Positions 1 to 64,000 of a stretch of DNA of 64,000 bases are shown here, one piece after another (position 1 is the stretch's first letter; the number at the start of each line of letters is the position of its first letter). This DNA is from an uncultured Bradyrhizobium sp. (GTDB taxonomy: Bacteria; Pseudomonadota; Alphaproteobacteria; Rhizobiales; Xanthobacteraceae): the NCBI RefSeq assembly GCF_936928535.1, contig NZ_CAKZHY010000170.1, forward strand, positions 1 to 64,000, given 5' to 3'. The notes under the pieces were generated by a model. The model had not been told where the DNA came from. It did no database searches and was given only the letters and a program-made list of their open reading frames with translations. The translations under genes and the position numbers were made by a program.

Positions 1-311
1 GAGTTTGGGCCGTGTCTCAGTCCCAATGTGGCTGATCATCCTCTCAGACCAGCTACTGATCGTCGCCTTGGTAGGCCATTACCCTACCAACTAGCTAATC
101 AGACGCGGGCCGATCTTTCGGCGATAAATCTTTCCCCGTAAGGGCTTATCCGGTATTAGCACAAGTTTCCCTGTGTTGTTCCGAACCAAAAGGTACGTTC
201 CCACGCGTTACTCACCCGTCTGCCGCTGACGTATTGCTACGCCCGCTCGACTTGCATGTGTTAAGCCTGCCGCCAGCGTTCGCTCTGAGCCAGGATCAAA
301 CTCTCAAGTTG
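1..311 (-). rRNA. 16S ribosomal RNA, 5' part (cut by left window edge)
   Basis: Read on the reverse strand, the sequence holds the universal 27F priming site (complement of 285-304), followed by the 5' variable regions and, near position 1, the conserved 338-region side. The mature 5' end is about position 311, judging from the bases that normally precede the 27F site. The V1-V2 sequence, from memory, matches Bradyrhizobium and close relatives. The rest of 16S, the spacer tRNAs, 23S and 5S lie left of the window. Confidence 0.97.
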
Positions 312-540
312 GACTTGAACTTTGAACCGGCTGATCACAACGTTTGACGAGGTCCCACCATTGTCGACCGAAATCGACTTGCTGCCTGCGATTCACATCG
401 CGGACAACGATGGTGTTTCCTTTGAAACGTGTACCGCCGAAGTCTTTCGTCCTCTCTCAGTACTTAAAAGCCGAAGCTCTCAAGTGGTCCGAGAGGCGCA
501 AGGACTCCGCCGTCCACGTTTCTCTTTCTTCATCTTCACT

Positions 541-551
541 TGTCAAACAGC
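541..551 (-). promoter_or_regulatory. boxA-like antitermination site in rrn leader
   Basis: On the reverse strand this reads GCTGTTTGACA, followed by an A/G-rich stretch ending in AAACGTGG. That resembles the boxA-type element (core CTTTGACA) in alphaproteobacterial rRNA leaders. It lies about 230 bases before the 16S 5' end and about 180 bases after the predicted promoter, where the Nus-factor site is expected. The call rests on motif and position only. Confidence 0.5.
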
Positions 552-727
552 CCGGGACCGTGGAGGCCCCAACCTTCCAGAGTGGAAGGGTTCCGACACC
601 CTTACCGACGTCGAATGACTCCAACCGATTGTGTCGGCTGTTGTGTCACTCAACAAGGTGAGGAGCATCAGTGGCGCGTTCGCTCGCCTTGGTCAGTGAC
701 CCGGCGGCGCCGCGCTCAGTGGTTGGG

Positions 728-756
728 GTTATAGGCCCCACCTTCCGGGCTGTCAA
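728..756 (-). promoter_or_regulatory. rrn operon promoter (sigma70-type)
   Basis: On the reverse strand the -35 hexamer TTGACA (complement of 751-756) and the -10 hexamer TATAAC (complement of 728-733) are 17 bases apart, which is nearly ideal. The transcript would start near 720 and have a leader of about 410 bases before 16S. No competing promoter of similar quality was seen between this site and the 16S gene. Confidence 0.75.
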
Positions 757-1320
757 CGCCAATCGTCAACAAATCGTCGCACAGCGGATTGTCGTAAAAA
801 ATCTAGCAATTACAGCTGATTAGAAGAGCGCTGGGCGCGCCATGCGGCGCAGCTCGGTAAAAAATCTGAAAAAAAGTTTGGGCCCAAGCGGGCTCCTGAG
901 GGGCTCGGAAGGGGCTCCCGGGGGGCGCCGGAAGCGGCTTCGGGCGCCCTTCGACCCAAGGCCCCCGCGCCGGGCTGTTCAGGAAACTTTTTCGATGCCG
1001 GGTGCCGTACTAGAGCCACAATCCCGCGGCGTTCTGGTATGACACAAGCTTGAATCGCCGGGATGCCAGTGGGGGCTGCCGGCGATGTTCATGGGGTTCA
1101 GAGAAGGCGATCTGACGATGACGCGGCCTTCTTCGGACATTCGAAAGACATCGAGAGATCTTCACCTGCCTAGCTGTTCGTAATTTCGGCCGGGCCTCAT
1201 CCGGGGCCTTCTGAGTGCGAGCGCCTGTGCGATAAGGCTTTTGCCGCGATGCCCCTGCAAGAGGGCAACCGGGGAAAGTTCGAAGCGAAGGTTTTCGGGT
1301 CGTTGATTGGGGGACTTGGG
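757..1320. other. Intergenic region between rrn promoter and M23 gene
   Basis: No convincing gene is seen. The short frames here have no recognisable product. The region holds an 11-base direct repeat (GTAAAAAATCT at about 794 and 857) and a very G+C-rich tract. Within that tract, bases 923-935 and 937-949 form a near-perfect hairpin with one mismatch. The promoter of the downstream M23 peptidase gene should lie here, but I could not pick it out. An in-frame ATG at 1249 could extend that gene upstream. Confidence 0.4.
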
Positions 1321-3384
1321 TTGAACCAGAGGACGTCACGCGGCGCTTACGGGCGTGAGACCGGGATCATCGATCTCGGCCACGAGCCGCCGCTGTCCGT
1401 CGATGGTTCCGAAGCCGCCGTCATCGATCGCCGCAGAGTCTCGGTGCAATGGTTCAGCGGCACAATTCTGACCGGACTGTGCGGCGCAGCCCTGATCGGC
1501 GGCGCCGTTTTCGCATCTCTCGACGGCGAAATGACCTTCGCCAAGGTTCCTGAGCGGGTCGAAGGCGCGCTGCGCGGCGCATTCGGCGCTGGCGATCGCA
1601 CCGCGACGCTGCACAAGAGCGATCGCCTGCCGCCGCCCAGCGACTCGACCGCCTCGCGCAACATCGTCCGCGTCTCGACGGTCGCCCGCGTCGGCAACCG
1701 CGACGTGATGCGGGTGCGCCCCTTCATCCGGATCGCCGGCAATCTGTCGATGACGACGAGCGATCTGTCGGCGAAGATTCCGCCGTTCAACGCGCAGCGC
1801 ATGCTCACCGACGTCGGCTCCGATCCGAAGACCGCGACCGACGATCCGAACAATCCTGAAGCCGTCGAGCCCGACGCCGAGGTCTCCTTCGTCACCAAGG
1901 ACCTCTCGCCGGTGCTGCCGAAGGCCAAGATTTCCGCCGTGGTGGCGCTCGACGACATCCTGATGCGGGTGCGCGATGCCGCCAATTGGCGCGGCAATGG
2001 CGGGGTGCGCTATGCCTCGCTCGCCAACGCGACCGCCGACGTCTCCGGCGCGGCCGGCGCATCCGACATGAAGATGGCCTACGCCACCGAAGCCTCGTCG
2101 TCCGATCCCTATGCCGGTTTCGAAACGCGCGTGGTGCCGGAGAACGTGACGCTGCTGCCGAAGACCAAGGAGCAGATCACCGGCGGCAATCCCAACGGCG
2201 AACGCGTCCATGTCGTCAAGAAGGGCGACAGCATCGGCTCGGTGCTGCGCGATCTCGGCGCCAAGGCCGAGGAGATCAAGGCGATCGCTGCAACGCTCGG
2301 CCCCCGCGGGCGCGACGGCGGCCTGAAGGAAGGCGAAAAGCTTCGCATCCTGATGGCGCCCGCAAGCCCCGGCGCAAGGCTGCAGCCCTACCGCGTCGTC
2401 GTCGCCAACGACACCGTGGTCGAGGCGATCGCGGCCCTGTCGGATCTCGGCAAATACGTCGCGGTCGACGTCTCCAGCATGAACACCGTCGCCGACGCCA
2501 CGGCCAACGCCAACAGCGAAGACGATGACGACGATGACGGCAGCGGCGTGCGGCTCTACCAGAGCATCTACGAGACGGCGATGCGCAACAAAGTGCCGAT
2601 GCCGGTCATCGACGACATGATCAAGATCTACTCCTACGACGTCGACTTCCAGCGCAAGGTCGCGCCGGGCGACTCGTTCGACGTGTTCTACGCCGGCGAA
2701 GACGAGGGCTCGAACGCGGCCGACAAGAGCGAAGTGCTGTTCGCCTCGCTCACCGTCGGCGGCGAAACCAAGAAATATTATCGCTATCAGAGCCCCGATG
2801 ACGGTGTCGTCGACTACTACGACGAGACCGGCAAGAGCGCGAAGAAGTTTCTGGTCCGCAAGCCCGTCAACACCGCCATCATGCGCTCCGGCTTCGGCGG
2901 CCGCCGCCATCCGATCCTCGGCTACGTGAAGATGCACACCGGCGTCGACTGGGCCACCGCCTACGGCACGCCGATCTTCGCCGCCGGCAACGGCGTGATC
3001 GAAAAGGCCCAGCTCGAAGGCGGCTACGGCAAATACGTCCGCATCAAGCACAACAACGGCTACGAGACCGCCTACGGCCACATGTCGGCCTTCGCCAAGG
3101 GCATGGAGCCCGGCAAGAAGGTGCGGCAGGGCCAGGTCATCGGCTTCGTCGGCTCGACCGGCCAGTCGACTGGCCCGCACGTGCACTACGAAATCCTCGT
3201 CAACGGCCGCTTCGTCGACCCGATGCGCGTGAAACTGCCGCGCGGCCGTTCGCTCGAGGGACCGATGCTCGCCGGCTTCGAGAAGGAACGCGACCGCCTC
3301 GACGCCATGATGAGCGGCCGGGCCGGCGCGATTGCGCGGATGTCGGATGCGACGGGTGGACCGTTGCAGGTCAGCAACCGCTGA
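1321..3384 (+). CDS. M23 family metallopeptidase (membrane-anchored murein endopeptidase)
   Basis: Predicted inner-membrane-anchored peptidoglycan endopeptidase acting in the periplasm. A cytoplasmic tail of about 43 residues is followed by a membrane segment (about 44-67), a long linker with a LysM/OapA-like part (HVVKKGDSIGSVLRDLG) and an acidic run (EDDDDDDG). The C-terminal M23 domain carries zinc-site motifs HTGVD (H539, D543) and HVH (H620, H622). LytM factors of this type cleave stem-peptide cross-links during growth and division. I chose the TTG at 1321 because GGGGGA lies just upstream; an ATG at 1249 in the same frame (711 aa) has no clear ribosome site. The gene is convergent with clpB. 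Product is about 687 aa. Confidence 0.9.
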   Translation: MNQRTSRGAYGRETGIIDLGHEPPLSVDGSEAAVIDRRRVSVQWFSGTILTGLCGAALIGGAVFASLDGEMTFAKVPERVEGALRGAFGAGDRTATLHKSDRLPPPSDSTASRNIVRVSTVARVGNRDVMRVRPFIRIAGNLSMTTSDLSAKIPPFNAQRMLTDVGSDPKTATDDPNNPEAVEPDAEVSFVTKDLSPVLPKAKISAVVALDDILMRVRDAANWRGNGGVRYASLANATADVSGAAGASDMKMAYATEASSSDPYAGFETRVVPENVTLLPKTKEQITGGNPNGERVHVVKKGDSIGSVLRDLGAKAEEIKAIAATLGPRGRDGGLKEGEKLRILMAPASPGARLQPYRVVVANDTVVEAIAALSDLGKYVAVDVSSMNTVADATANANSEDDDDDDGSGVRLYQSIYETAMRNKVPMPVIDDMIKIYSYDVDFQRKVAPGDSFDVFYAGEDEGSNAADKSEVLFASLTVGGETKKYYRYQSPDDGVVDYYDETGKSAKKFLVRKPVNTAIMRSGFGGRRHPILGYVKMHTGVDWATAYGTPIFAAGNGVIEKAQLEGGYGKYVRIKHNNGYETAYGHMSAFAKGMEPGKKVRQGQVIGFVGSTGQSTGPHVHYEILVNGRFVDPMRVKLPRGRSLEGPMLAGFEKERDRLDAMMSGRAGAIARMSDATGGPLQVSNR

Positions 3385-3410
3385 TTTTTCGGATTAGACG
3401 TCAAAAGAAA

Positions 3411-3440
3411 CGCCCCGGAGAGGACAATCTCTCCGGGGCG
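3411..3440. terminator. Bidirectional rho-independent terminator between M23 gene and clpB
   Basis: A perfect 12-base G+C-rich stem (3411-3422 with 3429-3440) and a 6-base loop lie between the convergent stop codons. T-rich sequence follows on the right, and an A-rich stretch (AAAAGAAA) precedes on the left, giving U tracts on both transcripts. Confidence 0.85.
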
Positions 3441-3468
3441 CTTTCATTTTGGGATGAACGCCGTTCGC

Positions 3469-6108
<2,640 letters not shown>

Positions 6109-6189
6109 GGTCTTTTCTGTCCCTCGGCCTGCCCTCGGGGCCCTCTAAGGCACCCCAAACGGCATCTTCATTGGGTTTCCGCCTGATGC

Positions 6190-6205
6190 GTTGACGTTCC
6201 TCAAC
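6190..6205. promoter_or_regulatory. FixK/FNR-like palindrome (candidate operator)
   Basis: GTTGA-N6-TCAAC is a perfect palindrome matching the FNR/FixK2 consensus TTGA-N6-TCAA. It lies between divergent clpB (82 bases before its ATG) and the MOSC gene (about 147 bases before its ATG). About one chance match to the eight fixed bases is expected in 64 kb, so this is only a candidate for oxygen-responsive control. Confidence 0.25.
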
Positions 6206-6351
6206 CAGCAGGCGGTCGTTATCAGCCGACGCTGGCGCCGACCTGACCCAGATGTGGGAAGCATGGCTTCGGATCGGAAGAGGCGCGTTCACAATTTCGT
6301 GCGCGGATCAGCCGGCTTGGCGGGTGCAGGTCGAATCCCCTAAGTAGGCCC

Positions 6352-7155
6352 ATGAACTTCAGCTCAGAGCAGGTCGGCCAGACCGCCGAAATCACCGGCC
6401 TTTACCGCTACCCGATCAAGGGCCTGACGCCGGAGGCCCTGCTCCGGGTGCCCTTGCGGTCAGGCCAGACCCTGCCCGCCGACCGCCGCTACGCCATCGA
6501 GAACGGACCCAGCGGGTTCGACCCGGAGGCGCCCGAGTGGAAGCCGAAAATCCAGTTCCTGATGCTGGCGCGCAATGAGCGGCTGGCCTCCCTCGACAGC
6601 CGTTTCGAGGACACGACCAATCGCCTGACCATCCGCAAGGACGGCCAGATCGTCGCCAGCGGCGATCTCGAGACGGCAGCAGGGCGCGCCGCGATCGAGA
6701 ACTACTTCACCGAGAACTTCCAGGTGGAGCTGAAGGGCCCGCCAAAGGTGCTGTCCGGCCGGGACCACAGCTTCTCCGATGTCGCGCGCAAGGTCGTGTC
6801 CATCATCAATCTCAACAGCGTCCACGCCATCGAGACCATGCTCGGCGGCGTTACCGTCAATCCGCTGCGCTTTCGCGCCAATCTCTACGTCAAGGGCTGG
6901 CCGGCCTGGTCCGAGCTCGACCTTGTCGGCCAGACGCTGGCGATCGGGCAGGCCCGGCTGAAGGTGGTCAAGCGCATCGTCCGCTGTCCGGCCACCAATG
7001 TGGACCCGGTCACGGCGCAGCGCGATCTCGAGATACCGCCGACGCTCTCGCGCCATCTCGGCCACATGGATTGCGGCATCTATGCCGAGGTGATCGCCGA
7101 CGGCGAGATCGGCGTGGGTGATACGATTGCGGTGGAGCAGCCGAGACTGGTTTGA
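6352..7155 (+). CDS. MOSC domain-containing protein
   Basis: 267 aa. The N-terminal half (GLYRYPIKGLTPEAL, about 16-30) is the MOSC N-terminal beta-barrel domain. The C-terminal half is the MOSC domain, with the conserved cysteine region RCPATNVDP and the closing CGIYAEVIADGEIGVGD. MOSC proteins relate to the C-terminus of molybdenum-cofactor sulfurase and to mARC-type reductases and are thought to carry sulfur or molybdenum cofactor. No 2Fe-2S ferredoxin domain is attached, so this is the short form. The substrate is unknown. It is divergent from clpB. Confidence 0.85.
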   Translation: MNFSSEQVGQTAEITGLYRYPIKGLTPEALLRVPLRSGQTLPADRRYAIENGPSGFDPEAPEWKPKIQFLMLARNERLASLDSRFEDTTNRLTIRKDGQIVASGDLETAAGRAAIENYFTENFQVELKGPPKVLSGRDHSFSDVARKVVSIINLNSVHAIETMLGGVTVNPLRFRANLYVKGWPAWSELDLVGQTLAIGQARLKVVKRIVRCPATNVDPVTAQRDLEIPPTLSRHLGHMDCGIYAEVIADGEIGVGDTIAVEQPRLV

Positions 7156-7178
7156 GCCCACGCCGGCTCAACACACTC

Positions 7179-7296
7179 CGTCATTGCGAGCGCAGCGAAG
7201 CAATCCAGGAATGCATCCGCGGAGACAGTCTGGATTGCTTCGTCGCACCAGCGCAAAATTGCCTAGCAATTTTGTCGCGGGCTCCTCGCAATGACG
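7179..7296. repeat. Interspersed palindromic repeat, family A (complete copy)
   Basis: A composite palindrome bounded by CGTCATTGCGAG and its inverse CTCGCAATGACG. Inside is an 11-base inverted pair (GAAGCAATCCA at 7197-7207 with TGGATTGCTTC at 7231-7241) and a second one (AAAATTGC / GCAATTTT, 7255-7273). A related half-element ends at 23899. It lies between convergent genes. The type resembles intergenic palindromes common in Bradyrhizobium genomes. Confidence 0.8.
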
Positions 7297-7307
7297 AGGC
7301 AGTGACT

Positions 7308-7949
7308 TCAATTCGGCATCACATACGCATAGATCCGGCCGCGCGAGATCGGGGCTTCGCGAACGCGGTTGCCGTTGTTGCCGGAGATCATGATCGGATT
7401 GCCCTGCGCATCGATGCCGGTGATGATGCCGACATGACCGCCGCGACCGCCGCGCGACATCACGGCGATGGCGCCGACCTGCGGGCCGGAGACGCGCGTG
7501 CCGTAGTGCGCGAACGAATTCGCCATATCCGAGCCGGTGCCGTGATGTCCGGTTTTTTCAAGCACCATGTTCATGAAACGCGCGCACCACAGGCTGCCGC
7601 GCCCCGTGGGGTTGCCGCCGAGATAGCGCCGCGCCTCGGACACGAGACCCGATCCGCCACCGAAACCACCGCTCATGCCCGCGCCGGCATTCGTGTTCGG
7701 ATCATAGCTGGCCTGCGTGTTGGCAAATTGGCTCGCCTGCAACTGCTCCGCGCTGCGCTCGAAGCGCGAGATGCGGGCATGATGGCGATAGCGATGATGT
7801 CGGGCGTGATGCACGTAAGCGTGCCGTTCAGCGCTGTGACGATGATGTGGCCGCGCTGAGGCCGGAGAAACGAACGCAGCAACCGCTGCAAGAACAATCG
7901 CCAGCGCGACAACACAACGCGACAGGCGAGACGCAAACAACTCAACCAT
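7308..7949 (-). CDS. Secreted CHAP/NlpC-like (TIGR02594-type) cell-wall amidase
   Basis: 213 aa. A hydrophobic signal peptide (about 8-32, ending near ASA) is followed by a His-rich low-complexity stretch with repeated HHR/RHH. The C-terminal cysteine-peptidase-like domain starts with SEARRYLGGNPTGRGSLWCARFMN. Cys in LWCARF, His in GGHVGII and the polar ISGNNGNRV form the expected Cys-His-polar triad. GAGGA lies just before the ATG. Related proteins are predicted peptidoglycan amidases or endopeptidases in the periplasm. The His-rich linker could bind metal; that is inference. Confidence 0.75.
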   Translation of the reverse strand: MVELFASRLSRCVVALAIVLAAVAAFVSPASARPHHRHSAERHAYVHHARHHRYRHHARISRFERSAEQLQASQFANTQASYDPNTNAGAGMSGGFGGGSGLVSEARRYLGGNPTGRGSLWCARFMNMVLEKTGHHGTGSDMANSFAHYGTRVSGPQVGAIAVMSRGGRGGHVGIITGIDAQGNPIMISGNNGNRVREAPISRGRIYAYVMPN

Positions 7950-8165
7950 TCTTCATCCTCGTTGACACCCCCACTTCTCAAGTCGGCCCGTGCGATGGCC
8001 AACATCGATGAGGCCGTTAAGCCGTCCGATGTGGCGAGAAAAAGACGCAGGTCCTGCGAATAGCTGCGATGATTTTGCGGCAATGCTCAGATGGAGCTGC
8101 CTTATTGCGGACATCTGCATTAACTGCGATCCTGAAGCAGCGGCTTGAAGAGAGGGAAACGGTTA

Positions 8166-9029
8166 ATGCCCCACGCCACGACCAGGGATGACGTCCGCAT
8201 CTATTTCGAGGAAGCGGGTCAGGGAACGCCGATCATTTTTCTTCACGAATTCGCGGCCGACTACACCAATTGGGAGCCGCAGATGCGCTACTTCTCGCGC
8301 GGCCACCGTTGCATCACCTATTCCGCACGCGGCTACACGCCGTCCGACGTGCCTGACGGCGAGGTCTACGGCTTCGAGCATTTCTACACCGACGCGCTCG
8401 CGGTGCTCGATCATCTCGGAATCGAACGCGCGCATCTCGTCGGTCTGTCGATGGGCGCGTACTCGTCGCTCCAGATCGGATTGAACGCGCCGCAGCGCGC
8501 GCTGTCGATGACGCTCGCCGGCGTCGGCTCGGGCTCGGAGCTCGAAAATTTAGAGGCCTGGAGCAAGCAGTGCCGCGCCAATGCCGAGCAATTCGAGACC
8601 TTGGGTTCGAGTGAAGTCGCCAAGGTCACGCGCGAGGCGCCGAGCCGGATTCCCTTCCTGGTGAAAGACCCGCGCGGGCATGCCGATTTCTATGCCGCAC
8701 TGGCGCGGCACGATTCCAAGGGGTCGGCGAACACGATGCGCGGCTTCCAGGGCGGCCGGCCCTCGATCTACACGCTGACGGAAGCGATCAGGAACACGGC
8801 AACGCCGGCGCTGATCATCTGCGGCGATGAGGATGACCCGTGCATCGGAGCGAGCCTGTTCCTGAAGAAGCATCTGCCCGCCGCGGGCCTTGCGATGTTT
8901 CCAAAGTCCGGCCACGTGCTCAATCTCGAGGAGCCCACGCTGTTCAACGAGAGCGTGGAGCGGTTCGTGACGCTGGTGGAAGCGGGGCGGTGGCCGGTGC
9001 GTGATCCAAGGTCCGTGGCTCATGGCTAG
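8166..9029 (+). CDS. Alpha/beta fold hydrolase
   Basis: 287 aa from the ATG at 8166, which has GAGAGGGA about 9 bases upstream. A frame extension to a TTG at 8145 is less likely. The fold shows an oxyanion region (FLHEF), nucleophile elbow GLSMG, acid in CGDEDDPC and histidine in KSGHVLNLEEP. This set fits esterases, haloperoxidase-like and C-C hydrolases. The sequence does not fix the substrate. The gene stands alone, convergent with metW across a palindromic repeat. Confidence 0.85.
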   Translation: MPHATTRDDVRIYFEEAGQGTPIIFLHEFAADYTNWEPQMRYFSRGHRCITYSARGYTPSDVPDGEVYGFEHFYTDALAVLDHLGIERAHLVGLSMGAYSSLQIGLNAPQRALSMTLAGVGSGSELENLEAWSKQCRANAEQFETLGSSEVAKVTREAPSRIPFLVKDPRGHADFYAALARHDSKGSANTMRGFQGGRPSIYTLTEAIRNTATPALIICGDEDDPCIGASLFLKKHLPAAGLAMFPKSGHVLNLEEPTLFNESVERFVTLVEAGRWPVRDPRSVAHG

Positions 9030-9107
9030 TCGTTCCGGGGCGCTCGAAGAGCGAACCCGGAACCTCGAGATTCCGGGTTCGATGCTTTGCGTCGCCCCGG
9101 AATGACG
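9030..9107. repeat. Interspersed palindromic repeat, family B (copy 1)
   Basis: A hyphenated palindrome with TTCCGGGGCG and CGCCCCGGAA-type outer arms and a central GAACCCGGAA / TTCCGGGTTC pair around CTCGAGA. A second, nearly identical copy in the same orientation lies at 41247-41326. It fills the gap between two convergent stop codons and may act as a terminator for both genes. Confidence 0.8.
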
Positions 9108-9116
9108 CCTACGGCG

Positions 9117-9779
9117 TCACTTCCCCTGCCCGCGGCTGAGCAGAAACACGCCCTGCTCGCCGAACAGATTCCACACCCACCATGGCAGGCGCAGCCGTAA
9201 GGGACGGCCGTAGAGATCGAGCGCTTCGGCGCGCTCCATCTTGACGTGGATCTCGTCGCAGAGCTCGACGAAGTCCTTGATGGTGCAGAAATGGATGTTG
9301 GCGGTGTCGTACCAACTTGCCGGCAGATTCTCCGTACGCGGCATGTGACCGCCGACCAGGAGCTGCAGCCGCATCCGCCAGAATCCGAAATTGGGGAACG
9401 AGACGATGGCGCGGCGGCCGATGCGCAGGAGATTTTCCAGCACGACCTTTGGCTGGCGCGTCGCCTGCAGCGTCTGCGACAGGATCACGTAGTCGAAGGC
9501 ATCGTCTGGATAATTCACGAGGTCGGTATCGGCATCGCCCTGCACCACAGCGAGGCCCTTGGCGACGCAGCGATTGACGCCCTCGCGCGACAGCTCGATG
9601 CCGCGGCCGTCGATGCCGCGGGTCTCCAGCAGCTGAAGCAAATCGCCCTCGCCGCAGCCGACGTCGAGCACCTTCGAGCCCGGCTTGACCATCTCGGCGA
9701 CCAGCAGATGGTCGGCGCGAAACGGGCCGGATTGCTCTGAGGCAAGGCCGTTGAGCGGCAGCACTTCCTGTACAGACAT
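9117..9779 (-). CDS. metW: Methionine biosynthesis protein MetW
   Basis: 220-aa SAM-dependent methyltransferase-fold protein. Motif I is VLDVGCGEGDLLQLLE; the family signature SFPNFGFWRMRLQLL and the C-terminal region around NLFGEQGVFLLSR are present. MetW works with MetX in homoserine acetylation in bacteria that pair the two genes. It follows metX with 2 bases between, so the two are co-transcribed and translationally linked under the SAM-II riboswitch. Confidence 0.96.
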   Translation of the reverse strand: MSVQEVLPLNGLASEQSGPFRADHLLVAEMVKPGSKVLDVGCGEGDLLQLLETRGIDGRGIELSREGVNRCVAKGLAVVQGDADTDLVNYPDDAFDYVILSQTLQATRQPKVVLENLLRIGRRAIVSFPNFGFWRMRLQLLVGGHMPRTENLPASWYDTANIHFCTIKDFVELCDEIHVKMERAEALDLYGRPLRLRLPWWVWNLFGEQGVFLLSRGQGK

Positions 9780-9781
9780 CG

Positions 9782-10999
9782 CTAGCCGTCCTTAGCCGTG
9801 AGCCCGCGCGCCTTGCCTGCCGACTGCAGGAAGGCGCGGGAGATGTCGAAGAACTCGGGCACGTCGAGCAGGAAGGCGTCATGGCCGCGATCGGTCTCGA
9901 TCTCGGCGAAAGACACCCGCGCGCTCGACGCGTTCAGCGCGTGCACCAGCGCGCGCGATTCCGAGGTGGGAAATAGCCAGTCGCTGGTGAAGGAGACCAC
10001 GCAGAACCGCGTCTCGATCCCGGCGAACGCTTTCGCCAGCACGCCGTCGTGGTCACCGGCGATGTCGAAATAGTCCATCGCGCGGGTCAGATAGAGATAG
10101 GAGTTGGCGTCGAAACGCTCGACGAAGGACGAGCCCTGGTAGCGCAGATAGGACTCGACCTGGAAGTCGGCGTCGAACGAGAAGGTCGGCAGCTCGCGGT
10201 CCTGCATGCGACGACCGAACTTGCGATGCAGCGCCGCGTCCGACAGGTAAGTGATGTGCGCGGCCATGCGTGCGACCGCGAGGCCGCGATGCGGATGGAT
10301 GCCCTGATCGGCATAGGCGCCGTTGTGCCAGTCGGGATCGGCCATCACGGCCTGGCGGCCGAGCTCGTGGAAGGCGATGTTCTGCGCCGAGTGCCGCGTC
10401 GCGCAGGCGATCGCGAGCGCGGAGTAGACGCGCGCAGGGTACGCCGCGGTCCATTGCAGCACCTGCATGCCGCCCATCGAGCCGCCGACGACGGCGAACA
10501 GCGTGTCGATGCCGAGGCGGTCGATCAGCATCGCCTGCGCGCGCACCATGTCGGGGATGGTGATGACGGGGAAATCCAGCCCCCACACCTTGCCGGTGGC
10601 GGGATTGATCGAGGCAGGCCCGGTCGAGCCCATGCAGCCGCCGATCACGTTGGAGCAGATGATGAAGTACCTGGTGGGGTCGAGCGGCCGGCCGGGACCG
10701 ACCAGCGTCTCCCACCAGCCGGGCTTGCCGGTGACGGGGTGCACATTGGCGACGTGCTGATCGCCGGTCAGCGCATGGCAGATCAGCACCGCGTTGGAGC
10801 GATCGGCATTGAGCTCGCCATAGGTCTTGTAGGCGATCTGGAACGGGGTGAGATCGACGCCGCAATCGAGCCGCAACGGCTGATCGGCGCCGAACAGCGC
10901 GACCTCCGAGCTCGGATGATCGACCTCATGCGACCGATCGTCGGCACTGATCGCAGGACTTGGGATCGTAGGACTTGGGACAGACTTGACGCCAACCAT
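9782..10999 (-). CDS. metX: Homoserine O-acetyltransferase MetX
   Basis: 405 aa. Transfers acetyl from acetyl-CoA to homoserine in the first committed step of methionine synthesis. Alpha/beta hydrolase fold with nucleophile S174 in GGSMGGMQ and catalytic His in [18 protein letters not shown] and GGCMGSTGP are MetX-family blocks. The first ~30 residues are a variable extension, so a later start is possible. A SAM-II riboswitch and an intrinsic terminator precede it, so high SAM should cut expression of metX and metW. Confidence 0.97.
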
Positions 11000-11058
11000 C
11001 TCTGACCATCGACCTCGTTTGCGATCGGACTTCAGATCGCGACTGACATCAGGCCATG

Positions 11059-11091
11059 AAAAACCCGGCCTGAACGATAGGTTCGGCCGGG
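11059..11091 (-). terminator. Intrinsic terminator (attenuator) between SAM-II aptamer and metX
   Basis: On the reverse strand a G+C-rich hairpin (CCCGGCC/GGCCGGG core at 11064-11070 and 11085-11091, extended by GAAC/GTTC with one bulge) is followed at once by five U residues (complement of 11059-11063). It sits about 19 bases after the SAM-II aptamer and about 60 bases before the metX ATG. This suggests transcriptional rather than only translational control. Confidence 0.7.
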
Positions 11092-11109
11092 ATCGGAAGC
11101 GTCCCCGGC

Positions 11110-11166
11110 CTGTTTAGCGAGTTTTTTAACGTGGCTGCAAGCCGGCCGGCTCAAATGACCACGGAA
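11110..11166 (-). promoter_or_regulatory. SAM-II riboswitch (metA motif) controlling metX-metW
   Basis: On the reverse strand the aptamer has the P1 pair CGTGG...CCACG, the conserved TCATTTGAGCCGGCCGGCTT core with GCAGCCACG, and the A-rich strand TTAAAAAACTCGCTAAACAG that forms the H-type pseudoknot. These are the known SAM-II hallmarks. SAM-II is typical of alphaproteobacterial met genes. It lies about 110 bases upstream of metX in the right orientation, with a terminator between. Confidence 0.93.
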
Positions 11167-11365
11167 CAGGCAAAAACCTACTGGCTTGGGCCGATTTCGT
11201 CAAGTCGCGGTCCGGATTAGCCAAAATCGTCTCTCACCCGGCAGCCTTGCGGGGCGTCATTTCTCTTTGCTTTCGCCGTCCCGACTGCCTAATCAGGACG
11301 TTGACCGCAGCGGATCCGGCCTGCCCGTTCCGCATTGGAATGCCTCTCAACAGCTCCAGTCAGAT

Positions 11366-12214
11366 ATGTCCCAACGTCCGCCCGCGCCACCATCGCTCCA
11401 GGAATTGCGCAAGGAGATCGACGCGATCGACGAGGCCATGCATCGCCTCCTGATGCAGCGCGGCGACATCATCGACCGCCTGATCCAGGTGAAGCAGACC
11501 CAGGAGGTCGGCTCGGCGTTCCGGCCCGCACGCGAGGCCTCAATGATGCGCGAGATCGTGCAACGCCATCGCGGCATCCTGCCGCTCGACACGGTCGAGA
11601 GCATCTGGCGCGTCATCATCTCGACCTTCACCTATGTCCAGGCGCCGTTCTCCGTGCATGCCGACATCTCGGTGAGCGAGCCGGCGATGCGCGATTCCGT
11701 GCGCTTCCATTTCGGCTTCACGGTGCCTTACGTCGCGCATTTCAGCGCGCAGGCGGCGGTGGAGGCGGTCGCGAAATCCAAGGGTGATCTCGCGTTGGTC
11801 TCGGCGACCTCGAGCCGCACACCATGGTGGCTGGAGCTGGAAGCGAACGGCGCACCGAAGATCATCGCGCGCATGCCCTTCGTCGAGCGGGCCGATCATC
11901 CGGCGTCACTGCCGGTGTTCGCGATCTCGCGCGTCGCCGACAGCGCCGTGGTGACCGAGGTCGAGACCTTCAGCGTGCGCGTCTCCGGGTGGAACGCCGA
12001 GGTCGCGCGCGCGCTGTCGCCGCTCGCCGACATCGTGGCGGTGCCCGATACCGCCTTCGACGGCGCCGCGCTGCTGGTCTCGGTCACGTCAGACACCAGC
12101 ATCGACAAGATCAGGGCTGCCCTGATCGAGGCAGGGGCCTCGGTGCGCTCCACGGCCCTCGTCGGCAGCCACGCAACGCGCTATACGGTGCCCCCGACCG
12201 GGCCAAAATCGTAG
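11366..12214 (+). CDS. Chorismate mutase (AroQ-type) with C-terminal extension
   Basis: 282 aa from the ATG at 11366; the frame is open to 11186 without family similarity. Residues about 10-95 are an all-helical AroQ-class mutase: LRKEIDAIDEAMHRLLMQR, then RPAREASMMREI. It converts chorismate to prephenate. The remaining ~185 residues (from about FHFGFTVPYVAHF) look like a degenerate prephenate-dehydratase/periplasmic-binding-like fold and end in an ACT-like stretch. Its role is unclear. hisC starts 35 bases later and tyrA follows, making a tyrosine/phenylalanine branch operon. Confidence 0.85.
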   Translation: MSQRPPAPPSLQELRKEIDAIDEAMHRLLMQRGDIIDRLIQVKQTQEVGSAFRPAREASMMREIVQRHRGILPLDTVESIWRVIISTFTYVQAPFSVHADISVSEPAMRDSVRFHFGFTVPYVAHFSAQAAVEAVAKSKGDLALVSATSSRTPWWLELEANGAPKIIARMPFVERADHPASLPVFAISRVADSAVVTEVETFSVRVSGWNAEVARALSPLADIVAVPDTAFDGAALLVSVTSDTSIDKIRAALIEAGASVRSTALVGSHATRYTVPPTGPKS

Positions 12215-12249
12215 ATCGCGCGCCGCCCAAAGCCTATCCGGAGTTGAAG

Positions 12250-13344
12250 ATGTCCCGCCCCGTGCCGAATCCCGGCATTCTCGATATTGCGCCCTACACG
12301 CCCGGCAAGACCCCGGTGCCGGAGCCGGGCCGCAAGGTGTTCAAGCTCTCGGCCAACGAGACGCCGTTCGGACCCTCGCCCAAGGCGATCGAGGCCTTCA
12401 AGCACGTCGCCGATCATCTGGAGGACTATCCCGAGGGAACCTCGCGGGTGCTGCGCGAGGCGATCGGCCGCCACTACGGGCTCGATCCCAACCGCATCAT
12501 CTGCGGCGCCGGCTCGGACGAGATCCTCAATCTGCTCGCCCACACCTATCTCAGCCATGGCGATGAGGCGATCTCGACCACGCACGGCTTCCTGGTCTAT
12601 CCGATCGCGACCATGGCGGTGGGCGCCAAGAATGTCATTGCGGCCGAGAACAACCTCACCTGCGACGTCGACGCGATCCTGAAAGCCGTGACGCCGAAGA
12701 CGAAGCTGGTCTGGCTCGCCAACCCCAACAACCCGACCGGCACCTATATCCCGTTCGACGAGGTCAAGCGCCTGCGCGCCGGTCTGCCCTCGCACGTCCT
12801 GCTGGTGCTGGACGCCGCCTATTGCGACTACGTGTCCCGTAACGACTATGAGATGGGGATCGAGCTGGTCGCCACCACCGAGAATACGGTGGTGACGCAC
12901 ACCTTCTCCAAGATCCACGGTCTTGCGGCGCTGCGCGTCGGCTGGATGTTCGGCCCCGAGCACATCATCGACGCCGTCAACCGCATCCGCGGTCCCTTCA
13001 ACGTGTCGACGCCGGCGATGTATGCCGCGGTCGCCGCGATCGAGGACACGGCGCATCAGACGATGTCGAAGCAATTCACCGAGACCTGGCGCAACTGGCT
13101 CACGGATGAGATCACCAAGCTCGGGCTGAAGGTGACGCCCGGCGTCGCCAATTTCGTGCTGATCCACTTTCCGCAAGAAGGCAAGACCTCGGATGCGGCC
13201 GATGCCTATCTCACCAAACGCGGTCTCGTGCTGCGCGCGTTGAAGAACTATGGCCTGCATCATCAGCTACGCATGACCATCGGCACCGAGGAGGCCAACC
13301 GCCTCGTCGTCGAGGGCTTGCGCGACTTCATGGCCGGCAAATGA
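12250..13344 (+). CDS. hisC: Histidinol-phosphate / aromatic aminotransferase HisC
   Basis: 364 aa, start ATG at 12250 with CGGAG upstream. Fold-type I PLP enzyme. The PLP lysine is K221 in THTFSKIHGLAALRVGW; NPNNPTGTY and the FKLSANETPFGPSP entry motif match HisC. It transaminates imidazole-acetol phosphate with glutamate, and many HisC paralogs also use prephenate, phenylpyruvate or 4-hydroxyphenylpyruvate. Its position between chorismate mutase and tyrA suggests an aromatic role here. The stop overlaps the tyrA start (ATGA). Confidence 0.93.
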   Translation: MSRPVPNPGILDIAPYTPGKTPVPEPGRKVFKLSANETPFGPSPKAIEAFKHVADHLEDYPEGTSRVLREAIGRHYGLDPNRIICGAGSDEILNLLAHTYLSHGDEAISTTHGFLVYPIATMAVGAKNVIAAENNLTCDVDAILKAVTPKTKLVWLANPNNPTGTYIPFDEVKRLRAGLPSHVLLVLDAAYCDYVSRNDYEMGIELVATTENTVVTHTFSKIHGLAALRVGWMFGPEHIIDAVNRIRGPFNVSTPAMYAAVAAIEDTAHQTMSKQFTETWRNWLTDEITKLGLKVTPGVANFVLIHFPQEGKTSDAADAYLTKRGLVLRALKNYGLHHQLRMTIGTEEANRLVVEGLRDFMAGK

Positions 13345-14282
13345 GCGTGGACCCGCACTTCCAGCGCGTTGCCCTGATCGGCTTCGGCCTGATCGGCGGC
13401 TCGATCGCGCGCGCTGCGAAGCTTCAAGGGATCGCCGGCGAGATCGTCACCACCGCGCGCTCGGAGAAAACGCGCGCGCGGGTGCTCGAGCTCGGCATCG
13501 TCGACGAGGTCGTGGCGACCAATGCGGAAGCGGTGAAGGATGCCGATCTCGTCATTCTCTGCATTCCCGTCGGCGCCTGCGGCCCCGTGGCGCATGAGAT
13601 TGCCGCGCATCTGAAACCCGGCGCCATCATCTCCGACGTCGGCTCGGTCAAAGGCGCTGTTGTCAAGGACATGGCGCCGCATCTGCCCAGGAACGTTCAC
13701 TTCGTGCCGGCGCACCCCGTGGCAGGCACCGAGCATTCGGGACCTGACTCCGGGTTTGCCGAGCTGTTCATCAACCGCTGGTGCATCCTCACGCCACCTG
13801 ATGGCACCGACCCTGATGCCACCGCGCATTTGCGCGCGTTCTGGGCGGCGATGGGCGCCAAGGTCGAGGTGATGACGCCGGATCATCATGATCTCGTGCT
13901 CGCGATCACCAGCCATCTGCCGCATCTGATTGCCTACACCATCGTCGGCACCGCCGACGAATTGCAGCAGGTGACGGAATCGGAAGTGATCAAATTCTCC
14001 GCGGGCGGCTTCCGCGACTTCACGCGCATCGCGGCGTCCGACCCGACCATGTGGCGCGATGTCTTCCTCGCCAACAAGGACGCGGTGCTGGAGATGCTCG
14101 GCACCTTCACCGAGGATCTGGCAAAACTCACCCGTGCGATCCGGCGCGGCGACGGCGAGGCGCTGTTCGAGCATTTCACCCGCACCCGCGCCATCCGCCG
14201 CGGCATCGTCGAGATCGGCCAGGATTCGGCCGCACCCGACTTCGGCCGCCGGCACGGGCAGCTCGACAAGAAAACGGGCTAG
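13341..14282 (+). CDS. tyrA: Prephenate/arogenate dehydrogenase TyrA
   Basis: 313 aa. NAD-dependent oxidative decarboxylation of prephenate or arogenate toward tyrosine. The N-terminal Rossmann motif is GFGLIGGSIARA (about 12-23). The catalytic-domain blocks HPVAGTEHSGP, the HHDLVLAITSHLPHLIAY histidine region and GGFRDFTRIAASDPTMWRDVF are all typical. No ACT or mutase domain is fused; the mutase is encoded two genes upstream. It overlaps hisC by 4 bases, and its stop overlaps that of the convergent membrane-protein gene. Confidence 0.95.
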   Translation: MSVDPHFQRVALIGFGLIGGSIARAAKLQGIAGEIVTTARSEKTRARVLELGIVDEVVATNAEAVKDADLVILCIPVGACGPVAHEIAAHLKPGAIISDVGSVKGAVVKDMAPHLPRNVHFVPAHPVAGTEHSGPDSGFAELFINRWCILTPPDGTDPDATAHLRAFWAAMGAKVEVMTPDHHDLVLAITSHLPHLIAYTIVGTADELQQVTESEVIKFSAGGFRDFTRIAASDPTMWRDVFLANKDAVLEMLGTFTEDLAKLTRAIRRGDGEALFEHFTRTRAIRRGIVEIGQDSAAPDFGRRHGQLDKKTG

Positions 14283-14722
14283 CTCCGGTCGTTGACCTCC
14301 GCTACGCGGCGCCGGCCGGCAAGACCGGCGCCTATCTGCAGGCACACGCCCAGCATCCAGGTCGCGCCGAACAAGAGATTGCCGGCGGGATCGGAGGTCT
14401 CGTCGACGACAAAGGCATAGAGCGCGAGCAGGCCCGACCCGGCCGCAAGGAACGTGCCGGTCGCGCTGGCAAGACCGATCAACGGCGATCGATGTACCGG
14501 CCCTGCCCGAAGCTGCGGCCAGCGCGGGAGATCGATCCCGAGATAGGCGCCGATCATTCCGAGCACGATCAGAAGTACTGTGAATTCGACGGTGTCGAAC
14601 CAGGGCAGCTCGGCCCGCATCAGCAACGCGGCGACGAAGGTGGCGCCGACCGCGCCCGTCATCGCCAGGCCAAGCCGGGCGACGATTTGCGCGAGCCGAA
14701 GGATCAGAAGACCGTCGGACAA
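14279..14722 (-). CDS. Conserved membrane protein, four TM segments
   Basis: 147 aa starting at a TTG (14722) with a weak upstream ribosome site. Four hydrophobic segments, at roughly 12-34, 45-65, 83-104 and 115-137, are separated by short charged loops. I do not recognise the family. It lies 17 bases after the porin gene on the same strand, so it may be co-transcribed with it. Its stop overlaps the tyrA stop by 4 bases. Confidence 0.65.
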   Translation of the reverse strand: MSDGLLILRLAQIVARLGLAMTGAVGATFVAALLMRAELPWFDTVEFTVLLIVLGMIGAYLGIDLPRWPQLRAGPVHRSPLIGLASATGTFLAAGSGLLALYAFVVDETSDPAGNLLFGATWMLGVCLQIGAGLAGRRRVAEVNDRS

Positions 14723-14739
14723 TTGCGGCGCTCTGAGGA

Positions 14740-16311
14740 TTAGAACGGATAGTACCGGACCTGGGTCATGACGATGTTGTCGTCGGTCTTGGGCGCGCCG
14801 CCGACACCGGCGAAGGCGAAGCGCTGCGTGTAGGAATACTGCACGCCGGCTTTGAGCGTGCCGTAATTGCCCTGGTAGATGGTGTCGTAGATGCCGGCGG
14901 TGACCTGCCGGACTTCCCTTGTGTTGCCGTTGCAGGTCGCGGCCGGCGTGTTCTCGGTGAAACAGCCGGTGTTGTTGTAGAGCGGATTGCCGTAACCGAA
15001 CGGCACCGTGCCGACATTGGCGAAATTCGCGTTGGCCTTTTCCAGACCCGCATAGGAATAGACGTCGAGAGTCGGCATCGCATGCCAGACCAGGCCGACC
15101 GTGGCTGCCGTGATCGTTAGCGGGAGGATGGTGCCGTCCTGCGCCAGCGCCGCATCCGGGAACGGCGTCTGTGTGAAACGTCCGAGCACGCCGTGCGAGC
15201 CGTAGAGCTGGAGGTCGAGCGTTTTCGGAATCAACTCGGCAAACACGTGGCCGCCGAAGCTGCCGGTATCGTAGGCGTGGTTGGCACCGTTGAAGCGATC
15301 AAACAGCTGGCGATAAAGCGCCCAAGCTTCGACATGCAGCTTGTAAGGTCCGAGCCGCGGGTCCCAGGCCGCTTTCACCGTGACGTCGGGCACCTGATTC
15401 AAGCTGACATTGTTGAGGCTGTTGAAGAAGCTGCCGCCCGGTCCCGTCAGATTGACCTGAAGGTTCGGATTGAGCACGCCCTGCGGTCCGACAGCGGGCG
15501 TGCCCACGGCCGGGACGTTGCCGCCAAAGAACGAGGTCTGGGCATTCTCGACGGAGGCAGCCAGCTTGAACTCGGGTCCGATGTCCTGCCAGACGCGCAG
15601 GCCCGGCTGTCGCGCCGAGATGAAGCCCGGGACGGATTCGAAGTCGATCACACCGGGCGCATCGACGCCGCGCGGATCGATGCCCGCCTTGCTCGGCGAG
15701 TTCAGCGACCAGGACTGGCCGGCGAGGAAGTGGAAACCGAGATCCCTGCGATAGACCTCGAGGCTGAGCTGCCGCATGCGGGGATTGAACGAGTTGGTCG
15801 CGGTCGAACTCGCCGTCTGCGCCGCGCCTTCGAAGTCGATTTCGCCGTAACCCGCAAGATGCGTGTCGGGATCGGCATTGCCTTCGGCGAGCACCGAGAA
15901 GCGGCTCTGGCGCGCCGAGAAGCGCGTCTCCGGTACGAAGAAATTGTGAGCCTGCTGATAGGGAATGAAATTGTAGACCGAGCCGGTGTCGGAGGCGATG
16001 TTGCGGGAACGGTAGATCCCGGTGAGATCGACCCAGCCGCCGAACGTCAGCGTGATGCCCTTGTAGCAGATCTTGCCGGCTGCGCAGGGATCGACGGGCA
16101 GCGCCTTGTAGGTTGCCGGCATCGGCACGACCTTCGACTGCGCCGCTTCGACCTGGCGCGTCTTACGCGCCTCCGAATCCACCTTCTGCTGCAGCTCTTT
16201 CAGCTTCGCCTTCAGCGCCTGAATTTCTGACGCGACATTGTCGTCGGCACGCGCCTGTCCCGAACAGGCAGCGAGTAGTCCCAGCATCAGTCCGCGAGTG
16301 ATGATCCGCAC
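14740..16311 (-). CDS. Outer-membrane porin-like protein
   Basis: 523 aa. The N-terminus has a signal peptide with both a lipobox-like LAAC and a possible signal-peptidase I site (ARA-DD). A short coiled coil follows (about 27-60, SEIQALKAKLKELQQKVD). The rest alternates like a beta-barrel and ends in YYPF with C-terminal Phe, the usual outer-membrane insertion signal. GITLTFGGWVDLTGIY is the first barrel strand, as in alphaproteobacterial and DcaP-like porins. Likely a passive channel for small solutes; the substrate is unknown. Confidence 0.85.
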   Translation of the reverse strand: MRIITRGLMLGLLAACSGQARADDNVASEIQALKAKLKELQQKVDSEARKTRQVEAAQSKVVPMPATYKALPVDPCAAGKICYKGITLTFGGWVDLTGIYRSRNIASDTGSVYNFIPYQQAHNFFVPETRFSARQSRFSVLAEGNADPDTHLAGYGEIDFEGAAQTASSTATNSFNPRMRQLSLEVYRRDLGFHFLAGQSWSLNSPSKAGIDPRGVDAPGVIDFESVPGFISARQPGLRVWQDIGPEFKLAASVENAQTSFFGGNVPAVGTPAVGPQGVLNPNLQVNLTGPGGSFFNSLNNVSLNQVPDVTVKAAWDPRLGPYKLHVEAWALYRQLFDRFNGANHAYDTGSFGGHVFAELIPKTLDLQLYGSHGVLGRFTQTPFPDAALAQDGTILPLTITAATVGLVWHAMPTLDVYSYAGLEKANANFANVGTVPFGYGNPLYNNTGCFTENTPAATCNGNTREVRQVTAGIYDTIYQGNYGTLKAGVQYSYTQRFAFAGVGGAPKTDDNIVMTQVRYYPF

Positions 16312-16524
16312 GTAAGCCTCCCTCCACTTGGGAAGCAGGTTCTGGTCGTCGCGCCCCCGGCGCGTGCGTGCTTCCCTGGTGTGGAGTGATGCGCGTGGGC
16401 GGGTTGTTATTCGCTGGCTCGTGCATCTTCTGCATCACGTTTTCCTGACGATCATGTTCGGAATATTCCTGGCGCTTGCGCGATCCGCACGCGCGCGACG
16501 ATTTGCGCGCCAACGCCGCGCGCA

Positions 16525-16554
16525 TTGGGCCCGGCCGGACATGGCCGGGCCCAA
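16525..16554. terminator. Strong hairpin downstream of small secreted protein gene
   Basis: A perfect 12-base G+C-rich stem (16525-16536 with 16543-16554) and 6-base loop. It lies 36 bases after the stop of the reverse-strand small gene. No U tract follows on either strand, so it may be an mRNA 3' stabiliser or a factor-dependent terminator. Confidence 0.4.
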
Positions 16555-16590
16555 CTTCCGCGACGCGCAAAATCTCAAGGGGGATGGCGG

Positions 16591-16785
16591 CTATTGGCCC
16601 TTGGTCGCGCGGATCACCGTGGGACGCGGTGATGTCGCAGAAGGCGCGCTGGCCGTCGTGTTGCGTGTTTCAGGGCTCGCCGGATTGCGATCGACGGCGG
16701 ACGGCGACCGCCACTGCGCGAACGCAGGCGTCGCGAACGCGGCGGTGACGGCGATGGCGGCAACGAACAGCTTGGACTTGGTCAA
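16591..16785 (-). CDS. Small secreted protein, unknown function
   Basis: 64 aa from a TTG at 16785, with AGGAGAGA 5 bases upstream. A longer frame starting at ATG 16818 would bury this ribosome site. The N-terminal signal peptide (TKSKLFVAAIAVTAAFATPAFA) has a classic AFA cleavage site. The mature part is about 40 residues rich in Ser, Thr, Pro and Ala, with no cysteines. No family is recognised. Confidence 0.6.
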   Translation of the reverse strand: MTKSKLFVAAIAVTAAFATPAFAQWRSPSAVDRNPASPETRNTTASAPSATSPRPTVIRATKGQ

Positions 16786-16944
16786 GAAAATCTCTCCTGC
16801 CTGAGCGGCCCGCTGCATCGTGGGGCGACATGGAGAGAGATCGGGCGTTACGGCTCCGCATTCCCGATGCGGCGCCGCTTGGTCATCACAATGGCGCGAA
16901 GGCGACGTGACCGCGGATCACGCGAAGGCGCCGTGACCGCGGGA

Positions 16945-18132
16945 TCAGAACAGCGGCGGAATCTGGCCGACCTTGAACGGGCCGAGCAGCACGGCGCCGT
17001 CGGCGAATTTCAGCGGGAAGCTGCGCGCCTTCTTGCCCTCGAGCGTGCTCTCGGTGCCGATCGAATTGATGCCCGCGGCAACACCGGCATTGGCGTTCTG
17101 CTTGATGACCTTGCCGAGGCCGGGTACGGCACGGTCGAGCGCGCCGAACAGATTGTTGAGATCCTGCGTCTTCACGCCGGGCGCAACGCGATCGAGCGTT
17201 GCCTGGGGCACGCCCTCCTCCAGCATCTTCTCGATGCCGAGTGCCGGGATGACGCGTTCGAGGCCGGTCACCGTCATCTGCAATTCGCCGTCCAATCGGC
17301 CATTGGCCGACAGGCCCAGCGTACCGGCCGCGACCGCGATCATCTCGCCCTGCTGGATGCGCGACTGCACGATCTCGATATGGCCGCCGGCGGCCTGGAT
17401 CTCGCGGAAGCGCTGCGGCCATGGTTTTGGCGTCAGATCCGACAGACCGGTGATCTTCGCGCGCGTGTCCGCTTCGAACGGCTCGGCAAGCAGGGGATGA
17501 ACGCCTTGGATGCTGCCTTGCGAGACCTGGAGCACGGTCTCGATCACCGGATGAGCCGGCGTCGATCCGTCTGCGAGACGACCATGCAGCTCGATCTGCT
17601 TGGCGCGCGCGAGCGGCACCTGCACGCTGCCGTCAAGCCTGTTGAGGCTGGGATCGTCGAACACGATGGAAGCGCGCTCCGGCACCGCCGGCAGGCCGAT
17701 CACGCTGCTGCGGCCCTTGCTCCAGTTCGCCACGAAAGTATTTTGCGTGACGCCGTCGACCAGCGTTGCCGGCGCGGAGAACTCGGCGATGACGTGCTTG
17801 GGATCGTAGACCTGGCCCACGACCAGGATGTTGTCGAGCTTGGCCGTGAACGGCGTCTTGCTCGCATTCTGCGAGACCAGGGCGACGCTGGCGCCGGAGC
17901 ACTGCACCTCGAAGCGGAACGGGAAGCCCGCGATCGAGCGCTTGGCGCAATCATAGATGCGGCCAGCCTTGGCCTCCTGCGCGCGCCAGGCATCGACAGC
18001 GGTTGCGGCCTGCGAGGCCGCATAGAACCAGAAGCCACTCCAGGCGGCTGCAAGGATCAGGAGGAGGACGGGGGCAATGAAGATGCCCCAACGGGAGCGG
18101 CGGCGGCCGGCGGCAATGGTCATATCGGACAT
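16945..18132 (-). CDS. DUF2125 domain-containing protein
   Basis: 395 aa. A short basic N-terminus is followed by one membrane anchor (about 15-38) and a long periplasmic domain starting AVDAWRAQEAKAGRIYDCAKRSIAGFPFRFEVQC, typical of alphaproteobacterial DUF2125 proteins. Two cysteines (YDC, VQC) may form a disulfide. The repeated beta-rich pattern resembles AsmA-like envelope proteins. Function is unknown. AAAGGG lies about 8 bases before the ATG. It is divergent from the ChaC-like gene. Confidence 0.85.
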   Translation of the reverse strand: MSDMTIAAGRRRSRWGIFIAPVLLLILAAAWSGFWFYAASQAATAVDAWRAQEAKAGRIYDCAKRSIAGFPFRFEVQCSGASVALVSQNASKTPFTAKLDNILVVGQVYDPKHVIAEFSAPATLVDGVTQNTFVANWSKGRSSVIGLPAVPERASIVFDDPSLNRLDGSVQVPLARAKQIELHGRLADGSTPAHPVIETVLQVSQGSIQGVHPLLAEPFEADTRAKITGLSDLTPKPWPQRFREIQAAGGHIEIVQSRIQQGEMIAVAAGTLGLSANGRLDGELQMTVTGLERVIPALGIEKMLEEGVPQATLDRVAPGVKTQDLNNLFGALDRAVPGLGKVIKQNANAGVAAGINSIGTESTLEGKKARSFPLKFADGAVLLGPFKVGQIPPLF

Positions 18133-18242
18133 GCGGCGACCCTTTGGCCCCAGATTTTGTCAAATGTAAGCGAGGCTGGCCCCCGATAAAAGGCGGAGAA
18201 TTCGCTTCGCTTGGGGCCTACCTTCTGGTAGCCGTGCCCGAA

Positions 18243-18854
18243 ATGTCGGAAATCACCGTTCCCACCGTCACGACCGCCAAGGGCGACCTCTGGGTGTTCG
18301 GCTATGGCTCGCTGATGTGGCGGCCGGGCTTCGCATTCGAGCAGCGCGTCCCGGCGCGGCTGGTCGGCGAGCATCGCGCGCTCTGCGTCTATTCCTTCGT
18401 CCATCGCGGCACGCCGGAGCAGCCGGGCCTGGTGCTGGGGCTCGACCGCGGCGGCGCCTGCCGCGGCATCGCCTTCCGCGTCGCTGAGAAGAACCGTGCC
18501 GAGGTCGTCGCCTATTTGCGGGCGCGCGAGCAGGTGACCTCGGTCTATCGCGAGGTGATGCGCTCGGTGTGGCTGGAGAACGAAGCGCGCGAGCGCGTTA
18601 GTGCCCTCGCCTATGTCGTCGACCGCGGTCACGTGCAATATGCCGGACGGCTGTCGCTCGCCGACCAGCGCCGCCACGTGCTGCAGGGCCACGGCCAGTC
18701 CGGTGCCAACCGCGACTATGTGACGGCGACCGTGAAGGCGATCGAAGCCGAAGGCTTTCGCGACACGCAATTGCATCAGCTCGCGGTGATGCTGCATGGC
18801 GAGGCGCATTCGCTGCACGTTCAGGCTCCCGACGAGAACAAGGACAGCCGCTAG
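18243..18854 (+). CDS. Gamma-glutamylcyclotransferase (ChaC-like)
   Basis: 203 aa from ATG 18243; a GTG at 18234 in frame is also possible. The entry motif VFGYGSLMWRPGF is the substrate-binding loop of the gamma-glutamylcyclotransferase fold. YVVDRGHVQYAGRLSLADQ and GANRDYVTATVKAIEAEG match the ChaC/GCG subgroup that acts on glutathione, giving 5-oxoproline and Cys-Gly. A role in cytoplasmic glutathione turnover is inferred. The stop overlaps the plsC stop by 4 bases. Confidence 0.9.
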   Translation: MSEITVPTVTTAKGDLWVFGYGSLMWRPGFAFEQRVPARLVGEHRALCVYSFVHRGTPEQPGLVLGLDRGGACRGIAFRVAEKNRAEVVAYLRAREQVTSVYREVMRSVWLENEARERVSALAYVVDRGHVQYAGRLSLADQRRHVLQGHGQSGANRDYVTATVKAIEAEGFRDTQLHQLAVMLHGEAHSLHVQAPDENKDSR

Positions 18855-19639
18855 CTTCCCGACGGAGCATAGCTCGGCGAGGCGCCGATCAACTGCTCCT
18901 GCTCTTTCCGACCGGCCTCGATAATACGGCTGGTCTCATCCTCGATCGCTGACTGCACGCGCGTCAGAAACTCGTCCTTGGGCAGGCCCGGCGGCAGCGG
19001 ATCGAGGAACTCGACGACCAGCGTGCCGGGATAGCGCATGAAGGTGCGGCGCGGCCAGAACAGGCCGGAATTGAGCGCGACGGGTAGGCACTGCACGCCG
19101 CAGGATGAATAGATCTGCGCAAAGCCGGTCTTGTAGTCCGGCGGCGCCCCCGGCGCGCGGCGCGTGCCCTCAGGAAAAATGACGAGCTGGCCGCCGCCGC
19201 GCACCGCCTCGCGCGCACGCCGTGTCATGTCCAGCAGCGCCTTCACGCCGGCATTGCGGTCGATCGCGATCATGCCTGTCTTGACCAGGAACTGACCGAA
19301 CACTGGAATCTGCATCAGCTGGCGCTTGAGGATGAAGATCGGGCGATGGAAGAAGCCCGGCAGCACGAAGGTCTCCCAGAACGACTGGTGCTTCGCGACG
19401 ATCACCAGCGGCCCTTGCGGAATCTTCTCGACCCCGCGGAATTCGACCTTGATGTTGCACACCACGCGCATCAGGAAAATCGTCGCCTTCGCCCACCAAT
19501 CGGCCACCGTCAGCATGGCGCGCGGCGGCATCGCGAAGGTCGGCAGCGCCACGATCGCAAGGCACACCAGCACGGCATAGAACAGCACGTTGAACAGCAG
19601 CGAGCGCAGGAAAATCAGGAACATCAAGAATCCGATCAA
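18851..19639 (-). CDS. plsC: 1-acylglycerol-3-phosphate O-acyltransferase PlsC
   Basis: 262 aa. Acylates lysophosphatidic acid to phosphatidic acid at the inner membrane. An N-terminal hydrophobic anchor (about 4-30) precedes acyltransferase block I VAKHQSFWET, where the HX4D motif has Glu in place of Asp. Block III FPEGTRRAPG is intact. The Glu variant is, to my knowledge, normal in alphaproteobacterial PlsC. It overlaps the upstream YdcF gene by 4 bases, so the two are one unit. Confidence 0.92.
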   Translation of the reverse strand: MIGFLMFLIFLRSLLFNVLFYAVLVCLAIVALPTFAMPPRAMLTVADWWAKATIFLMRVVCNIKVEFRGVEKIPQGPLVIVAKHQSFWETFVLPGFFHRPIFILKRQLMQIPVFGQFLVKTGMIAIDRNAGVKALLDMTRRAREAVRGGGQLVIFPEGTRRAPGAPPDYKTGFAQIYSSCGVQCLPVALNSGLFWPRRTFMRYPGTLVVEFLDPLPPGLPKDEFLTRVQSAIEDETSRIIEAGRKEQEQLIGASPSYAPSGS

Positions 19640-20340
19640 TTGACCTGTGCGGTGGCGGGCCGCCTGGATTGCAGGCCGAGAGGCTGCTCCGACATCTCGG
19701 GCGAAAGGTCAATCCCGAAATCTTCCAGCCGCACCCTCAGCTCGGCGGCGATGTACTTGACATATTCGGACAACAGCAGCCGCAGCGTGGAGGCCGAGGT
19801 CCACCACGGCTCCTCGCGCCATTTGTCACCGACCACCGCGAAAGGAACGAGTGTCGTCTCCGGCATCGCATGCGAGAATTCCACCAATGCGCGCGGCATG
19901 TGATAGTTCGACGTGACCACGATCAGCGATTTGAAGCCGCGGCGCTCGGCCCAGCGCCGCGCCTCCGCCGCGTTGCCGCGGGTCGTGAGCGCGGTGCGGT
20001 CGAGATCGACGCAGCAGGCCATGAAGGACTGGTTCTCCGGCAGCGTGCGGGAAATATCGCTCGCCGTCGAGGTCGGATGCACGCCCGATATCAACAGCCT
20101 CTTGCCGTAACCTGCCGCGAGCAGCTCCATGGCGTCCGAGACCCGCGAGGAGCCGCCGGTGAGGACCACGATGCCATCGGCCTTGCGGCTAGGCGCGATC
20201 TCGGCGCCGCGCAATTGCGACAGGAAGGCGACGAAGCCCGCTGCCGCACCGACAAGGGCGAACGCAATCGTCGACATCACGGTCGCGCGGAACCAGCCGC
20301 GCGGCAGTTTCGGCGATCGATCGTCGGTCGGCGAGGTCAT
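19636..20340 (-). CDS. YdcF family (DUF218) membrane protein
   Basis: 234 aa. One N-terminal membrane segment (about 22-44) is followed by a periplasmic DUF218 domain: GIVVLTGGSSRVSDAMELL, then TTRGNAAEARRWAERRG and VVTSNYHMPRA. ElyC/SanA relatives affect envelope integrity. The 3' end overlaps plsC by 4 bases; the pairing with a phospholipid acyltransferase is consistent with an envelope role. A palindromic repeat separates it from ftsX upstream. Confidence 0.85.
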   Translation of the reverse strand: MTSPTDDRSPKLPRGWFRATVMSTIAFALVGAAAGFVAFLSQLRGAEIAPSRKADGIVVLTGGSSRVSDAMELLAAGYGKRLLISGVHPTSTASDISRTLPENQSFMACCVDLDRTALTTRGNAAEARRWAERRGFKSLIVVTSNYHMPRALVEFSHAMPETTLVPFAVVGDKWREEPWWTSASTLRLLLSEYVKYIAAELRVRLEDFGIDLSPEMSEQPLGLQSRRPATAQVN

Positions 20341-20407
20341 GTGATGTCGGTGATCCCTTCCCCGGATGATTTTAAGACGTTTTGAGGCGATGTGGAGTCC
20401 GGTTTCT

Positions 20408-20563
20408 TCACCCTCTCCCCTTGTGGGAGAGGGAGAGGGTGGCTTTGCGAAGCAAAGCCGGGTGAGGGGTGTCTCTCCGCGAATTCATCTCACGATTGGC
20501 TTGCGCCGAGACATACCCCTCATCCGGCGCTTCGCGCCACCTTCTCCCACAAGGGGAGAAGGA
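20408..20563. repeat. Interspersed palindromic repeat, family C
   Basis: Outer arms CACCCTCTCCCCTTGTGGGAGA and the inverse TCTCCCACAAGGGGAGA flank inner pairs such as GGCTTTGCGAAGCAAAGCC and GGCGCTTCGCGCC, each a hairpin. It lies between ftsX and the YdcF gene and may end ftsEX transcripts. A minimal relative (CTCTCCCCG/CGGGGAGAG) is at 38081-38104. Confidence 0.75.
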
Positions 20564-20576
20564 AGACGAAGAAACT

Positions 20577-21545
20577 TCAATCCACGTCATTCAGCGTCGC
20601 GAACAGGGTCTGGCGCGAGGCGACCGCGGTGATGGCGCCGATCAGCACGGCCTGCACCGCGAGCACGACATAGCCCGAAGGCCGCAACGAGAACGTGCCG
20701 AGCAGCGCCGCAAACTGGTCGCCGACGGGGGTGCCGGAAAACCAGCCGGCGATCGACTCGGAGAAGCCGAACAGCAGCATGGCGACGCCGCCGCCGATGA
20801 CGCCGCCCTCGAGACCGAGCCGGAGGAAGTGCCGCAGGAAGTGGTTGGCGATGTAGCGGTCGCCGGCACCGACGAAATGCAGCACTTCGACGATCGGGCG
20901 GTTCGCCGCCATCGCGCCGCGCGTCGCGAACGAGACCGAGATGATGGTTGCGACGATGACGAGTGCGAGGATGCCGATGCCAGCGAACACGGTGGCATTG
21001 GTCATCGAGCGCATCCGTTCGATCCAGGCTCGGTGATCGTCGACGCTCGCGCTCGGCGCCACTTGCGTCACACGGGCGCGCAAGCTCCCGAGATCGAGCG
21101 CCGTGCCCGGCTGCACCCGCGCGATGATCATGCGCGGCACCGGCAGATCGTCCATCGACAGGCCGGTGCCGAGCCAGGGCTCGAGCAGCTTGCCGCTCTC
21201 CTCCTTGGTGAACGGCTTGACCTCGACGATGCCGGCTTGCGCGCGCATCGCCTCGGTGACGGCAGACGTATCTCGCTCGATGTCGCGTCCGGATTGCGGG
21301 CGGACCTGAATGGTGATCTCGCTCGCGACATCCGATTGCCATTCGGCGGCCGAAGCGCTCACCAAAAGCACGGTGCCTGTCGTCATCGAGGCGAGGAACG
21401 TCATGATGGCGACGACGGCAACCAGCGCGCGGCCGTGGATCGAGGCGCGCGGCACGATCGGCGACAAATTGCGCGCCCTGGCCGGCAGCGGCGGACGCTC
21501 CTGTCCGAGATCGACCAATACGCCGCGCTCGTCGGTCCTACTCAT
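20577..21545 (-). CDS. ftsX: Cell division protein FtsX
   Basis: 322 aa. Membrane partner of FtsE that transmits ATP hydrolysis to periplasmic peptidoglycan hydrolases at the septum. Topology: cytoplasmic tail, first membrane segment (about 38-62), a periplasmic domain of ~110 residues (EWQSDVASEITIQVRPQSG...), then three more TM segments with a cytoplasmic loop, ending at NDVD. It overlaps ftsE by 8 bases. A target murein hydrolase could be an M23-family protein such as the one at 1321; that is inference. Confidence 0.94.
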   Translation of the reverse strand: MSRTDERGVLVDLGQERPPLPARARNLSPIVPRASIHGRALVAVVAIMTFLASMTTGTVLLVSASAAEWQSDVASEITIQVRPQSGRDIERDTSAVTEAMRAQAGIVEVKPFTKEESGKLLEPWLGTGLSMDDLPVPRMIIARVQPGTALDLGSLRARVTQVAPSASVDDHRAWIERMRSMTNATVFAGIGILALVIVATIISVSFATRGAMAANRPIVEVLHFVGAGDRYIANHFLRHFLRLGLEGGVIGGGVAMLLFGFSESIAGWFSGTPVGDQFAALLGTFSLRPSGYVVLAVQAVLIGAITAVASRQTLFATLNDVD

Positions 21546-22197
21546 AGACGTGCAGCCGTCCCTGATGCAGCACGAAGCGGCGCGCTTCGTACTGGTCCAT
21601 CAGCGCGATGTCGTGGGTGGCGATGATGACGGCGGTGCCCGACTTGTTGAGCTCGATGAAGAGCCGCAGCAAGCGTCGCCCGAGCGTCGGATCGACGCTG
21701 CCGGTCGGCTCGTCCGCGAGCAGGAGCTGCGGCCGCGAGATCACCGCGCGTGCGATCGCCGCGCGCTGCTTCTCGCCGCCCGACAGGATCGGCGGCAGCG
21801 CGTCCATGCGGTCACCGAGGCCGACCCAGCGCAAGAGGTCGATGACCTCCTTGCGATAGCTGGATTCGCTGCGACCCATGACGCGAAACGGCAGCGCCAC
21901 GTTTTCATAGGTCGTCATGTGATCGAGCAGGCGGAAATCCTGCAGCACGATCCCGATTCGCTTGCGCAAATCCGCGATCTCGTCCTTGCCGAGTTGCGAG
22001 ATGTCATGCCCAAACAGATTGACGAGGCCGCGCGTCGGCCGGTGCGACAGGAACAACAGGCGCAGCAGCGACGTCTTGCCGGCGCCGGACGGGCCGGTGA
22101 GGAACTGGAAGGAATGCGCCGGGATCTGGAAACTGAGGTCGCGCAGGATCTCCGGCCCCAGGCCGTAACGCAATCCGACATTTTCGAACCGAACCAA
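21538..22197 (-). CDS. ftsE: Cell division ATP-binding protein FtsE
   Basis: 219-aa ABC-type ATPase. Walker A GPSGAGKTS, Q-loop region IGIVLQDFRLLDHMTTYENVALP, signature LSGGEKQR and Walker B LLLADEPTGS are all present. The entry MVRFENVGLRYG is typical of FtsE. The start codon is TTG (22197), with GGAG about 7 bases upstream. It forms a translationally coupled pair with ftsX. Confidence 0.96.
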   Translation of the reverse strand: MVRFENVGLRYGLGPEILRDLSFQIPAHSFQFLTGPSGAGKTSLLRLLFLSHRPTRGLVNLFGHDISQLGKDEIADLRKRIGIVLQDFRLLDHMTTYENVALPFRVMGRSESSYRKEVIDLLRWVGLGDRMDALPPILSGGEKQRAAIARAVISRPQLLLADEPTGSVDPTLGRRLLRLFIELNKSGTAVIIATHDIALMDQYEARRFVLHQGRLHVYE

Positions 22198-22272
22198 AGC
22201 TCAGCTCCGTTCGAGGGGACGTAACGCCGCATCATCAGCGAGGCTTCGCCGCATGCGATCAAGGGGTTGTGC

Positions 22273-22303
22273 GACCGTTATGGTTTCCGGTTCGTTAACG
22301 GTC
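22273..22303. promoter_or_regulatory. Inverted repeat in ftsE / MJ0042 divergent gap
   Basis: GACCGTTA (22273-22280) and its inverse TAACGGTC (22296-22303) are 15 bases apart, in the 197-base gap between divergent ftsE and the MJ0042-domain gene. It could be an operator or a hairpin in the forward leader. Nothing else shows which. Confidence 0.25.
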
Positions 22304-22394
22304 GCCCTGTAGCATCCCCGGCAGCATCCTTAGAAGTCCCTTCTCGGGAGAACCGGAGGGTTCCCCCGCGGCAAGGTCATCGTCGAGGCCGTCC

Positions 22395-23273
22395 ATGCAT
22401 ATCGTCTGCCCCCATTGTATGACATCCTACGCCATCAAGCTTGCGAGCCTTGGGGCCAATGGGCGGACGGTCCGCTGCTCCCGCTGCAAGAAGACCTGGA
22501 TCGCCCATCCGGAGGACGCCATCGAGGAGGCCGCCGTGCCGGCCATGGCCGCGGCCAGCCAGGCCGACGACCAGTCCGACCTCGCCGAGCAGTGGAATAC
22601 CTACGCCAAGGACGATAGCGCCACCGAGACGCCTGTGGTCGACAGCCCCTCGATCGCGAGCGATTGGCCGACCGAGGATGCCACGGAGGCTGAGGACGAA
22701 TGGTCCGCAGCGGCCCGGGCTGCGGAAGAAGAAGTCGTCGGTGTCCAGCACCAATCCTGGTTCCGCGGCCTGTTCAGCCGTCGCGGCGCCAAGGTGAGCC
22801 GGCCGAAGCCCGCCGCCCCCCCGCGCAAATCCTATTACGGCCTGCCAATCGCCTGCGCCGCCATGGGCGCGCTGGTGCTGGCGCTGGTGATCTGGCGCGG
22901 CGACATGGTCCGCCTGCTGCCGCAGACCGCGGCCTTCTACAAGCTGGTCGGGCTGGACGTGAACCTGCGCGGGCTCGCCTTCAAGGACGTCAAGCTCTCG
23001 ACCGAGACCGTGGACGGTAAGCAGGTGCTGGTGATCGAGGGCGTGATCGTCGGCCAGGGCAAGAAGCCGCTCGATATTCCCAGGCTCCGTTTTGCGGTGC
23101 GCGACGCGCAGGGCGCCGAGATCTACGCTTGGAATTCCGTGCTGGAGCAGACCGTGCTGCAACCCGGCGAACGCGCCTTCTTCCGCTCGCGCCTCGCCTC
23201 GCCGCCGCCGGAGGGGCGCAATATCGACGTTCGCTTCTTCAACCGGCGCGACATCGCCGGCGGCAGCGTATAA
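22395..23273 (+). CDS. MJ0042-type zinc-finger / DUF3426-like membrane protein
   Basis: 292 aa. The N-terminal zinc ribbon has CxxC pairs C5/C8 and C28/C31 (IVCPHCMTSYAI, VRCSRCKKTW). An acidic linker (about 55-120) follows, then one TM segment (about 150-172) and a periplasmic FxxxG-type beta domain like DUF3426 (VLVIEGVIVGQGKKPLDIPRLRF). A cytoplasmic zinc finger plus a periplasmic domain suggests envelope sensing, but no function is established. The response-regulator gene follows after 36 bases on the same strand. Confidence 0.85.
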   Translation: MHIVCPHCMTSYAIKLASLGANGRTVRCSRCKKTWIAHPEDAIEEAAVPAMAAASQADDQSDLAEQWNTYAKDDSATETPVVDSPSIASDWPTEDATEAEDEWSAAARAAEEEVVGVQHQSWFRGLFSRRGAKVSRPKPAAPPRKSYYGLPIACAAMGALVLALVIWRGDMVRLLPQTAAFYKLVGLDVNLRGLAFKDVKLSTETVDGKQVLVIEGVIVGQGKKPLDIPRLRFAVRDAQGAEIYAWNSVLEQTVLQPGERAFFRSRLASPPPEGRNIDVRFFNRRDIAGGSV

Positions 23274-23309
23274 TCAGCCTGTAGAGTCCCGCACGGGAAG
23301 GTTGGTCCC

Positions 23310-23684
23310 ATGCCAAAAGTGTTGATCGCCGACGACGAGGATTCGATGCGCCAGCTGGTGGCGCGCGCCATCGCCATGGACGGTCACGAGACCGTCACCG
23401 CACAGGACGGCGCCGAGGCGCTGGAGATCCTGACCCGCGAGGACGGCGCGTTCGATCTGTTGCTCACCGATATCCAGATGCCCGTGATGGACGGCATCGC
23501 GCTCGCGCTCTCCGCCGCGCGCGATTTTCCCGATCTGACGATTTTGCTGATGACGGGCTTTGCCGACCAGCGCGAGCGCGCCTCGAACTTGAATGCGCTG
23601 GTGCATGACGTCGTAACCAAGCCGTTCTCGGTGGCGGACATCCGTACGGCGGTGGCCGATGCGCTTGCGGCGAAGAAGGGGTGA
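23310..23684 (+). CDS. Single-domain response regulator, CpdR-like
   Basis: 124 aa, receiver domain only. Acidic pair D8/D9 (IADDED), phospho-acceptor D54 in LLTDIQMPVMDG, Thr in LLMTGFA and K104 in VVTKPF are all present. Length and sequence (AIAMDGHETVTAQDGAEAL) resemble CpdR, the ClpXP adaptor controlling CtrA-pathway proteolysis in alphaproteobacteria. GGGAAGG precedes the ATG. The CpdR identity is by resemblance; other stand-alone receivers exist. Confidence 0.75.
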   Translation: MPKVLIADDEDSMRQLVARAIAMDGHETVTAQDGAEALEILTREDGAFDLLLTDIQMPVMDGIALALSAARDFPDLTILLMTGFADQRERASNLNALVHDVVTKPFSVADIRTAVADALAAKKG

Positions 23685-23711
23685 GGCCGTAAGCAGCGCA
23701 AGCTCGTGATC

Positions 23712-23899
23712 CGTCATCCTGAGGCGCGAGGAGCGTAGTGCGATCAGCACTGCGCTCAGAGCCTCGAAGGATGAACGGCCGAGATGCAGACGGGCCGTCG
23801 CCCTTCGAGGGCCGCTGAAGAAGCGGCCACCTCAGGGTGACGGTGATGGAATCTCTCCGCGAAGGGATTCTGGATTGCTTCGCTGCGTTCGCAATGACA
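23712..23899. repeat. Interspersed palindromic repeat cluster (family D plus half of family A)
   Basis: 23712-23842 runs from CGTCATCCTGAGG to CCTCAGGGTGACG, with inner hairpins such as AGTGCGATCAGCACT and CGGCCACC arms. Then 23871-23899 (TGGATTGCTTCGCTGCGTTCGCAATGAC) matches the right half of the family A repeat at 7179. It fills the gap between the convergent response-regulator and TIGR02302 genes. Confidence 0.75.
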
Positions 23900-23924
23900 G
23901 AGGGCGCGGCTTAGAGCGTAGCCC

Positions 23925-26567
23925 TCAAAAGTCCTTCAGCAGCCGCTCGATATAATCGAGCTCGATCTGCGGGCGCGAGGGGTCGCCGAGGCGGCGGCGG
24001 AGCTCTTCGAGGATGCGGCGGACGCGCTGGACATCGATCTCCCCGGGGATCTTGACCGTGTAATCGTCGCCGAATTCGTGGCCATGCAGCGGGCGGCCGA
24101 GCGGGTCGGTCTGGTTGCCGCCGCTCTGCTGACGACCGGCGCGGTTGCCGGGACCATCGCCCTGACCGTCGCCGTCACCCTGCTGCATCGCCTCGGCCAT
24201 CTTCTGCGCACCCTTGCGCATCGCCTCTAGCGCCTTGCCCTGGGAATCCACCGCGCCGTCGGCATTGCCGTCGCCGAGCTTCGAGCCCGCATCGCCCATG
24301 GCGTTGTCGGCGGAATCGAGCCCGCCGTCATCATCACCCTGGTCGGCATCCTGGTCGCCGTCCTGACCTGATTGCGCCTGGTCGCCTTGCTGACCCTCCT
24401 GGCCCTTCTGTCCCTGTTGGCCTTTCTGGCCCTTCTGCGAGAGGCCGCGCTTGGCCATTTCGTCCTGGAGCTTCTTCAGGCGATCGCGCAGGGCCTGCTG
24501 GTCCTGCTGCAGGTCCGACATCGACTGGTCGCCCTGCTGCTGCTTGCCGCGCATGCGATCGCGCCGGGAATCCTGGCCCTGCTTGTAGGTCTTGTCGCGC
24601 AATTGCTGCTGCTTGCGGATCATGTCGCCGAGCTCGTTGAGCGCCTGCTCCATGTCGCTCTCGCCGGACTGTCCCGGCTGCGCCATCTGAAGGCCCTCCA
24701 GCATCTGCTGGAGCTGGTCGAGCAGCTGCTTGGCCGCATCCTTGTCGCCCGAGCGCGACAGGCGCTCCATGCGGTCGATCATGTTCTGCAGGTCCTGCTG
24801 CCGCAGGATCTTGGTGTTGGGATCGAGCGGCCGCGCCAGATTCTGCGCGTCCTTGTTGTTGCGGAACTGCTCGGCGAGCTGACGCATGAAATTGTCCAGC
24901 GCCGCCCGCAGATCCTGCGTGAGCTTCTTGATCTCCTCGTCGCTGGCGCCGCGGTCCAGCGCCTGCTTCAGCGCGTCCTGCGCTGCGCGGAGCGCCTTTT
25001 CGACGTCGGAGATGTTGCCATCCTCGATTGTCACCGCGAGCGCCCACATGCTCGCCACGACCTCACGCAGCGCATCGTCGGTTCGTGCCGCCTCGAGCTG
25101 GCGGGTGACGCTGTAGAGACCGAGATACTGCCCCGTCTCCTGCGTGAACAGTTCCGGCGCGATCATCAGGGCGTCGAGCGCGGTGTAGACGTCGGAATTC
25201 TTGTTGGCGTCGAGCGCGAGGATGCGGCGCTGCTCGATCAACGCGCGGGCGAGTGGCTTGGTGAACAGCCGCTCGGGCAGGCGCATGTTAAACGGTTCGC
25301 TGCGAGCCTCGTTGCCGGCCTCGTCCTTGGCGGTGAGCGTCAGCGTGACATCGGCACCGGCATAGGGATCCTCGCTGAGATCCTTCACCGTCTGGCCGAC
25401 ACCGTTACGGGTGCGGGCGTTGGGCAGCACCAGAGGAAATTGCGGCGGCTGGAACAGCGGCCGTGCTGCAGTCTTGGTGTCGCCCTTGTTGCCGCTTTTG
25501 GCTTCGCCGTCCTTGCCGGCATCATTGCTGCGCGCCGCAACTTGGGCTTCGGCACCGGTGACGCCGTAATCATCTTCGATCTTATAGACGAGCTGGAGCG
25601 CGCCGCGTGCCTGGCGCTCCGGATCCTTCGCGAGCGCGATCGTCGGCGGGCGGTCCGGCGTCGCGGCAAAGGCCCATTGCGGCTGACCCGACGGCGCACG
25701 GACATGCGCGGTGCCATCGCCGGTGATGGTGAAATGCTTTTCGTTGGTGCCCTTGGGCGCTGCTTCCTTCGGCTCAGCCTCCTTGAGGCCGCCGGAGACC
25801 ACGACGTCCAGGCTGCCGCCGGACGAGCGCACGATCAGGGTCGAACCGGCCGGAACGGCAAGCGGGCCGGAGGCGGGAAGCGCCGCAGCCTCCTTGTTGG
25901 CGGCCGACAGGATCACCGGCGGCTTTCCGGTGTAGAGCGGTGGCGTGACCCAGGCGTCGACGCGGATATTGGTCGGCGCCAGCACGCCGTTCCAGTCGAA
26001 CGCCGCGCCGAGCCGCAATCCGCGCTCGTCGCCGGCCGCAAAGAAGGTCGCGACCAGCATCACCATCACCAGCGCGCGCAGCGCCCAGGGATCGTGGATG
26101 GCGAGGCGCGGGTGCGGCAAACCGGCACGGATGCGCTTGAGCGAGGCCAGCGTGCGCTCGCGTTGCGCCTGCCAGAGCGCCAGCGCCACCGGATCCTGCG
26201 AGGTCAGCGTGTCCGTCAGCGTGGTGGCAGGACGATGGCGAATGCCCGAACCGCGGTCGAGCCGGGCGAGCGCCTCCTCGCGGCTCGGCCAGCGAAACCG
26301 AATCAGCGGGAACAGGGCGGCAACCGCTACCGCTGCAAAAATAACGAGGCCGATGGCACGGGCGACAAAGGGCAGCGCCAGCCAGAGACCGGCCCAGGAC
26401 ACCACCAGAAACAGGCCGGCAACGGTCAGAACACGCGCCAGACCGGGCCAGGCACGCTCCCACGCGATGGCATAGGTGGACCGCTCGAGGGCCTGCGTCA
26501 GCTTCAACCGCGACAGAGCATCGCCAGCGCGGGTCGGGTCTGACGGGTCGGGGGTGACGCCGTTCAA
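23925..26567 (-). CDS. TIGR02302 family (DUF4175) membrane protein
   Basis: 880 aa. Start TTG at 26567 with GGAGAG 5 bases before. Three membrane segments lie in the first ~200 residues (about 45-65, 70-90, 160-180). A periplasmic beta-rich part follows, then a long helical region and a Gln/Gly/Asp/Lys low-complexity tract (roughly 680-800) with repeats such as KGQKGQQGQKGQ. The conserved C-terminus (VQRVRRILEELRRRLGDPSRP) ends the protein. This matches alphaproteobacterial TIGR02302. Function is unknown; envelope location is inferred. Confidence 0.9.
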   Translation of the reverse strand: MNGVTPDPSDPTRAGDALSRLKLTQALERSTYAIAWERAWPGLARVLTVAGLFLVVSWAGLWLALPFVARAIGLVIFAAVAVAALFPLIRFRWPSREEALARLDRGSGIRHRPATTLTDTLTSQDPVALALWQAQRERTLASLKRIRAGLPHPRLAIHDPWALRALVMVMLVATFFAAGDERGLRLGAAFDWNGVLAPTNIRVDAWVTPPLYTGKPPVILSAANKEAAALPASGPLAVPAGSTLIVRSSGGSLDVVVSGGLKEAEPKEAAPKGTNEKHFTITGDGTAHVRAPSGQPQWAFAATPDRPPTIALAKDPERQARGALQLVYKIEDDYGVTGAEAQVAARSNDAGKDGEAKSGNKGDTKTAARPLFQPPQFPLVLPNARTRNGVGQTVKDLSEDPYAGADVTLTLTAKDEAGNEARSEPFNMRLPERLFTKPLARALIEQRRILALDANKNSDVYTALDALMIAPELFTQETGQYLGLYSVTRQLEAARTDDALREVVASMWALAVTIEDGNISDVEKALRAAQDALKQALDRGASDEEIKKLTQDLRAALDNFMRQLAEQFRNNKDAQNLARPLDPNTKILRQQDLQNMIDRMERLSRSGDKDAAKQLLDQLQQMLEGLQMAQPGQSGESDMEQALNELGDMIRKQQQLRDKTYKQGQDSRRDRMRGKQQQGDQSMSDLQQDQQALRDRLKKLQDEMAKRGLSQKGQKGQQGQKGQEGQQGDQAQSGQDGDQDADQGDDDGGLDSADNAMGDAGSKLGDGNADGAVDSQGKALEAMRKGAQKMAEAMQQGDGDGQGDGPGNRAGRQQSGGNQTDPLGRPLHGHEFGDDYTVKIPGEIDVQRVRRILEELRRRLGDPSRPQIELDYIERLLKDF

Positions 26568-26735
26568 TCAACTCTCCAGGTTGCCCGGTGGAGCGAAGCG
26601 TACCACAACGGCAGCACTGAGGCATCCGTTCCTGTACGGGAGACACCCCTTTTCCCGCATAACACGAGGACGTGACTGGCGAGGGGCAACCCCGTAATTT
26701 CCGCGCATCCCAAGAGGAAAGAACAAGGAAACACC

Positions 26736-27119
26736 ATGGACAAGAAGATGCACGACAAGGGCCTAGAAGTCCGCAAAGCGGTACTGGGCGAGGCCTATGT
26801 CAACAACGCGCTCAAGAACGTCGACGATTTCAACCGTCCGTTCCAGGAGATGCTCAACGAATATTGCTGGGGCACAGTGTGGGGCCGCGAGGAGCTGCCG
26901 CGCAAGACCCGCAGCATGCTCAACATCGCGATGATCGCGATCCTGAACCGCCAGCATGAATTCCGCGCGCACCTGAAGGGCGCGCTCACCAACGGTGTCA
27001 GCCGCGATGAAATTCGCGAGATCCTGATGCAGGTGGCGATCTATGGCGGCATGCCAGCCGCCGTCGACAGCTTCCGCATCGCGCGCGAGGTGTTCGCGGA
27101 GATTGACGGGAAGGCGTGA
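26736..27119 (+). CDS. Carboxymuconolactone decarboxylase family protein
   Basis: 127-aa all-helical protein with AhpD/CMD-type fold. The N-terminus GLEVRKAVLGEAYVNNAL and the core EFRAHLKGALTNGVSRDEIREILMQVAIYGGMPAAVDS are close to PcaC (4-carboxymuconolactone decarboxylase of the beta-ketoadipate pathway). There is no CxxC, so peroxidase activity is unlikely. No other pca genes are nearby, so the true substrate is uncertain. AAGGAAA lies before the ATG. The next gene is separated by a palindromic repeat. Confidence 0.85.
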   Translation: MDKKMHDKGLEVRKAVLGEAYVNNALKNVDDFNRPFQEMLNEYCWGTVWGREELPRKTRSMLNIAMIAILNRQHEFRAHLKGALTNGVSRDEIREILMQVAIYGGMPAAVDSFRIAREVFAEIDGKA

Positions 27120-27134
27120 GGGGTACGCCAATCT

Positions 27135-27300
27135 CCGCTGTCATCCCGGACAAGCGCAGCGCCGATCCGGGATCCATAACCACAGGGAGATGTGGTTATG
27201 GAGACTCGGAGTGACCGCCTTCGCACAATGACCCCTCCCTGTGGTTATGGATCCCGGATCTGCGCGCGCTTGAGGCGCGCTTGTCCGGGACGACAGCGGG
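27135..27300. repeat. Interspersed palindromic repeat, family E
   Basis: Outer arms CCGCTGTCATCCCGGACAAGCGC and the inverse GCGCTTGTCCCGGGACGACAGCGG-like sequence enclose inner inverted pairs (GATCCGGGATCCATAACCAC with GTGGTTATGGATCCCGGATC). The whole 166 bases can fold into one long hairpin. It lies between two forward genes (the decarboxylase and dehydrogenase). Confidence 0.75.
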
Positions 27301-27343
27301 GATGGAGCAATTCACAACAAGAAACAAGAAAGCAGGAAACACC

Positions 27344-28252
27344 ATGGACATCGGATTCATCGGCCTCGGCAACATGGGCTTCCCGATGGCGCGGCGGCTG
27401 ATTGAGGCGGGCCACAAGCTCGTCGTGTTCGACACCCGCAAGGAAGCCGTCGACCAGCTCGTCGCGCGCGGCGCGCGTGCTGCGACGTCGCCAAAGGACG
27501 TTGCCGACAAGGTCGAGACCGTGATGGCGAGCCTGCCCTCGCTAAAGTCTTCGCTCGAGGTCGCCACCGGCGCGAACGGCGTGATCGAGGGCAGCCGCGT
27601 AAAACGCTTCATCGATCTCTCGACGGTCGGCTCGGCGATGGCGGCGAAGATTCACGGCCTCCTGGCCAAGCGCAACATCGTGCAGATCGACTGCCCGGTG
27701 TCGGGCGGCGTCGGCGGCGCCGAGAAGGGCACGCTGGCGGTGATGGTCTCGGGGCCAAAGGCTGAGTTCGAACTGCTCAAGCCTGTTCTCGACGTGATCG
27801 GAAAGGTGTTCTTCATCGGCGAGAAGCCGGGCGCCGCGCAGACCATGAAGCTCGCCAACAATTTCCTTTCGGCGACCGCCATGGTGGCGACGTCGGAAGC
27901 CGTGGTGATGGGCGTGAAGGCGGGGCTCGATCCCGCCGTCATGATCGACGTGATCAACGCGGGCTCGGGCATGAACACCGCGAGCCGCGACAAGTTTCCG
28001 CGCGCGGTGCTGCCGCGCAGCTTCGACTTCGGCTTCGCCACCGGGCTGATGGTGAAGGACGTCCGGCTGGCGCTGGAGGAGATGAAGCAGCTCGGCCTGT
28101 CGATGGAGGTCGCGGACGCGGTCGGACGTCTCTGGGAGACCGTGATCGCAGTGGAAGGCGCCGAGTCCGATTTCACCGCGGCGATCAAGCCGATCGAGAA
28201 GAAGGCCGGCGTCGTGGTCGGCGGCAAGACGGGGGGATTGGCGGGGAAGTAA
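27344..28252 (+). CDS. NAD(P)-dependent beta-hydroxyacid dehydrogenase (3-hydroxyisobutyrate dehydrogenase type)
   Basis: 302 aa from ATG 27344 with CAGGAAA upstream. Rossmann motif GFIGLGNMGFPMARRL (about 4-19), substrate motif DCPVSGGVGGAEKGTLAVM and the catalytic lysine region GAAQTMKLANNFLSA define the family, which includes 3-hydroxyisobutyrate, tartronate semialdehyde and glyoxylate/succinate-semialdehyde reductases. The specific substrate cannot be set from sequence. It lies downstream of a CMD-like gene and upstream of a tannase-family esterase on the same strand, so a small catabolic cluster is possible. Confidence 0.9.
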   Translation: MDIGFIGLGNMGFPMARRLIEAGHKLVVFDTRKEAVDQLVARGARAATSPKDVADKVETVMASLPSLKSSLEVATGANGVIEGSRVKRFIDLSTVGSAMAAKIHGLLAKRNIVQIDCPVSGGVGGAEKGTLAVMVSGPKAEFELLKPVLDVIGKVFFIGEKPGAAQTMKLANNFLSATAMVATSEAVVMGVKAGLDPAVMIDVINAGSGMNTASRDKFPRAVLPRSFDFGFATGLMVKDVRLALEEMKQLGLSMEVADAVGRLWETVIAVEGAESDFTAAIKPIEKKAGVVVGGKTGGLAGK

Positions 28253-28378
28253 TCACGCCATCACAACCAAGGCGCGCGCTCGTCGTTTTTACTCGGGGCA
28301 TCGCTTCATCCTTGAGTTGCAATCCTTGTAAGCTATCCTGTCCTCGCTACAAGCCTGCAAAAAATCAGGGAGGACGGA

Positions 28379-30103
28379 ATGAAGCGTCATCGACACCTGC
28401 TTGTCGGTGCGACCACGGCCCTGTTTGCCTGTGTCGCACTCGCCAGTTCGCCAGCAACGGCGAGCCAGTGCACCAATCTTCTATCGCTACAATTCCAGCA
28501 TACGGTGATCAATTCGGCGGAAGACAACACGACCGGCACCTTCGTGCCGCCTGGCGCGAGCCCGATCACCGGCCTTCCCGCGTTCTGCCGCGTCACCGCA
28601 ACGCTGATCCCCAGTTCGGACTCCGCGATCAAGATCGAGGTCTGGCTGCCCGAGACCACCTGGAATGGCAGGTTCCTCGGCACCGGCGGCGGCGGTTTCC
28701 AGGGCGTGATCACCTATAACGAGCTCGCCATCGGCATCCAGGCCGGCTTTGCCGCGACCAACAGCGATCTCGGCACCGGAACGTCAGGATGCAATCCGCT
28801 GTTCTGCGGTTCCGCAGGCAACATGGGCAACCTACTCGCCACCGAATTCGGCGATCCGACGACGCCGTCGACCGGCCTGTTCGGGCATCCCGAGCGGATC
28901 AAGGATTTTGGCTACCGGGCGATCCATTTGATGACGGAGCGAGGCAAGGAGATCGCGAGCGCGTTCTATGGCCATCGATCGCAACGCGCCTATTTCGCCG
29001 GCTGTTCCACCGGTGGCCAGAACGCCCTGATGGAGGCGCAGCGGTTCCCCAACGATTATGACGGCATCCTCGCTGGTGCTCCCGCCTTCAATCGCACCCA
29101 CCTGCATATGGCCGGACTCTATGGCTGGCAGAACGCACATGCGAGCCCCGCGCGGGCCATCCAGCCCGGCCAGATGACGCTGATCAACCAGGCCGTGCTC
29201 AAGCAATGCGTCGGGCAGGACGGCGGCGCCAAGACGGATCAGTTCCTGACCGATCCGCGCGACTGTCATTTCGATCCAAAGATCCTGCTCTGCACCGGCG
29301 GCAACGCGCCGCCTGCCTGCCTGACCTCCGATCAGGTCACGACCATGCAGCGCTATTACGCCGGCACGATCGATCCGGTGAACGGGCAACTCGTCAATCC
29401 GGGCTCCGAGCGCGGCAACGAGACCGACGACATCCTCGCCCTCGGCCTCGCCTTCCAGGAGCAACTGCCCGAGCCGGCTTTCGACGGCCTGTTCTACTGG
29501 GTGTTCGGCCCGAGCTTCGGCTATCCCTCGAGCGCGACCAACTATGCCAATTTCGATTTCCACCACGACATCGACAAGGTCGATGACAAGCTCGCCGCGG
29601 TGCTGAACGCGACCAGCACCGATCTCGGCGACTTCCGGGCACATGGCGGCAAGCTCTTGATGTACCACGGCTGGGCCGACCCGCTGATCCCGTCGCAGAG
29701 CAGCATCAACTACTTCCTCGCACTGGTCGGGAACGAGGGTCAGGGCGTGCAGCCGGTCGGCTTCTTCGGTGGCAATCCGGCGCTGCGACGCACGCAGAGC
29801 TACGCGCGGCTGTTCATGGTACCCGGAATGTATCACTGCTCTGGCGGACCCGGCCCCAACACGTTCGATGCGCTCACGCCGCTGGTCAAATGGGTCGAGG
29901 GCGGCATCGCGCCGCAGACGATTCTCGCCACGAAATTCGTGGCCGATACGCCTCCGGCGGTGCAGATGACCCGGCCGCTCTGCGTCTTCCCTGAAGTCGC
30001 GAAGTACAACGGCAGCGGCGACGCCAACAACGCCGCGAACTTCACCTGCGTTACCGACGAAAACGACTTCAACCAGAAGCCGGCTCCGAAATACGGACCG
30101 TGA
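28379..30103 (+). CDS. Tannase/feruloyl esterase family hydrolase, secreted
   Basis: 574 aa. Signal peptide at about 1-28 (cleavage near ATAS). Alpha/beta hydrolase of the tannase/feruloyl esterase family: LPETTWNGRFLGTGGGGFQG, nucleophile in GCSTGGQNALMEAQRFP with the family's CS-D-HC arrangement, acid in YHGWADPLIP and histidine in PGMYHCSGGPGP. The Cys beside the serine and the Cys after the histidine would form the bridge known in this family. Likely cleaves ester-linked plant phenolics in the periplasm or outside the cell. GGGAGGAC precedes the ATG. Confidence 0.9.
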   Translation: MKRHRHLLVGATTALFACVALASSPATASQCTNLLSLQFQHTVINSAEDNTTGTFVPPGASPITGLPAFCRVTATLIPSSDSAIKIEVWLPETTWNGRFLGTGGGGFQGVITYNELAIGIQAGFAATNSDLGTGTSGCNPLFCGSAGNMGNLLATEFGDPTTPSTGLFGHPERIKDFGYRAIHLMTERGKEIASAFYGHRSQRAYFAGCSTGGQNALMEAQRFPNDYDGILAGAPAFNRTHLHMAGLYGWQNAHASPARAIQPGQMTLINQAVLKQCVGQDGGAKTDQFLTDPRDCHFDPKILLCTGGNAPPACLTSDQVTTMQRYYAGTIDPVNGQLVNPGSERGNETDDILALGLAFQEQLPEPAFDGLFYWVFGPSFGYPSSATNYANFDFHHDIDKVDDKLAAVLNATSTDLGDFRAHGGKLLMYHGWADPLIPSQSSINYFLALVGNEGQGVQPVGFFGGNPALRRTQSYARLFMVPGMYHCSGGPGPNTFDALTPLVKWVEGGIAPQTILATKFVADTPPAVQMTRPLCVFPEVAKYNGSGDANNAANFTCVTDENDFNQKPAPKYGP

Positions 30104-30113
30104 CGCGACGTGG

Positions 30114-30139
30114 CGTCGGCGAGTTCAAGCTCGCCGACG
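30114..30139. terminator. Hairpin between convergent esterase and lysA genes
   Basis: A perfect 10-base stem (CGTCGGCGAG with CTCGCCGACG) and 6-base loop, 10 bases after the esterase stop and just before the lysA stop. No clear U tract follows, so its terminator role is likely but not certain. Confidence 0.45.
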
Positions 30140-30142
30140 TCC

Positions 30143-31408
30143 TCACAGCCACGGTGCCGGCGTGTCCATCGCGATCAGCTGCTCGACCTCGATGCGCGGG
30201 CGCACCACCGCATATTGATCGCCCTTCACCAGCACCTCAGGCACCAGCGGCCGCGTGTTGTAAGTGCCGGCCTGCACGGCGCCGTAGGCGCCTGCGGTCA
30301 TGATGGCGATGAGATCGCCCGGCTTCGGCGCCGGCAGCGTGCGGTCGAGCGCGAGATAGTCCCCGGTCTCGCAGACCGGGCCGACCACGTCGGCCATGAT
30401 CGTCGCCGCGCCCTGTGCCGGCTGCGTCACCGGCAGGATGTCGTGATGCGCCTCGTACAGCGTCGGGCGGATCAGGTCGTTCATGGCGGCGTCGATGATG
30501 ACGAAATTCTTGCCGTCGCCGTGCTTCACATAGATCACCTTGGCGACGAGGATGCCGGCATTGCCGACGATCATGCGGCCGGGCTCGAACATCAGCGTGC
30601 AGCCGAGATTGTGGCTGACGCGCTTGACCATCGCGGCATAGGCGTCCGGCGCCGGCGGCGCCTCGCGATCCATGTAATAGGGAATGCCGAGCCCGCCGCC
30701 GAAATCGACGTGGCTGATATTGTGGCCATCGCTACGCAGCGTCTGCACGAATTCGGAGAGGATGCGGAACGCCGTCTCCATCTTGGAGAGGTCGGTGATC
30801 TGGCTGCCGATATGAACGTCGGTGCCTGTGACCGCGATGCCGGGCAGCTTCGCTGCGCGGGCGTAGACTTCGCGGGCGTGTACGATGGGAATGCCGAACT
30901 TGTTCTCGGACTTGCCGGTCGAGATTTTTGCATGCGTGCCGGCGTCGACGTCGGGATTGACGCGGATGGAAATCCGCGCGGTCTTGCCCATCTCGGTTGC
31001 GAGGCGCGACAGCAGTTGGAGTTCGGGCTCGGATTCGACGTTGAGGCAGAGGATGTCGGCGGCGAGCGCGGCGCGCAGTTCGCCTTCCGTCTTGCCGACG
31101 CCGGAGAACACGATCTTGCTGGCGGGAATGCCGGCGGCGAGCGCGCGCTTCAGCTCACCACCGGAAACGACGTCGGCGCCGGCCCCCAGCTTCGCCAGCG
31201 TGCGCAGCACCGACTGGTTGGAATTCGCCTTCATGGCATAGCAGACCAGCACCTTCTCGCCGGCAAAGGCATCGGCGAAGACGCGGTAGTGCCGCTCCAG
31301 CGTCGCGGTCGAATAGCAGTAGAACGGCGTGCCGACCGTTGCGGCCAGCTCGGACAGGTTCACCGCCTCGGCGTGCAGCACGCCGTTGCGGTAGTCGAAA
31401 TGGTTCAT
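30143..31408 (-). CDS. lysA: Diaminopimelate decarboxylase LysA
   Basis: 421 aa. Decarboxylates meso-diaminopimelate to L-lysine with PLP. The alanine-racemase-like barrel carries the PLP lysine K60 in VCYAMKANSN; the HIGSQI block, the glycine loop DFGGGLGIPY and the C-terminal GPVCETGDYLA with its active-site cysteine are intact. Length is normal. It lies 26 bases after lptM in an argH-lptM-lysA series, a conserved order in many proteobacteria. Confidence 0.97.
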   Translation of the reverse strand: MNHFDYRNGVLHAEAVNLSELAATVGTPFYCYSTATLERHYRVFADAFAGEKVLVCYAMKANSNQSVLRTLAKLGAGADVVSGGELKRALAAGIPASKIVFSGVGKTEGELRAALAADILCLNVESEPELQLLSRLATEMGKTARISIRVNPDVDAGTHAKISTGKSENKFGIPIVHAREVYARAAKLPGIAVTGTDVHIGSQITDLSKMETAFRILSEFVQTLRSDGHNISHVDFGGGLGIPYYMDREAPPAPDAYAAMVKRVSHNLGCTLMFEPGRMIVGNAGILVAKVIYVKHGDGKNFVIIDAAMNDLIRPTLYEAHHDILPVTQPAQGAATIMADVVGPVCETGDYLALDRTLPAPKPGDLIAIMTAGAYGAVQAGTYNTRPLVPEVLVKGDQYAVVRPRIEVEQLIAMDTPAPWL

Positions 31409-31434
31409 GGCGTTGGCTCAGCTATGCCGGCGTA

Positions 31435-31719
31435 TTACCTGCGTTCGTCCAGGAGCGGATCGAGGATAAACGATTTCTTCCTGCCCTTGGTCGCCGCCGG
31501 CGGCGCGTCCGCGCCATAGGTCGGATTGAACACGCTCGGCGTCTTCTGGGCTTCGGTCTCGGTGTCGGTGGGCGCGGCGACGTTGGCCGTGGACGCGCTG
31601 GAGGCGGTCGGCGGCAGGTCGAGCGGGCCCCTTCGGCCGCAGCCGGCGAGCGCAAGCGCCGTCAGGCTAAGGACAATGATGGCCCACCCCGAGCCGGCCG
31701 GGCGAAACTTTGACGTCAC
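31435..31719 (-). CDS. lptM: LptM-like small lipoprotein
   Basis: 94 aa from GTG 31719, which has GGGGA 7 bases upstream; an ATG at 31788 in frame would add 23 residues. Signal peptide with lipobox LALAGC, then the LptM hallmark CGRRGPLDLPP right after the lipid cysteine. LptM (YifL) stabilises the LptDE lipopolysaccharide translocon in E. coli. The rest of the protein is low complexity with a basic KGRKKSF patch. The argH-lptM-lysA context supports the call. Confidence 0.85.
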   Translation of the reverse strand: MTSKFRPAGSGWAIIVLSLTALALAGCGRRGPLDLPPTASSASTANVAAPTDTETEAQKTPSVFNPTYGADAPPAATKGRKKSFILDPLLDERR

Positions 31720-31812
31720 GACGAAATCCCCACGATGCGGCCGCACCATACAGAGGTTGTCCTCCTCTGGCGAGTGCCGGAAGGCCACGGAAGGCCGGCG
31801 AAATTTCGGCCC

Positions 31813-33210
31813 TCAGCCCAATTTTCGCTCTTTTTCCAGCCGCTTGGCCCAGGCCTTGGCCTGCGCCGTCACGTTCTTCGGCGCGGTGCCGCCGAAGCTG
31901 GTGCGGCTCTTGACCGAGGATTCGACCGAGAGCACGCCGAGCACCTCTTTGGTGATCCTGGGCTCGATTGCCTGCATCTCCTTCAGCGGCAGCTCATGCA
32001 GCGCCACGCCACCCTCAGCCGCTTTTGCGACGATGCGGCCGGTGACATGGTGGGCCTCGCGGAACGGCATTTTCAGCGTCCGCACCAGCCAATCGGCGAG
32101 ATCGGTGGCGGTGGCGTAGCCCTCGCCCGCAGCAGCCTTCATCTTGGCTTCGTCGGGCACGAGATCGCGGACCATGCCGGTCATGGCGCGGATCGCCAGC
32201 GACAGCGCGGCAAAGCCTTCCATGGCGCCCTGCTTGTCCTCCTGCATGTCCTTTTGATAGGCGAGCGGCAGGCCCTTCATGACGATCAACAGGCCGTTGA
32301 GCGCGCCGATGACGCGGCCGGTCTTGGCGCGCACCAGCTCAGCAGCATCAGGATTGCGCTTCTGCGGCATGATTGAGGAGCCGGTGGTGAACTTGTCGCT
32401 GAGGCGGATCAGGCCGACCAGCGGCGAGGTCCAGATCACGATTTCCTCGGCAAAACGCGACATGTGCACGGCGCAGATCGAGGCCGCCGACAAGGTCTCC
32501 AGCACGAAGTCGCGATCAGAGACCGCATCCAGCGAATTCGCCATCGGGCGATCGAAGGCCAGCGCCTTCGCGGTGGCGTGACGGTCGATCGGGAACGAGG
32601 TCCCGGCGAGGGCAGCGGCCCCGAGCGGGGATTCATTGAGCCGCTTGCGCGCATCCTGGAAACGGCCGCGATCGCGCGCGGCCATCTCGACATAGGCGAG
32701 CAGGTGATGGCCGAACGTGACGGGCTGCGCGGTCTGCAGGTGCGTGAAGCCGGGCATAACGGTTCCGGCATGCTCCAGCGCGCGCGCCACCAGCGCCTGC
32801 TGGAACGCAGCGAGCGCCGCATCGGTCTCGTCGACGATGTCGCGGACATAAAGGCGGAAATCGGTCGCGACCTGGTCGTTGCGCGAGCGCGCGGTGTGCA
32901 GGCGGCCGGCGGCCGGGCCGATCAGCTCCGACAGGCGGCTCTCGACATTCATGTGAATGTCCTCGAGCGCGCGCTTGAACTCGAAACCACCCTTGCCGAT
33001 CTCTAACAAAATCGTGTCTAGACCCTTGCCGATATTTTTCGCATCAAAGGCCGTGATGATGCCGTTCGCGGCAAGCATCGCGGCGTGGGCCTTGGACGCG
33101 GCAATGTCCTGGGCGAAGAGGTGACGATCGACGTCGATGGAGACGTTGATCTCTTCCATGATCTCATCGGGACGCTCCGAGAACCGGCCGCCCCACATCT
33201 TGTTGCTCAT
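31813..33210 (-). CDS. argH: Argininosuccinate lyase ArgH
   Basis: 465 aa from ATG 33210, with CAGGGGA just upstream; the frame extends to 33306 without family similarity. Splits argininosuccinate into arginine and fumarate. The fumarase/aspartase superfamily signature [12 protein letters not shown], the MWGGRF N-terminus, [12 protein letters not shown] and the helical core are typical. It is divergent from tlpA, with about 100 bases between starts. Confidence 0.97.
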
Positions 33211-33311
33211 GATCCCCTGCTCACGCCTTGCTTTGCCGCATGTTTGCTGGCGAGGGCCAGCCGTATTAAGAGGCCCCTGATAGCCATATCTGCGACCGGA
33301 TGACAAACGAT

Positions 33312-33977
33312 ATGCTCGACCAGAAGCCCTCCGCCACGCGCCGCATCCCCATCGTCATCGCCACCGTGGTGGTCGGTGGGCTGGCCGGCTTTGCCGCGCT
33401 GTATGGGCTCGGCCTGAGCCGGGCCCCGTCGGGCGATCCGGCCTGCCGGGCGGCGGTGGCCACGGCCCAGAAGATTGCCCCGCTCGCCCATGGCGAGGTG
33501 GCAGCGCTGACCATGGCCAGCGCCCCCCTGAAGCTGCCGGACCTCACCTTCGAGGACGCCGACGGCAAGCCGAGGAAGCTGTCGGATTTCCGCGGCAAGA
33601 CCCTGCTCGTCAACCTCTGGGCCACCTGGTGCGTGCCCTGCCGGAAAGAGATGCCGGCGCTGGACCAGCTCCAGGCTAAGCTATCGGGCCCAAATTTCGA
33701 GGTGGTGGCGATCAATATCGACACCCGCGACCCCGAGAAGCCGAAGAATTTCCTGAAAGACGGCAATTTGACTAGGCTTGGCTATTTCACCGACCAAAAA
33801 GCCAAGGTTTTCCAAGATCTTAAATCGATAGGTCGGGCCCTAGGCATGCCGACGTCGGTGCTGGTCGACCCACAGGGATGCGAGATTGCGACCATTGCGG
33901 GGCCGGCGGAATGGGCGAGCGATGACGCGCTCAAGCTGCTCCGCGCCGCGCTGGGCCCGGCTGCTGCGTCGCTTTAG
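33312..33977 (+). CDS. tlpA: Thiol:disulfide interchange protein TlpA
   Basis: 221 aa from ATG 33312; an ATG four codons earlier (33300) is also open. One N-terminal anchor (about 13-35) is followed by a periplasmic thioredoxin domain with [11 protein letters not shown]; the redox pair is C107/C110, and two further cysteines ([16 protein letters not shown]) form the structural bridge of this family. In Bradyrhizobium TlpA is the reductant for ScoI and the CoxB copper site in cytochrome aa3 assembly. The sequence and argH-divergent setting match that protein from memory. Confidence 0.93.
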
Positions 33978-34168
33978 GCCGAGATATTGAGATTGCCGCC
34001 GACGCCCGGGCCGACATTGGCGAGCGAGGGTTGACCGGCGCCGAGCAGCGTCAGGACGGCGGATTTCTCCGCATCAGCGTTCTGCTTCATCAGCGTCGCC
34101 GAAATGTTCGACTGCAGCGCGCCCTGCTGAGAGGCCAGCATGGTGCTGACCATCGCCATCGTGTCCAT
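33974..34168 (-). CDS. YjfB family putative motility protein
   Basis: 64 aa, with GAGGG 8 bases before the ATG. MDTMAMVSTMLASQQGALQSNISATLMKQNADAEKSA fits the short YjfB family, which has a heptad-like helix and often lies near flagellar genes. No flagellar genes are nearby here. Its stop overlaps the tlpA stop by 4 bases. Confidence 0.7.
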   Translation of the reverse strand: MDTMAMVSTMLASQQGALQSNISATLMKQNADAEKSAVLTLLGAGQPSLANVGPGVGGNLNISA

Positions 34169-34256
34169 TACGCAAACCCTCGTATCGGCGGCAGCCTAGG
34201 CGCGGATGGGTTAACGCGACATGAATTGTCGCACGGCCAAGGTGCCGCACCGCGCC

Positions 34257-35138
34257 TTAGCGCGTCGGAACCGGCTTGGCGCCCCGATAGTCGTAGAAGC
34301 CGCGCTGAGTCTTGCGGCCGAGCCAGCCGGCCTCGACATATTTCACCAGCAGCGGGCACGGCCGGTACTTCGAGTCCGCGAGCCCTTCATGCAGCACCTG
34401 CATGATCGACAGGCAGGTATCGAGGCCGATGAAATCGGCCAGCTCCAGCGGCCCCATCGGATGGTGCGCACCAAGCTTCATCGCCGCATCGATTGCCTCG
34501 ACATTGCCGACGCCTTCATACAGCGTGTAGATCGCCTCGTTGATCATCGGCAGCAGGATGCGGTTGACGATGAAGGCCGGGAAATCCTCGGAGACAGCGA
34601 CCTGCTTGCCCAGCTTGGCGACGAATTCCTTGGACGCCTCGAAGGTGGAATCGTCGGTGGCGATGCCGCGGATCAGCTCCACCAGCTCCATCAGCGGCAC
34701 CGGATTCATGAAGTGAATGCCGATGAACCGCTCGGGCCGGTCGGTGGCGGCGGCAAGGCGGGTAATCGAGATCGAGGACGTGTCGGAGGCGACGATCGCC
34801 TCCGGCTTCAAGATCGCGCAGAGGTCGTGGAAGATCTTGCGCTTGACCTCTTCCTTCTCGACCGCGGTCTCGATCACGAGGTCGCAATCGGCGAGATCAT
34901 CAAGCTTCTCGGCGAGCGAGATGCGCGCCATCGCCTTGTTCTTGTCGTCCTCGGTGACGCCCTTCTTGGAGACCTGGCGCGCCAGATTGCCATTGATGGT
35001 GGCCATGCCTGACTTCAGGCGGTCGGCCGAGACATCGTTGAGCACCACATCGAAGCCGGCCAGGGCGGCGACATGCGCGATGCCGTTGCCCATCTGACCC
35101 GCGCCGATCACGCCGACCTTCTTGATTACTGCCGCCAT
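34257..35138 (-). CDS. 3-hydroxybutyryl-CoA dehydrogenase
   Basis: 293 aa from ATG 35138 (GGTGGA upstream); nine more codons are open to 35165. Oxidises 3-hydroxyacyl-CoA with NAD(P). Rossmann motif VGVIGAGQMGNGIA (G11, G13, G16), catalytic histidine in IGIHFMNPVPLMELVE, and C-terminal domain NRILLPMINEAI and HHPMGPLELADFIGLDT are all typical of the short Hbd/PaaH type. It lies after etfBA on the same strand but is separated by a terminator-like hairpin. A role in PHB or short-chain fatty-acid metabolism is inferred. Confidence 0.93.
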   Translation of the reverse strand: MAAVIKKVGVIGAGQMGNGIAHVAALAGFDVVLNDVSADRLKSGMATINGNLARQVSKKGVTEDDKNKAMARISLAEKLDDLADCDLVIETAVEKEEVKRKIFHDLCAILKPEAIVASDTSSISITRLAAATDRPERFIGIHFMNPVPLMELVELIRGIATDDSTFEASKEFVAKLGKQVAVSEDFPAFIVNRILLPMINEAIYTLYEGVGNVEAIDAAMKLGAHHPMGPLELADFIGLDTCLSIMQVLHEGLADSKYRPCPLLVKYVEAGWLGRKTQRGFYDYRGAKPVPTR

Positions 35139-35300
35139 AATGTCATCCACCGGAACGGCGCGCATATCGCGCCCTGCCTATCCCCTGAGCCGGGAGGTCT
35201 GATTTGACCAGGAGCCCGATTTAATCAGAACCCGGGCTCGAAACCTAGATTGGATCGCTTCGAAGGCGTGCCCCACGCCAAAGAAAACGCCTCAGAAATG

Positions 35301-35337
35301 AAACACCGGCCGGAGTTTATACCTCCGGCCGGTGTTT
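35301..35337. terminator. Terminator after etfBA
   Basis: A perfect 15-base stem (35301-35315 with 35323-35337) with a 7-base loop lies just after the etfA stop (reverse strand). U-rich sequence follows on the forward side, and GTTTCATTT on the reverse side. It separates the etf operon from the dehydrogenase gene. Confidence 0.75.
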
Positions 35338-35347
35338 TTATCGCGTT

Positions 35348-36298
35348 TTACTTGCCGAGCTTGCCGAGTTCGTCGGTCAGCTCCGGAACCGCCTGGTAGA
35401 GGTCGGCGACAAGGCCGTAATCGGCCACCTGGAAGATCGGCGCGTCCTCGTCCTTGTTGATCGCGACGATCACCTTGGAGTCCTTCATGCCGGCCAGATG
35501 CTGGATGGCGCCGGAAATGCCCACCGCGACGTAAAGCTCGGGGGCCACGACCTTGCCGGTCTGGCCGACCTGCCAATCGTTCGGCGCATAGCCGGCGTCG
35601 ACCGCCGCGCGCGAGGCACCGACACCGGCGCCGAGCTTGTCGGCGAGCGGCTCGATGTACTTGGCGAAGTTCTCGCGGCTCTGCATGGCGCGGCCACCGG
35701 AAACGATGATCTTCGCCGAGGTCAGCTCGGGACGATCGCTCTTGGCGACCTCCTCACCAACGAAGGTCGACAGGCCGGGATCGGCCGCAGCAGCGACACT
35801 CTCGATCGGCGCGCTGCCGCCGGCAGCTGCCGCCGCGAAGGTCGAGGTACGGACCGTGATGACCTTCTTGGCGTCCTTCGACTTCACCGTCTGGATGGCG
35901 TTGCCGGCATAGATCGGACGCTCATAGGTGTCGGGCGCGACCACCTTGATGATCTCCGAGACCTGCATGACGTCGAGCAGCGCAGCGACGCGCGGCATCA
36001 CATTCTTGAAGCGCGAGGTCGCGGGCGCGACGATCGCGTCATAGGACGGGGCCAGCGAGACGATCAGCGCGGCCAGCGGCTCGGCGAGATCGTGAGCATA
36101 GGCCTCGCCTTCGGCGACCAGCACCTTGGCGACACCAGCGAGCTTCGAGGCCGCCTCGGCCGCAGCCTTGGTGCCCTGCCCGCCGCCGGCGACCAGCACG
36201 TGGACGTCTCCGCCGAGCTGGGAGGCCGCCGTCAGCGCCTTGTTGGTGGAGTCCTTGAGGACTTCGTGTTCGTGTTCGGCAATCAACAGCGCAGTCAT
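35348..36298 (-). CDS. etfA: Electron transfer flavoprotein subunit alpha
   Basis: 316 aa. FAD-binding subunit of ETF, which takes electrons from acyl-CoA dehydrogenases and passes them to ETF-ubiquinone oxidoreductase. The C-terminal FAD domain carries [26 protein letters not shown], the [10 protein letters not shown] loop and [17 protein letters not shown], all diagnostic. It directly follows etfB with a TGATG overlap. Length is normal. Confidence 0.97.
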
Positions 36299-37047
36299 CA
36301 GAGCACCCCGGCTTCGTTCTTGAGCTTCGACACCAGCTCGGCGACGTCCTTCACCTTGACGCCGGCCTTGCGGCCCGCGGGCTCAGTCGTCTTCAGAACT
36401 TCGAGGCGCGCAGTGACGTCGACGCCGTAATCGGCGACGGCTTTGTCCGCGATCGGCTTCTTCTTGGCCTTCATGATGTTGGGCAGCGATGCATAGCGCG
36501 GCTCATTGAGACGCAGATCGGTGGTGACGATCGCCGGTCCCTTGAGCTTGACGGTTTGCAGGCCGCCGTCGACTTCGCGGGTGACCTTGAAGTCCGAACC
36601 TTCGACCTCGAGCTTCGAGGCAAACGTCGCCTGCGACCAGCCGAGCAGCGCAGCCAGCATCTGGCCGGTCTGATTGCTGTCGTCGTCGATCGCCTGCTTG
36701 CCGAGAATGATCAGGCCGGGTTGCTCTTCTTCAGCAACCTTCTTGAGGATCTTGGCGACGGCGAGCGGCTCGACGGTGCCTTCGGCCTTCACCAGGATGC
36801 CGCGATCGGCGCCCATGGCAAGACCGGTGCGGATCGTCTCCGACGCCTGCGCCGGTCCAATGGAGACCACCACGACTTCGGTCGCCTTGCCGGCTTCCTT
36901 CAGACGCAGAGCTTCCTCGACCGCGATTTCGTCGAAGGGGTTCATCGACATCTTGACGTTGGCGAGTTCAACGCCCGATCCATCGCCCTTGACGCGGACC
37001 TTGACGTTGTAATCGACCACCCGCTTTACCGGCACTAAGACCTTCAT
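36298..37047 (-). CDS. etfB: Electron transfer flavoprotein subunit beta
   Basis: 249 aa from ATG 37047, with AGAGGA close upstream; a frame extension to 37065 adds six residues. The AMP-binding subunit of [23 protein letters not shown], the [18 protein letters not shown] block, [24 protein letters not shown] and the recognition loop [20 protein letters not shown] are characteristic. Co-transcribed with etfA. Confidence 0.97.
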
Positions 37048-37190
37048 CGATCCTCTTTCACTCAATTTGGGAGGGGGGTATTCAACTGGCGCGGAACCTA
37101 AAGGCCTGATCAGGCCCGGTCAACGCGCGACAGGGCCAAATTTTAGCCCCCTGAAATGCTGATCTCAATGGGGTCCGCGCCCCCTCGGGG

Positions 37191-37763
37191 TCAGCGATTC
37201 TGGCCCGGAACCCAGAGCACATCGCCGGCGCCGTTCTGGTTGGTGGCGCGGCTGGCCACGAACAGCAGGTCCGACAGGCGATTCATATACTGGATACCAG
37301 CGGCGCCGACCGGCTCGCCGGGCTGGGCCGCCAGTTCCACCATCACGCGTTCCGCCCTGCGGCAAATCGTGCGCGCGACGTGGAGGTAGGCTGCGGCCGG
37401 CGTGCCCCCGGGGAGCACGAACGAGGTGAGCGGCGCGAGCTTGTCGTTGAGCGCGTCGATGTCGTGCTCAAGCCGCTCGACCTGGCTCGCCACCACCCGG
37501 AGCCGTTCTGCCTTGCCTTCACGTTCGGGCACCGCGAGATCGGCGCCGAGGTCGAACAGATCGTTCTGGATGCGGCCGAGCATTGCGTCGAGCTCGGGCG
37601 CATCCTTGGTGTGAAGCCGCACCACGCCGATCGCGGCATTGGTCTCATCGACGGTGCCATAGGCTGCGATGCGCAGATCGTATTTCGGACGGCGCTCGCC
37701 TGACCCGAGCGCTGTCGTGCCGTCGTCACCGGTCTTCGTATAGATGCGGTTCAATACGACCAT
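37191..37763 (-). CDS. Cob(I)yrinic acid a,c-diamide adenosyltransferase (PduO type)
   Basis: 190 aa from ATG 37763. Transfers the adenosyl group of ATP to cob(I)alamin, making coenzyme B12. N-terminal TKTGDDGTTALGSGERRPK binds ATP; GTVDETNAAIG, FVLPGG and the C-terminal RTICRRAERVMVEL block match the PduO/ATR family. The upstream twin-TM protein gene stops one base before this start. No cobalamin riboswitch was seen upstream. Confidence 0.95.
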   Translation of the reverse strand: MVVLNRIYTKTGDDGTTALGSGERRPKYDLRIAAYGTVDETNAAIGVVRLHTKDAPELDAMLGRIQNDLFDLGADLAVPEREGKAERLRVVASQVERLEHDIDALNDKLAPLTSFVLPGGTPAAAYLHVARTICRRAERVMVELAAQPGEPVGAAGIQYMNRLSDLLFVASRATNQNGAGDVLWVPGQNR

Positions 37764-37764
37764 G

Positions 37765-37959
37765 TCAGCGCCCCATCGCCCAGACGGCGACCATAGCAAT
37801 GACGATCGCGATGAACTGAAGCAGCACGCGCCAGCGCATCAATTTCTGCGAGGTGTTGGGCGAGCCGCCGCGCATCATGTTGACGAGACCGAGCAGCAAC
37901 ACCACCGCAACGGCGGCCACGGCGATCGGCAGGATGAAAGTACTGAGGAGAGATGCCAT
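37765..37959 (-). CDS. Twin transmembrane (HIG1-like) small protein
   Basis: 64 aa from ATG 37959 (GAGGAGA upstream). Two membrane segments (about 5-25 and 42-62) flank a short basic loop with NMMRGGSPNTSQKLMRWRV. This resembles the bacterial twin-TM/HIG1 family. In alphaproteobacteria it is often next to the PduO-type adenosyltransferase and, beyond, ETF. Function in bacteria is unknown; HIG1 proteins in mitochondria interact with cytochrome oxidase. Confidence 0.75.
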   Translation of the reverse strand: MASLLSTFILPIAVAAVAVVLLLGLVNMMRGGSPNTSQKLMRWRVLLQFIAIVIAMVAVWAMGR

Positions 37960-38080
37960 TTGAGGGTGATAACACCGAGTGCGGCGCTCCGCCATGGCGT
38001 TCCCAATCTGGCTTTTGCGCCGAGAATATCAGATGGTAGCCGGATGATTTCCGATCTGCGTTCATCGCCGGCTTTCTTTG

Positions 38081-38104
38081 CCTCTCCCCGCGTGCGGGGA
38101 GAGG
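38081..38104. repeat. Short perfect hairpin related to family C repeat
   Basis: CCTCTCCCCG and CGGGGAGAGG form a 10-base perfect stem with a 4-base loop, 27 bases before the YihY start codon. The arms match the core of the family C palindrome at 20408. Confidence 0.55.
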
Positions 38105-38131
38105 GAGCCGCAGCAACGACGTAGGTGGCCC

Positions 38132-39025
38132 GTGAAAGCCATCCGCACCATCTACGTCATCGTGGAAGACGCCTTCTACACGTTCCTTGCCGACGACGGC
38201 TGGGCGATCTCGAGCCATATCGCGCTGTCGACGCTGATGGCGCTGTTCCCGTTCCTGATCGTGCTGACCTCGCTGGCCGGCTTCTTCGGCTCCAAGGAGC
38301 TCGCCGACCAGGCAGCCGGGCTGATGCTCGAAGTCTGGCCGAAACAAGTGGCCGACTCGCTGTCCGGTGAGATCCATGACGTGCTGACCACCACCCGCAC
38401 CGGCGTGCTGACGATCGGCGCGGTGCTATCGGTCTATTTCGCCTCGAACGGCGTCGAGGCACTCAGGGTCGCGCTCAACCGCGCCTACGCGGTGGTGGAG
38501 ATGCGGCGCTGGTACTGGCTGCGGCTGGAATCGATCGGCTATACGCTGGTTGCGGCCTTCACCGCACTCGCCATGGCGTTCCTGATCGTGCTCGGCCCGC
38601 TCTTCATCGAAGCTGCGCGGCGCCACATTCCGCTATTCGTCGAATCCAACGAAAGCATCCTCACCTGGCTGCGCTACGGCATCACCATCGGCGCGCTGGT
38701 GGTGGCGCTGTTCATCCTGCATGCCTGGCTGCCGTCGGGACGGCGCAGCTTCTTCCAGATCCTGCCCGGCATCGTCTTCACCATGGTGGCGTCGCTGATC
38801 TCGGGCATCGTGTTCGGCCAATATCTGGCGCGCTTCGCCAACAATTACGTGACGATGTATGCGGGGCTCGCCTCCGTGATCATCGCGCTGGTGTTTCTGT
38901 ATTTCATTGCCGCGATCTTCGTCTTCGGCGGCGAGCTCAACGCCGCGATCATCAAGTCGCGACTTCCTCACGGCGTGTCGCTTCAAGCAGCGCAGTCGCT
39001 AAAGCCCGAGGGGACACAGGCTTGA
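38132..39025 (+). CDS. YihY/virulence factor BrkB family membrane protein
   Basis: 297 aa from GTG 38132 (TAGGTGG upstream). Six membrane segments: LSTLMALFPFLIVLTSLAGF, GVLTIGAVLSVYFASNGVEAL and others. The family blocks GVEALRVALNRAYAV and FGGELNAAI are present. YihY/BrkB proteins (once mistaken for RNase BN) are of unknown transport or envelope function. The last 74 bases overlap, in opposite orientation, the 3' end of the hybrid kinase gene. Confidence 0.9.
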   Translation: MKAIRTIYVIVEDAFYTFLADDGWAISSHIALSTLMALFPFLIVLTSLAGFFGSKELADQAAGLMLEVWPKQVADSLSGEIHDVLTTTRTGVLTIGAVLSVYFASNGVEALRVALNRAYAVVEMRRWYWLRLESIGYTLVAAFTALAMAFLIVLGPLFIEAARRHIPLFVESNESILTWLRYGITIGALVVALFILHAWLPSGRRSFFQILPGIVFTMVASLISGIVFGQYLARFANNYVTMYAGLASVIIALVFLYFIAAIFVFGGELNAAIIKSRLPHGVSLQAAQSLKPEGTQA

Positions 39026-40247
39026 CGAGGAAGGCGTCGGCGCCGGCCTCCCGCGAGGCCGCCTCGTCCTCGCCACGACCGGACACGCCGATGATCGGGA
39101 TCCGGGCCAGCGGCGTCTGCATGGCGCGGATTCGCCTGATGGCCTCGACACCGTCGATGCCCGGCAACACCATGTCCATCAGCACCGCATCAAAGCCGCC
39201 CTGCGCGAGCCGGCTCACCGCGTCCTCGCCGCGCCCGATGAACTCGGCATGATGCCCGAGCTCGGTCAGGATCGTGTTGAGCACGACGCGGCCGAATGGA
39301 TTGTCCTCGACGCTGAGCACGCGCAGCGCCGCCAGCGCCTCCGTCCCGCCGGCTTCGGTCTTGCGCGACTTCGCCGGCCCTGCCGCATCGAGCGTAACGG
39401 TCAGGGTGAAGGTGGCGCCGCCGCCACGCCGCGGCGCGACCGTGATGTCCCCGCCCATCGCGCGCGCCAATTGCTTGACCGAGGACAGACCAAGCCCGGC
39501 GCCACCAAAGCGCGAGGCGATGGTGACATTGGCCTGGGTGAACGGACGGAACAGCCGCTTGATCTCGGCCATGGTCAGGCCAATGCCGCTGTCGGAGACC
39601 GAGAAGGCGACGCCGACCCGGCGCTTGCCCTTTTCTTTGCCCTTGTCTTTGCCCTTGCCGCCAGCCTTGCCCTTGGCGGGACGCCATAGCGCGGCCGAGA
39701 TCGCGACGCCGCCGTGCTCGGTGAACTTGACCGCATTGTCGATCAGATTCTCGAGTGCGGCGCGAAGGCGAACGGGATCGCCGACCACGAGGCCCGGGAG
39801 CTTGTCGGAGATATCGACCTCGGCCTGAAGGCCCTTGGCAGCGGCGCGACCGGCGAGCGAATCGCCGGTGCTGCGGGCGAGCGCGCGCAGATCAAACAGA
39901 TCCTGCCGTAGCGTGCCGCCGCTCTTGCCAGCGCCGTTGCCGGTCCTGGCGGCATCGACGAACAGCGTGGCGAGGTTCGCCAGATGCTCGGCACCGGCCT
40001 TGATTGTGTCGGCCCAACGCCGCTCCCGCTCGCCAAGGTCGGAGGTCGAAAGCAGATCGCTGATCGCCAGAATGCCGGTCAGGGGGGTGCGGACCTCGTG
40101 GGCGAAGGCTGCGAGCGCCGCCTGGATCACGTCAGGCGCGACATCCCCCGTGCTGCGCTTGCGCACTTTGCCGACCGCCCCGGACCGCTTCCGAGGCGGT
40201 TGCCTGGACTTTCGCGTGGTGCGCGCTGCGCGCGTTGTCGCCGCCAT
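38952..40247 (-). CDS. Hybrid histidine kinase with receiver domain
   Basis: 431 aa from ATG 40247. No membrane segment, so cytoplasmic. HisKA domain with phospho-site H50 (FAHEVRTPLTG), HATPase with N box N171 (NLIDNAVK), G1 DSGIGL and G2 GGAGLGLSS. Between the N and G1 boxes is a Lys/Gly run (about 191-208). The C-terminal receiver domain has D358 (VLMDMVLPG) and K409 (FLVKP). No sensory domain precedes HisKA; the N-terminal 35 residues are basic. The signal and final target are unknown. The gene overlaps yihY at its 3' end. Confidence 0.92.
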   Translation of the reverse strand: MAATTRAARTTRKSRQPPRKRSGAVGKVRKRSTGDVAPDVIQAALAAFAHEVRTPLTGILAISDLLSTSDLGERERRWADTIKAGAEHLANLATLFVDAARTGNGAGKSGGTLRQDLFDLRALARSTGDSLAGRAAAKGLQAEVDISDKLPGLVVGDPVRLRAALENLIDNAVKFTEHGGVAISAALWRPAKGKAGGKGKDKGKEKGKRRVGVAFSVSDSGIGLTMAEIKRLFRPFTQANVTIASRFGGAGLGLSSVKQLARAMGGDITVAPRRGGGATFTLTVTLDAAGPAKSRKTEAGGTEALAALRVLSVEDNPFGRVVLNTILTELGHHAEFIGRGEDAVSRLAQGGFDAVLMDMVLPGIDGVEAIRRIRAMQTPLARIPIIGVSGRGEDEAASREAGADAFLVKPVSPRALATALLEATRREEVAT

Positions 40248-40337
40248 AAACCTCTTCGAACCCCCGGGCTCAAAGGCGAGCATGGCACGGCGGCCACCCC
40301 GGAGTCACGGCGCTGCTGTGCTAACCCCCAGAGAAAC

Positions 40338-41210
40338 TTAGCCTAATCCCACAGCCGTGCGGACACCGGCAGGCGAGGTGCCGGCCGTACGCAACTCCCG
40401 CAGGCCGGTCGAGCGATCCGATTTCGAGAGCTTCCGGCCATCGGTGCCGCGAATCAGGCCGTGATGGCGGTAGATGGGCTCGGTCAGGCCGAGCAAAGCC
40501 TGAAGCAGGCGGTGAACCGAGGTGGCGTGAAACAGGTCCTGGCCACGCACGATCTCGGTCACGCCCTGCAGCGCGTCGTCGACCACCACGGACAAATGAT
40601 AGCTGGTCGGCGTCTCCTTGCGGGCCAGGATCACATCGCCCCACGCCTCGGGGCGCGCGAGGACCCGCCCTTGCTCGCCGTCAGGCCCCTCACCCAGCTC
40701 GTTCCAAGTCAGACCGGAGACCTGCCGGCAGGCCGCCGCCATGTCGAGGCGCAAGGCGTAAGGCGCGCCGCTGTCGATCAGCTGCGCCCGCTGCCCCGCG
40801 GACAGTGATTTGGCATTGCCGGGATAAAGCGGCGCGCCGTCGGGATCACGTGGCCATGGCCCATCCGCCTCGCGCGCGGCGACCAGCTTTGCGATCTCGG
40901 CGCGGCTTTCGAAGGATGGATAGACGAGACCCAGCGCGGAGAGCTTTTCCAGCGCGGCGCTATAGTCGGCCAGATGCGCGGACTGCCGCCGCACTGGCGC
41001 CTCCCATGCGATCCCGAGCCAGGCGAGGTCTTGGTAGATCGCAGCCTCGAACTCCGGCCGGCAACGCGTCGCGTCGATATCCTCGATGCGCAGCAACAGC
41101 CGTCCGCCGGTCTCTCGCGCGCGGTCAAAGTTCAGCAGCGCGGAATAAGCGTGGCCGAGATGCAGGTAGCCGTTCGGGCTGGGGGCAAATCGGAAAACGG
41201 GTGGCGGCAT
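40338..41210 (-). CDS. gluQRS: Glutamyl-Q tRNA(Asp) synthetase
   Basis: 290 aa from ATG 41210; an ATG six codons earlier (41228) is also open. A truncated glutamyl-tRNA synthetase that attaches glutamate to queuosine-34 of tRNA(Asp). FRFAPSPNGYLHLGHAYSAL holds the HIGH-like motif and KLSKSDRS the KMSKS-like motif; there is no anticodon-binding domain, as in GluQRS. DIDATRCRPEFEAAIYQDL and the VVRGQDL region are typical. The gene appears to stand alone. Confidence 0.94.
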   Translation of the reverse strand: MPPPVFRFAPSPNGYLHLGHAYSALLNFDRARETGGRLLLRIEDIDATRCRPEFEAAIYQDLAWLGIAWEAPVRRQSAHLADYSAALEKLSALGLVYPSFESRAEIAKLVAAREADGPWPRDPDGAPLYPGNAKSLSAGQRAQLIDSGAPYALRLDMAAACRQVSGLTWNELGEGPDGEQGRVLARPEAWGDVILARKETPTSYHLSVVVDDALQGVTEIVRGQDLFHATSVHRLLQALLGLTEPIYRHHGLIRGTDGRKLSKSDRSTGLRELRTAGTSPAGVRTAVGLG

Positions 41211-41246
41211 TGGCAAAGATCTCGTCATGGCCAGGCTCGGCGACCT

Positions 41247-41326
41247 GTCATTCCGGGGCGGTCCGCAGGGCCGAACCCGGAATCTCGAGATTCCGGGTTC
41301 GATGCTTCGCATCGCCCCGGAATGAC
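41247..41326. repeat. Interspersed palindromic repeat, family B (copy 2)
   Basis: GTCATTCCGGGGCG... and ...CGCCCCGGAATGAC arms surround the GAACCCGGAATCTCGAGATT core. It matches the element at 9030-9107 almost base for base over its right half. Here it lies between divergent gluQRS and the glycosylase gene, so it is not only a 3'-end element. Confidence 0.8.
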
Positions 41327-41379
41327 GGAGTAAGATATTCGCTACTGGGTCAAGCCCGCGCATGACAAGTTGAGCAACA

Positions 41380-42117
41380 ATGACCATCCACCTCGAAACC
41401 CAATCCGACCTCGAAGAGGCGATCCACGCCTTGGTCAAGCGCGATCCGCGCCTCAAGCCCGTGCTCGAGATCGCCGGCATGCCGGCGTTGCGGCGACGCG
41501 AGCCGGGCTTTGCAGGATTGGCGCATATCGTCTGCGGGCAACAGTTGTCGACCGCGAGCGCGGCGGCGATCTGGGGACGGCTGTCCACGGCCTTCGATCC
41601 GTTCGACCATGAGGCGGTGCGCCGCGCCCGCACCGACCGGCTGGGACGCCTCGGCCTGTCCGCGGCCAAGATCAAGACCCTGAAACATCTCGCGCGCGAG
41701 ATCATCGACGAGCGGCTGAACCTCGACGTGCTCGCCGAGGAAGATGCCGATGCCGCGCATCACACGCTGATCTCGCTGCCGGGCATCGGGCCGTGGACGG
41801 CCGACGTCTATCTCTTGTTTTGCCTCGGCCATGGCGATGCCTGGCCCGCTGGCGACCTCGCCGTGCAGGAGGGCATCAAGATCGGCCTCGGCCTGAATGC
41901 GCGGCCGACGGAAAAGCAGATGGCGCCGCTCGCCGAACCCTGGCGTCCCCTGCGTGGCGCAGCCGCACATCTGTGGTGGAGCTATTACCGCGCGGTGAAG
42001 AAGCGCGAGGGCGTCATCGCCGGCGAAGCGAACGCCGTTTCAAACAATGTTGCTGTTGCAAAGCGCGCAGCCGTCAAGAAGATGCCGGCACGGAAAAAAC
42101 CGGGACCGTCACCATGA
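41380..42117 (+). CDS. DNA-3-methyladenine glycosylase II (AlkA-like)
   Basis: 245 aa. Base-excision repair of alkylated purines. Helix-hairpin-helix LPGIGPWTADVYLLFCLG followed by the catalytic aspartate in WPAGDLAVQEG; HIVCGQQLSTASAAAIWGRL is the family's N-terminal block. No AraC or methyltransferase domain is fused. A 30-residue Lys/Ala/Pro-rich tail follows the fold. It overlaps the DUF2855 gene by 4 bases (ATGA). Confidence 0.93.
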   Translation: MTIHLETQSDLEEAIHALVKRDPRLKPVLEIAGMPALRRREPGFAGLAHIVCGQQLSTASAAAIWGRLSTAFDPFDHEAVRRARTDRLGRLGLSAAKIKTLKHLAREIIDERLNLDVLAEEDADAAHHTLISLPGIGPWTADVYLLFCLGHGDAWPAGDLAVQEGIKIGLGLNARPTEKQMAPLAEPWRPLRGAAAHLWWSYYRAVKKREGVIAGEANAVSNNVAVAKRAAVKKMPARKKPGPSP

Positions 42118-43199
42118 CATCCACCGACTTCGTCGTCGCACGCAACGATCTCGAGCAATGCAAGCTGATCGAGACCGCCCTTCCAGATGCAGCACACTTG
42201 CCCGCGGATGCGCTCCTGGTGAAGGTCGAGCGCTTCGCGTTCACCGCCAACAACATCACCTATGCGGTGATGGGCGACGAGCTGAAATATTGGCAGATCT
42301 TTCCGGCGCCGCAGGGATTTGGCAACATCCCGGTGTGGGGTTTCGGCGAGGTCATCGCCTCGCAACATCCAGGCGTCGCCGTGGGCGAACGGCTGTTTGG
42401 CTATTTCCCGATGGCGACGCATCTCGTCATCGAAGCCGCAGATGTCAGCAAGCGTGCACTTCGCGACGGCGCCGAACATCGCAAGCAGGTCTCGCCGGTC
42501 TATAATCTGTATACGCGCGTCACCGGCGATCCCGCCTTTGCCGGACATCAGGGCGATCTTCAGGCGCTGCTGCGGCCGCTGTTCATGCTGTCGTTCCTGG
42601 TCGACGATTTCCTCGCGGAGAACGACGATTTCGGCGCACGCAGCGTGCTGCTGTCGAGTGCATCGAGCAAGACCGCGTTCGGGCTCGCTCATCTCCTGCA
42701 CAGCCGCGGCCGCAAGGTGATCGGGCTGACCTCAGCGAACAATGTCGGATTCGTCCGCTCGCTGCCCTGTTACGACGACGTCGTCACCTATGACCGCGTC
42801 AATTCGCTACCGACCGACAAGCCGGTTGCGTTCGTCGACATGGCCGGCAGCAGCGCGTTGCGGGCCAAGCTGCACAACCATTTCGGCGCGCAGATGGCTT
42901 GCTCGGTGCGCGTCGGCCTGACGCATCGCGCCACCGACGCAGACGAAGGTGCCTTGCCCGGCGCAAAGCCGCGCTGGTTCTTCGCGCCAGACCACATCCG
43001 CAAGCGCGCCAAGGATTGGGGTCCCGGCGGCATCGAGCAGCGTTTTGGCGCGGCATGGTCGGGCTTCGCGCCGCTAGTGGAGCGATGCCTGAGCGTGGTC
43101 GAGAGCCGCGGCCCCGACGCCGTGCGGCAGGTCTATCTCGACACGTTGAAGGGGCGCATTCCGCCGGAGCAGGGCCACATGCTCTCGCTGCTCGGGTAA
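42114..43199 (+). CDS. DUF2855 family protein
   Basis: 361 aa. A medium-chain-reductase-like fold: N-terminal GroES-like part (VKVERFAFTANNITYAVMGDELKYWQIFP, FGNIPVWGFGEVIAS) and a central nucleotide-fold stretch (SVLLSSASSKTAFGLAHLL, then KVIGLTSANNVGFV). No catalytic zinc ligands are seen. Function of the family is unknown; a quinone-oxidoreductase-like activity is plausible. It is translationally coupled to the upstream glycosylase and 55 bases ahead of the FMO gene. Confidence 0.85.
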   Translation: MTSTDFVVARNDLEQCKLIETALPDAAHLPADALLVKVERFAFTANNITYAVMGDELKYWQIFPAPQGFGNIPVWGFGEVIASQHPGVAVGERLFGYFPMATHLVIEAADVSKRALRDGAEHRKQVSPVYNLYTRVTGDPAFAGHQGDLQALLRPLFMLSFLVDDFLAENDDFGARSVLLSSASSKTAFGLAHLLHSRGRKVIGLTSANNVGFVRSLPCYDDVVTYDRVNSLPTDKPVAFVDMAGSSALRAKLHNHFGAQMACSVRVGLTHRATDADEGALPGAKPRWFFAPDHIRKRAKDWGPGGIEQRFGAAWSGFAPLVERCLSVVESRGPDAVRQVYLDTLKGRIPPEQGHMLSLLG

Positions 43200-43254
43200 A
43201 GCGCTTTTGACATGGTCTGATCCGGTATAGCGTTCCTCTCAAGGGAGGTCATGC

Positions 43255-45024
43255 ATGCTGGATCGCACGAAGGACATCGCCGTCTGCGCGCGGGACTGGC
43301 TCGACGAGTTCGAGCGCGCGCTTGGCCAGCCTGATCGCGCCGCGCTGGACCGCCTCTTCCTCGCTGACTGCTTTTGGCGCGATGTGCTAGCGCTGAGCTG
43401 GAACCTGCAAACGCTCGCGAGCCGCGATTCAGTCGTACAGGCACTGAGTGTGCTCGCGCCCAAGGCGGCGCCGGCGACCTTCGAGATCGCGCCGAACCGT
43501 GCAGCGCCACGCTGGGTGACACGCGCAGGCACCAACAATATCGAGGCCATCTTCAGATTCGAGACCGCGCTCGGCCGCGGCAGCGGCATCGTGCGCCTTG
43601 TTCCCGATCCTGCCGATGGCGATCGCCTGAAGGCGTGGACACTGCTGACCGCGCTCGAGGAGCTCAAAGGCTTCGAGGAGCAGCTCGGCATCTCACGACC
43701 GCGCGGGCAGACCTATTCGCGCGACTTCCGTGGTCCGAACTGGCTCGATCTGCGCAACGCCTCGCGCGACTATGCCGATCGCGACCCCGTCGTGCTGGTG
43801 GTTGGCGGGGGCCAGGCTGGGCTTGCGATCGCGGCGCGGCTGAAGCAGTTGCAGGTCGACACGCTGATCGTCGATCGCGGCGCGCGGATCGGCGACGTCT
43901 GGCGGAAGCGCTACCACGCGCTGACCCTGCACAATCAGGTGCAGGTCAATCACATGCCCTACATGCCGTTTCCCCCGAACTGGCCGACCTACATCCCCAA
44001 GGACAAGCTCGCCAACTGGTTCGAGGCTTACGTCGACGCGATGGAGCTGAATTTATGGACCGGCACCGAGTTCGGGGGCGGCGACTATGACGAGACCGGG
44101 GGACGCTGGACGGTGACGCTGCGCCGCGCCGACGGCAGCGAGCGCACCATGCATCCGCGCCACGTCATCATGGCGACCGGCGTGAGCGGCATCGCCAACA
44201 TTCCCGAGATTCCGACGCTCGATCGTTTCAAGGGCACGCTGCTGCATTCCAGCCGTTACGAGGACGGCGAAACCTGGGCGGGCAAGCGCGCCATCGTCAT
44301 CGGCACCGGCAACAGCGGCCACGACATCGCGCAGGATCTTTATTCCAGCGGCGCGGAGGTGACGCTGGTGCAGCGGTCGCCGACGCTGGTCACGAATATC
44401 GAGCCGTCGGCGCAGCTGGCGTATGCGACCTACAACGAGGGCACGCTCGAGGACAACGATCTGATCGCGGCGTCAATGCCGACGCCGCTGGCGAAAAAGA
44501 CCCATGTGATGTTGACCGAGCAGTCGAAAGAGCTCGACAAGGAGCTGCTCGACGGCCTTCGCGGCGTCGGTTTCAAGCTCGATTTCGGCGAGGCCGGCAC
44601 CGGCTGGCAATTCAAATACCTCACCCGCGGCGGCGGATATTATTTCAACGTCGGCTGCTCCAACCTGATCGTCGAAGGCGCGATCAAGCTGAAGCAGTTC
44701 GACGACATCGAGAGCTTCACGACCGATGGCGCGCGGATGAAGGACGGCACGACCGTCACGGCCGATCTGATCGTCCTCTCCACCGGCTACAAGCCGCAGG
44801 AATATCTGGTGCGAAAGCTGTTCGGCGATGTCATCGCCGACCGGGTCGGCCCGATCTGGGGCTTTGGCGATGGCTTTGAGCTCCGCAACATGTATGCGCG
44901 CACGAAGCAGCCCGGCCTGTGGTTCATCGCCGGCAGTCTCGCGCAGTGCCGGATCAACTCGAAATTCCTCGCGCTCCAGATCAAGGCGATCGAGACAGGG
45001 ATGTTGGGGCGCAAGGCGGAATAA
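43255..45024 (+). CDS. Flavin-dependent monooxygenase (FMO/YUCCA type) with NTF2-like N-terminus
   Basis: 589 aa, strong ribosome site AAGGGAGGT 5 bases before the ATG at 43255. The first ~150 residues look like an NTF2/SnoaL-like domain. Then FAD site VVGGGQAGLAIAARL (about 181-195), FMO fingerprint FKGTLLHSSRY (about 325-335, fitting FxGxxxHxxxY) and NADPH site VIGTGNSGHDIAQDL (about 348-362). This set indicates class B flavin monooxygenase using NADPH and O2 on a small nucleophilic substrate. It lies 16 bases before the PAL-like lyase gene. Confidence 0.9.
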   Translation: MLDRTKDIAVCARDWLDEFERALGQPDRAALDRLFLADCFWRDVLALSWNLQTLASRDSVVQALSVLAPKAAPATFEIAPNRAAPRWVTRAGTNNIEAIFRFETALGRGSGIVRLVPDPADGDRLKAWTLLTALEELKGFEEQLGISRPRGQTYSRDFRGPNWLDLRNASRDYADRDPVVLVVGGGQAGLAIAARLKQLQVDTLIVDRGARIGDVWRKRYHALTLHNQVQVNHMPYMPFPPNWPTYIPKDKLANWFEAYVDAMELNLWTGTEFGGGDYDETGGRWTVTLRRADGSERTMHPRHVIMATGVSGIANIPEIPTLDRFKGTLLHSSRYEDGETWAGKRAIVIGTGNSGHDIAQDLYSSGAEVTLVQRSPTLVTNIEPSAQLAYATYNEGTLEDNDLIAASMPTPLAKKTHVMLTEQSKELDKELLDGLRGVGFKLDFGEAGTGWQFKYLTRGGGYYFNVGCSNLIVEGAIKLKQFDDIESFTTDGARMKDGTTVTADLIVLSTGYKPQEYLVRKLFGDVIADRVGPIWGFGDGFELRNMYARTKQPGLWFIAGSLAQCRINSKFLALQIKAIETGMLGRKAE

Positions 45025-45040
45025 CCAGAGGACAGAGCCA

Positions 45041-46018
45041 ATGTCAGCCATTCTCGGCACAGGCGAGCATCGCTACCGCGTCGTCGAAAATTTCGCGAAA
45101 CTTCCCGATGGCTGGCAGCTCAGCGACGTCGCCTCGGTCGCCGTCGACAGCAAGGACCGCGTCTATGTCTTCAACCGCGGCGAACATCCGATGGTGGTGC
45201 TTGATCGCGAGGGCAATTTCCTGCGCAGCTTTGGCGAAGGCCTGTTCTCGCGCGCGCATGGCCTGCATATCGATGCCGACGACAACCTCTACTGCACCGA
45301 CGACGGCGACCATACCGTGCGCAAATGCACCACCGACGGCAAGGTGCTGCTGACAATCGGCATCCCCAAAAAACCGGCGCCCTTCATGAGTGGCGAGCCG
45401 TTCCATCGCTGCACCCACACTGCGCTGTCGCCGAAGGGCGAAATCTACGTCTCAGACGGCTATGGCAATGCACGCGTGCACAAATACACGCCCGACGGCA
45501 AGCTGATCAAAAGCTGGGGCGAGCCGGGCACCGATCCCGGCCAGTTCAATATCGTGCACAATATTGCGACCGATGCCGATGGCTGGGTCTATGTCGCCGA
45601 CCGCGAGAACCACCGCATTCAGGTGTTCAACGGCGAGGGCAAATACGAGACGCAGTGGAACAATCTGCATCGACCCTGTGCGCTGTGCTGTTGCGGCGGA
45701 GCCAAGAGCCCGACCTTCGTGATCGGCGAGCTCGGCCCCGGCCTCGAGGTCAACCGCAATGTGCCCAATCTTGGCCCTCGGCTGTCGATCGTCGATGCCA
45801 AGGGAAAGCGCATCGCTCGGCTCGGCGGCGAGGAAGGCCCCGGCATTTCCAGCGGAAAGTTCTTGGCGCCGCATGGCCTCGCACTGGATTCCAGGGGCGA
45901 CATCTATGTCGGCGAAGTCGGCGTCACCAATTGGAAGGCCAGTTTTGGAGAGCGGGAAATGCCGGCGGAAGTGCGCGCGACGCGGTGCTTGCAGAAGCTG
46001 GAGCTGGTGCTGGAGTAA
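45041..46018 (+). CDS. NHL-repeat protein, peptidyl-hydroxyglycine amidating lyase (PAL)-like
   Basis: 325 aa, ribosome site AGAGGA before ATG 45041. Beta-propeller of NHL repeats (HGLHID, HTALSPKGEIYVSDG, HNIATDADGWVYVAD, PHGLALDSRGDIYVG). It keeps every residue known from mammalian PAL: three zinc histidines H73, H173 and H278, tyrosine Y141 in SDGY and arginine R46 in NRGEH. PAL cleaves alpha-hydroxyglycine amides to amide plus glyoxylate. A cysteine cluster (CALCCC, C213-C218) is unusual. There is no signal peptide, so it is cytoplasmic. It lies just after the monooxygenase gene. Confidence 0.85.
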   Translation: MSAILGTGEHRYRVVENFAKLPDGWQLSDVASVAVDSKDRVYVFNRGEHPMVVLDREGNFLRSFGEGLFSRAHGLHIDADDNLYCTDDGDHTVRKCTTDGKVLLTIGIPKKPAPFMSGEPFHRCTHTALSPKGEIYVSDGYGNARVHKYTPDGKLIKSWGEPGTDPGQFNIVHNIATDADGWVYVADRENHRIQVFNGEGKYETQWNNLHRPCALCCCGGAKSPTFVIGELGPGLEVNRNVPNLGPRLSIVDAKGKRIARLGGEEGPGISSGKFLAPHGLALDSRGDIYVGEVGVTNWKASFGEREMPAEVRATRCLQKLELVLE

Positions 46019-46172
46019 TCGCTGCGGCACAGCCCCGACAGAAGGGCTGTTCCGCGCCAGCCCCACGGGCCGCCGTCCCAAAATCACGGCGTTTCTGGGT
46101 GTTTGCCACCCTGCCGCCGCATTGCATGCACCTGAATAAGTCGCTCAACGGGCTTCACAATCCCGTCACGCT

Positions 46173-46195
46173 GCATGTAGTATGTCAATACATGC
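46173..46195. promoter_or_regulatory. Inverted repeat upstream of HNH gene
   Basis: GCATGTA (46173-46179) and TACATGC (46189-46195), 9 bases apart, 36 bases before the TTG start of the HNH gene. The symmetry and spacing suggest an operator, but no regulator is nearby. Confidence 0.3.
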
Positions 46196-46231
46196 TGCTT
46201 CGCAGCGTATATTGGAGGCCGGGAGCGTTAC

Positions 46232-46789
46232 TTGAACGCACATGTCTCGCAAGGCAGTTGGCCGGTGCTCGTCCTGAACGCGGACTTCCGGCCGCTGAGT
46301 TACTACCCACTGTCTCTGTGGTCGTGGCAGGACGCGATCAAGGCGGTGTTCCTCGACCGCGTCAATATCGTAGCGCATTACGACCAGGCGGTTCACAGTC
46401 CCACGCTGCAAATGCAGCTGCCGAGCGTGGTTTCGCTCAAGTCCTTCGTCAAGCCGACCACGCATCCTGCCTTTACCCGGTTCAACGTCTTCCTGCGCGA
46501 TCGTTTCGCCTGCCAATATTGCGGCTCGCCCGACGACCTCACCTTCGATCACATCATCCCGCGCAGCAAAGGCGGCCAGACCACCTGGGAGAACGTGGTC
46601 GCGGCGTGCTCGCCCTGTAATTTGCGCAAGGGCAATCTGACGCCGGCGCAAGCAAAAATGTTTCCGCGCCAGAGCGCGTTCGCGCCGACCGTGCATCAGC
46701 TTCACCGCAACGGCCGCCTGTTCCCGCCGAACTATCTGCACGACAGCTGGCTGGACTACCTCTACTGGGATACGGAGCTGGATCCGTAG
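46232..46789 (+). CDS. HNH endonuclease
   Basis: 185 aa starting at TTG 46232 with GGGAG 6 bases upstream. Zinc-bound HNH domain: C94/C97 (ACQYCGS), D106-H107 (FDHIIPRSKGG), N121 (TWENVVAAC) and C126/C129 (CSPCNLRKGN). The N-terminal half (PVLVLNADFRPLSYYPLSLWSW) matches a stand-alone type common in alphaproteobacteria and cyanobacteria. No partner phage, toxin or restriction gene is nearby, so a housekeeping or repair role is more likely than defence. Confidence 0.9.
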   Translation: MNAHVSQGSWPVLVLNADFRPLSYYPLSLWSWQDAIKAVFLDRVNIVAHYDQAVHSPTLQMQLPSVVSLKSFVKPTTHPAFTRFNVFLRDRFACQYCGSPDDLTFDHIIPRSKGGQTTWENVVAACSPCNLRKGNLTPAQAKMFPRQSAFAPTVHQLHRNGRLFPPNYLHDSWLDYLYWDTELDP

Positions 46790-46802
46790 GAGGCGCGCGA
46801 CC

Positions 46803-48284
46803 TCACACCGAGATCGCGTTCCTCGCCACCACGTCCCGATAGAACGTCGCGCTCAGCTTCGGTAGCCTCGCCTGCGTCTCGAAGTCGACGCGGTAGAGAC
46901 CGAACCGCTTGCCGTAGCCGAAGATCCACTCGAAATTGTCCATCAGGCTCCAGAGGAAGTAGCCGCGGATCGGGACGTCCTCTGCGATGGCGCGCTGCAT
47001 CTGGGTCAGATAGTTGCGCAGGAACATGATGCGGTCGAGGTCGTAGACCTGGCCATCGGCGGAAATCCTGTCCTCGGATGAGGTGCCGTTCTCACTGATG
47101 TAGATGTTCTCGATGTTCCATATCTTCGCGGCGAGGCGTGGGGCCCAATAGATCACTTCGGGGCCAACCCGCAGCCATTCCGAATTCATGTGGGGGAACG
47201 AGGTCGGGAACGGCAGCACGTGGAAGCCCGGCGCGCGATCGGAGGCGGTGACGTAGAACTGCGGCGCGTAGATGTTGAGCCCGACGAAATCATTCGGCGT
47301 GCCGATGATCTTCAGCTCCTCCGCAGTGAATTTTGGCGCGTCCGCGCCGGCATAGGCGAGGAAGCCGTCGGTATATCGGCCCTCCAGCACCACGCCGAGG
47401 AATCCGGCGTTGAGCTCTCGCGTTGCGATCTCGGCGGCGCGGATGTTTTCCGGCGTCGCTATCGCCGGCACGCAGGCGGCGATGTTCTCGGCCGCGCCGA
47501 CACCGGTGCCGGCGCGGCCGGAGGCGCGGATCGCCTGCACGGCGAGCCCGTGCGCCAGCGCGACGTGATGGCGCGCCTGGTTCAGCTGCGCTGTCGGCAG
47601 CTTGAGGCCGGGTGCGTCGATGCCCCAGCCATAGCCGAAATTCACGAAGCGTCCGACCTCGTTCACGGTGAAGATGTTCTTCACACGATCGGTCAAGCGC
47701 TCCGCGACATAGGCGGCGTAATCGGCAAAGGCCTTTGACGTGTCGCTCGAGGACCAGCCACCGACGCGGTCCTGGAGCGCTTGCGGAAGGTCCCAGTGAT
47801 ACAGCGTCGCATAGGGCTGGATGCCATTTGCGAGCAGTTCGTCGACAAGGCGATTGTAGAAATCAAGACCCTTTGGATTGGGCTGGCCAGTCCCGTCCGG
47901 AAAAACACGCGGCCATGCAATCGAGAAGCGGTAGGCTTTGACGCCGAGCGCCCTGATCAGCGCGACGTCTTCCTTGTAACGGTGATAGTGCTCGTTGGCG
48001 CGGTCACCGGTGGATCCGTCCTCGATCTTGCCCGGCGTATGGCTGAAAGTGTCCCAGATCGACTTGCCGCGGCCGTCTTCATCGACCGCACCTTCGATCT
48101 GGTAGGACGAGGTCGCCGTGCCCCACAAAAACCCCTTCGGGAAAGACCCGCCGCGCTCGACCGATGCGGATGTTTGATTCCCCGCAGCCTTTTCCTGCTC
48201 CGCAGCTTTCGCGCCCGTCGCTGCGCCCAGCGCGGCCAGGCCCGCCAGTCTTGCAAAATCGCGCCGCGAGACATCGATCGGCAT
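46803..48284 (-). CDS. Tat-exported family 1 glycoside hydrolase (beta-glucosidase)
   Basis: 493 aa from ATG 48284. The first ~35 residues are a Tat signal (SRRDFARLAGLAALGAA). GH1 barrel: FLWGTATSSYQIEGA, YHRYKEDVALIRALGVKAYRFSIAWPR, nucleophile in YISENGTSSEDR. The acid/base motif is TVNEV rather than the usual T(F/L)NEP; the Glu is kept. The C-terminal GYFLWSLMDNFEW and GLYRVDF blocks are normal. Probably releases glucose from beta-glucosides in the periplasm. It follows the GH16 gene by 2 bases, so beta-glucan breakdown is likely. Confidence 0.9.
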   Translation of the reverse strand: MPIDVSRRDFARLAGLAALGAATGAKAAEQEKAAGNQTSASVERGGSFPKGFLWGTATSSYQIEGAVDEDGRGKSIWDTFSHTPGKIEDGSTGDRANEHYHRYKEDVALIRALGVKAYRFSIAWPRVFPDGTGQPNPKGLDFYNRLVDELLANGIQPYATLYHWDLPQALQDRVGGWSSSDTSKAFADYAAYVAERLTDRVKNIFTVNEVGRFVNFGYGWGIDAPGLKLPTAQLNQARHHVALAHGLAVQAIRASGRAGTGVGAAENIAACVPAIATPENIRAAEIATRELNAGFLGVVLEGRYTDGFLAYAGADAPKFTAEELKIIGTPNDFVGLNIYAPQFYVTASDRAPGFHVLPFPTSFPHMNSEWLRVGPEVIYWAPRLAAKIWNIENIYISENGTSSEDRISADGQVYDLDRIMFLRNYLTQMQRAIAEDVPIRGYFLWSLMDNFEWIFGYGKRFGLYRVDFETQARLPKLSATFYRDVVARNAISV

Positions 48285-48286
48285 CG

Positions 48287-49306
48287 CTATCTCCGCGCCT
48301 GCTCCACATCGATCTGATAGGCGGAAATCCGGTCGATCTCGAACGCGACGCGTTGAGGCGATTCCGCATCGACCGGGCTGACCCCGGGAAAGAATTTCGA
48401 TCCGATCGCCAGGTTGACGATCATGTACATGGGATCGTCGAAGCCGATCGGAACCTTGATGTCGGAAACCGGCCTGCGGTCGATGAAATAGACCAGGCGG
48501 TCCTGCTCCCACAGCACACCGTAATTGTGGAATGCGCGCGAAGCATCGCCGACCGCAAAATCGAAGCCGCAGGACTGGATCTTCTGGGTCGACTGAATCC
48601 GCCAATGCGTTGTCATGACGAGATCGCCGGGCCGCTCGCCGCGGCCTTCCAGCACATCGACCTCCGGCGGCCAGCCGCCGTCATCCGCTAGCATCCAGAA
48701 CGCCGGCCACACCGCATGGCCGACCGGCACCTTGGCGCGGATCTCGAAATAGCCGAGCTTCTGTGCGAACGTGCCCTGCGTCGTCAGGATTCCCGAGATG
48801 TAATCGTTATTGAACAAAACCTGCTTCAACTCCGGTGGCGTGCGGCTGGCGACGATCGACAGCACACCATTCTCGACCTTGAACGGATCGAGCCCGAGCG
48901 GCACCCCCGCACGCCCGGCATAGCGCGGATCGACATAAATCTGCTGCTCGCCATTGGCGCTCGTCTTGCGCTTGAAGTCGGAGCCGTCGCCGCCCCAATA
49001 GCGCGCCTCCGGCCAGGCCGCGCCGCCAGCGTAATGCGGCACCCAGCGTCCGCGCGAGAGCGGATGCTCGTCGAAATCGTCGTTGAAGGTCCGACGCAGC
49101 GGCAGGAACGCGAGCGAAGAGGGATCGACTGTTTCCAGCTTACGGCACTCGATCGTGGAAGGATCGGTGGTGACTTGCAGCGACAGGCCGCTCGGCGCGT
49201 CATGAAGGGCGTCCTGCATGGCACTCGCTGCCGGCAAGGCCGACAAAACGATCGCAACCAGAGCGCCTATCGTCCCACGGTCGATCATCGCCCGCACATC
49301 GAACAT
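48287..49306 (-). CDS. Family 16 glycoside hydrolase (endo-beta-glucanase type)
   Basis: 339 aa if started at ATG 49306; the frame is open to a GTG at 49435 and no start has a good ribosome site. A signal peptide (about 8-27, IGALVAIVLSALPAASAM) follows. The GH16 catalytic motif is PPEVDVLEGRG (E-x-D-x-x-E). KVPVGHAVWPAFWML and the WEQDRLVYFIDRRPV strand are typical. Likely cuts beta-1,3/1,4-glucan or a related exopolysaccharide outside the inner membrane. It lies directly before the GH1 gene on the same strand. Confidence 0.88.
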   Translation of the reverse strand: MFDVRAMIDRGTIGALVAIVLSALPAASAMQDALHDAPSGLSLQVTTDPSTIECRKLETVDPSSLAFLPLRRTFNDDFDEHPLSRGRWVPHYAGGAAWPEARYWGGDGSDFKRKTSANGEQQIYVDPRYAGRAGVPLGLDPFKVENGVLSIVASRTPPELKQVLFNNDYISGILTTQGTFAQKLGYFEIRAKVPVGHAVWPAFWMLADDGGWPPEVDVLEGRGERPGDLVMTTHWRIQSTQKIQSCGFDFAVGDASRAFHNYGVLWEQDRLVYFIDRRPVSDIKVPIGFDDPMYMIVNLAIGSKFFPGVSPVDAESPQRVAFEIDRISAYQIDVEQARR

Positions 49307-49611
49307 ATCAGGAGAAACTGCACAGACGTTAGCTCGCCCCTCACCGCACCGGCAAGCGCGCCCAACCGACGCGCGCGGGCGATTTCGAAAAGACATTCCC
49401 CCCTCACAAGAACCGACCGAAAATCGCGTCGCCACGGCACCAAGCCGGCAACCGACCAGCGCGGATCTGCGGAGTCTCCGCTCCGCCAGTAAGGCGCTAC
49501 CAGCCGAAATCCTTCCCTATTCGTTACCGTCCCTTAAGCCTCCAATGGCAATTTGGCAGGAATCTGCGGACCCCACGCCGCCAATCCGACAGGTTCGAGG
49601 TCGCCGCCACC
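49307..49611. other. Intergenic gap between GH16 and GT87 genes
   Basis: 305 bases between divergent starts, assuming GH16 starts at 49306. No RNA gene, clear promoter or repeat was seen. The left part may belong to the GH16 gene if it starts at the upstream GTG (49435) or at ATG 49396. Confidence 0.4.
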
Positions 49612-50868
49612 ATGCTCGCCGAAACACTGGAACAGGTTCAGTTCTCGCCGTCGAAGCGGACGATCTATGTGCGCTTCGTGCTGGCAGCGCTGGCGGTGAT
49701 CGTGGCGTTCAAGACGTTGTGGTTCGCGCGCTGGGGCGGCTGGGCGGCACGCGAACTCGCCGATTTCGACGCCTTCCACATCGTGGCGCAGCGCGTTTGG
49801 CGCGGCGACCTCGATCAAGTCTATCATTTCGAGGCGCTGCTGAAGATACAGCTGGAGGCCGCCGGCGGCGCGACCGGCTTCATGCCCTGGACCTATCCGC
49901 CGCAATACGCTCTCCTGCTCGCGCCGTTCGCGTTCCTTCCGGTCGGCGTCGGTTATCTCCTGTTCACGACCGCGACACTTGCGCTCTATCTTCTGACGCT
50001 GCGCGCGATCTCGGGCGCGAATTTTGCGCTCGCGCTGGTGATCATGTTTCCGGCGCTCGCGATTTCCATCGGCTGCGGGCAGAACGGCTTTCTCACCGGC
50101 GCGCTGATCGCGCTGGTCTGCCTCAACGTCGAACGGCGGCAATGGCTCGCCGGCCTCGCGCTCGGCGCCATGGTCATTAAGCCGCACCTTGCAATTGCAG
50201 TCGGCATCTATCTGCTGGCGACGCGGCGATGGCTCGCGCTCGCGACCGCAGCCGCCGTTGTGGCGGCGAGCTCGCTGATCTGCACATTCCTGTTCGGCTG
50301 GCAGATCTGGATCGGATGGCTAGGGGCAATCAGGGAATCGGCGAGCTTTCTCGAGCAGGGCTTCTATCCGATGTTTCGTATGATCTCGGCTTATGCCGCA
50401 CTCTACAAGGCCGGCTTTCCGGCGAGCGCCGCCTTCTGGGGACAGGTTGTCGTCGGCGGCTTGGCCCTCCTCGCTGTCGTCGTCGGCGCGGGCCGCGGCC
50501 TATCGTCGAAATTCGCACTCGGCATCACCGTGATGGTGTCCGTGATGATCAGCCCCTATGCCTATGATTACGACCTGCCCATCCTCGGGATCGGCCTTGC
50601 GCTGGCGCTGCCCGATCTCGTCAGGATGGCGAGCCCGCGCGAGCGCGACGCGGCGTACGGGCTGATCCTGTTCGCAGGCGCCTATGGGTTGATGCAGTCG
50701 GGGCGGCTCGCCGTTCAATTCGGACAGAAGGCAGACCCCAACCAACATTTCGCACCGGCCCTCGGCGGCTTCGCGCTGATGGCATTGCTGATTCTGCTGT
50801 TGCGGCTGCTGTGGCACGGGACGCAGCCCGTGCCAGCCCTGCCGCGGGTCGCGCCCGTCACCAAATAG
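49612..50868 (+). CDS. Glycosyltransferase family 87 membrane protein
   Basis: 418 aa with about nine to ten membrane segments. GT87 (DUF2029) polyprenyl-phosphate-sugar transferase: the acidic motif [11 protein letters not shown] (D51, D53) near the first periplasmic loop, then [17 protein letters not shown] and [22 protein letters not shown]. Relatives add mannose or other sugars from lipid-linked donors outside the membrane. Divergent from GH16/GH1, so a polysaccharide theme is likely, but the donor and acceptor are unknown. Confidence 0.88.
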
Positions 50869-51005
50869 ATTTTCGCGATCGGCGAAGCGGATCATCGCAT
50901 TTGACGGAACCGGAAAGGTCGACACCCGTTCAATTGGGAGCGATGCGGCAAGCGCGCGCAGGCATACGCCCGCGCCTGCCACGGCGCAACCAAGGGAGGC
51001 ACGCC

Positions 51006-51227
51006 ATGGCCACAGCCGAGAAAGATCACGTCTACAAGATCCTGGAACTGGTCGGATCCTCGGAAACATCGATCGAGGACGCCATCAAGAGCGCGGTCAG
51101 CCGCGCCTCGAAAACCATCCGCGAGATGAAATGGTTCGAGGTGGTGCAGACTCGCGGCCATATCGAGAACGGTACGGTGCGCCATTACCAGGTGACGCTG
51201 CGCGTCGGGTTTACGCTGGAAGGGTGA
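51006..51227 (+). CDS. Dodecin family flavin-binding protein
   Basis: 73 aa, ribosome site GGAGGC before ATG 51006. Dodecamer-forming beta-alpha-beta-beta protein that stores FMN or riboflavin. [28 protein letters not shown] and [29 protein letters not shown] match bacterial dodecins; the Trp of KWFEV and Gln of VQTRG stack on the flavin. It lies 137 bases after the GT87 gene and is probably transcribed alone. Confidence 0.93.
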
Positions 51228-51274
51228 GCCGGGCTTGCGCGCGGTAGTGGCCTTTTCGCCAGCAGTGAACGAGG

Positions 51275-52522
51275 TCAGGCGAGATCCACGCCGCGCCGCT
51301 CCGGGATCAGCACGAGCAACGCCACGATGTCGACGAGATAGAGCAGCGCAAGACCTGCGATCGCTGTTGGAAAGCCGTAGGCGGCACTGACGATGCCGAC
51401 CACCAGCGGGCCGAAGCCGGCCACCGCGCGGCCGATGTTGAAGAACACGTTCTGCGCCGTGGCGCGCGCGGCGGTCGGATAAAGCTCGCTCATCAGCGCG
51501 CCGTAGCCGCCGAGCATGCCGTTGACGAAGAAGCCCATCACCGCTCCGCCGATCAGCAGCGCACCGGCGGTCGTGAGTTGCGAATAGACCACCACCATGA
51601 TGGCTGCGCCGAGCATGTAGGTCAGGAACGCCGCACGGCGGCCGAAACGATCGGCTGCATGGCCGAACAGGAAGATACCAAGCGCCATGCCGGCGATGGT
51701 GACCGATGTCCAGAGCGCCGATTGCGTCAGGCCATAGCCGAACCGCGTCGAGAGATAATTCGGCAGCCAGATCATGATGCCGTAGTAGCCGAAATTCTGC
51801 ACCGAGCAGAGAATGATCATGCCGATGCCGATCCGCCTCGTCTCCGGATCGGCCACGAGCGCGCGAAGTGACGAGCCGGCGTCTGCCGCCTTTGCCTGAT
51901 GCGCGACGAAGACGTCAGGTTCGTGCAGCCTGCGGCGGATCGCGTAAGCGATCACGGCCGGAAACACGCCGAGCGCAAACATCCCGCGCCAGCCGATGAT
52001 CGGCAACAGGACCGGTGTCACCAGGGCCGCCATGAGCACGCCGAACTGCCAGCCGAGCCCCACATAGGACGTGGCCCGCGCGCGCTTGCTCGCAGGCCAG
52101 GCCTCCGCCACCAGCGCCATGCCGATGCCGAACTCGCCGCCGAGACCGATCCCGGCAATGGCCCGGTAAGCCAGAAGGTCCCAATAGCCCTGCGCCAGCG
52201 CGCAGAGGCCGGTGAAGATCGCGAACAGGACGATGCTCCAGGTCAGAACCCTGACACGGCCAAGCCGGTCCGACAGCATGCCGAAGACAACGCCGCCGAC
52301 CATCGCGCCGACCAGAGTGCCAGTCACCAGCGAGGCCGCCTGCGGCTGGGTGAGATGAAGGTCTTTCGAAATCGCCGCGAGCATAAAGCCGAGGATGAGG
52401 AGGTCGAACCCATCCATGGCGTAACCGAGCGCGGATCCCCACAGCGCCCGGCGCGCCTCTGCATCACGATCGGCCGCGGCCGTACCGATTGCGCCGAGAG
52501 TTACGTCCTGTACCTGGCTCAT
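51275..52522 (-). CDS. MFS transporter (AAHS/sialate-type carboxylate symporter)
   Basis: 415 aa with 12 membrane segments. YAMDGFDLLILGFML in TM1 and the loop motif GMLSDRLGRVRVL after TM2 place it near the aromatic-acid:H+ symporter and related carboxylate carriers. A second loop motif, FGHAADRFGRRAAFL, follows TM8. The substrate is unknown; an aromatic or other organic acid is the likeliest. It starts 64 bases after the dppF-like gene ends, on the same strand. Confidence 0.88.
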   Translation of the reverse strand: MSQVQDVTLGAIGTAAADRDAEARRALWGSALGYAMDGFDLLILGFMLAAISKDLHLTQPQAASLVTGTLVGAMVGGVVFGMLSDRLGRVRVLTWSIVLFAIFTGLCALAQGYWDLLAYRAIAGIGLGGEFGIGMALVAEAWPASKRARATSYVGLGWQFGVLMAALVTPVLLPIIGWRGMFALGVFPAVIAYAIRRRLHEPDVFVAHQAKAADAGSSLRALVADPETRRIGIGMIILCSVQNFGYYGIMIWLPNYLSTRFGYGLTQSALWTSVTIAGMALGIFLFGHAADRFGRRAAFLTYMLGAAIMVVVYSQLTTAGALLIGGAVMGFFVNGMLGGYGALMSELYPTAARATAQNVFFNIGRAVAGFGPLVVGIVSAAYGFPTAIAGLALLYLVDIVALLVLIPERRGVDLA

Positions 52523-52586
52523 ACGTCCCCCTACGCCAGCCGGTCCCTCGCGATCAAGGCCTGCGAGGACCTATGCACCGCACAAC

Positions 52587-53555
52587 TCAGGCCAGGTGAC
52601 ACGCCACGAAATGCCCGCCCGCGCCTTCCTTCAGCTCCGGCGCGCTTTCCGCGCAGCGCGGCTGGGCAATCGGGCAGCGGGTGTGGAAGTGACAGCCTGA
52701 CGGAGGCTTCATCGGGCTCGGCACGTCGCCCTTGAGACGGATGCGGTTGCGCTTGAGCTTGGGATCCGGCACTGGCACGGCGGAGAGCAGCGCCTTGGTA
52801 TAGGGATGCTGCGGATTGCGATAGAGATCGCTCGCCTTCGCCAGTTCGACGATGCGTCCGAGATACATCACCGCGACGCGGTCGGAGATGTGCTCGACCA
52901 CCGACAGGTCGTGCGCCACGAACAGGTAGGTGAGATTCAGCTCGGCCTGGAGATCTTCCAGCAGATTGATGACCTGCGCCTGGATCGAGACGTCGAGCGC
53001 GGACACCGGCTCGTCGCAGACGATCAGCTTCGGCTCGACCGCGAGAGCGCGCGCGATCACGATGCGCTGGCGCTGGCCGCCGGAGAATTCGTGGGGGTAG
53101 CGGCGCATGTGCTCGGCCTTGAGGCCGACCTTGACCAGCAGTGCCGCAACGCGCTCCTCGCGCTCCCTGGCGTTGGAGGCGAGGTTGTGGATGGTGAAGG
53201 CTTCGCCGAGGATCGAGCCGACCGTCATGCGCGGATTGAGCGAGGCGAACGGATCCTGGAACACGAGCTGCATGTTCCGCCGCATCGCACGCAGATCGTT
53301 GCCACCAAGCTGGCGCACGTCCTGGCCGTCGAACACCACCTCGCCATCGGTTGGCTCGATCAGGCGCAGCACGCAGCGCCCCGTCGTCGACTTGCCGCAG
53401 CCGGATTCGCCAACGAGACCGAGCGTCTCGCCGCGATTGACCGAGAACGACACGCCGTCGACCGCATAGACGGTGGCGAGCTGGCGCGACAGCAGGCCAC
53501 CGAGCACGGGGAAATATTTCTTCAGGCCGCTGACGCGGAGCAAGGGCTCGCTCAT
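52587..53555 (-). CDS. Dipeptide/oligopeptide ABC transporter, ATP-binding protein (DppF-type)
   Basis: 322 aa. Walker [14 protein letters not shown], signature FSGGQRQRI, Walker [14 protein letters not shown] and the C-terminal oligo-HPY domain ([15 protein letters not shown]..., with a cysteine cluster [15 protein letters not shown]) typical of DppF/OppF. Energises import with DppD. It overlaps dppD by 4 bases. The cysteines may bind an Fe-S cluster, as reported for some members. Confidence 0.95.
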
Positions 53556-54547
53556 GCCGCGCCTCCGACCTGCGGATCGCCGAGGTGACAGGCCATCCGA
53601 TGGCCAGGCGCGATCTCGCGCAGCAGCGGCTCCTTCTCGGTGCAGACGTTCATGGCGAACTTGCAGCGCGGCGCGAAACGGCAGCCCACCGGCGGATCGA
53701 TCAGGATCGGCACCGTGCCGCCGATCGCCTCGAGCCGGGTCTTGTGCTCGCTGTCGAGATCGATGCGCGGGATCGAGCGGATCAGGCCTTGCGTATAAGG
53801 ATGGCGCGGATCGGCGAAAAGAGCGTCGACGCCGGCCTCCTCCACCACCTTGCCGGCATACATCACCACGACGCGCTGGGCCGTTTCGGCAACGACGCCC
53901 ATGGCATGAGTGATGAGCATCACTGCCATGCCGAAGCGCTCTTTCATGTCCTGGAGCAAGTCGAGGATCTGCGCCTGGATGGTGACGTCCAGCGCGGTGG
54001 TCGGCTCGTCGGCGATGATCAGTTTGGGCTTGCAGGCCAGCGCCATCGCGATCATCACGCGCTGGCGCATACCGCCGGAGAACTGGTGCGGATAGTTGTG
54101 CACGCGGCCTTCGGCGTTGGGGATCTGCACCAGCTTCAGCATCTCGATGGTGCGCTCGAGCGCCTGCTTCCTGGTGACCTTCTCATGGCGACGCAGGCTC
54201 TCGGCGATCTGCTCACCGACAGTGAGCACCGGGTTGAGCGAAGTCATCGGCTCCTGGAAAATGAAACCGATCTCCTTGGCCCTGATGTCGTCGAGCTGGT
54301 TGCTCGTCAACGGCACCAGATCGCGGCCCTCAAAGATGATCTCCCCTGCCGCGATGCGGCCCGGCGGCATTGCGATCAGCTTCAGGATCGACATTGCAGT
54401 CACGGTCTTGCCGCAGCCTGACTCGCCGACGACGCAGAGCGTCTCTCCCTTGTTGATGGTAATGTCGACGCCATCGACGGCTTGGAGGATGCCATCATCC
54501 GTGGAGAAGTGGGTCTTGAGACCCTTGATCTCGAGCAGCGGCACCAT
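53552..54547 (-). CDS. Dipeptide/oligopeptide ABC transporter, ATP-binding protein (DppD-type)
   Basis: 331 aa. Walker [25 protein letters not shown], signature [19 protein letters not shown], Walker [15 protein letters not shown]-terminal oligo-HPY domain with [15 protein letters not shown]. Fits DppD/OppD. It touches the dppC-type gene by one base and overlaps dppF by 4, so all four transport components are in one operon. Confidence 0.95.
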
Positions 54548-55464
54548 CAGATCACCCGTCGCGCATCGAGCGCATCGCGCAGGCCGTCGCCGATGAAGTT
54601 GATGGCGACCACCGCGATGAAGATCGCGCCGCCCGGAAACAAAGCCCAGTGCGGGCCGATATCGAGGAAATCCTTGGCGTCGAACAGCAGCCGGCCCCAG
54701 GTCGGGGTATCAGGCGGGAAGCCGAGACCGAGGAAGGACAGCGTCGACTCCGCAATGATGGCGGCGGCGACGTCGATGGTGCCGGCGATGATCACCGGGC
54801 CGAGCGCATTGGGCAGAATGTGCTTCACCACCTGCCGCACCGGGCTGGCGCCGAGCGCACGCGCGGCCTCGACGAACTCCTTCTCGCGGATCGACAGGAA
54901 CTGTGCGCGAACGAGACGCGCCACCGGCATCCAGCGCAGGCCGCCGATCACGAGCACGATCAGGATGAAGATGCCGCCCTCGGGGCCGAACATCGCTTTC
55001 AACCCGTCGCGAAACAGATAGATCAGCATCAGCAACAGCGGCAACTGCGGCAGTGACAGAAACAGGTCGGTCAGCCACATCAGACCGTGCCCAAGCGCGC
55101 CGCGCGACATGCCGGCGAGCGCGCCGACCAGCGTACCGATGCAGACCGAGACCAGCATCGCGGCGAGCCCGACGGCCAGCGAGATGCGGCCGCCGTAAAT
55201 CATGCGCGCCAGGATGTCCTGGCCGAGATCATCGGTGCCGAAGGGATGGGCGAGTGACGGCCCCTGCAGGCCGGCGACGATATCGATGTCGTCGATCCTG
55301 ACCCGCCAGACGAAGGGACCGGCCACCACCGCAAGGATCAGAATGAGGAGCAGAAACGCACTGACCACGGCAAGCCTGTGACGGCTGAAGCGCCGCCACG
55401 TCTCGCGCCAGGGCGAGTAAACGCGCCGCTCAGCGGAGCGAGATGCGAGGGTCAAGCCAGCCAT
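54547..55464 (-). CDS. Dipeptide-type ABC transporter permease (DppC-type)
   Basis: 305 aa from ATG 55464; a longer frame to 55500 is open. Six membrane segments. The EAA loop is [21 protein letters not shown]. The [27 protein letters not shown] block is typical of DppC/OppC. It overlaps the upstream dppB-type gene by 35 bases, so the two are translationally coupled. Confidence 0.94.
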
Positions 55465-56389
55465 AAAGGACGTCCGCGATGAGATTGAACAGCACCACAA
55501 GGCACGCGAAGACGAAAGTGACGGCCATCACCACCGGCGTGTCGTTGGAAAGGATGGAGGAGATCAACAGCGATCCGATGCCGGGAATGCGGAAGATCTG
55601 CTCGGTGACGATGGCGCCGCCGAACACCGCAGGCATCTGAAGCGCGATCAACGTGACCACCGGGATCATGGCGTTGCGCATCACGTGCTTGATGATGACC
55701 TTGGCCTGGCCGAGGCCCTTGGCGCGCGCCGTCGTGACATAGTCGAGCCTGATGACGTCGAGCATCGCCGAACGGACGAAGCGCGTCATCGATGCCGCCT
55801 GGAACAGGCCGAGCACGGCAACCGGCATGATCGCCTGCCGGATCATTTCCAGTACATAGTGGATGCCGGTGGCTTTGATGTCGGTGGTGTAGACGAACGG
55901 CAGCCAGTCCAGCGTGACCGAGAAGATGAGGATGAACAGGATGCCGGTGAAGAAGGTCGGCAGCGAGAAGCCGACGAAAGCGAGCGTGTTCGCGATCTGG
56001 TCGAACAGCGAATAGGGCTTCGTGGCGGCATAGACGCCGACGGGGATTGCGATGAGGAGCGCCAGTACCTGCGCCGAGCCGATCACATAGAGCGTGGCCG
56101 GCAGGCGCTGGAGGATCAGTGTGTCGACGTCCATCCTGCTGACGAAGGAGAAGCCCCAATCGCCATGCGCCATGGCAGAAAGCCAGTGCAGGTAGCGGAG
56201 ATAGATCGGATCGTCGAGGCCGAACCTGGCCCGAAGTGCAGCCTGCACTTCGGGTGGCACGTTCGGATTGGTCGCCAACTCCGAAAACGGATCGCCGGGC
56301 GCGAGAGCCAGCACGAAGAACAGGACCGCCGAGATGCCGAGCAGGCTCGGAATAGCGATCAGGAGGCGACGCAGGACATACTGGCTCAT
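55430..56389 (-). CDS. Dipeptide-type ABC transporter permease (DppB-type)
   Basis: 319 aa with six membrane segments. N-terminal YVLRRLLIAIPSLLGISAVLFFVLALAPGDP is the DppB signature. The EAA-type loop is RAKGLGQAKVIIKHVMRNAMIPV. Forms the import channel with DppC. It starts 29 bases after the stop of the (frameshifted) binding-protein gene on the same strand. Confidence 0.95.
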   Translation of the reverse strand: MSQYVLRRLLIAIPSLLGISAVLFFVLALAPGDPFSELATNPNVPPEVQAALRARFGLDDPIYLRYLHWLSAMAHGDWGFSFVSRMDVDTLILQRLPATLYVIGSAQVLALLIAIPVGVYAATKPYSLFDQIANTLAFVGFSLPTFFTGILFILIFSVTLDWLPFVYTTDIKATGIHYVLEMIRQAIMPVAVLGLFQAASMTRFVRSAMLDVIRLDYVTTARAKGLGQAKVIIKHVMRNAMIPVVTLIALQMPAVFGGAIVTEQIFRIPGIGSLLISSILSNDTPVVMAVTFVFACLVVLFNLIADVLYGWLDPRISLR

Positions 56390-56418
56390 GGGGAAGAATC
56401 CCGTCTATGCCCGCGCGA

Positions 56419-58210
56419 TCAAGCCCCCCGATACCAGTCCTGGATGTTGTCGGTCCGGTTGGCCCAGCCCGAGATGACCGGCTGCAGCGTGGTGGCGCAG
56501 GCATCCACGGTAAGGCGGTGCATCACCGGGATGAACACGGTTTCCTGCCACAGCATGTCATTGCACTTGATGTAGAGCGCAGCGCGCTTGACCGGGTCGA
56601 TCTCGGTCTCCGCAGCCTCGATCGCGGCGTCATAGTCCTTGTTGACCCAGCGCACGAAGTTCTGCCCCTGCCATTTGTTGTCTTTGCTGGCGATCTGGCT
56701 CGAGGTGTAGCGCTTCATGTGCAGCGCAGGATCCGGCTGCGTCATGGGGATCTGGAACTCCTCGATGTCGGTGTAGAACTTCGAATAGGTGTCGGGATTG
56801 GCGACGTCGGAGGAGAAGAACACCGAGGCGACGACCGATTTCAGCTCGACGTCGATGCCGGCCTTTTGGCAGGCCTGCTTGACGATTGCCTGAGTCTTCT
56901 GGCGCGGACCGTTGATCGAGGTCTGGTAGACGAACTTCAGCTTCTTGCCGTCCTTCTCGCGGATGCCGTCGGCACCGGCCTTCCATCCGGCCTTCTCGAG
57001 CAGCGCGATCGCCTTGTCGACGCTGAACTCCCATTTGGTGTTCTTGGACACGAAGTCGTCGGGACCATTGAGATAGTTCGCGGTGGTGCGACCGGCGCGG
57101 CCGTAAATAGCCTTCTTCACGGACTCACGGTCGACCAGCAACGCGAGCGCCTGACGCACCGCGGGATCCGACAGGGTCGGATGCTTGGTCTTCATCGAGG
57201 ACCGTTCACCGTCAACCTCGGTGTTCGGATCGGTGAAGTTGATCGCAATGAACTCGATGTCGCCGCCCACGGCATAGGTGGTCTTGCCCTTGCCACCCTT
57301 CTCGAGACGCAGCAGTACTTCGTCCTCGACCTGCATGTTCCAAGCGAAATCGAATTCGCCGGTCTGGATCACCGCTCGCGCCGCGGAGACGGCATCGCCG
57401 CCCCCCCTTCATCTCGATGGTGTCGAAATGCGGTCGGTTGGGCATGTGGTAGTCGGGATTGAGCTCGCCGCGGATCAGGTCGCCCGGCTTGAACTCGACG
57501 AATTTGTAGGGGCCGGTGCCGACCGGGGCCAGATTGGCCGGCGCTTCGCGGGACTTCGATCCCTTGTAGTCCGCGAACAGATGCTTCGGCATGACGCATC
57601 CATATGCGCCGACGAACGCATTGGCCCAGAACGGTGTCGGATTCTTGAACAGAATACGGATGGTCAAGTCATCCACCTTTTCGACCGTCATGTCGGCATA
57701 GGTGCTGATGGAGACGGCCGCCGTGGCGGGGTCGCTGACATAGGCCCAGGTAAAGACGAAATCGTCGGCCGTCAGGGGCTTACCGTCGTGCCATTTGACA
57801 CCGGGCTTGATCTTCCAGGTCACCGACTTGCCGTCAGCGGCAAGGCCGCCATTCTTGGTCGACGGGATCTCGGCGGCGAGAATTGGATTGAGGTGGCCCT
57901 CGACATCCCAGCTGGCGAGCGGCTCATAGAACAGACGCGAGCCGTCCTGATCCTTGGTGCCGGTGGCGAAATGCGGATTGAGCAGGGTCGGTCCCTGCCA
58001 CCACAACAGCTTGAGCGGGCCGCCACCGCCGCGCTTGGTCGGCGGATACGGCGACGGGCTCTGGGCCATGGCGACGCCGCCGATGGCGAGGATCTGGTTG
58101 GCCAGGGGGGCGGTGAGACCGACAGCGGCCATGCGCTTGATGAAGGCGCGGCGATCCATCCGTCCGTCCTTCACCTTACCGATCATCGAACGCAGTTCTT
58201 TGTCCAGCAT
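56419..58210 (-). pseudogene. ABC transporter substrate-binding protein (SBP_bac_5), frameshifted
   Basis: Periplasmic solute-binding protein feeding DppBCDF-type components. Two frames cover one gene: 58210 to about 57407, and about 57407 to 56419. The joint is a run of seven G on the coding strand (57401-57407). With six G the protein would read on through ...KGGGDAVSAARAVIQTG... (about 596 aa). ATG 58210 has GGGGGAC upstream. Tat-type signal with MDRRAFIKRMAAVGLTAP, then the SBP_bac_5 core. Either a natural frameshift, a sequencing slip, or a tolerated slippage site. Confidence 0.85.
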
Positions 58211-58471
58211 GGTTGTCCCCCGTCTGGTTCCCATATGAATGCGGGCGGCCGCGGAACGGCCGCCGGGTTTTGACTCGCGGTAGATGGCACACCGAATAGA
58301 CCGCACGTCAACTGCGGCCGTGTGTGTGCAAACGATGTTTTGGCTGTCAGTTGGGCAAAACTTCATTCCGCAGCCCAACGGTTCGGCATTCCCGCGTCAA
58401 AATCCGCTGGAAACCAAGTTGCACTGCGAAAAATTTGTTCGCCAGATCAGACGAAGTATCGAGATGGAATT

Positions 58472-59890
58472 CTACGCCACGGACATATTGAGTGGCGGCG
58501 CGACGTGGTCCGGCAGCGGACAGACATAAGGCGTCTTGGTCGTCCGCTTCGTCAGATCGGCCTTCGCAGCCTTGATCAATTCCGGATCGGTCAATGCCTT
58601 GATGCCGAGCCCGGCCATGGCCTTGGCCGCCTGGACCATCGCCTTGTGGGCATGCGGGCTCTTGCCCTGCGCCACCACCTGCCAGGTGTGGAAGGGCGTG
58701 CCGATTGCAACCGTTGGTGCGTGAACCTGCACGGTCGGAACCACCCAGCTCACATCGCCCACGTCAGTCGAGCCGACCAGCGGGTTGCGCTTGGCATCGA
58801 GCGGCACCAGGAAATCGGCCAGCGGCCGATCCGTCGGCTCCATTCCGATCGCGTAGTAGACCGACGCGATGTCCTTGTCGGTCAGTGTCGCGCGGATCTG
58901 GCTGGCAAAGCCCTTGTCGCCGTCGTCGAAATGCGGCGGTCCGAGCTCTTCCATGACCCGGTGCAGCGCCTGCTCCAGCGGCGTGTTCGGCAGGATATTG
59001 GAGACTGCGGAGATGATCTTCATCTCGACCTTGGTCTCGGTCATCAAGGCCGCACCCTCCGCGATCTTGCTGACGCGCCCGACCAGTTCGTTCATGCCGG
59101 GAAGATCCCGGGCGCGAATGGAATAGCGGACGCGGGCGTGAGCCTGCACCACGTTCGGCGCAATGCCGCCGGTGTCCAGCAGTGCATAATGGACGCGCGC
59201 ATCGCTCGGCATGTGCTCGCGCATGTAGTTCACGCCGACATTCATCAACTCGACCGCGTCTAGCGCGGAGCGGCCGAGATGGGGCGACGCTGCCGCATGC
59301 GAAGTGCGGCCGGTGAAGATGAAGTCGGCACGGGTGTTGGCGAGCGACGGCGTCACCGCGACTTCCCAGAAACTGTGCGGATGCCAGGTAATGGCGATAT
59401 CGGCGTCCTCGAACGCGCCCGAGCGCACCATGAAGGCCTTGGCCGCGCCGCCTTCCTCCGCCGGGCAGCCGTAATAGCGCACGCGGCCGGGTACCTTGTT
59501 CTCGGCCAGCCAGTCCTTGACCGCGGTCGCGGCGAGCAGCGCAGCCGAGCCAAGCAGATTGTGACCGCAACCATGACCGTGACCGCCGGTCTCGACCGGA
59601 CGGTGCTCGGCGACACCCGCCTCCTGGCTGAGGCCCGGTAGCGCATCGTATTCACCCATGAAGGCGATGACCGGCCCGCCCTCGCCCCATTCGCCCACCA
59701 CCGCCGTCGGAATGCCCGCCACCTTCTCGGTGATGCGGAAACCCTGGTGGCGCAGCTCGGCGAGATGCTCGGCGGAGGAGCGCGCTTCGGTGTAGCAGAC
59801 TTCGGGCATGCCCCAGACCTTGTCGCTGAGGTCGATGAAACGTCCCTTGATCGTGTCGATGCCACGCCAGATGTCGCTGCGGTTATCCAT
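58472..59890 (-). CDS. M20 family amidohydrolase (AbgB-like)
   Basis: 472 aa from ATG 59890. Zinc amidohydrolase: GHGHGCGHNLLGSA, then PAEEGGAAKAF and ITWHPHSF give the metal ligands. The lid domain is SHAAASPHLGRSALDAVELM. SDVGDVSWVVPTVQVHAPT near the C-terminus matches AbgB/p-aminobenzoyl-glutamate-hydrolase-like M20D proteins. It lies 261 bases before the binding-protein gene on the same strand, so it may cut N-acylated or peptide substrates imported by the transporter. Confidence 0.9.
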   Translation of the reverse strand: MDNRSDIWRGIDTIKGRFIDLSDKVWGMPEVCYTEARSSAEHLAELRHQGFRITEKVAGIPTAVVGEWGEGGPVIAFMGEYDALPGLSQEAGVAEHRPVETGGHGHGCGHNLLGSAALLAATAVKDWLAENKVPGRVRYYGCPAEEGGAAKAFMVRSGAFEDADIAITWHPHSFWEVAVTPSLANTRADFIFTGRTSHAAASPHLGRSALDAVELMNVGVNYMREHMPSDARVHYALLDTGGIAPNVVQAHARVRYSIRARDLPGMNELVGRVSKIAEGAALMTETKVEMKIISAVSNILPNTPLEQALHRVMEELGPPHFDDGDKGFASQIRATLTDKDIASVYYAIGMEPTDRPLADFLVPLDAKRNPLVGSTDVGDVSWVVPTVQVHAPTVAIGTPFHTWQVVAQGKSPHAHKAMVQAAKAMAGLGIKALTDPELIKAAKADLTKRTTKTPYVCPLPDHVAPPLNMSVA

Positions 59891-60176
59891 TGCCTTGGTC
59901 CGTGATTTCTTGGTCCAACGAAGCGGCAATGGTTAGCAGCTTCATTGGACCCCGCCTAGCATCTCGCGGGACACCAGCCATGCGACCGGTGCCGGATGGG
60001 CCGCCACCGAGCGACTTTGGACGAACAATTTCCGTCATCTTCGGCAATTCACGTCACGACATCTGGAATAGTTGCGGTCAAGTCTTTCAAGATGGCCTCC
60101 TCCGGCCTAAATTATGCTTGCTTCGCGCGTTGTTCCGCGGCCACGGCGGAACGATGCTCTCAGCCAGGAGAACTCC

Positions 60177-61166
60177 ATGACCGTTCTGACCGAGTGGAGA
60201 GTGCCGCCCTCCAATCAGCCGCGTGCGAGCGACTACGGCTTCAATCTGGACCGTGCGCTCGCTTCCGTCGTCGGCGTCCACGCCATCATCCCGCCGGACG
60301 CCTTCAGCGCGGAAACGCTCGGCACCGAGCGCGCCGGCAACGGCGTCGTGATCGATGATGGGCTGGTGCTCACGATCGGCTATCTCATCACCGAGGCGGA
60401 ATCTGTCTGGCTTCATCGCGGCGACGGACACGTCGTGGAAGGACATGTGCTCGGATTCGATGCCGTCACCGGCTTCGGCCTGGTGCAGGCGCTAGGCCGG
60501 CTCGACATCGAGCCGCTGCCGCTCGGCTCGTCCGCGGATGTCAGGATTGGTGACCGCGTCGTGGTCGGCGGCGCCGGAGGTCGGACACGCTCGGTCGCGA
60601 GCCAGATCGTCGCCAAGCAGGAATTTGCCGGTTACTGGGAGTATCTGCTCGACGAGGCCTTGTTCACCTATCCCGCTCATCCGAATTGGGGCGGCACGGG
60701 ACTAATCAACGAGCGCGGCGAATTGATCGGCATCGGCTCGCTCCAGCTCGATCGCGAACGCGACGGCAAGGCCGAGCACGTCAACATGGTCGTGCCGATC
60801 GACCTATTGAAGCCGATCCTCGATGACCTCCGCAAATTTGGCCGCGTCAACAAGCCAGCGCGGCCATGGCTCGGGCTCTACTCGACAGAGATCGATAACC
60901 GCGTCGTGGTGATCGGGATTTCCGCCAATGGCCCCGCTGCTCGCGCCGAGCTCAAGACCGGCGACGTCATCCTCGCCGTTGACGGCGAGAAGGTCACGAG
61001 CCAGACGAGCTTCTACAAGAAGATGTGGTCGCTCGGCGCTGCCGGCGTCGACGTGCCTCTCACCGTGCATCATCAGGGCAGCGCGCATCATGAGGGCGTC
61101 ACTTTCGACGTCACGGTGACGTCGACCGATCGCTTCAAGCTTCTGAAGGCGCCGAAGCTGCACTAA
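60177..61166 (+). CDS. HtrA/S1C-like pseudoprotease with PDZ domain
   Basis: 329 aa, CAGGAG upstream of ATG 60177. The fold of a DegP-type trypsin-like protease is clear (GNGVVIDDGLVLT, GVINERGEL-type region, then a PDZ domain at about 240-325: RPWLGLYS, GPAARAELKTGDVILAVDGE). All three catalytic positions are changed: His to Y69 (LTIGYLI for LTNAHVV), Asp to G99 (TGFGLV for TDLAVL) and Ser to W171 (PNWGGTG for GNSGGP). No signal peptide, so cytoplasmic. Probably a binding protein rather than a protease. A hydrolase gene starts 34 bases after its stop. Confidence 0.85.
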   Translation: MTVLTEWRVPPSNQPRASDYGFNLDRALASVVGVHAIIPPDAFSAETLGTERAGNGVVIDDGLVLTIGYLITEAESVWLHRGDGHVVEGHVLGFDAVTGFGLVQALGRLDIEPLPLGSSADVRIGDRVVVGGAGGRTRSVASQIVAKQEFAGYWEYLLDEALFTYPAHPNWGGTGLINERGELIGIGSLQLDRERDGKAEHVNMVVPIDLLKPILDDLRKFGRVNKPARPWLGLYSTEIDNRVVVIGISANGPAARAELKTGDVILAVDGEKVTSQTSFYKKMWSLGAAGVDVPLTVHHQGSAHHEGVTFDVTVTSTDRFKLLKAPKLH

Positions 61167-61200
61167 AAAATTGAACTAACTCCACCCAAAGGAAGCGGCA

Positions 61201-62271
61201 ATGACCGAGGCCGTCGTTGACGACATCGTGGCCGTGCTGCCGCCATTGCTCAATGCACTGGAGGCGCTTGGCTACTTCGCCCGGCACTTGCATCCGCCGG
61301 CCTTCGGCTCGGTGATGAACGCGATCGGCACGCCTGACGATGCGTTGCAAAGCGCGCACGCCGCGATTGGGGAATGGCCGCAGCAGTTCGCGGGACTTCG
61401 CGAGCGGCTCGATCTTTCCTACAACGAGACGCTCGCCGCGTTTGCCGGCATCCGCGACGTCGAGCGTGGCAATGGCGATCTCGTCGCTGTCTTCCGCGCG
61501 CTGCGCCATCTCCCCCGCGCGCTTGAGGCGCTCTATCCCTTGTCGGTGCCATTCCCGCCAGTGAGCAATTTCTTCCTCAACACCTCCAATCGCGAGAATG
61601 AGGAGCTGCTATCACGACTTGAGGTCGGGCCGAGTGAGCACACCGGCATCTTCCACGATCACAACGAGCCCGGCAGCCGCGGCGGCTTCTCGATCTACGT
61701 GCCCGAATATTACACGCCCGATCGCGCCTGGCCGCTGGTGATGGCGCTGCATGGCGGCAGCGGCAATGGCCGCGGTTTTCTGTGGAGCTGGCTGCGCGAT
61801 GCACGCAGCCAGGGTGCGATCCTGGTGGCGCCGACCGCGACCGGACAGACCTGGGCGCTGATGGGCGATGACACCGACACGCCCAACCTGATGCGCATCC
61901 TCGAAACCGTGCGCGGCCGCTGGACCATCGACGCCTCGCGCATGCTGCTATCAGGCATGAGCGACGGCGGCACCTTCTGCTATGTCAGTGGACTCGATGG
62001 CGCCTCGCCCTTCACCCATCTCGCGCCGGTGTCGGCAACCTTCCATCCGCTGATGGCGGAGATGGCCGACGCCACGCGGCTTCAGGGCCTGCCGATCTTC
62101 ATCACCCATGGCAAGCTCGACTGGATGTTTCCGGTGCAGACCGCGCGGCAAACGCAAGCGGCACTCGGGGCCGCTGGTGCCGATGTCTGCTATCGCGAGA
62201 TCGACGATCTCAGTCATACCTATCCGCGCGAGATCAACGCGGAGCTGCTGCAATGGCTGAACGGGGCGTGA
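61201..62271 (+). CDS. Alpha/beta hydrolase (carboxylesterase/phospholipase-like)
   Basis: 356 aa; AAAGGAAG precedes ATG 61201. The N-terminal ~150 residues are helical and match no family I know. The C-terminal half is an alpha/beta hydrolase: oxyanion LHGGSGNGRG, nucleophile in LSGMSDGGTF (serine near 253), acid in GKLDWMFPV and His in DLSHTYP. Close to carboxylesterase/PHB-depolymerase-like folds. Co-transcribed with the HtrA-like pseudoprotease. Substrate unknown. Confidence 0.82.
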   Translation: MTEAVVDDIVAVLPPLLNALEALGYFARHLHPPAFGSVMNAIGTPDDALQSAHAAIGEWPQQFAGLRERLDLSYNETLAAFAGIRDVERGNGDLVAVFRALRHLPRALEALYPLSVPFPPVSNFFLNTSNRENEELLSRLEVGPSEHTGIFHDHNEPGSRGGFSIYVPEYYTPDRAWPLVMALHGGSGNGRGFLWSWLRDARSQGAILVAPTATGQTWALMGDDTDTPNLMRILETVRGRWTIDASRMLLSGMSDGGTFCYVSGLDGASPFTHLAPVSATFHPLMAEMADATRLQGLPIFITHGKLDWMFPVQTARQTQAALGAAGADVCYREIDDLSHTYPREINAELLQWLNGA

Positions 62272-62357
62272 ACGAGGTGTCCTTACCCGCGCCCTACTCA
62301 CGCGGAACCATTCACTCCGGGCCGACGTTATCCGCCCGACACACCGGAGGGTTCGCC

Positions 62358-62564
62358 ATGCAGACTTTTCTCGGAATGATCCTGGGCGCGCTTCTGCTTG
62401 CTTGCGGCGTCTATGTCTATGATTCCATGCAGACGTCGTCCGTCGCCAATGGCGAGGTCGCGACCACCAATCGCACCATCGTGAACTGGGATGTCGCGAA
62501 GGCCGATTGGGACCTGCTGCGCGATCGCGCGCACAAGGACTGGGTCCGGATCTCGTCGAAGTAA
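62358..62564 (+). CDS. Small single-pass membrane protein, unknown function
   Basis: 68 aa from ATG 62358, with CCGGAGGG upstream. One membrane segment (about 4-22, FLGMILGALLLACGVYVY) is followed by a soluble tail of about 45 residues with NWDVAKADWDLLRDRAHKDW. No family recognised; short alphaproteobacterial proteins of this pattern are common. 86 bases after the hydrolase gene, so possibly part of that unit. Confidence 0.7.
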   Translation: MQTFLGMILGALLLACGVYVYDSMQTSSVANGEVATTNRTIVNWDVAKADWDLLRDRAHKDWVRISSK

Positions 62565-62585
62565 TTCGATCGACTGGACATGAAC

Positions 62586-62617
62586 AAGGCGCCGTCGCGG
62601 GTCCGCGGCGGCGCCTT
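62586..62617. terminator. Terminator between small membrane protein and DsbA-like genes
   Basis: A 15-base arm (62586-62600) pairs with 62603-62617 with one mismatch. The gene stops lie on both sides (convergent), and TTTG follows on the forward side. Likely bidirectional terminator. Confidence 0.7.
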
Positions 62618-62647
62618 TGTACTGGCCTCGATCGGCGCAGCGATACG

Positions 62648-63307
62648 TCAGTTCATCTTGGCCTTGCGGGCGTCGGCGATGACCTGCTCGAATTGGTTCA
62701 TGCTGAGCACGCCGGGGACGCGGTACTTGCCGACGATGAAGGACGGGGTGCCGTTGAAGCCGAAGGCTTCGGCCTGCTCGTTGTTGCGCTTGAGGATGGC
62801 GTCGATGTCTTTGCCATGCGCAGTGAGGTCGCCCTTGAGACGATCCATGTCGACGCCGACGGAGGCGAGCAGCTCGTTGATGCGCGATTCGGTCAGGCGC
62901 GAGCTGACGCCCATCATGGCGTCATGGGCCTTGTGATATTTGTCCTGGTATTTCGCGGCGAGCGCGATGCGGGCCGCCGTGACCGAGACCGGCCCGAGGA
63001 TCGGCCAATCCTTCAAGACGAGCCTGACCTTGCCGTCGTCCTGGATGACCTGGCGCAACTCCGGCTCGAGCTTGCGGCAATAGGGGCAATTGTAGTCGGA
63101 CCATTCAATGATACTGACGTTGCCATCGGGATTGCCGGCAACGGGTACGTCGGGATCGCGCAGCACCTTGGCTTCGGTCAGCACCTCGTCGTCACCAGTA
63201 GCCGCGCGTGCCAACGTGAGCCCACCAACCGCGAAGGCGCCCGCGCCCATCAAGGTCAGCGCCGTACGGCGCGTCGGCATGAGTCGCTTGTTTTCAGATC
63301 CAGCCAT
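62648..63307 (-). CDS. DsbA family thiol:disulfide protein
   Basis: 219 aa from ATG 63307; longer frame to 63358 is open. Tat-like signal (PTRRTALTLMGAGAFAVGG). Thioredoxin-fold domain with redox pair C74/C77 in DYNCPYCRKL, cis-proline GTPSFIVG. The helical insert and length resemble DsbA/DsbG and the BdbD-like type seen in alphaproteobacteria. Periplasmic disulfide oxidation or isomerisation is likely. Confidence 0.9.
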   Translation of the reverse strand: MAGSENKRLMPTRRTALTLMGAGAFAVGGLTLARAATGDDEVLTEAKVLRDPDVPVAGNPDGNVSIIEWSDYNCPYCRKLEPELRQVIQDDGKVRLVLKDWPILGPVSVTAARIALAAKYQDKYHKAHDAMMGVSSRLTESRINELLASVGVDMDRLKGDLTAHGKDIDAILKRNNEQAEAFGFNGTPSFIVGKYRVPGVLSMNQFEQVIADARKAKMN

Positions 63308-63394
63308 ATCTCGTCCCGTTTCGGTCCCATCTCCGCAAATACGCGTCGAGACCTGCACTTGTTACGGCTTATATAGAGTGTCGCGAGGACGATG

Positions 63395-64000
63395 TCATCG
63401 CGCCAGCAGCGTAACCACCAGGGGGACCAGGAACGAGGTCACCAAAGCGTTCAAGCTCATGGCAATGCCGGAGAACACGCCGGCGATCTCGTCGACCTGG
63501 AACGCACGGGCCGTCCCGATGCCATGCGCGGCAAGCCCGGCGGCAAAACCGCGGGCGCGGAAGTCAGTCACGCCGGTGTGGTTCATCAGCGGTGTGACGA
63601 TAATGGCGCCCATGATTCCGGTGAGGATCACAGCAACTGCCGTGAGCGATGGGTCCGCATGCAAGGATTCGGCGATACCCATGGCGACGCCCGCCGTGAC
63701 CGACTTCGGCGCCAGCGACAGCACCACATCGCGCGGCAGGCCGGCGAGCTGCGCCAGCAGCACGACCGACACCACGGCCGCCACCGAGCCCACCACCAGC
63801 GCCACCAGCATGGGCACGATCGATGAAACTACGCGCCTACGGTTCTCGTAGAGCGGCACCGCGAGGGCGACGGTGGCGGGCCCGAGCAGGAAGTGCACGA
63901 ACTGCGCACCAGCGAAATAGGTGGTGTAGGAGGTGCCTGTCACGAGCAGGAACGCCCCGATGATCCACATCGCATGCAGGACGGGATTGGCGAGTGGATG
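63395..64000 (-). CDS. lrgB: LrgB family (CidB-like) membrane protein, 5' end beyond window
   Basis: The frame stays open to the right edge: before the ATG at 63970 it reads on through HPLANPVLHA, which matches the LrgB core. At least 202 residues are present. Multiple membrane segments with LGPATVALAVPLYENRR, APKSVTAGVAMGIAE and AAHGIGTARAFQVDE, all LrgB blocks. LrgB with LrgA/CidA modulates murein hydrolase and, in some species, pyruvate or glycolate transport. The start and any lrgA lie right of the window. Confidence 0.93.
   Translation of the reverse strand, partial: HPLANPVLHAMWIIGAFLLVTGTSYTTYFAGAQFVHFLLGPATVALAVPLYENRRRVVSSIVPMLVALVVGSVAAVVSVVLLAQLAGLPRDVVLSLAPKSVTAGVAMGIAESLHADPSLTAVAVILTGIMGAIIVTPLMNHTGVTDFRARGFAAGLAAHGIGTARAFQVDEIAGVFSGIAMSLNALVTSFLVPLVVTLLAR

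Follow-up and report, generated by a model that had tools for sequence, protein, structure and literature searches.

The role of a PAL-like protein beside a flavin monooxygenase

PAL is best known for the last step of animal peptide-hormone amidation, and the locus described here raises the question of what a PAL-like protein does in Bradyrhizobium, directly downstream of a flavin monooxygenase (FMO) gene. An earlier note on the window, i.e. the whole 64 000 nt stretch of DNA that was analysed, had proposed that the two act as a pair: the FMO would hydroxylate a small amide metabolite at the carbon next to nitrogen, and the carbinolamide so formed would be split by the PAL-like protein, giving a two-step N-dealkylation. 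We considered the two proteins, their upstream neighbour and the distribution of the genes inside and outside the genus.

Layout of the locus

Both open reading frames, their common strand and the 16 bases between them were found as the earlier note had described them (Table 1). No promoter-like or terminator-like site was found within this gap, in a scan that was uninformative in itself. The gene of a DUF2855 protein ends 55 bases upstream of the FMO start.

Table 1. Features of the FMO–lyase locus, with positions in the window
Feature	Position	Strand	Basis or remark
DUF2855 protein P0003, 361 aa	42114..43199	+	Pfam DUF2855, E 5.8e-109
Type II class B flavin monooxygenase P0001, 589 aa	43255..45024	+	phmmer, Pfam
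GGGQAG, FMO residues 184-189	43804..43821	+	FAD-binding motif
FMO H226-N227 (JsFMO His216-Asp217)	43930..43935	+	alignment
GTGNSG, FMO residues 350-355	44302..44319	+	NAD(P)H-binding motif
FMO Y462 (JsFMO catalytic Tyr458)	44638..44640	+	alignment
FMO–lyase gap, 16 bases	45025..45040	+	ORF coordinates
PAL-family NHL-propeller lyase P0002, 325 aa	45041..46018	+	predicted cytoplasmic
Lyase R46 (rat PAL R533)	45176..45178	+	alignment, FNRGEH vs FHRGDH
Lyase H73 (rat PAL H585)	45257..45259	+	alignment, LFSRAHGL vs LFYLPHGL
Lyase Y141 (rat PAL Y654)	45461..45463	+	alignment, VSDGY vs VSDGY
Lyase H173 (rat PAL H690)	45557..45559	+	alignment, FNIVHNIA vs FSVPHSLA
Lyase R188 (rat PAL R706)	45602..45604	+	alignment, VADRENHRIQ vs VADRENGRIQ
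Lyase H278 (rat PAL H786)	45872..45874	+	alignment, FLAPHGLA vs FDMPHDIV

The DUF2855 protein was modelled (AlphaFold2; pLDDT 71.2, pTM 0.69, i.e. modest confidence) as a medium-chain dehydrogenase/reductase (MDR) fold of the ene-reductase/quinone reductase kind. PA1648 and double-bond reductases were the best Foldseek matches of the model (top E 2.9e-13), and its comparison with the ene-reductase 8ov8 gave Z 15.8 and rmsd 5.2 over 295 aligned residues. On inspection of P0003, SSASSKTA stands at the place where a Gly-rich nucleotide-binding loop would presumably be expected, and a PDB-sequence profile search gave no significant match. Going by the model, this protein may handle the product, as the earlier note proposed. 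Among the papers listed by keyword searches of the literature, nothing was found on DUF2855 or on what bacterial relatives of PAL act on in nature.

The lyase holds the complete PAL catalytic set

The fold of the lyase is a six-bladed NHL beta-propeller with PAL among its nearest folds. Rat PAL (3fvz) ranked first of the PDB in Foldseek (E 8e-17), and a second structural comparison aligned it over 275 residues with Z 30.3, rmsd 2.9 and 30 % identity, a Z score equalled by the NHL domains of TRIM and Thin, and an identity that was the highest among the best 50 matches. Gluconolactonases occur among the structural matches as well, and PF08450 (SGL) matched the sequence partially, above the cut-off (E 1.1e-8).

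All six catalytic positions of PAL are kept in the alignment with rat PAL. Five of them, R46, H73, Y141, H173 and H278, had already been named, each at its correct position and each aligning with a rat PAL residue, while the sixth, R188, had been overlooked. H73, H173 and H278 match the histidines that we take to be the zinc ligands of PAL (H585, H690 and H786), Y141 matches its presumed catalytic Tyr (Y654), and R46 and R188 match R533 and R706, which presumably have their roles alongside Tyr654. From homology and fold, we infer that the six residues share one pocket. A plain siteless repeat protein was considered and rejected, because the six PAL residues are present and conserved. The cytoplasmic location assigned earlier agrees with our own inspection of the sequence, in which no signal peptide is visible. 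Judged from its sequence, P0002 is best read as a genuine zinc lyase of the PAL family, located in the cytoplasm, that probably cleaves a small carbinolamide.

In a 16-sequence family alignment, five of the six catalytic positions fell among the 38 invariant columns and the sixth was nearly invariant (hypergeometric P 9e-5 for the overlap, a value that ignores the unequal conservation of residue types). Across 27 bacterial lyase sequences down to 34 % identity, a set that includes six near-copies from FMO-less strains, R46, H73, H173 and H278 were kept throughout, R188 in 25, Y141 in 23 and all six in 21. Y141 is absent from a paralogue group at about 36 % identity, and R188 from Mesorhizobium relatives. 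The lyase was present in 132 of 146 sampled Bradyrhizobium genomes among the matches listed. At NCBI the family already bears a PAL-like name, given by annotation to a plasmid copy from Bradyrhizobium with 83 % identity and to two relatives from Mesorhizobium; no functional test of these proteins was found in the literature.

The FMO belongs to type II

The class B flavin monooxygenase P0001 matches JsFMO of Janthinobacterium svalbardensis (8ACS) over its full length (phmmer E 9.5e-121, residues 8-582), and its Pfam matches include Pyr_redox_3 and FMO-like. Its assignment to type II rests on this full-length homology, N-terminal extension included, and on the FAD and NAD(P) motifs, which we take to be GGGQAG for FAD and GTGNSG for NAD(P)H binding. 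The N-terminal extension aligns with a domain of JsFMO that is described as SnoaL-like in the available text of PMC10028610; no SnoaL model appeared in the best 25 of 31 Pfam matches of the window FMO.

Of the active-site residues compared, H216, R363, Y458 and R571 of JsFMO are kept, whereas Asp217 is replaced by Asn. This residue, N227, occurs in all 94 genus-type sequences and in 8 of 29 other homologues, and Y462, the counterpart of Tyr458, in 94/94 and 29/29, both counts leaving out FMO sequences whose matched part contains a stop. Asp217 is catalytic according to the abstract of PMC10028610 and possibly of marginal role according to its active-site section, and Tyr458 is given there as conserved in all N-extended type II FMOs investigated so far. 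For JsFMO and the type II group, the available text of the same paper reports Baeyer-Villiger oxidation of ketones and sulfoxidation, and it reports no hydroxylation next to nitrogen.

Such Baeyer-Villiger or heteroatom oxidation sits badly with the proposed N-dealkylation, which we regard as quite improbable. Class B flavin enzymes are not known to hydroxylate a C-H group beside an amide nitrogen. The reported chemistry would rather suit a Baeyer-Villiger cassette, in which DUF2855 reduces an enone or interconverts a ketone and an alcohol, oxygen insertion by the FMO yields an ester or lactone, and this product is hydrolysed by the NHL propeller as a zinc esterase or lactonase. The ene-reductase-like MDR model of DUF2855, the BVMO activity of JsFMO (available text of PMC10028610) and the gluconolactonases among the structural matches all point this way, but the conserved lyase residues are those of PAL and the nucleotide loop of DUF2855 is atypical, and we consider such a cassette unlikely.

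Co-occurrence and separate losses within the genus

Among the matches listed, FMO and lyase were both found in 125 of 146 Bradyrhizobium genomes, mostly adjacent, with 7 genomes holding the lyase only, 6 the FMO only and 8 neither (Fisher P 3.5e-6, for genomes that are related and not independent). Four lyase matches at 36-37 % identity and FMO matches at 47-51 % identity were excluded from these counts as paralogues. Five of the lyase-only genomes are clear cases (G103 lies at a contig edge and the lyase of G117 is broken), as are five of the FMO-only genomes, i.e. G025, G045, G048, G095 and G131 (in G033 just a piece of the FMO stands at the end of a contig).

Again among the matches listed, the lyase follows 102 of 131 FMO genes at a distance of 500 bp or less, and the spacing is 0.5-10 kb in 20 of 131. 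Two genomes of the latter kind were scanned: a histidine kinase, a response regulator and two DUF3280 proteins are encoded between the two genes in G015 (L188), and the intervening gene scanned in G102 (L193) encodes a histidine kinase. The idea that intervening genes extend the pathway was therefore dropped in view of these signalling and DUF3280 genes. Intervening signalling genes, together with the loss of each gene without the others, would fit three genes without a functional relation that have remained neighbours in a single transcription unit by history; this is very unlikely in our view, considering that the large majority of FMO genes still lie close to the lyase and that the two co-occur above the expectation for independent loss. 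The co-occurrence in the genus even favours a closer FMO–lyase tie than our best reading, given below, assigns. Adjacency by itself is no proof of pairing, since the genes are separable, as is evident from the genome counts in the genus and from the losses.

By parsimony, the FMO has gone from six lineages in which the lyase is whole (L060, L096, L107, L119, L121 and L178), and four of the six hold FMO remnants that differ among them, although well-supported branches alone force only three changes to the no-FMO label, second-copy clade included. In the tree behind these counts, identical sequences were collapsed into one, L104 and L142 were excluded for a stop in the translated lyase, and L080 and L085 were scored as uncertain, the contig end being too near. 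The FMO is therefore probably not an obligate partner of the lyase. These six lineages speak against the N-dealkylation pair, and separate losses likewise speak against any strict three-step cassette of the Baeyer-Villiger kind.

There is also evidence pointing in the other direction. Within the genus, the adjacency of the two genes and their strong co-occurrence are in line with the N-dealkylation pair, and G117 (L182) has lost the FMO together with part of the lyase, as expected of a coupled pair. The dN/dS of the lyase was 0.054-0.214 in the six FMO-less pairs, three of which (0.146, 0.154 and 0.214) exceed all eight FMO-positive controls (0.055-0.137), so that the lyase may come under weaker selection once the FMO is lost.

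Linkage and neighbourhoods outside the genus

Outside the genus, the lyase was found within 1.5 kb of the FMO at none of 24 loci (from 24 of the 26 FMO-bearing genomes). A PAL-like gene is present in two of these 26 genomes (G555 and G657), and an FMO homologue in seven of the eight lyase-bearing genomes, unlinked in every case. Conservation of the pair, whose lack in other genomes would count against the pairing according to the earlier note, is thus seen inside the genus, with strong co-occurrence, while no FMO–lyase linkage was found outside it. The strict-pair reading is weakened by this lack of linkage and by the loss of the FMO from six lineages with an intact lyase.

The neighbours of FMO homologues bear on the Baeyer-Villiger cassette. 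Three plasmid homologues (46-50 % identity) lie beside SDR, amidohydrolase and carboxymuconolactone decarboxylase genes and a homologue with 53 % identity (G168) adjoins an SDR, all of which would be consistent with it, but the homologue in G681 (54 % identity) adjoins an OmpW-family gene instead.

As to the lyase, 20 neighbourhoods were viewed and part of the neighbours in them scanned. Within three genes of the lyase, 5 contain an oxygenase or oxidase, 7 a dehydrogenase or reductase only and 8 neither, as raw counts without a background rate. Within this distance of related lyases, a luciferase-like protein is encoded in Rhodococcus, a Rieske protein and a VanB-type reductase in Sinorhizobium fredii, GMC oxidoreductases in some cases and an extradiol-type protein in one. 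The PHM model PF03712 had no match in 40 genus genomes and likewise none in 14 control genomes; the lyase-adjacent oxygenase is a flavoprotein. It is tempting to speculate that bacteria generally complete the oxidative cleavage of C-N bonds (via carbinolamides) with a PAL-fold zinc lyase, while the oxidising half is swapped between unrelated enzymes, i.e. a type II FMO in Bradyrhizobium, a luciferase-like monooxygenase in Rhodococcus, Rieske-type components in Sinorhizobium and a GMC oxidoreductase elsewhere. We consider this unlikely; if true, the PAL of animal peptide amidation would represent a specialised offshoot of a more ancient family of catabolic lyases.

A 2-hydroxyacid dehydrogenase gene adjoins relatives of the lyase in L053 and on two Mesorhizobium plasmids, and its product could reduce glyoxylate. 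This would agree with a lyase of the ureidoglycolate type, releasing urea or an amide and glyoxylate in nitrogen salvage, with a chemistry unrelated to the FMO. Ureidoglycolate is an N-carbamoyl alpha-hydroxyglycine, with the bond type found in PAL substrates. No purine or ureide name was seen, however, among the annotated neighbours of the lyase relatives viewed, and the Mesorhizobium relatives are those without R188; we hold this role to be highly improbable.

Proposed function of the unit

With about as much confidence as doubt, we propose a catabolic or detoxification unit, made up of a reductase-like DUF2855 protein, a type II FMO whose oxidation is separable and a cytoplasmic PAL-family zinc lyase. 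This proposal builds on the gene order, the protein families, the six-residue PAL set, the way the unit is conserved across the genus and the separate losses, all of which can be read from the sequences. The lyase would bind Zn via H73, H173 and H278, with Y141 as the base and R46 and R188 holding the substrate. Its substrate would be a small carbinolamide of the alpha-hydroxy-N-acyl or N-carbamoyl kind, whose C-N bond would be broken to release an amide together with an oxo-acid or aldehyde. The FMO would oxygenate compounds of that class in a different and separable step, by Baeyer-Villiger or heteroatom oxidation, and would not be the obligatory maker of the lyase substrate. As regards the FMO and PAL-like pair first proposed, its lyase half is well supported, because the PAL set is complete, the first Foldseek match is PAL, the reading frame is intact and dN/dS is low; its pair half is weak, because of the type II FMO chemistry, linkage found only within the genus and the six FMO losses.

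Such a lyase matters in several respects. A cytoplasmic bacterial relative with the whole PAL set, widespread in a soil and root-nodule genus, makes a natural non-peptide chemistry testable, and the FMO-less strains, among them B. agreste CNPSo 4010 and B. hipponense aSej3, offer a natural comparison for assigning a step to each gene. Should the lyase act on small carbinolamides, it is also a possible tool for amide-forming or N-dealkylating biocatalysis.

Comparison with known systems

A gene for an oxygenase beside one for a hemiaminal-splitting lyase is also found in Vreelandella boliviensis, where MgdH and MgdL demethylate methylguanidine (available text of PMC12508155). Hydroxylase and lyase logic as in the N-dealkylation pair is thus known in bacteria, but according to that text MgdH is a 2-oxoglutarate/Fe oxygenase, in contrast to the FMO here, and MgdL, with the catalytic residues D49 and R51, is not homologous to PAL in the authors' view. 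Among bacterial PALs, an Exiguobacterium sp. peptidylamidoglycolate lyase, whose engineered form is PAL14, has peptide C-terminal amidation activity, as the available text of PMC11685837 states with reference to other work; its homology to the window lyase is presumed. Rat PAL (3FVZ/3FW0) shares with the window lyase the six-bladed NHL propeller and R533, H585, Y654, H690, R706 and H786. In contrast to rat PAL, the window lyase, of predicted activity and about 30 % identity, has A276 in place of M784 in the alignment and is free-standing, with neither a visible signal peptide nor a fused copper hydroxylase.

Fold and catalytic residues of the lyase

Above the cut-offs, the NHL protein (the lyase) matched the Pfam NHL repeats and part of SMP-30, besides weaker propeller matches, and among PDB sequences it matched the animal amidating lyase PAL together with other NHL domains and designed propellers, collinearly over residues 51-201. 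Residue-level alignments placed R46, H73, Y141, H173, R188 and H278 opposite R533, H585, Y654, H690, R706 and H786 of rat PAL, respectively (in the joint alignment, the rat number is the chain number plus 491, and the printed PAL residues are R, H, Y, H, R and H). We take these to be the three zinc histidines and the tyrosine and two arginines acting in catalysis. The observation in the earlier note that PAL residues are kept is therefore borne out, and more strongly than stated, since six residues align rather than five. Rat PAL differs in having M784 where the lyase has alanine.

The structure model (pLDDT 79.8, pTM 0.84; input alignment of 41 sequences with at least 86 % identity) had PAL as its first Foldseek match, and in a second structural comparison PAL (Z 30.3) tied with TRIM and Thin NHL domains, its identity to the lyase being the highest among the matches listed. 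Across 27 jointly aligned bacterial sequences, R46, H73, H173 and H278 are invariant, R188 is conserved in 25 and replaced by Asp in the other two, both from Mesorhizobium, and Y141 is conserved in 23, with the complete set in 21. NCBI-derived annotation already labels these proteins PAL-family. We regard the window lyase as very probably a genuine zinc lyase of the PAL family that most likely works in the cytoplasm on a small substrate.

Y141 is replaced by His in a paralogue group of around 36 % identity (loci L220, L224, L225 and L061), which retains all three zinc-type histidines and possibly carries out a different reaction at the same metal site.

Locus organization and conservation within the genus

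In the source genome (7.5 Mb, 173 contigs), 55 bases separate the DUF2855 gene from the flavin monooxygenase (FMO) gene, and 16 bases the latter from the lyase gene. A site scan found no promoter-like or same-strand terminator-like sites between the three genes, which would fit one transcription unit. In named records, 79 of the 80 nearest loci kept are labelled Bradyrhizobium and one Frankia, and we assign the genus to Bradyrhizobium on this basis. The Frankia record (Frankia sp. RB7, JAUEPE010000021.1, L076) contains all three genes, its lyase sharing 92 % identity with that of the window, and is probably a mislabelled or contaminated assembly.

Coordinates and settings of genes at the window locus and at loci of related lyases (L handles)
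Feature	Location	Strand	Setting
DUF2855 protein	42114-43199	+	first of three consecutive genes
FMO	43255-45024	+	second of three consecutive genes
NHL protein (lyase)	45041-46018	+	third of three consecutive genes
Internal FMO deletion, residue 48 joined to 498	L180 4995-5410; L119 9552-9967		Bradyrhizobium sp. WSM3983; whole DUF2855 and lyase either side
Paralogue with Y141 to His	L061 11097-11933
PAL-family gene cluster	L203 1424-6960		Sinorhizobium fredii NXT3 plasmid
PAL-family gene, divergent from 2-hydroxyacid dehydrogenase	L198 5656-7900; L199 5659-7897		Mesorhizobium plasmids
GMC oxidoreductase	L053, L225		beside lyase
Luciferase-like monooxygenase	L200		beside lyase, Rhodococcus
Rieske protein, VanB-type reductase, VOC protein	L203		beside lyase, S. 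fredii
Extradiol-dioxygenase-like protein	L054		beside lyase
Dehydrogenase or reductase only	L048, L049, L058/L059, second-copy island, L198/L199, L220, L223
Neither class	L047, L050, L051/L052, L214, L215, L221, L222, L224

Among 146 Bradyrhizobium genomes, the lyase occurs in 132 (E <= 1e-40) and the FMO in 131 (E <= 1e-150), i.e. both in 125, lyase only in seven, FMO only in six and neither in eight (Fisher P 3.5e-6, inflated by kinship of the genomes). The lyase lies downstream within 200 bp for 100 of the 131 FMO genes, at 201-500 bp for two, at 0.5-10 kb for 20 and beyond 10 kb for one, while for the remaining eight no lyase shares the contig and strand. In the two wide-gap genomes scanned, the intervening genes encode signalling proteins and DUF3280 proteins.

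Several Bradyrhizobium genomes carry a second lyase copy, 83-88 % identical (L125, L126, L137, L055-L057, L065 and L197), in one case plasmid-borne (CP092842.1); these copies lie in a conserved island that also contains RraA-type aldolase, LysR regulator, SDR and 5-oxoprolinase-like genes.

Separate losses of FMO and lyase

Six lineages lack the FMO and keep a whole lyase, all but one (L178) with a whole DUF2855 gene. The FMO remnants comprise residues 1-48 and 498-588 (L119/L180), 528-586 (L096/L181), 504-586 (L107) or 565-584 (L178), and none was found at the locus in L121/L177 and L060. The remnants differ from one another. On the lyase tree, the no-FMO label changes seven times, once for the second-copy clade, so parsimony gives six main-locus losses, with well-supported branches alone requiring three changes.

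Pairwise lyase dN/dS was 0.054-0.214 between FMO-less and near FMO-bearing strains (six pairs, which also contain FMO-bearing branches) versus 0.055-0.137 in eight FMO-positive control pairs. With every value well under 1, the lyase has been under selection, but three of the FMO-less pairs lie above the whole control range, so that selection may have relaxed somewhat once the FMO was lost. The six residues are intact in each of the six FMO-less lyases. The reverse, an FMO without lyase, occurs in five genomes (G025, G045, G048, G095 and G131). Counting against a reading of the genes as separable, genome G117 (L182) has lost the FMO together with a piece of the lyase.

The FMO and the DUF2855 protein

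The earlier note had the FMO hydroxylate next to nitrogen and the lyase cleave the resulting carbinolamide. Hydroxylation of a C-H bond adjacent to an amide nitrogen is not a known reaction of class B flavin monooxygenases, which is the main chemical objection. Because of this chemistry and of FMO losses that leave the lyase whole, the FMO is unlikely to be the hydroxylase serving the lyase; a looser functional link within the genus is likely.

By far the nearest solved relative of the FMO is JsFMO (PDB 8ACS; E 9.5e-121, next match 3.4e-20). The window FMO keeps the active-site His, Tyr and both arginines, which are conserved in 94/94 genus-type and 29/29 other homologues, and it has Asn at the JsFMO Asp217 position, as do 94/94 and 8/29, respectively. 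Asp217 is catalytic according to the abstract of the JsFMO report, and possibly of marginal role only according to its active-site section (PMC10028610).

The DUF2855 model, of modest confidence (pLDDT 71.2, pTM 0.69), resembles double-bond reductases, ene-reductases and quinone reductases along its whole length (Foldseek E 2.9e-13; second structural comparison Z 15.8, rmsd 5.2, 295 aligned). While the nucleotide-binding loop is usually Gly-rich, this region reads SSASSKTA.

Occurrence outside the genus

The lyase was found in 15 of 297 genomes of the order survey (E <= 1e-60; six outside the genus) and in 11 of 398 of the phylum survey (two outside). None of these eight outside loci (16 kb fetched each) has an FMO near the lyase, and in seven of the eight genomes an FMO homologue is encoded at a distant site, the closest in sequence (70 %) being 3.4 Mb from the lyase in G555. 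The FMO occurs in 32 of 299 genomes (E <= 1e-60), 26 outside the genus, and neither lyase nor DUF2855 lies within 1.5 kb of it at any of the 24 outside loci fetched. The gene pair of the earlier note is conserved inside the genus, and no linkage was found at the outside loci covered. A PAL-like match is absent from 24 of the 26 FMO-bearing outside genomes: at E <= 1e-25, 25 of them gave one match, on a different contig (G657), and the 26th is G555. DUF2855 occurs in five of 25 genomes tested, unlinked wherever lyase or FMO is also present. Three plasmid FMO homologues adjoin SDR, amidohydrolase and carboxymuconolactone decarboxylase genes, settings that look catabolic.

Neighbours of related lyases and comparison with known systems

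Among 20 distinct neighbourhoods of related lyases (near genes, partly scanned, no background control), an oxygenase or oxidase lies within three genes of the lyase in five, a dehydrogenase or reductase only in seven, and neither in eight, which is suggestive of oxidoreductases as recurring neighbours.

In S. fredii (L203), the PAL-family gene, annotated as hypothetical, directly follows the VOC, VanB-type reductase and Rieske genes. Two amidohydrolase genes lie upstream of this group and an ABC transporter lies downstream, the whole being a candidate cluster for oxidative degradation. The Mesorhizobium plasmid genes (L198/L199), with Asp at the R188 position, adjoin ectoine uptake and breakdown genes.

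Searching chiefly the open literature, we found no report on DUF2855 and none describing a small molecule on which a bacterial relative of PAL naturally acts. The locus offers a clean test case for the function of the PAL fold in bacteria. A bacterial PAL from Exiguobacterium sp. has been engineered and is reported to have peptide amidation activity (PMC11685837), and methylguanidine is reported to be demethylated by a hydroxylase and a lyase, the latter not homologous to PAL (PMC12508155).
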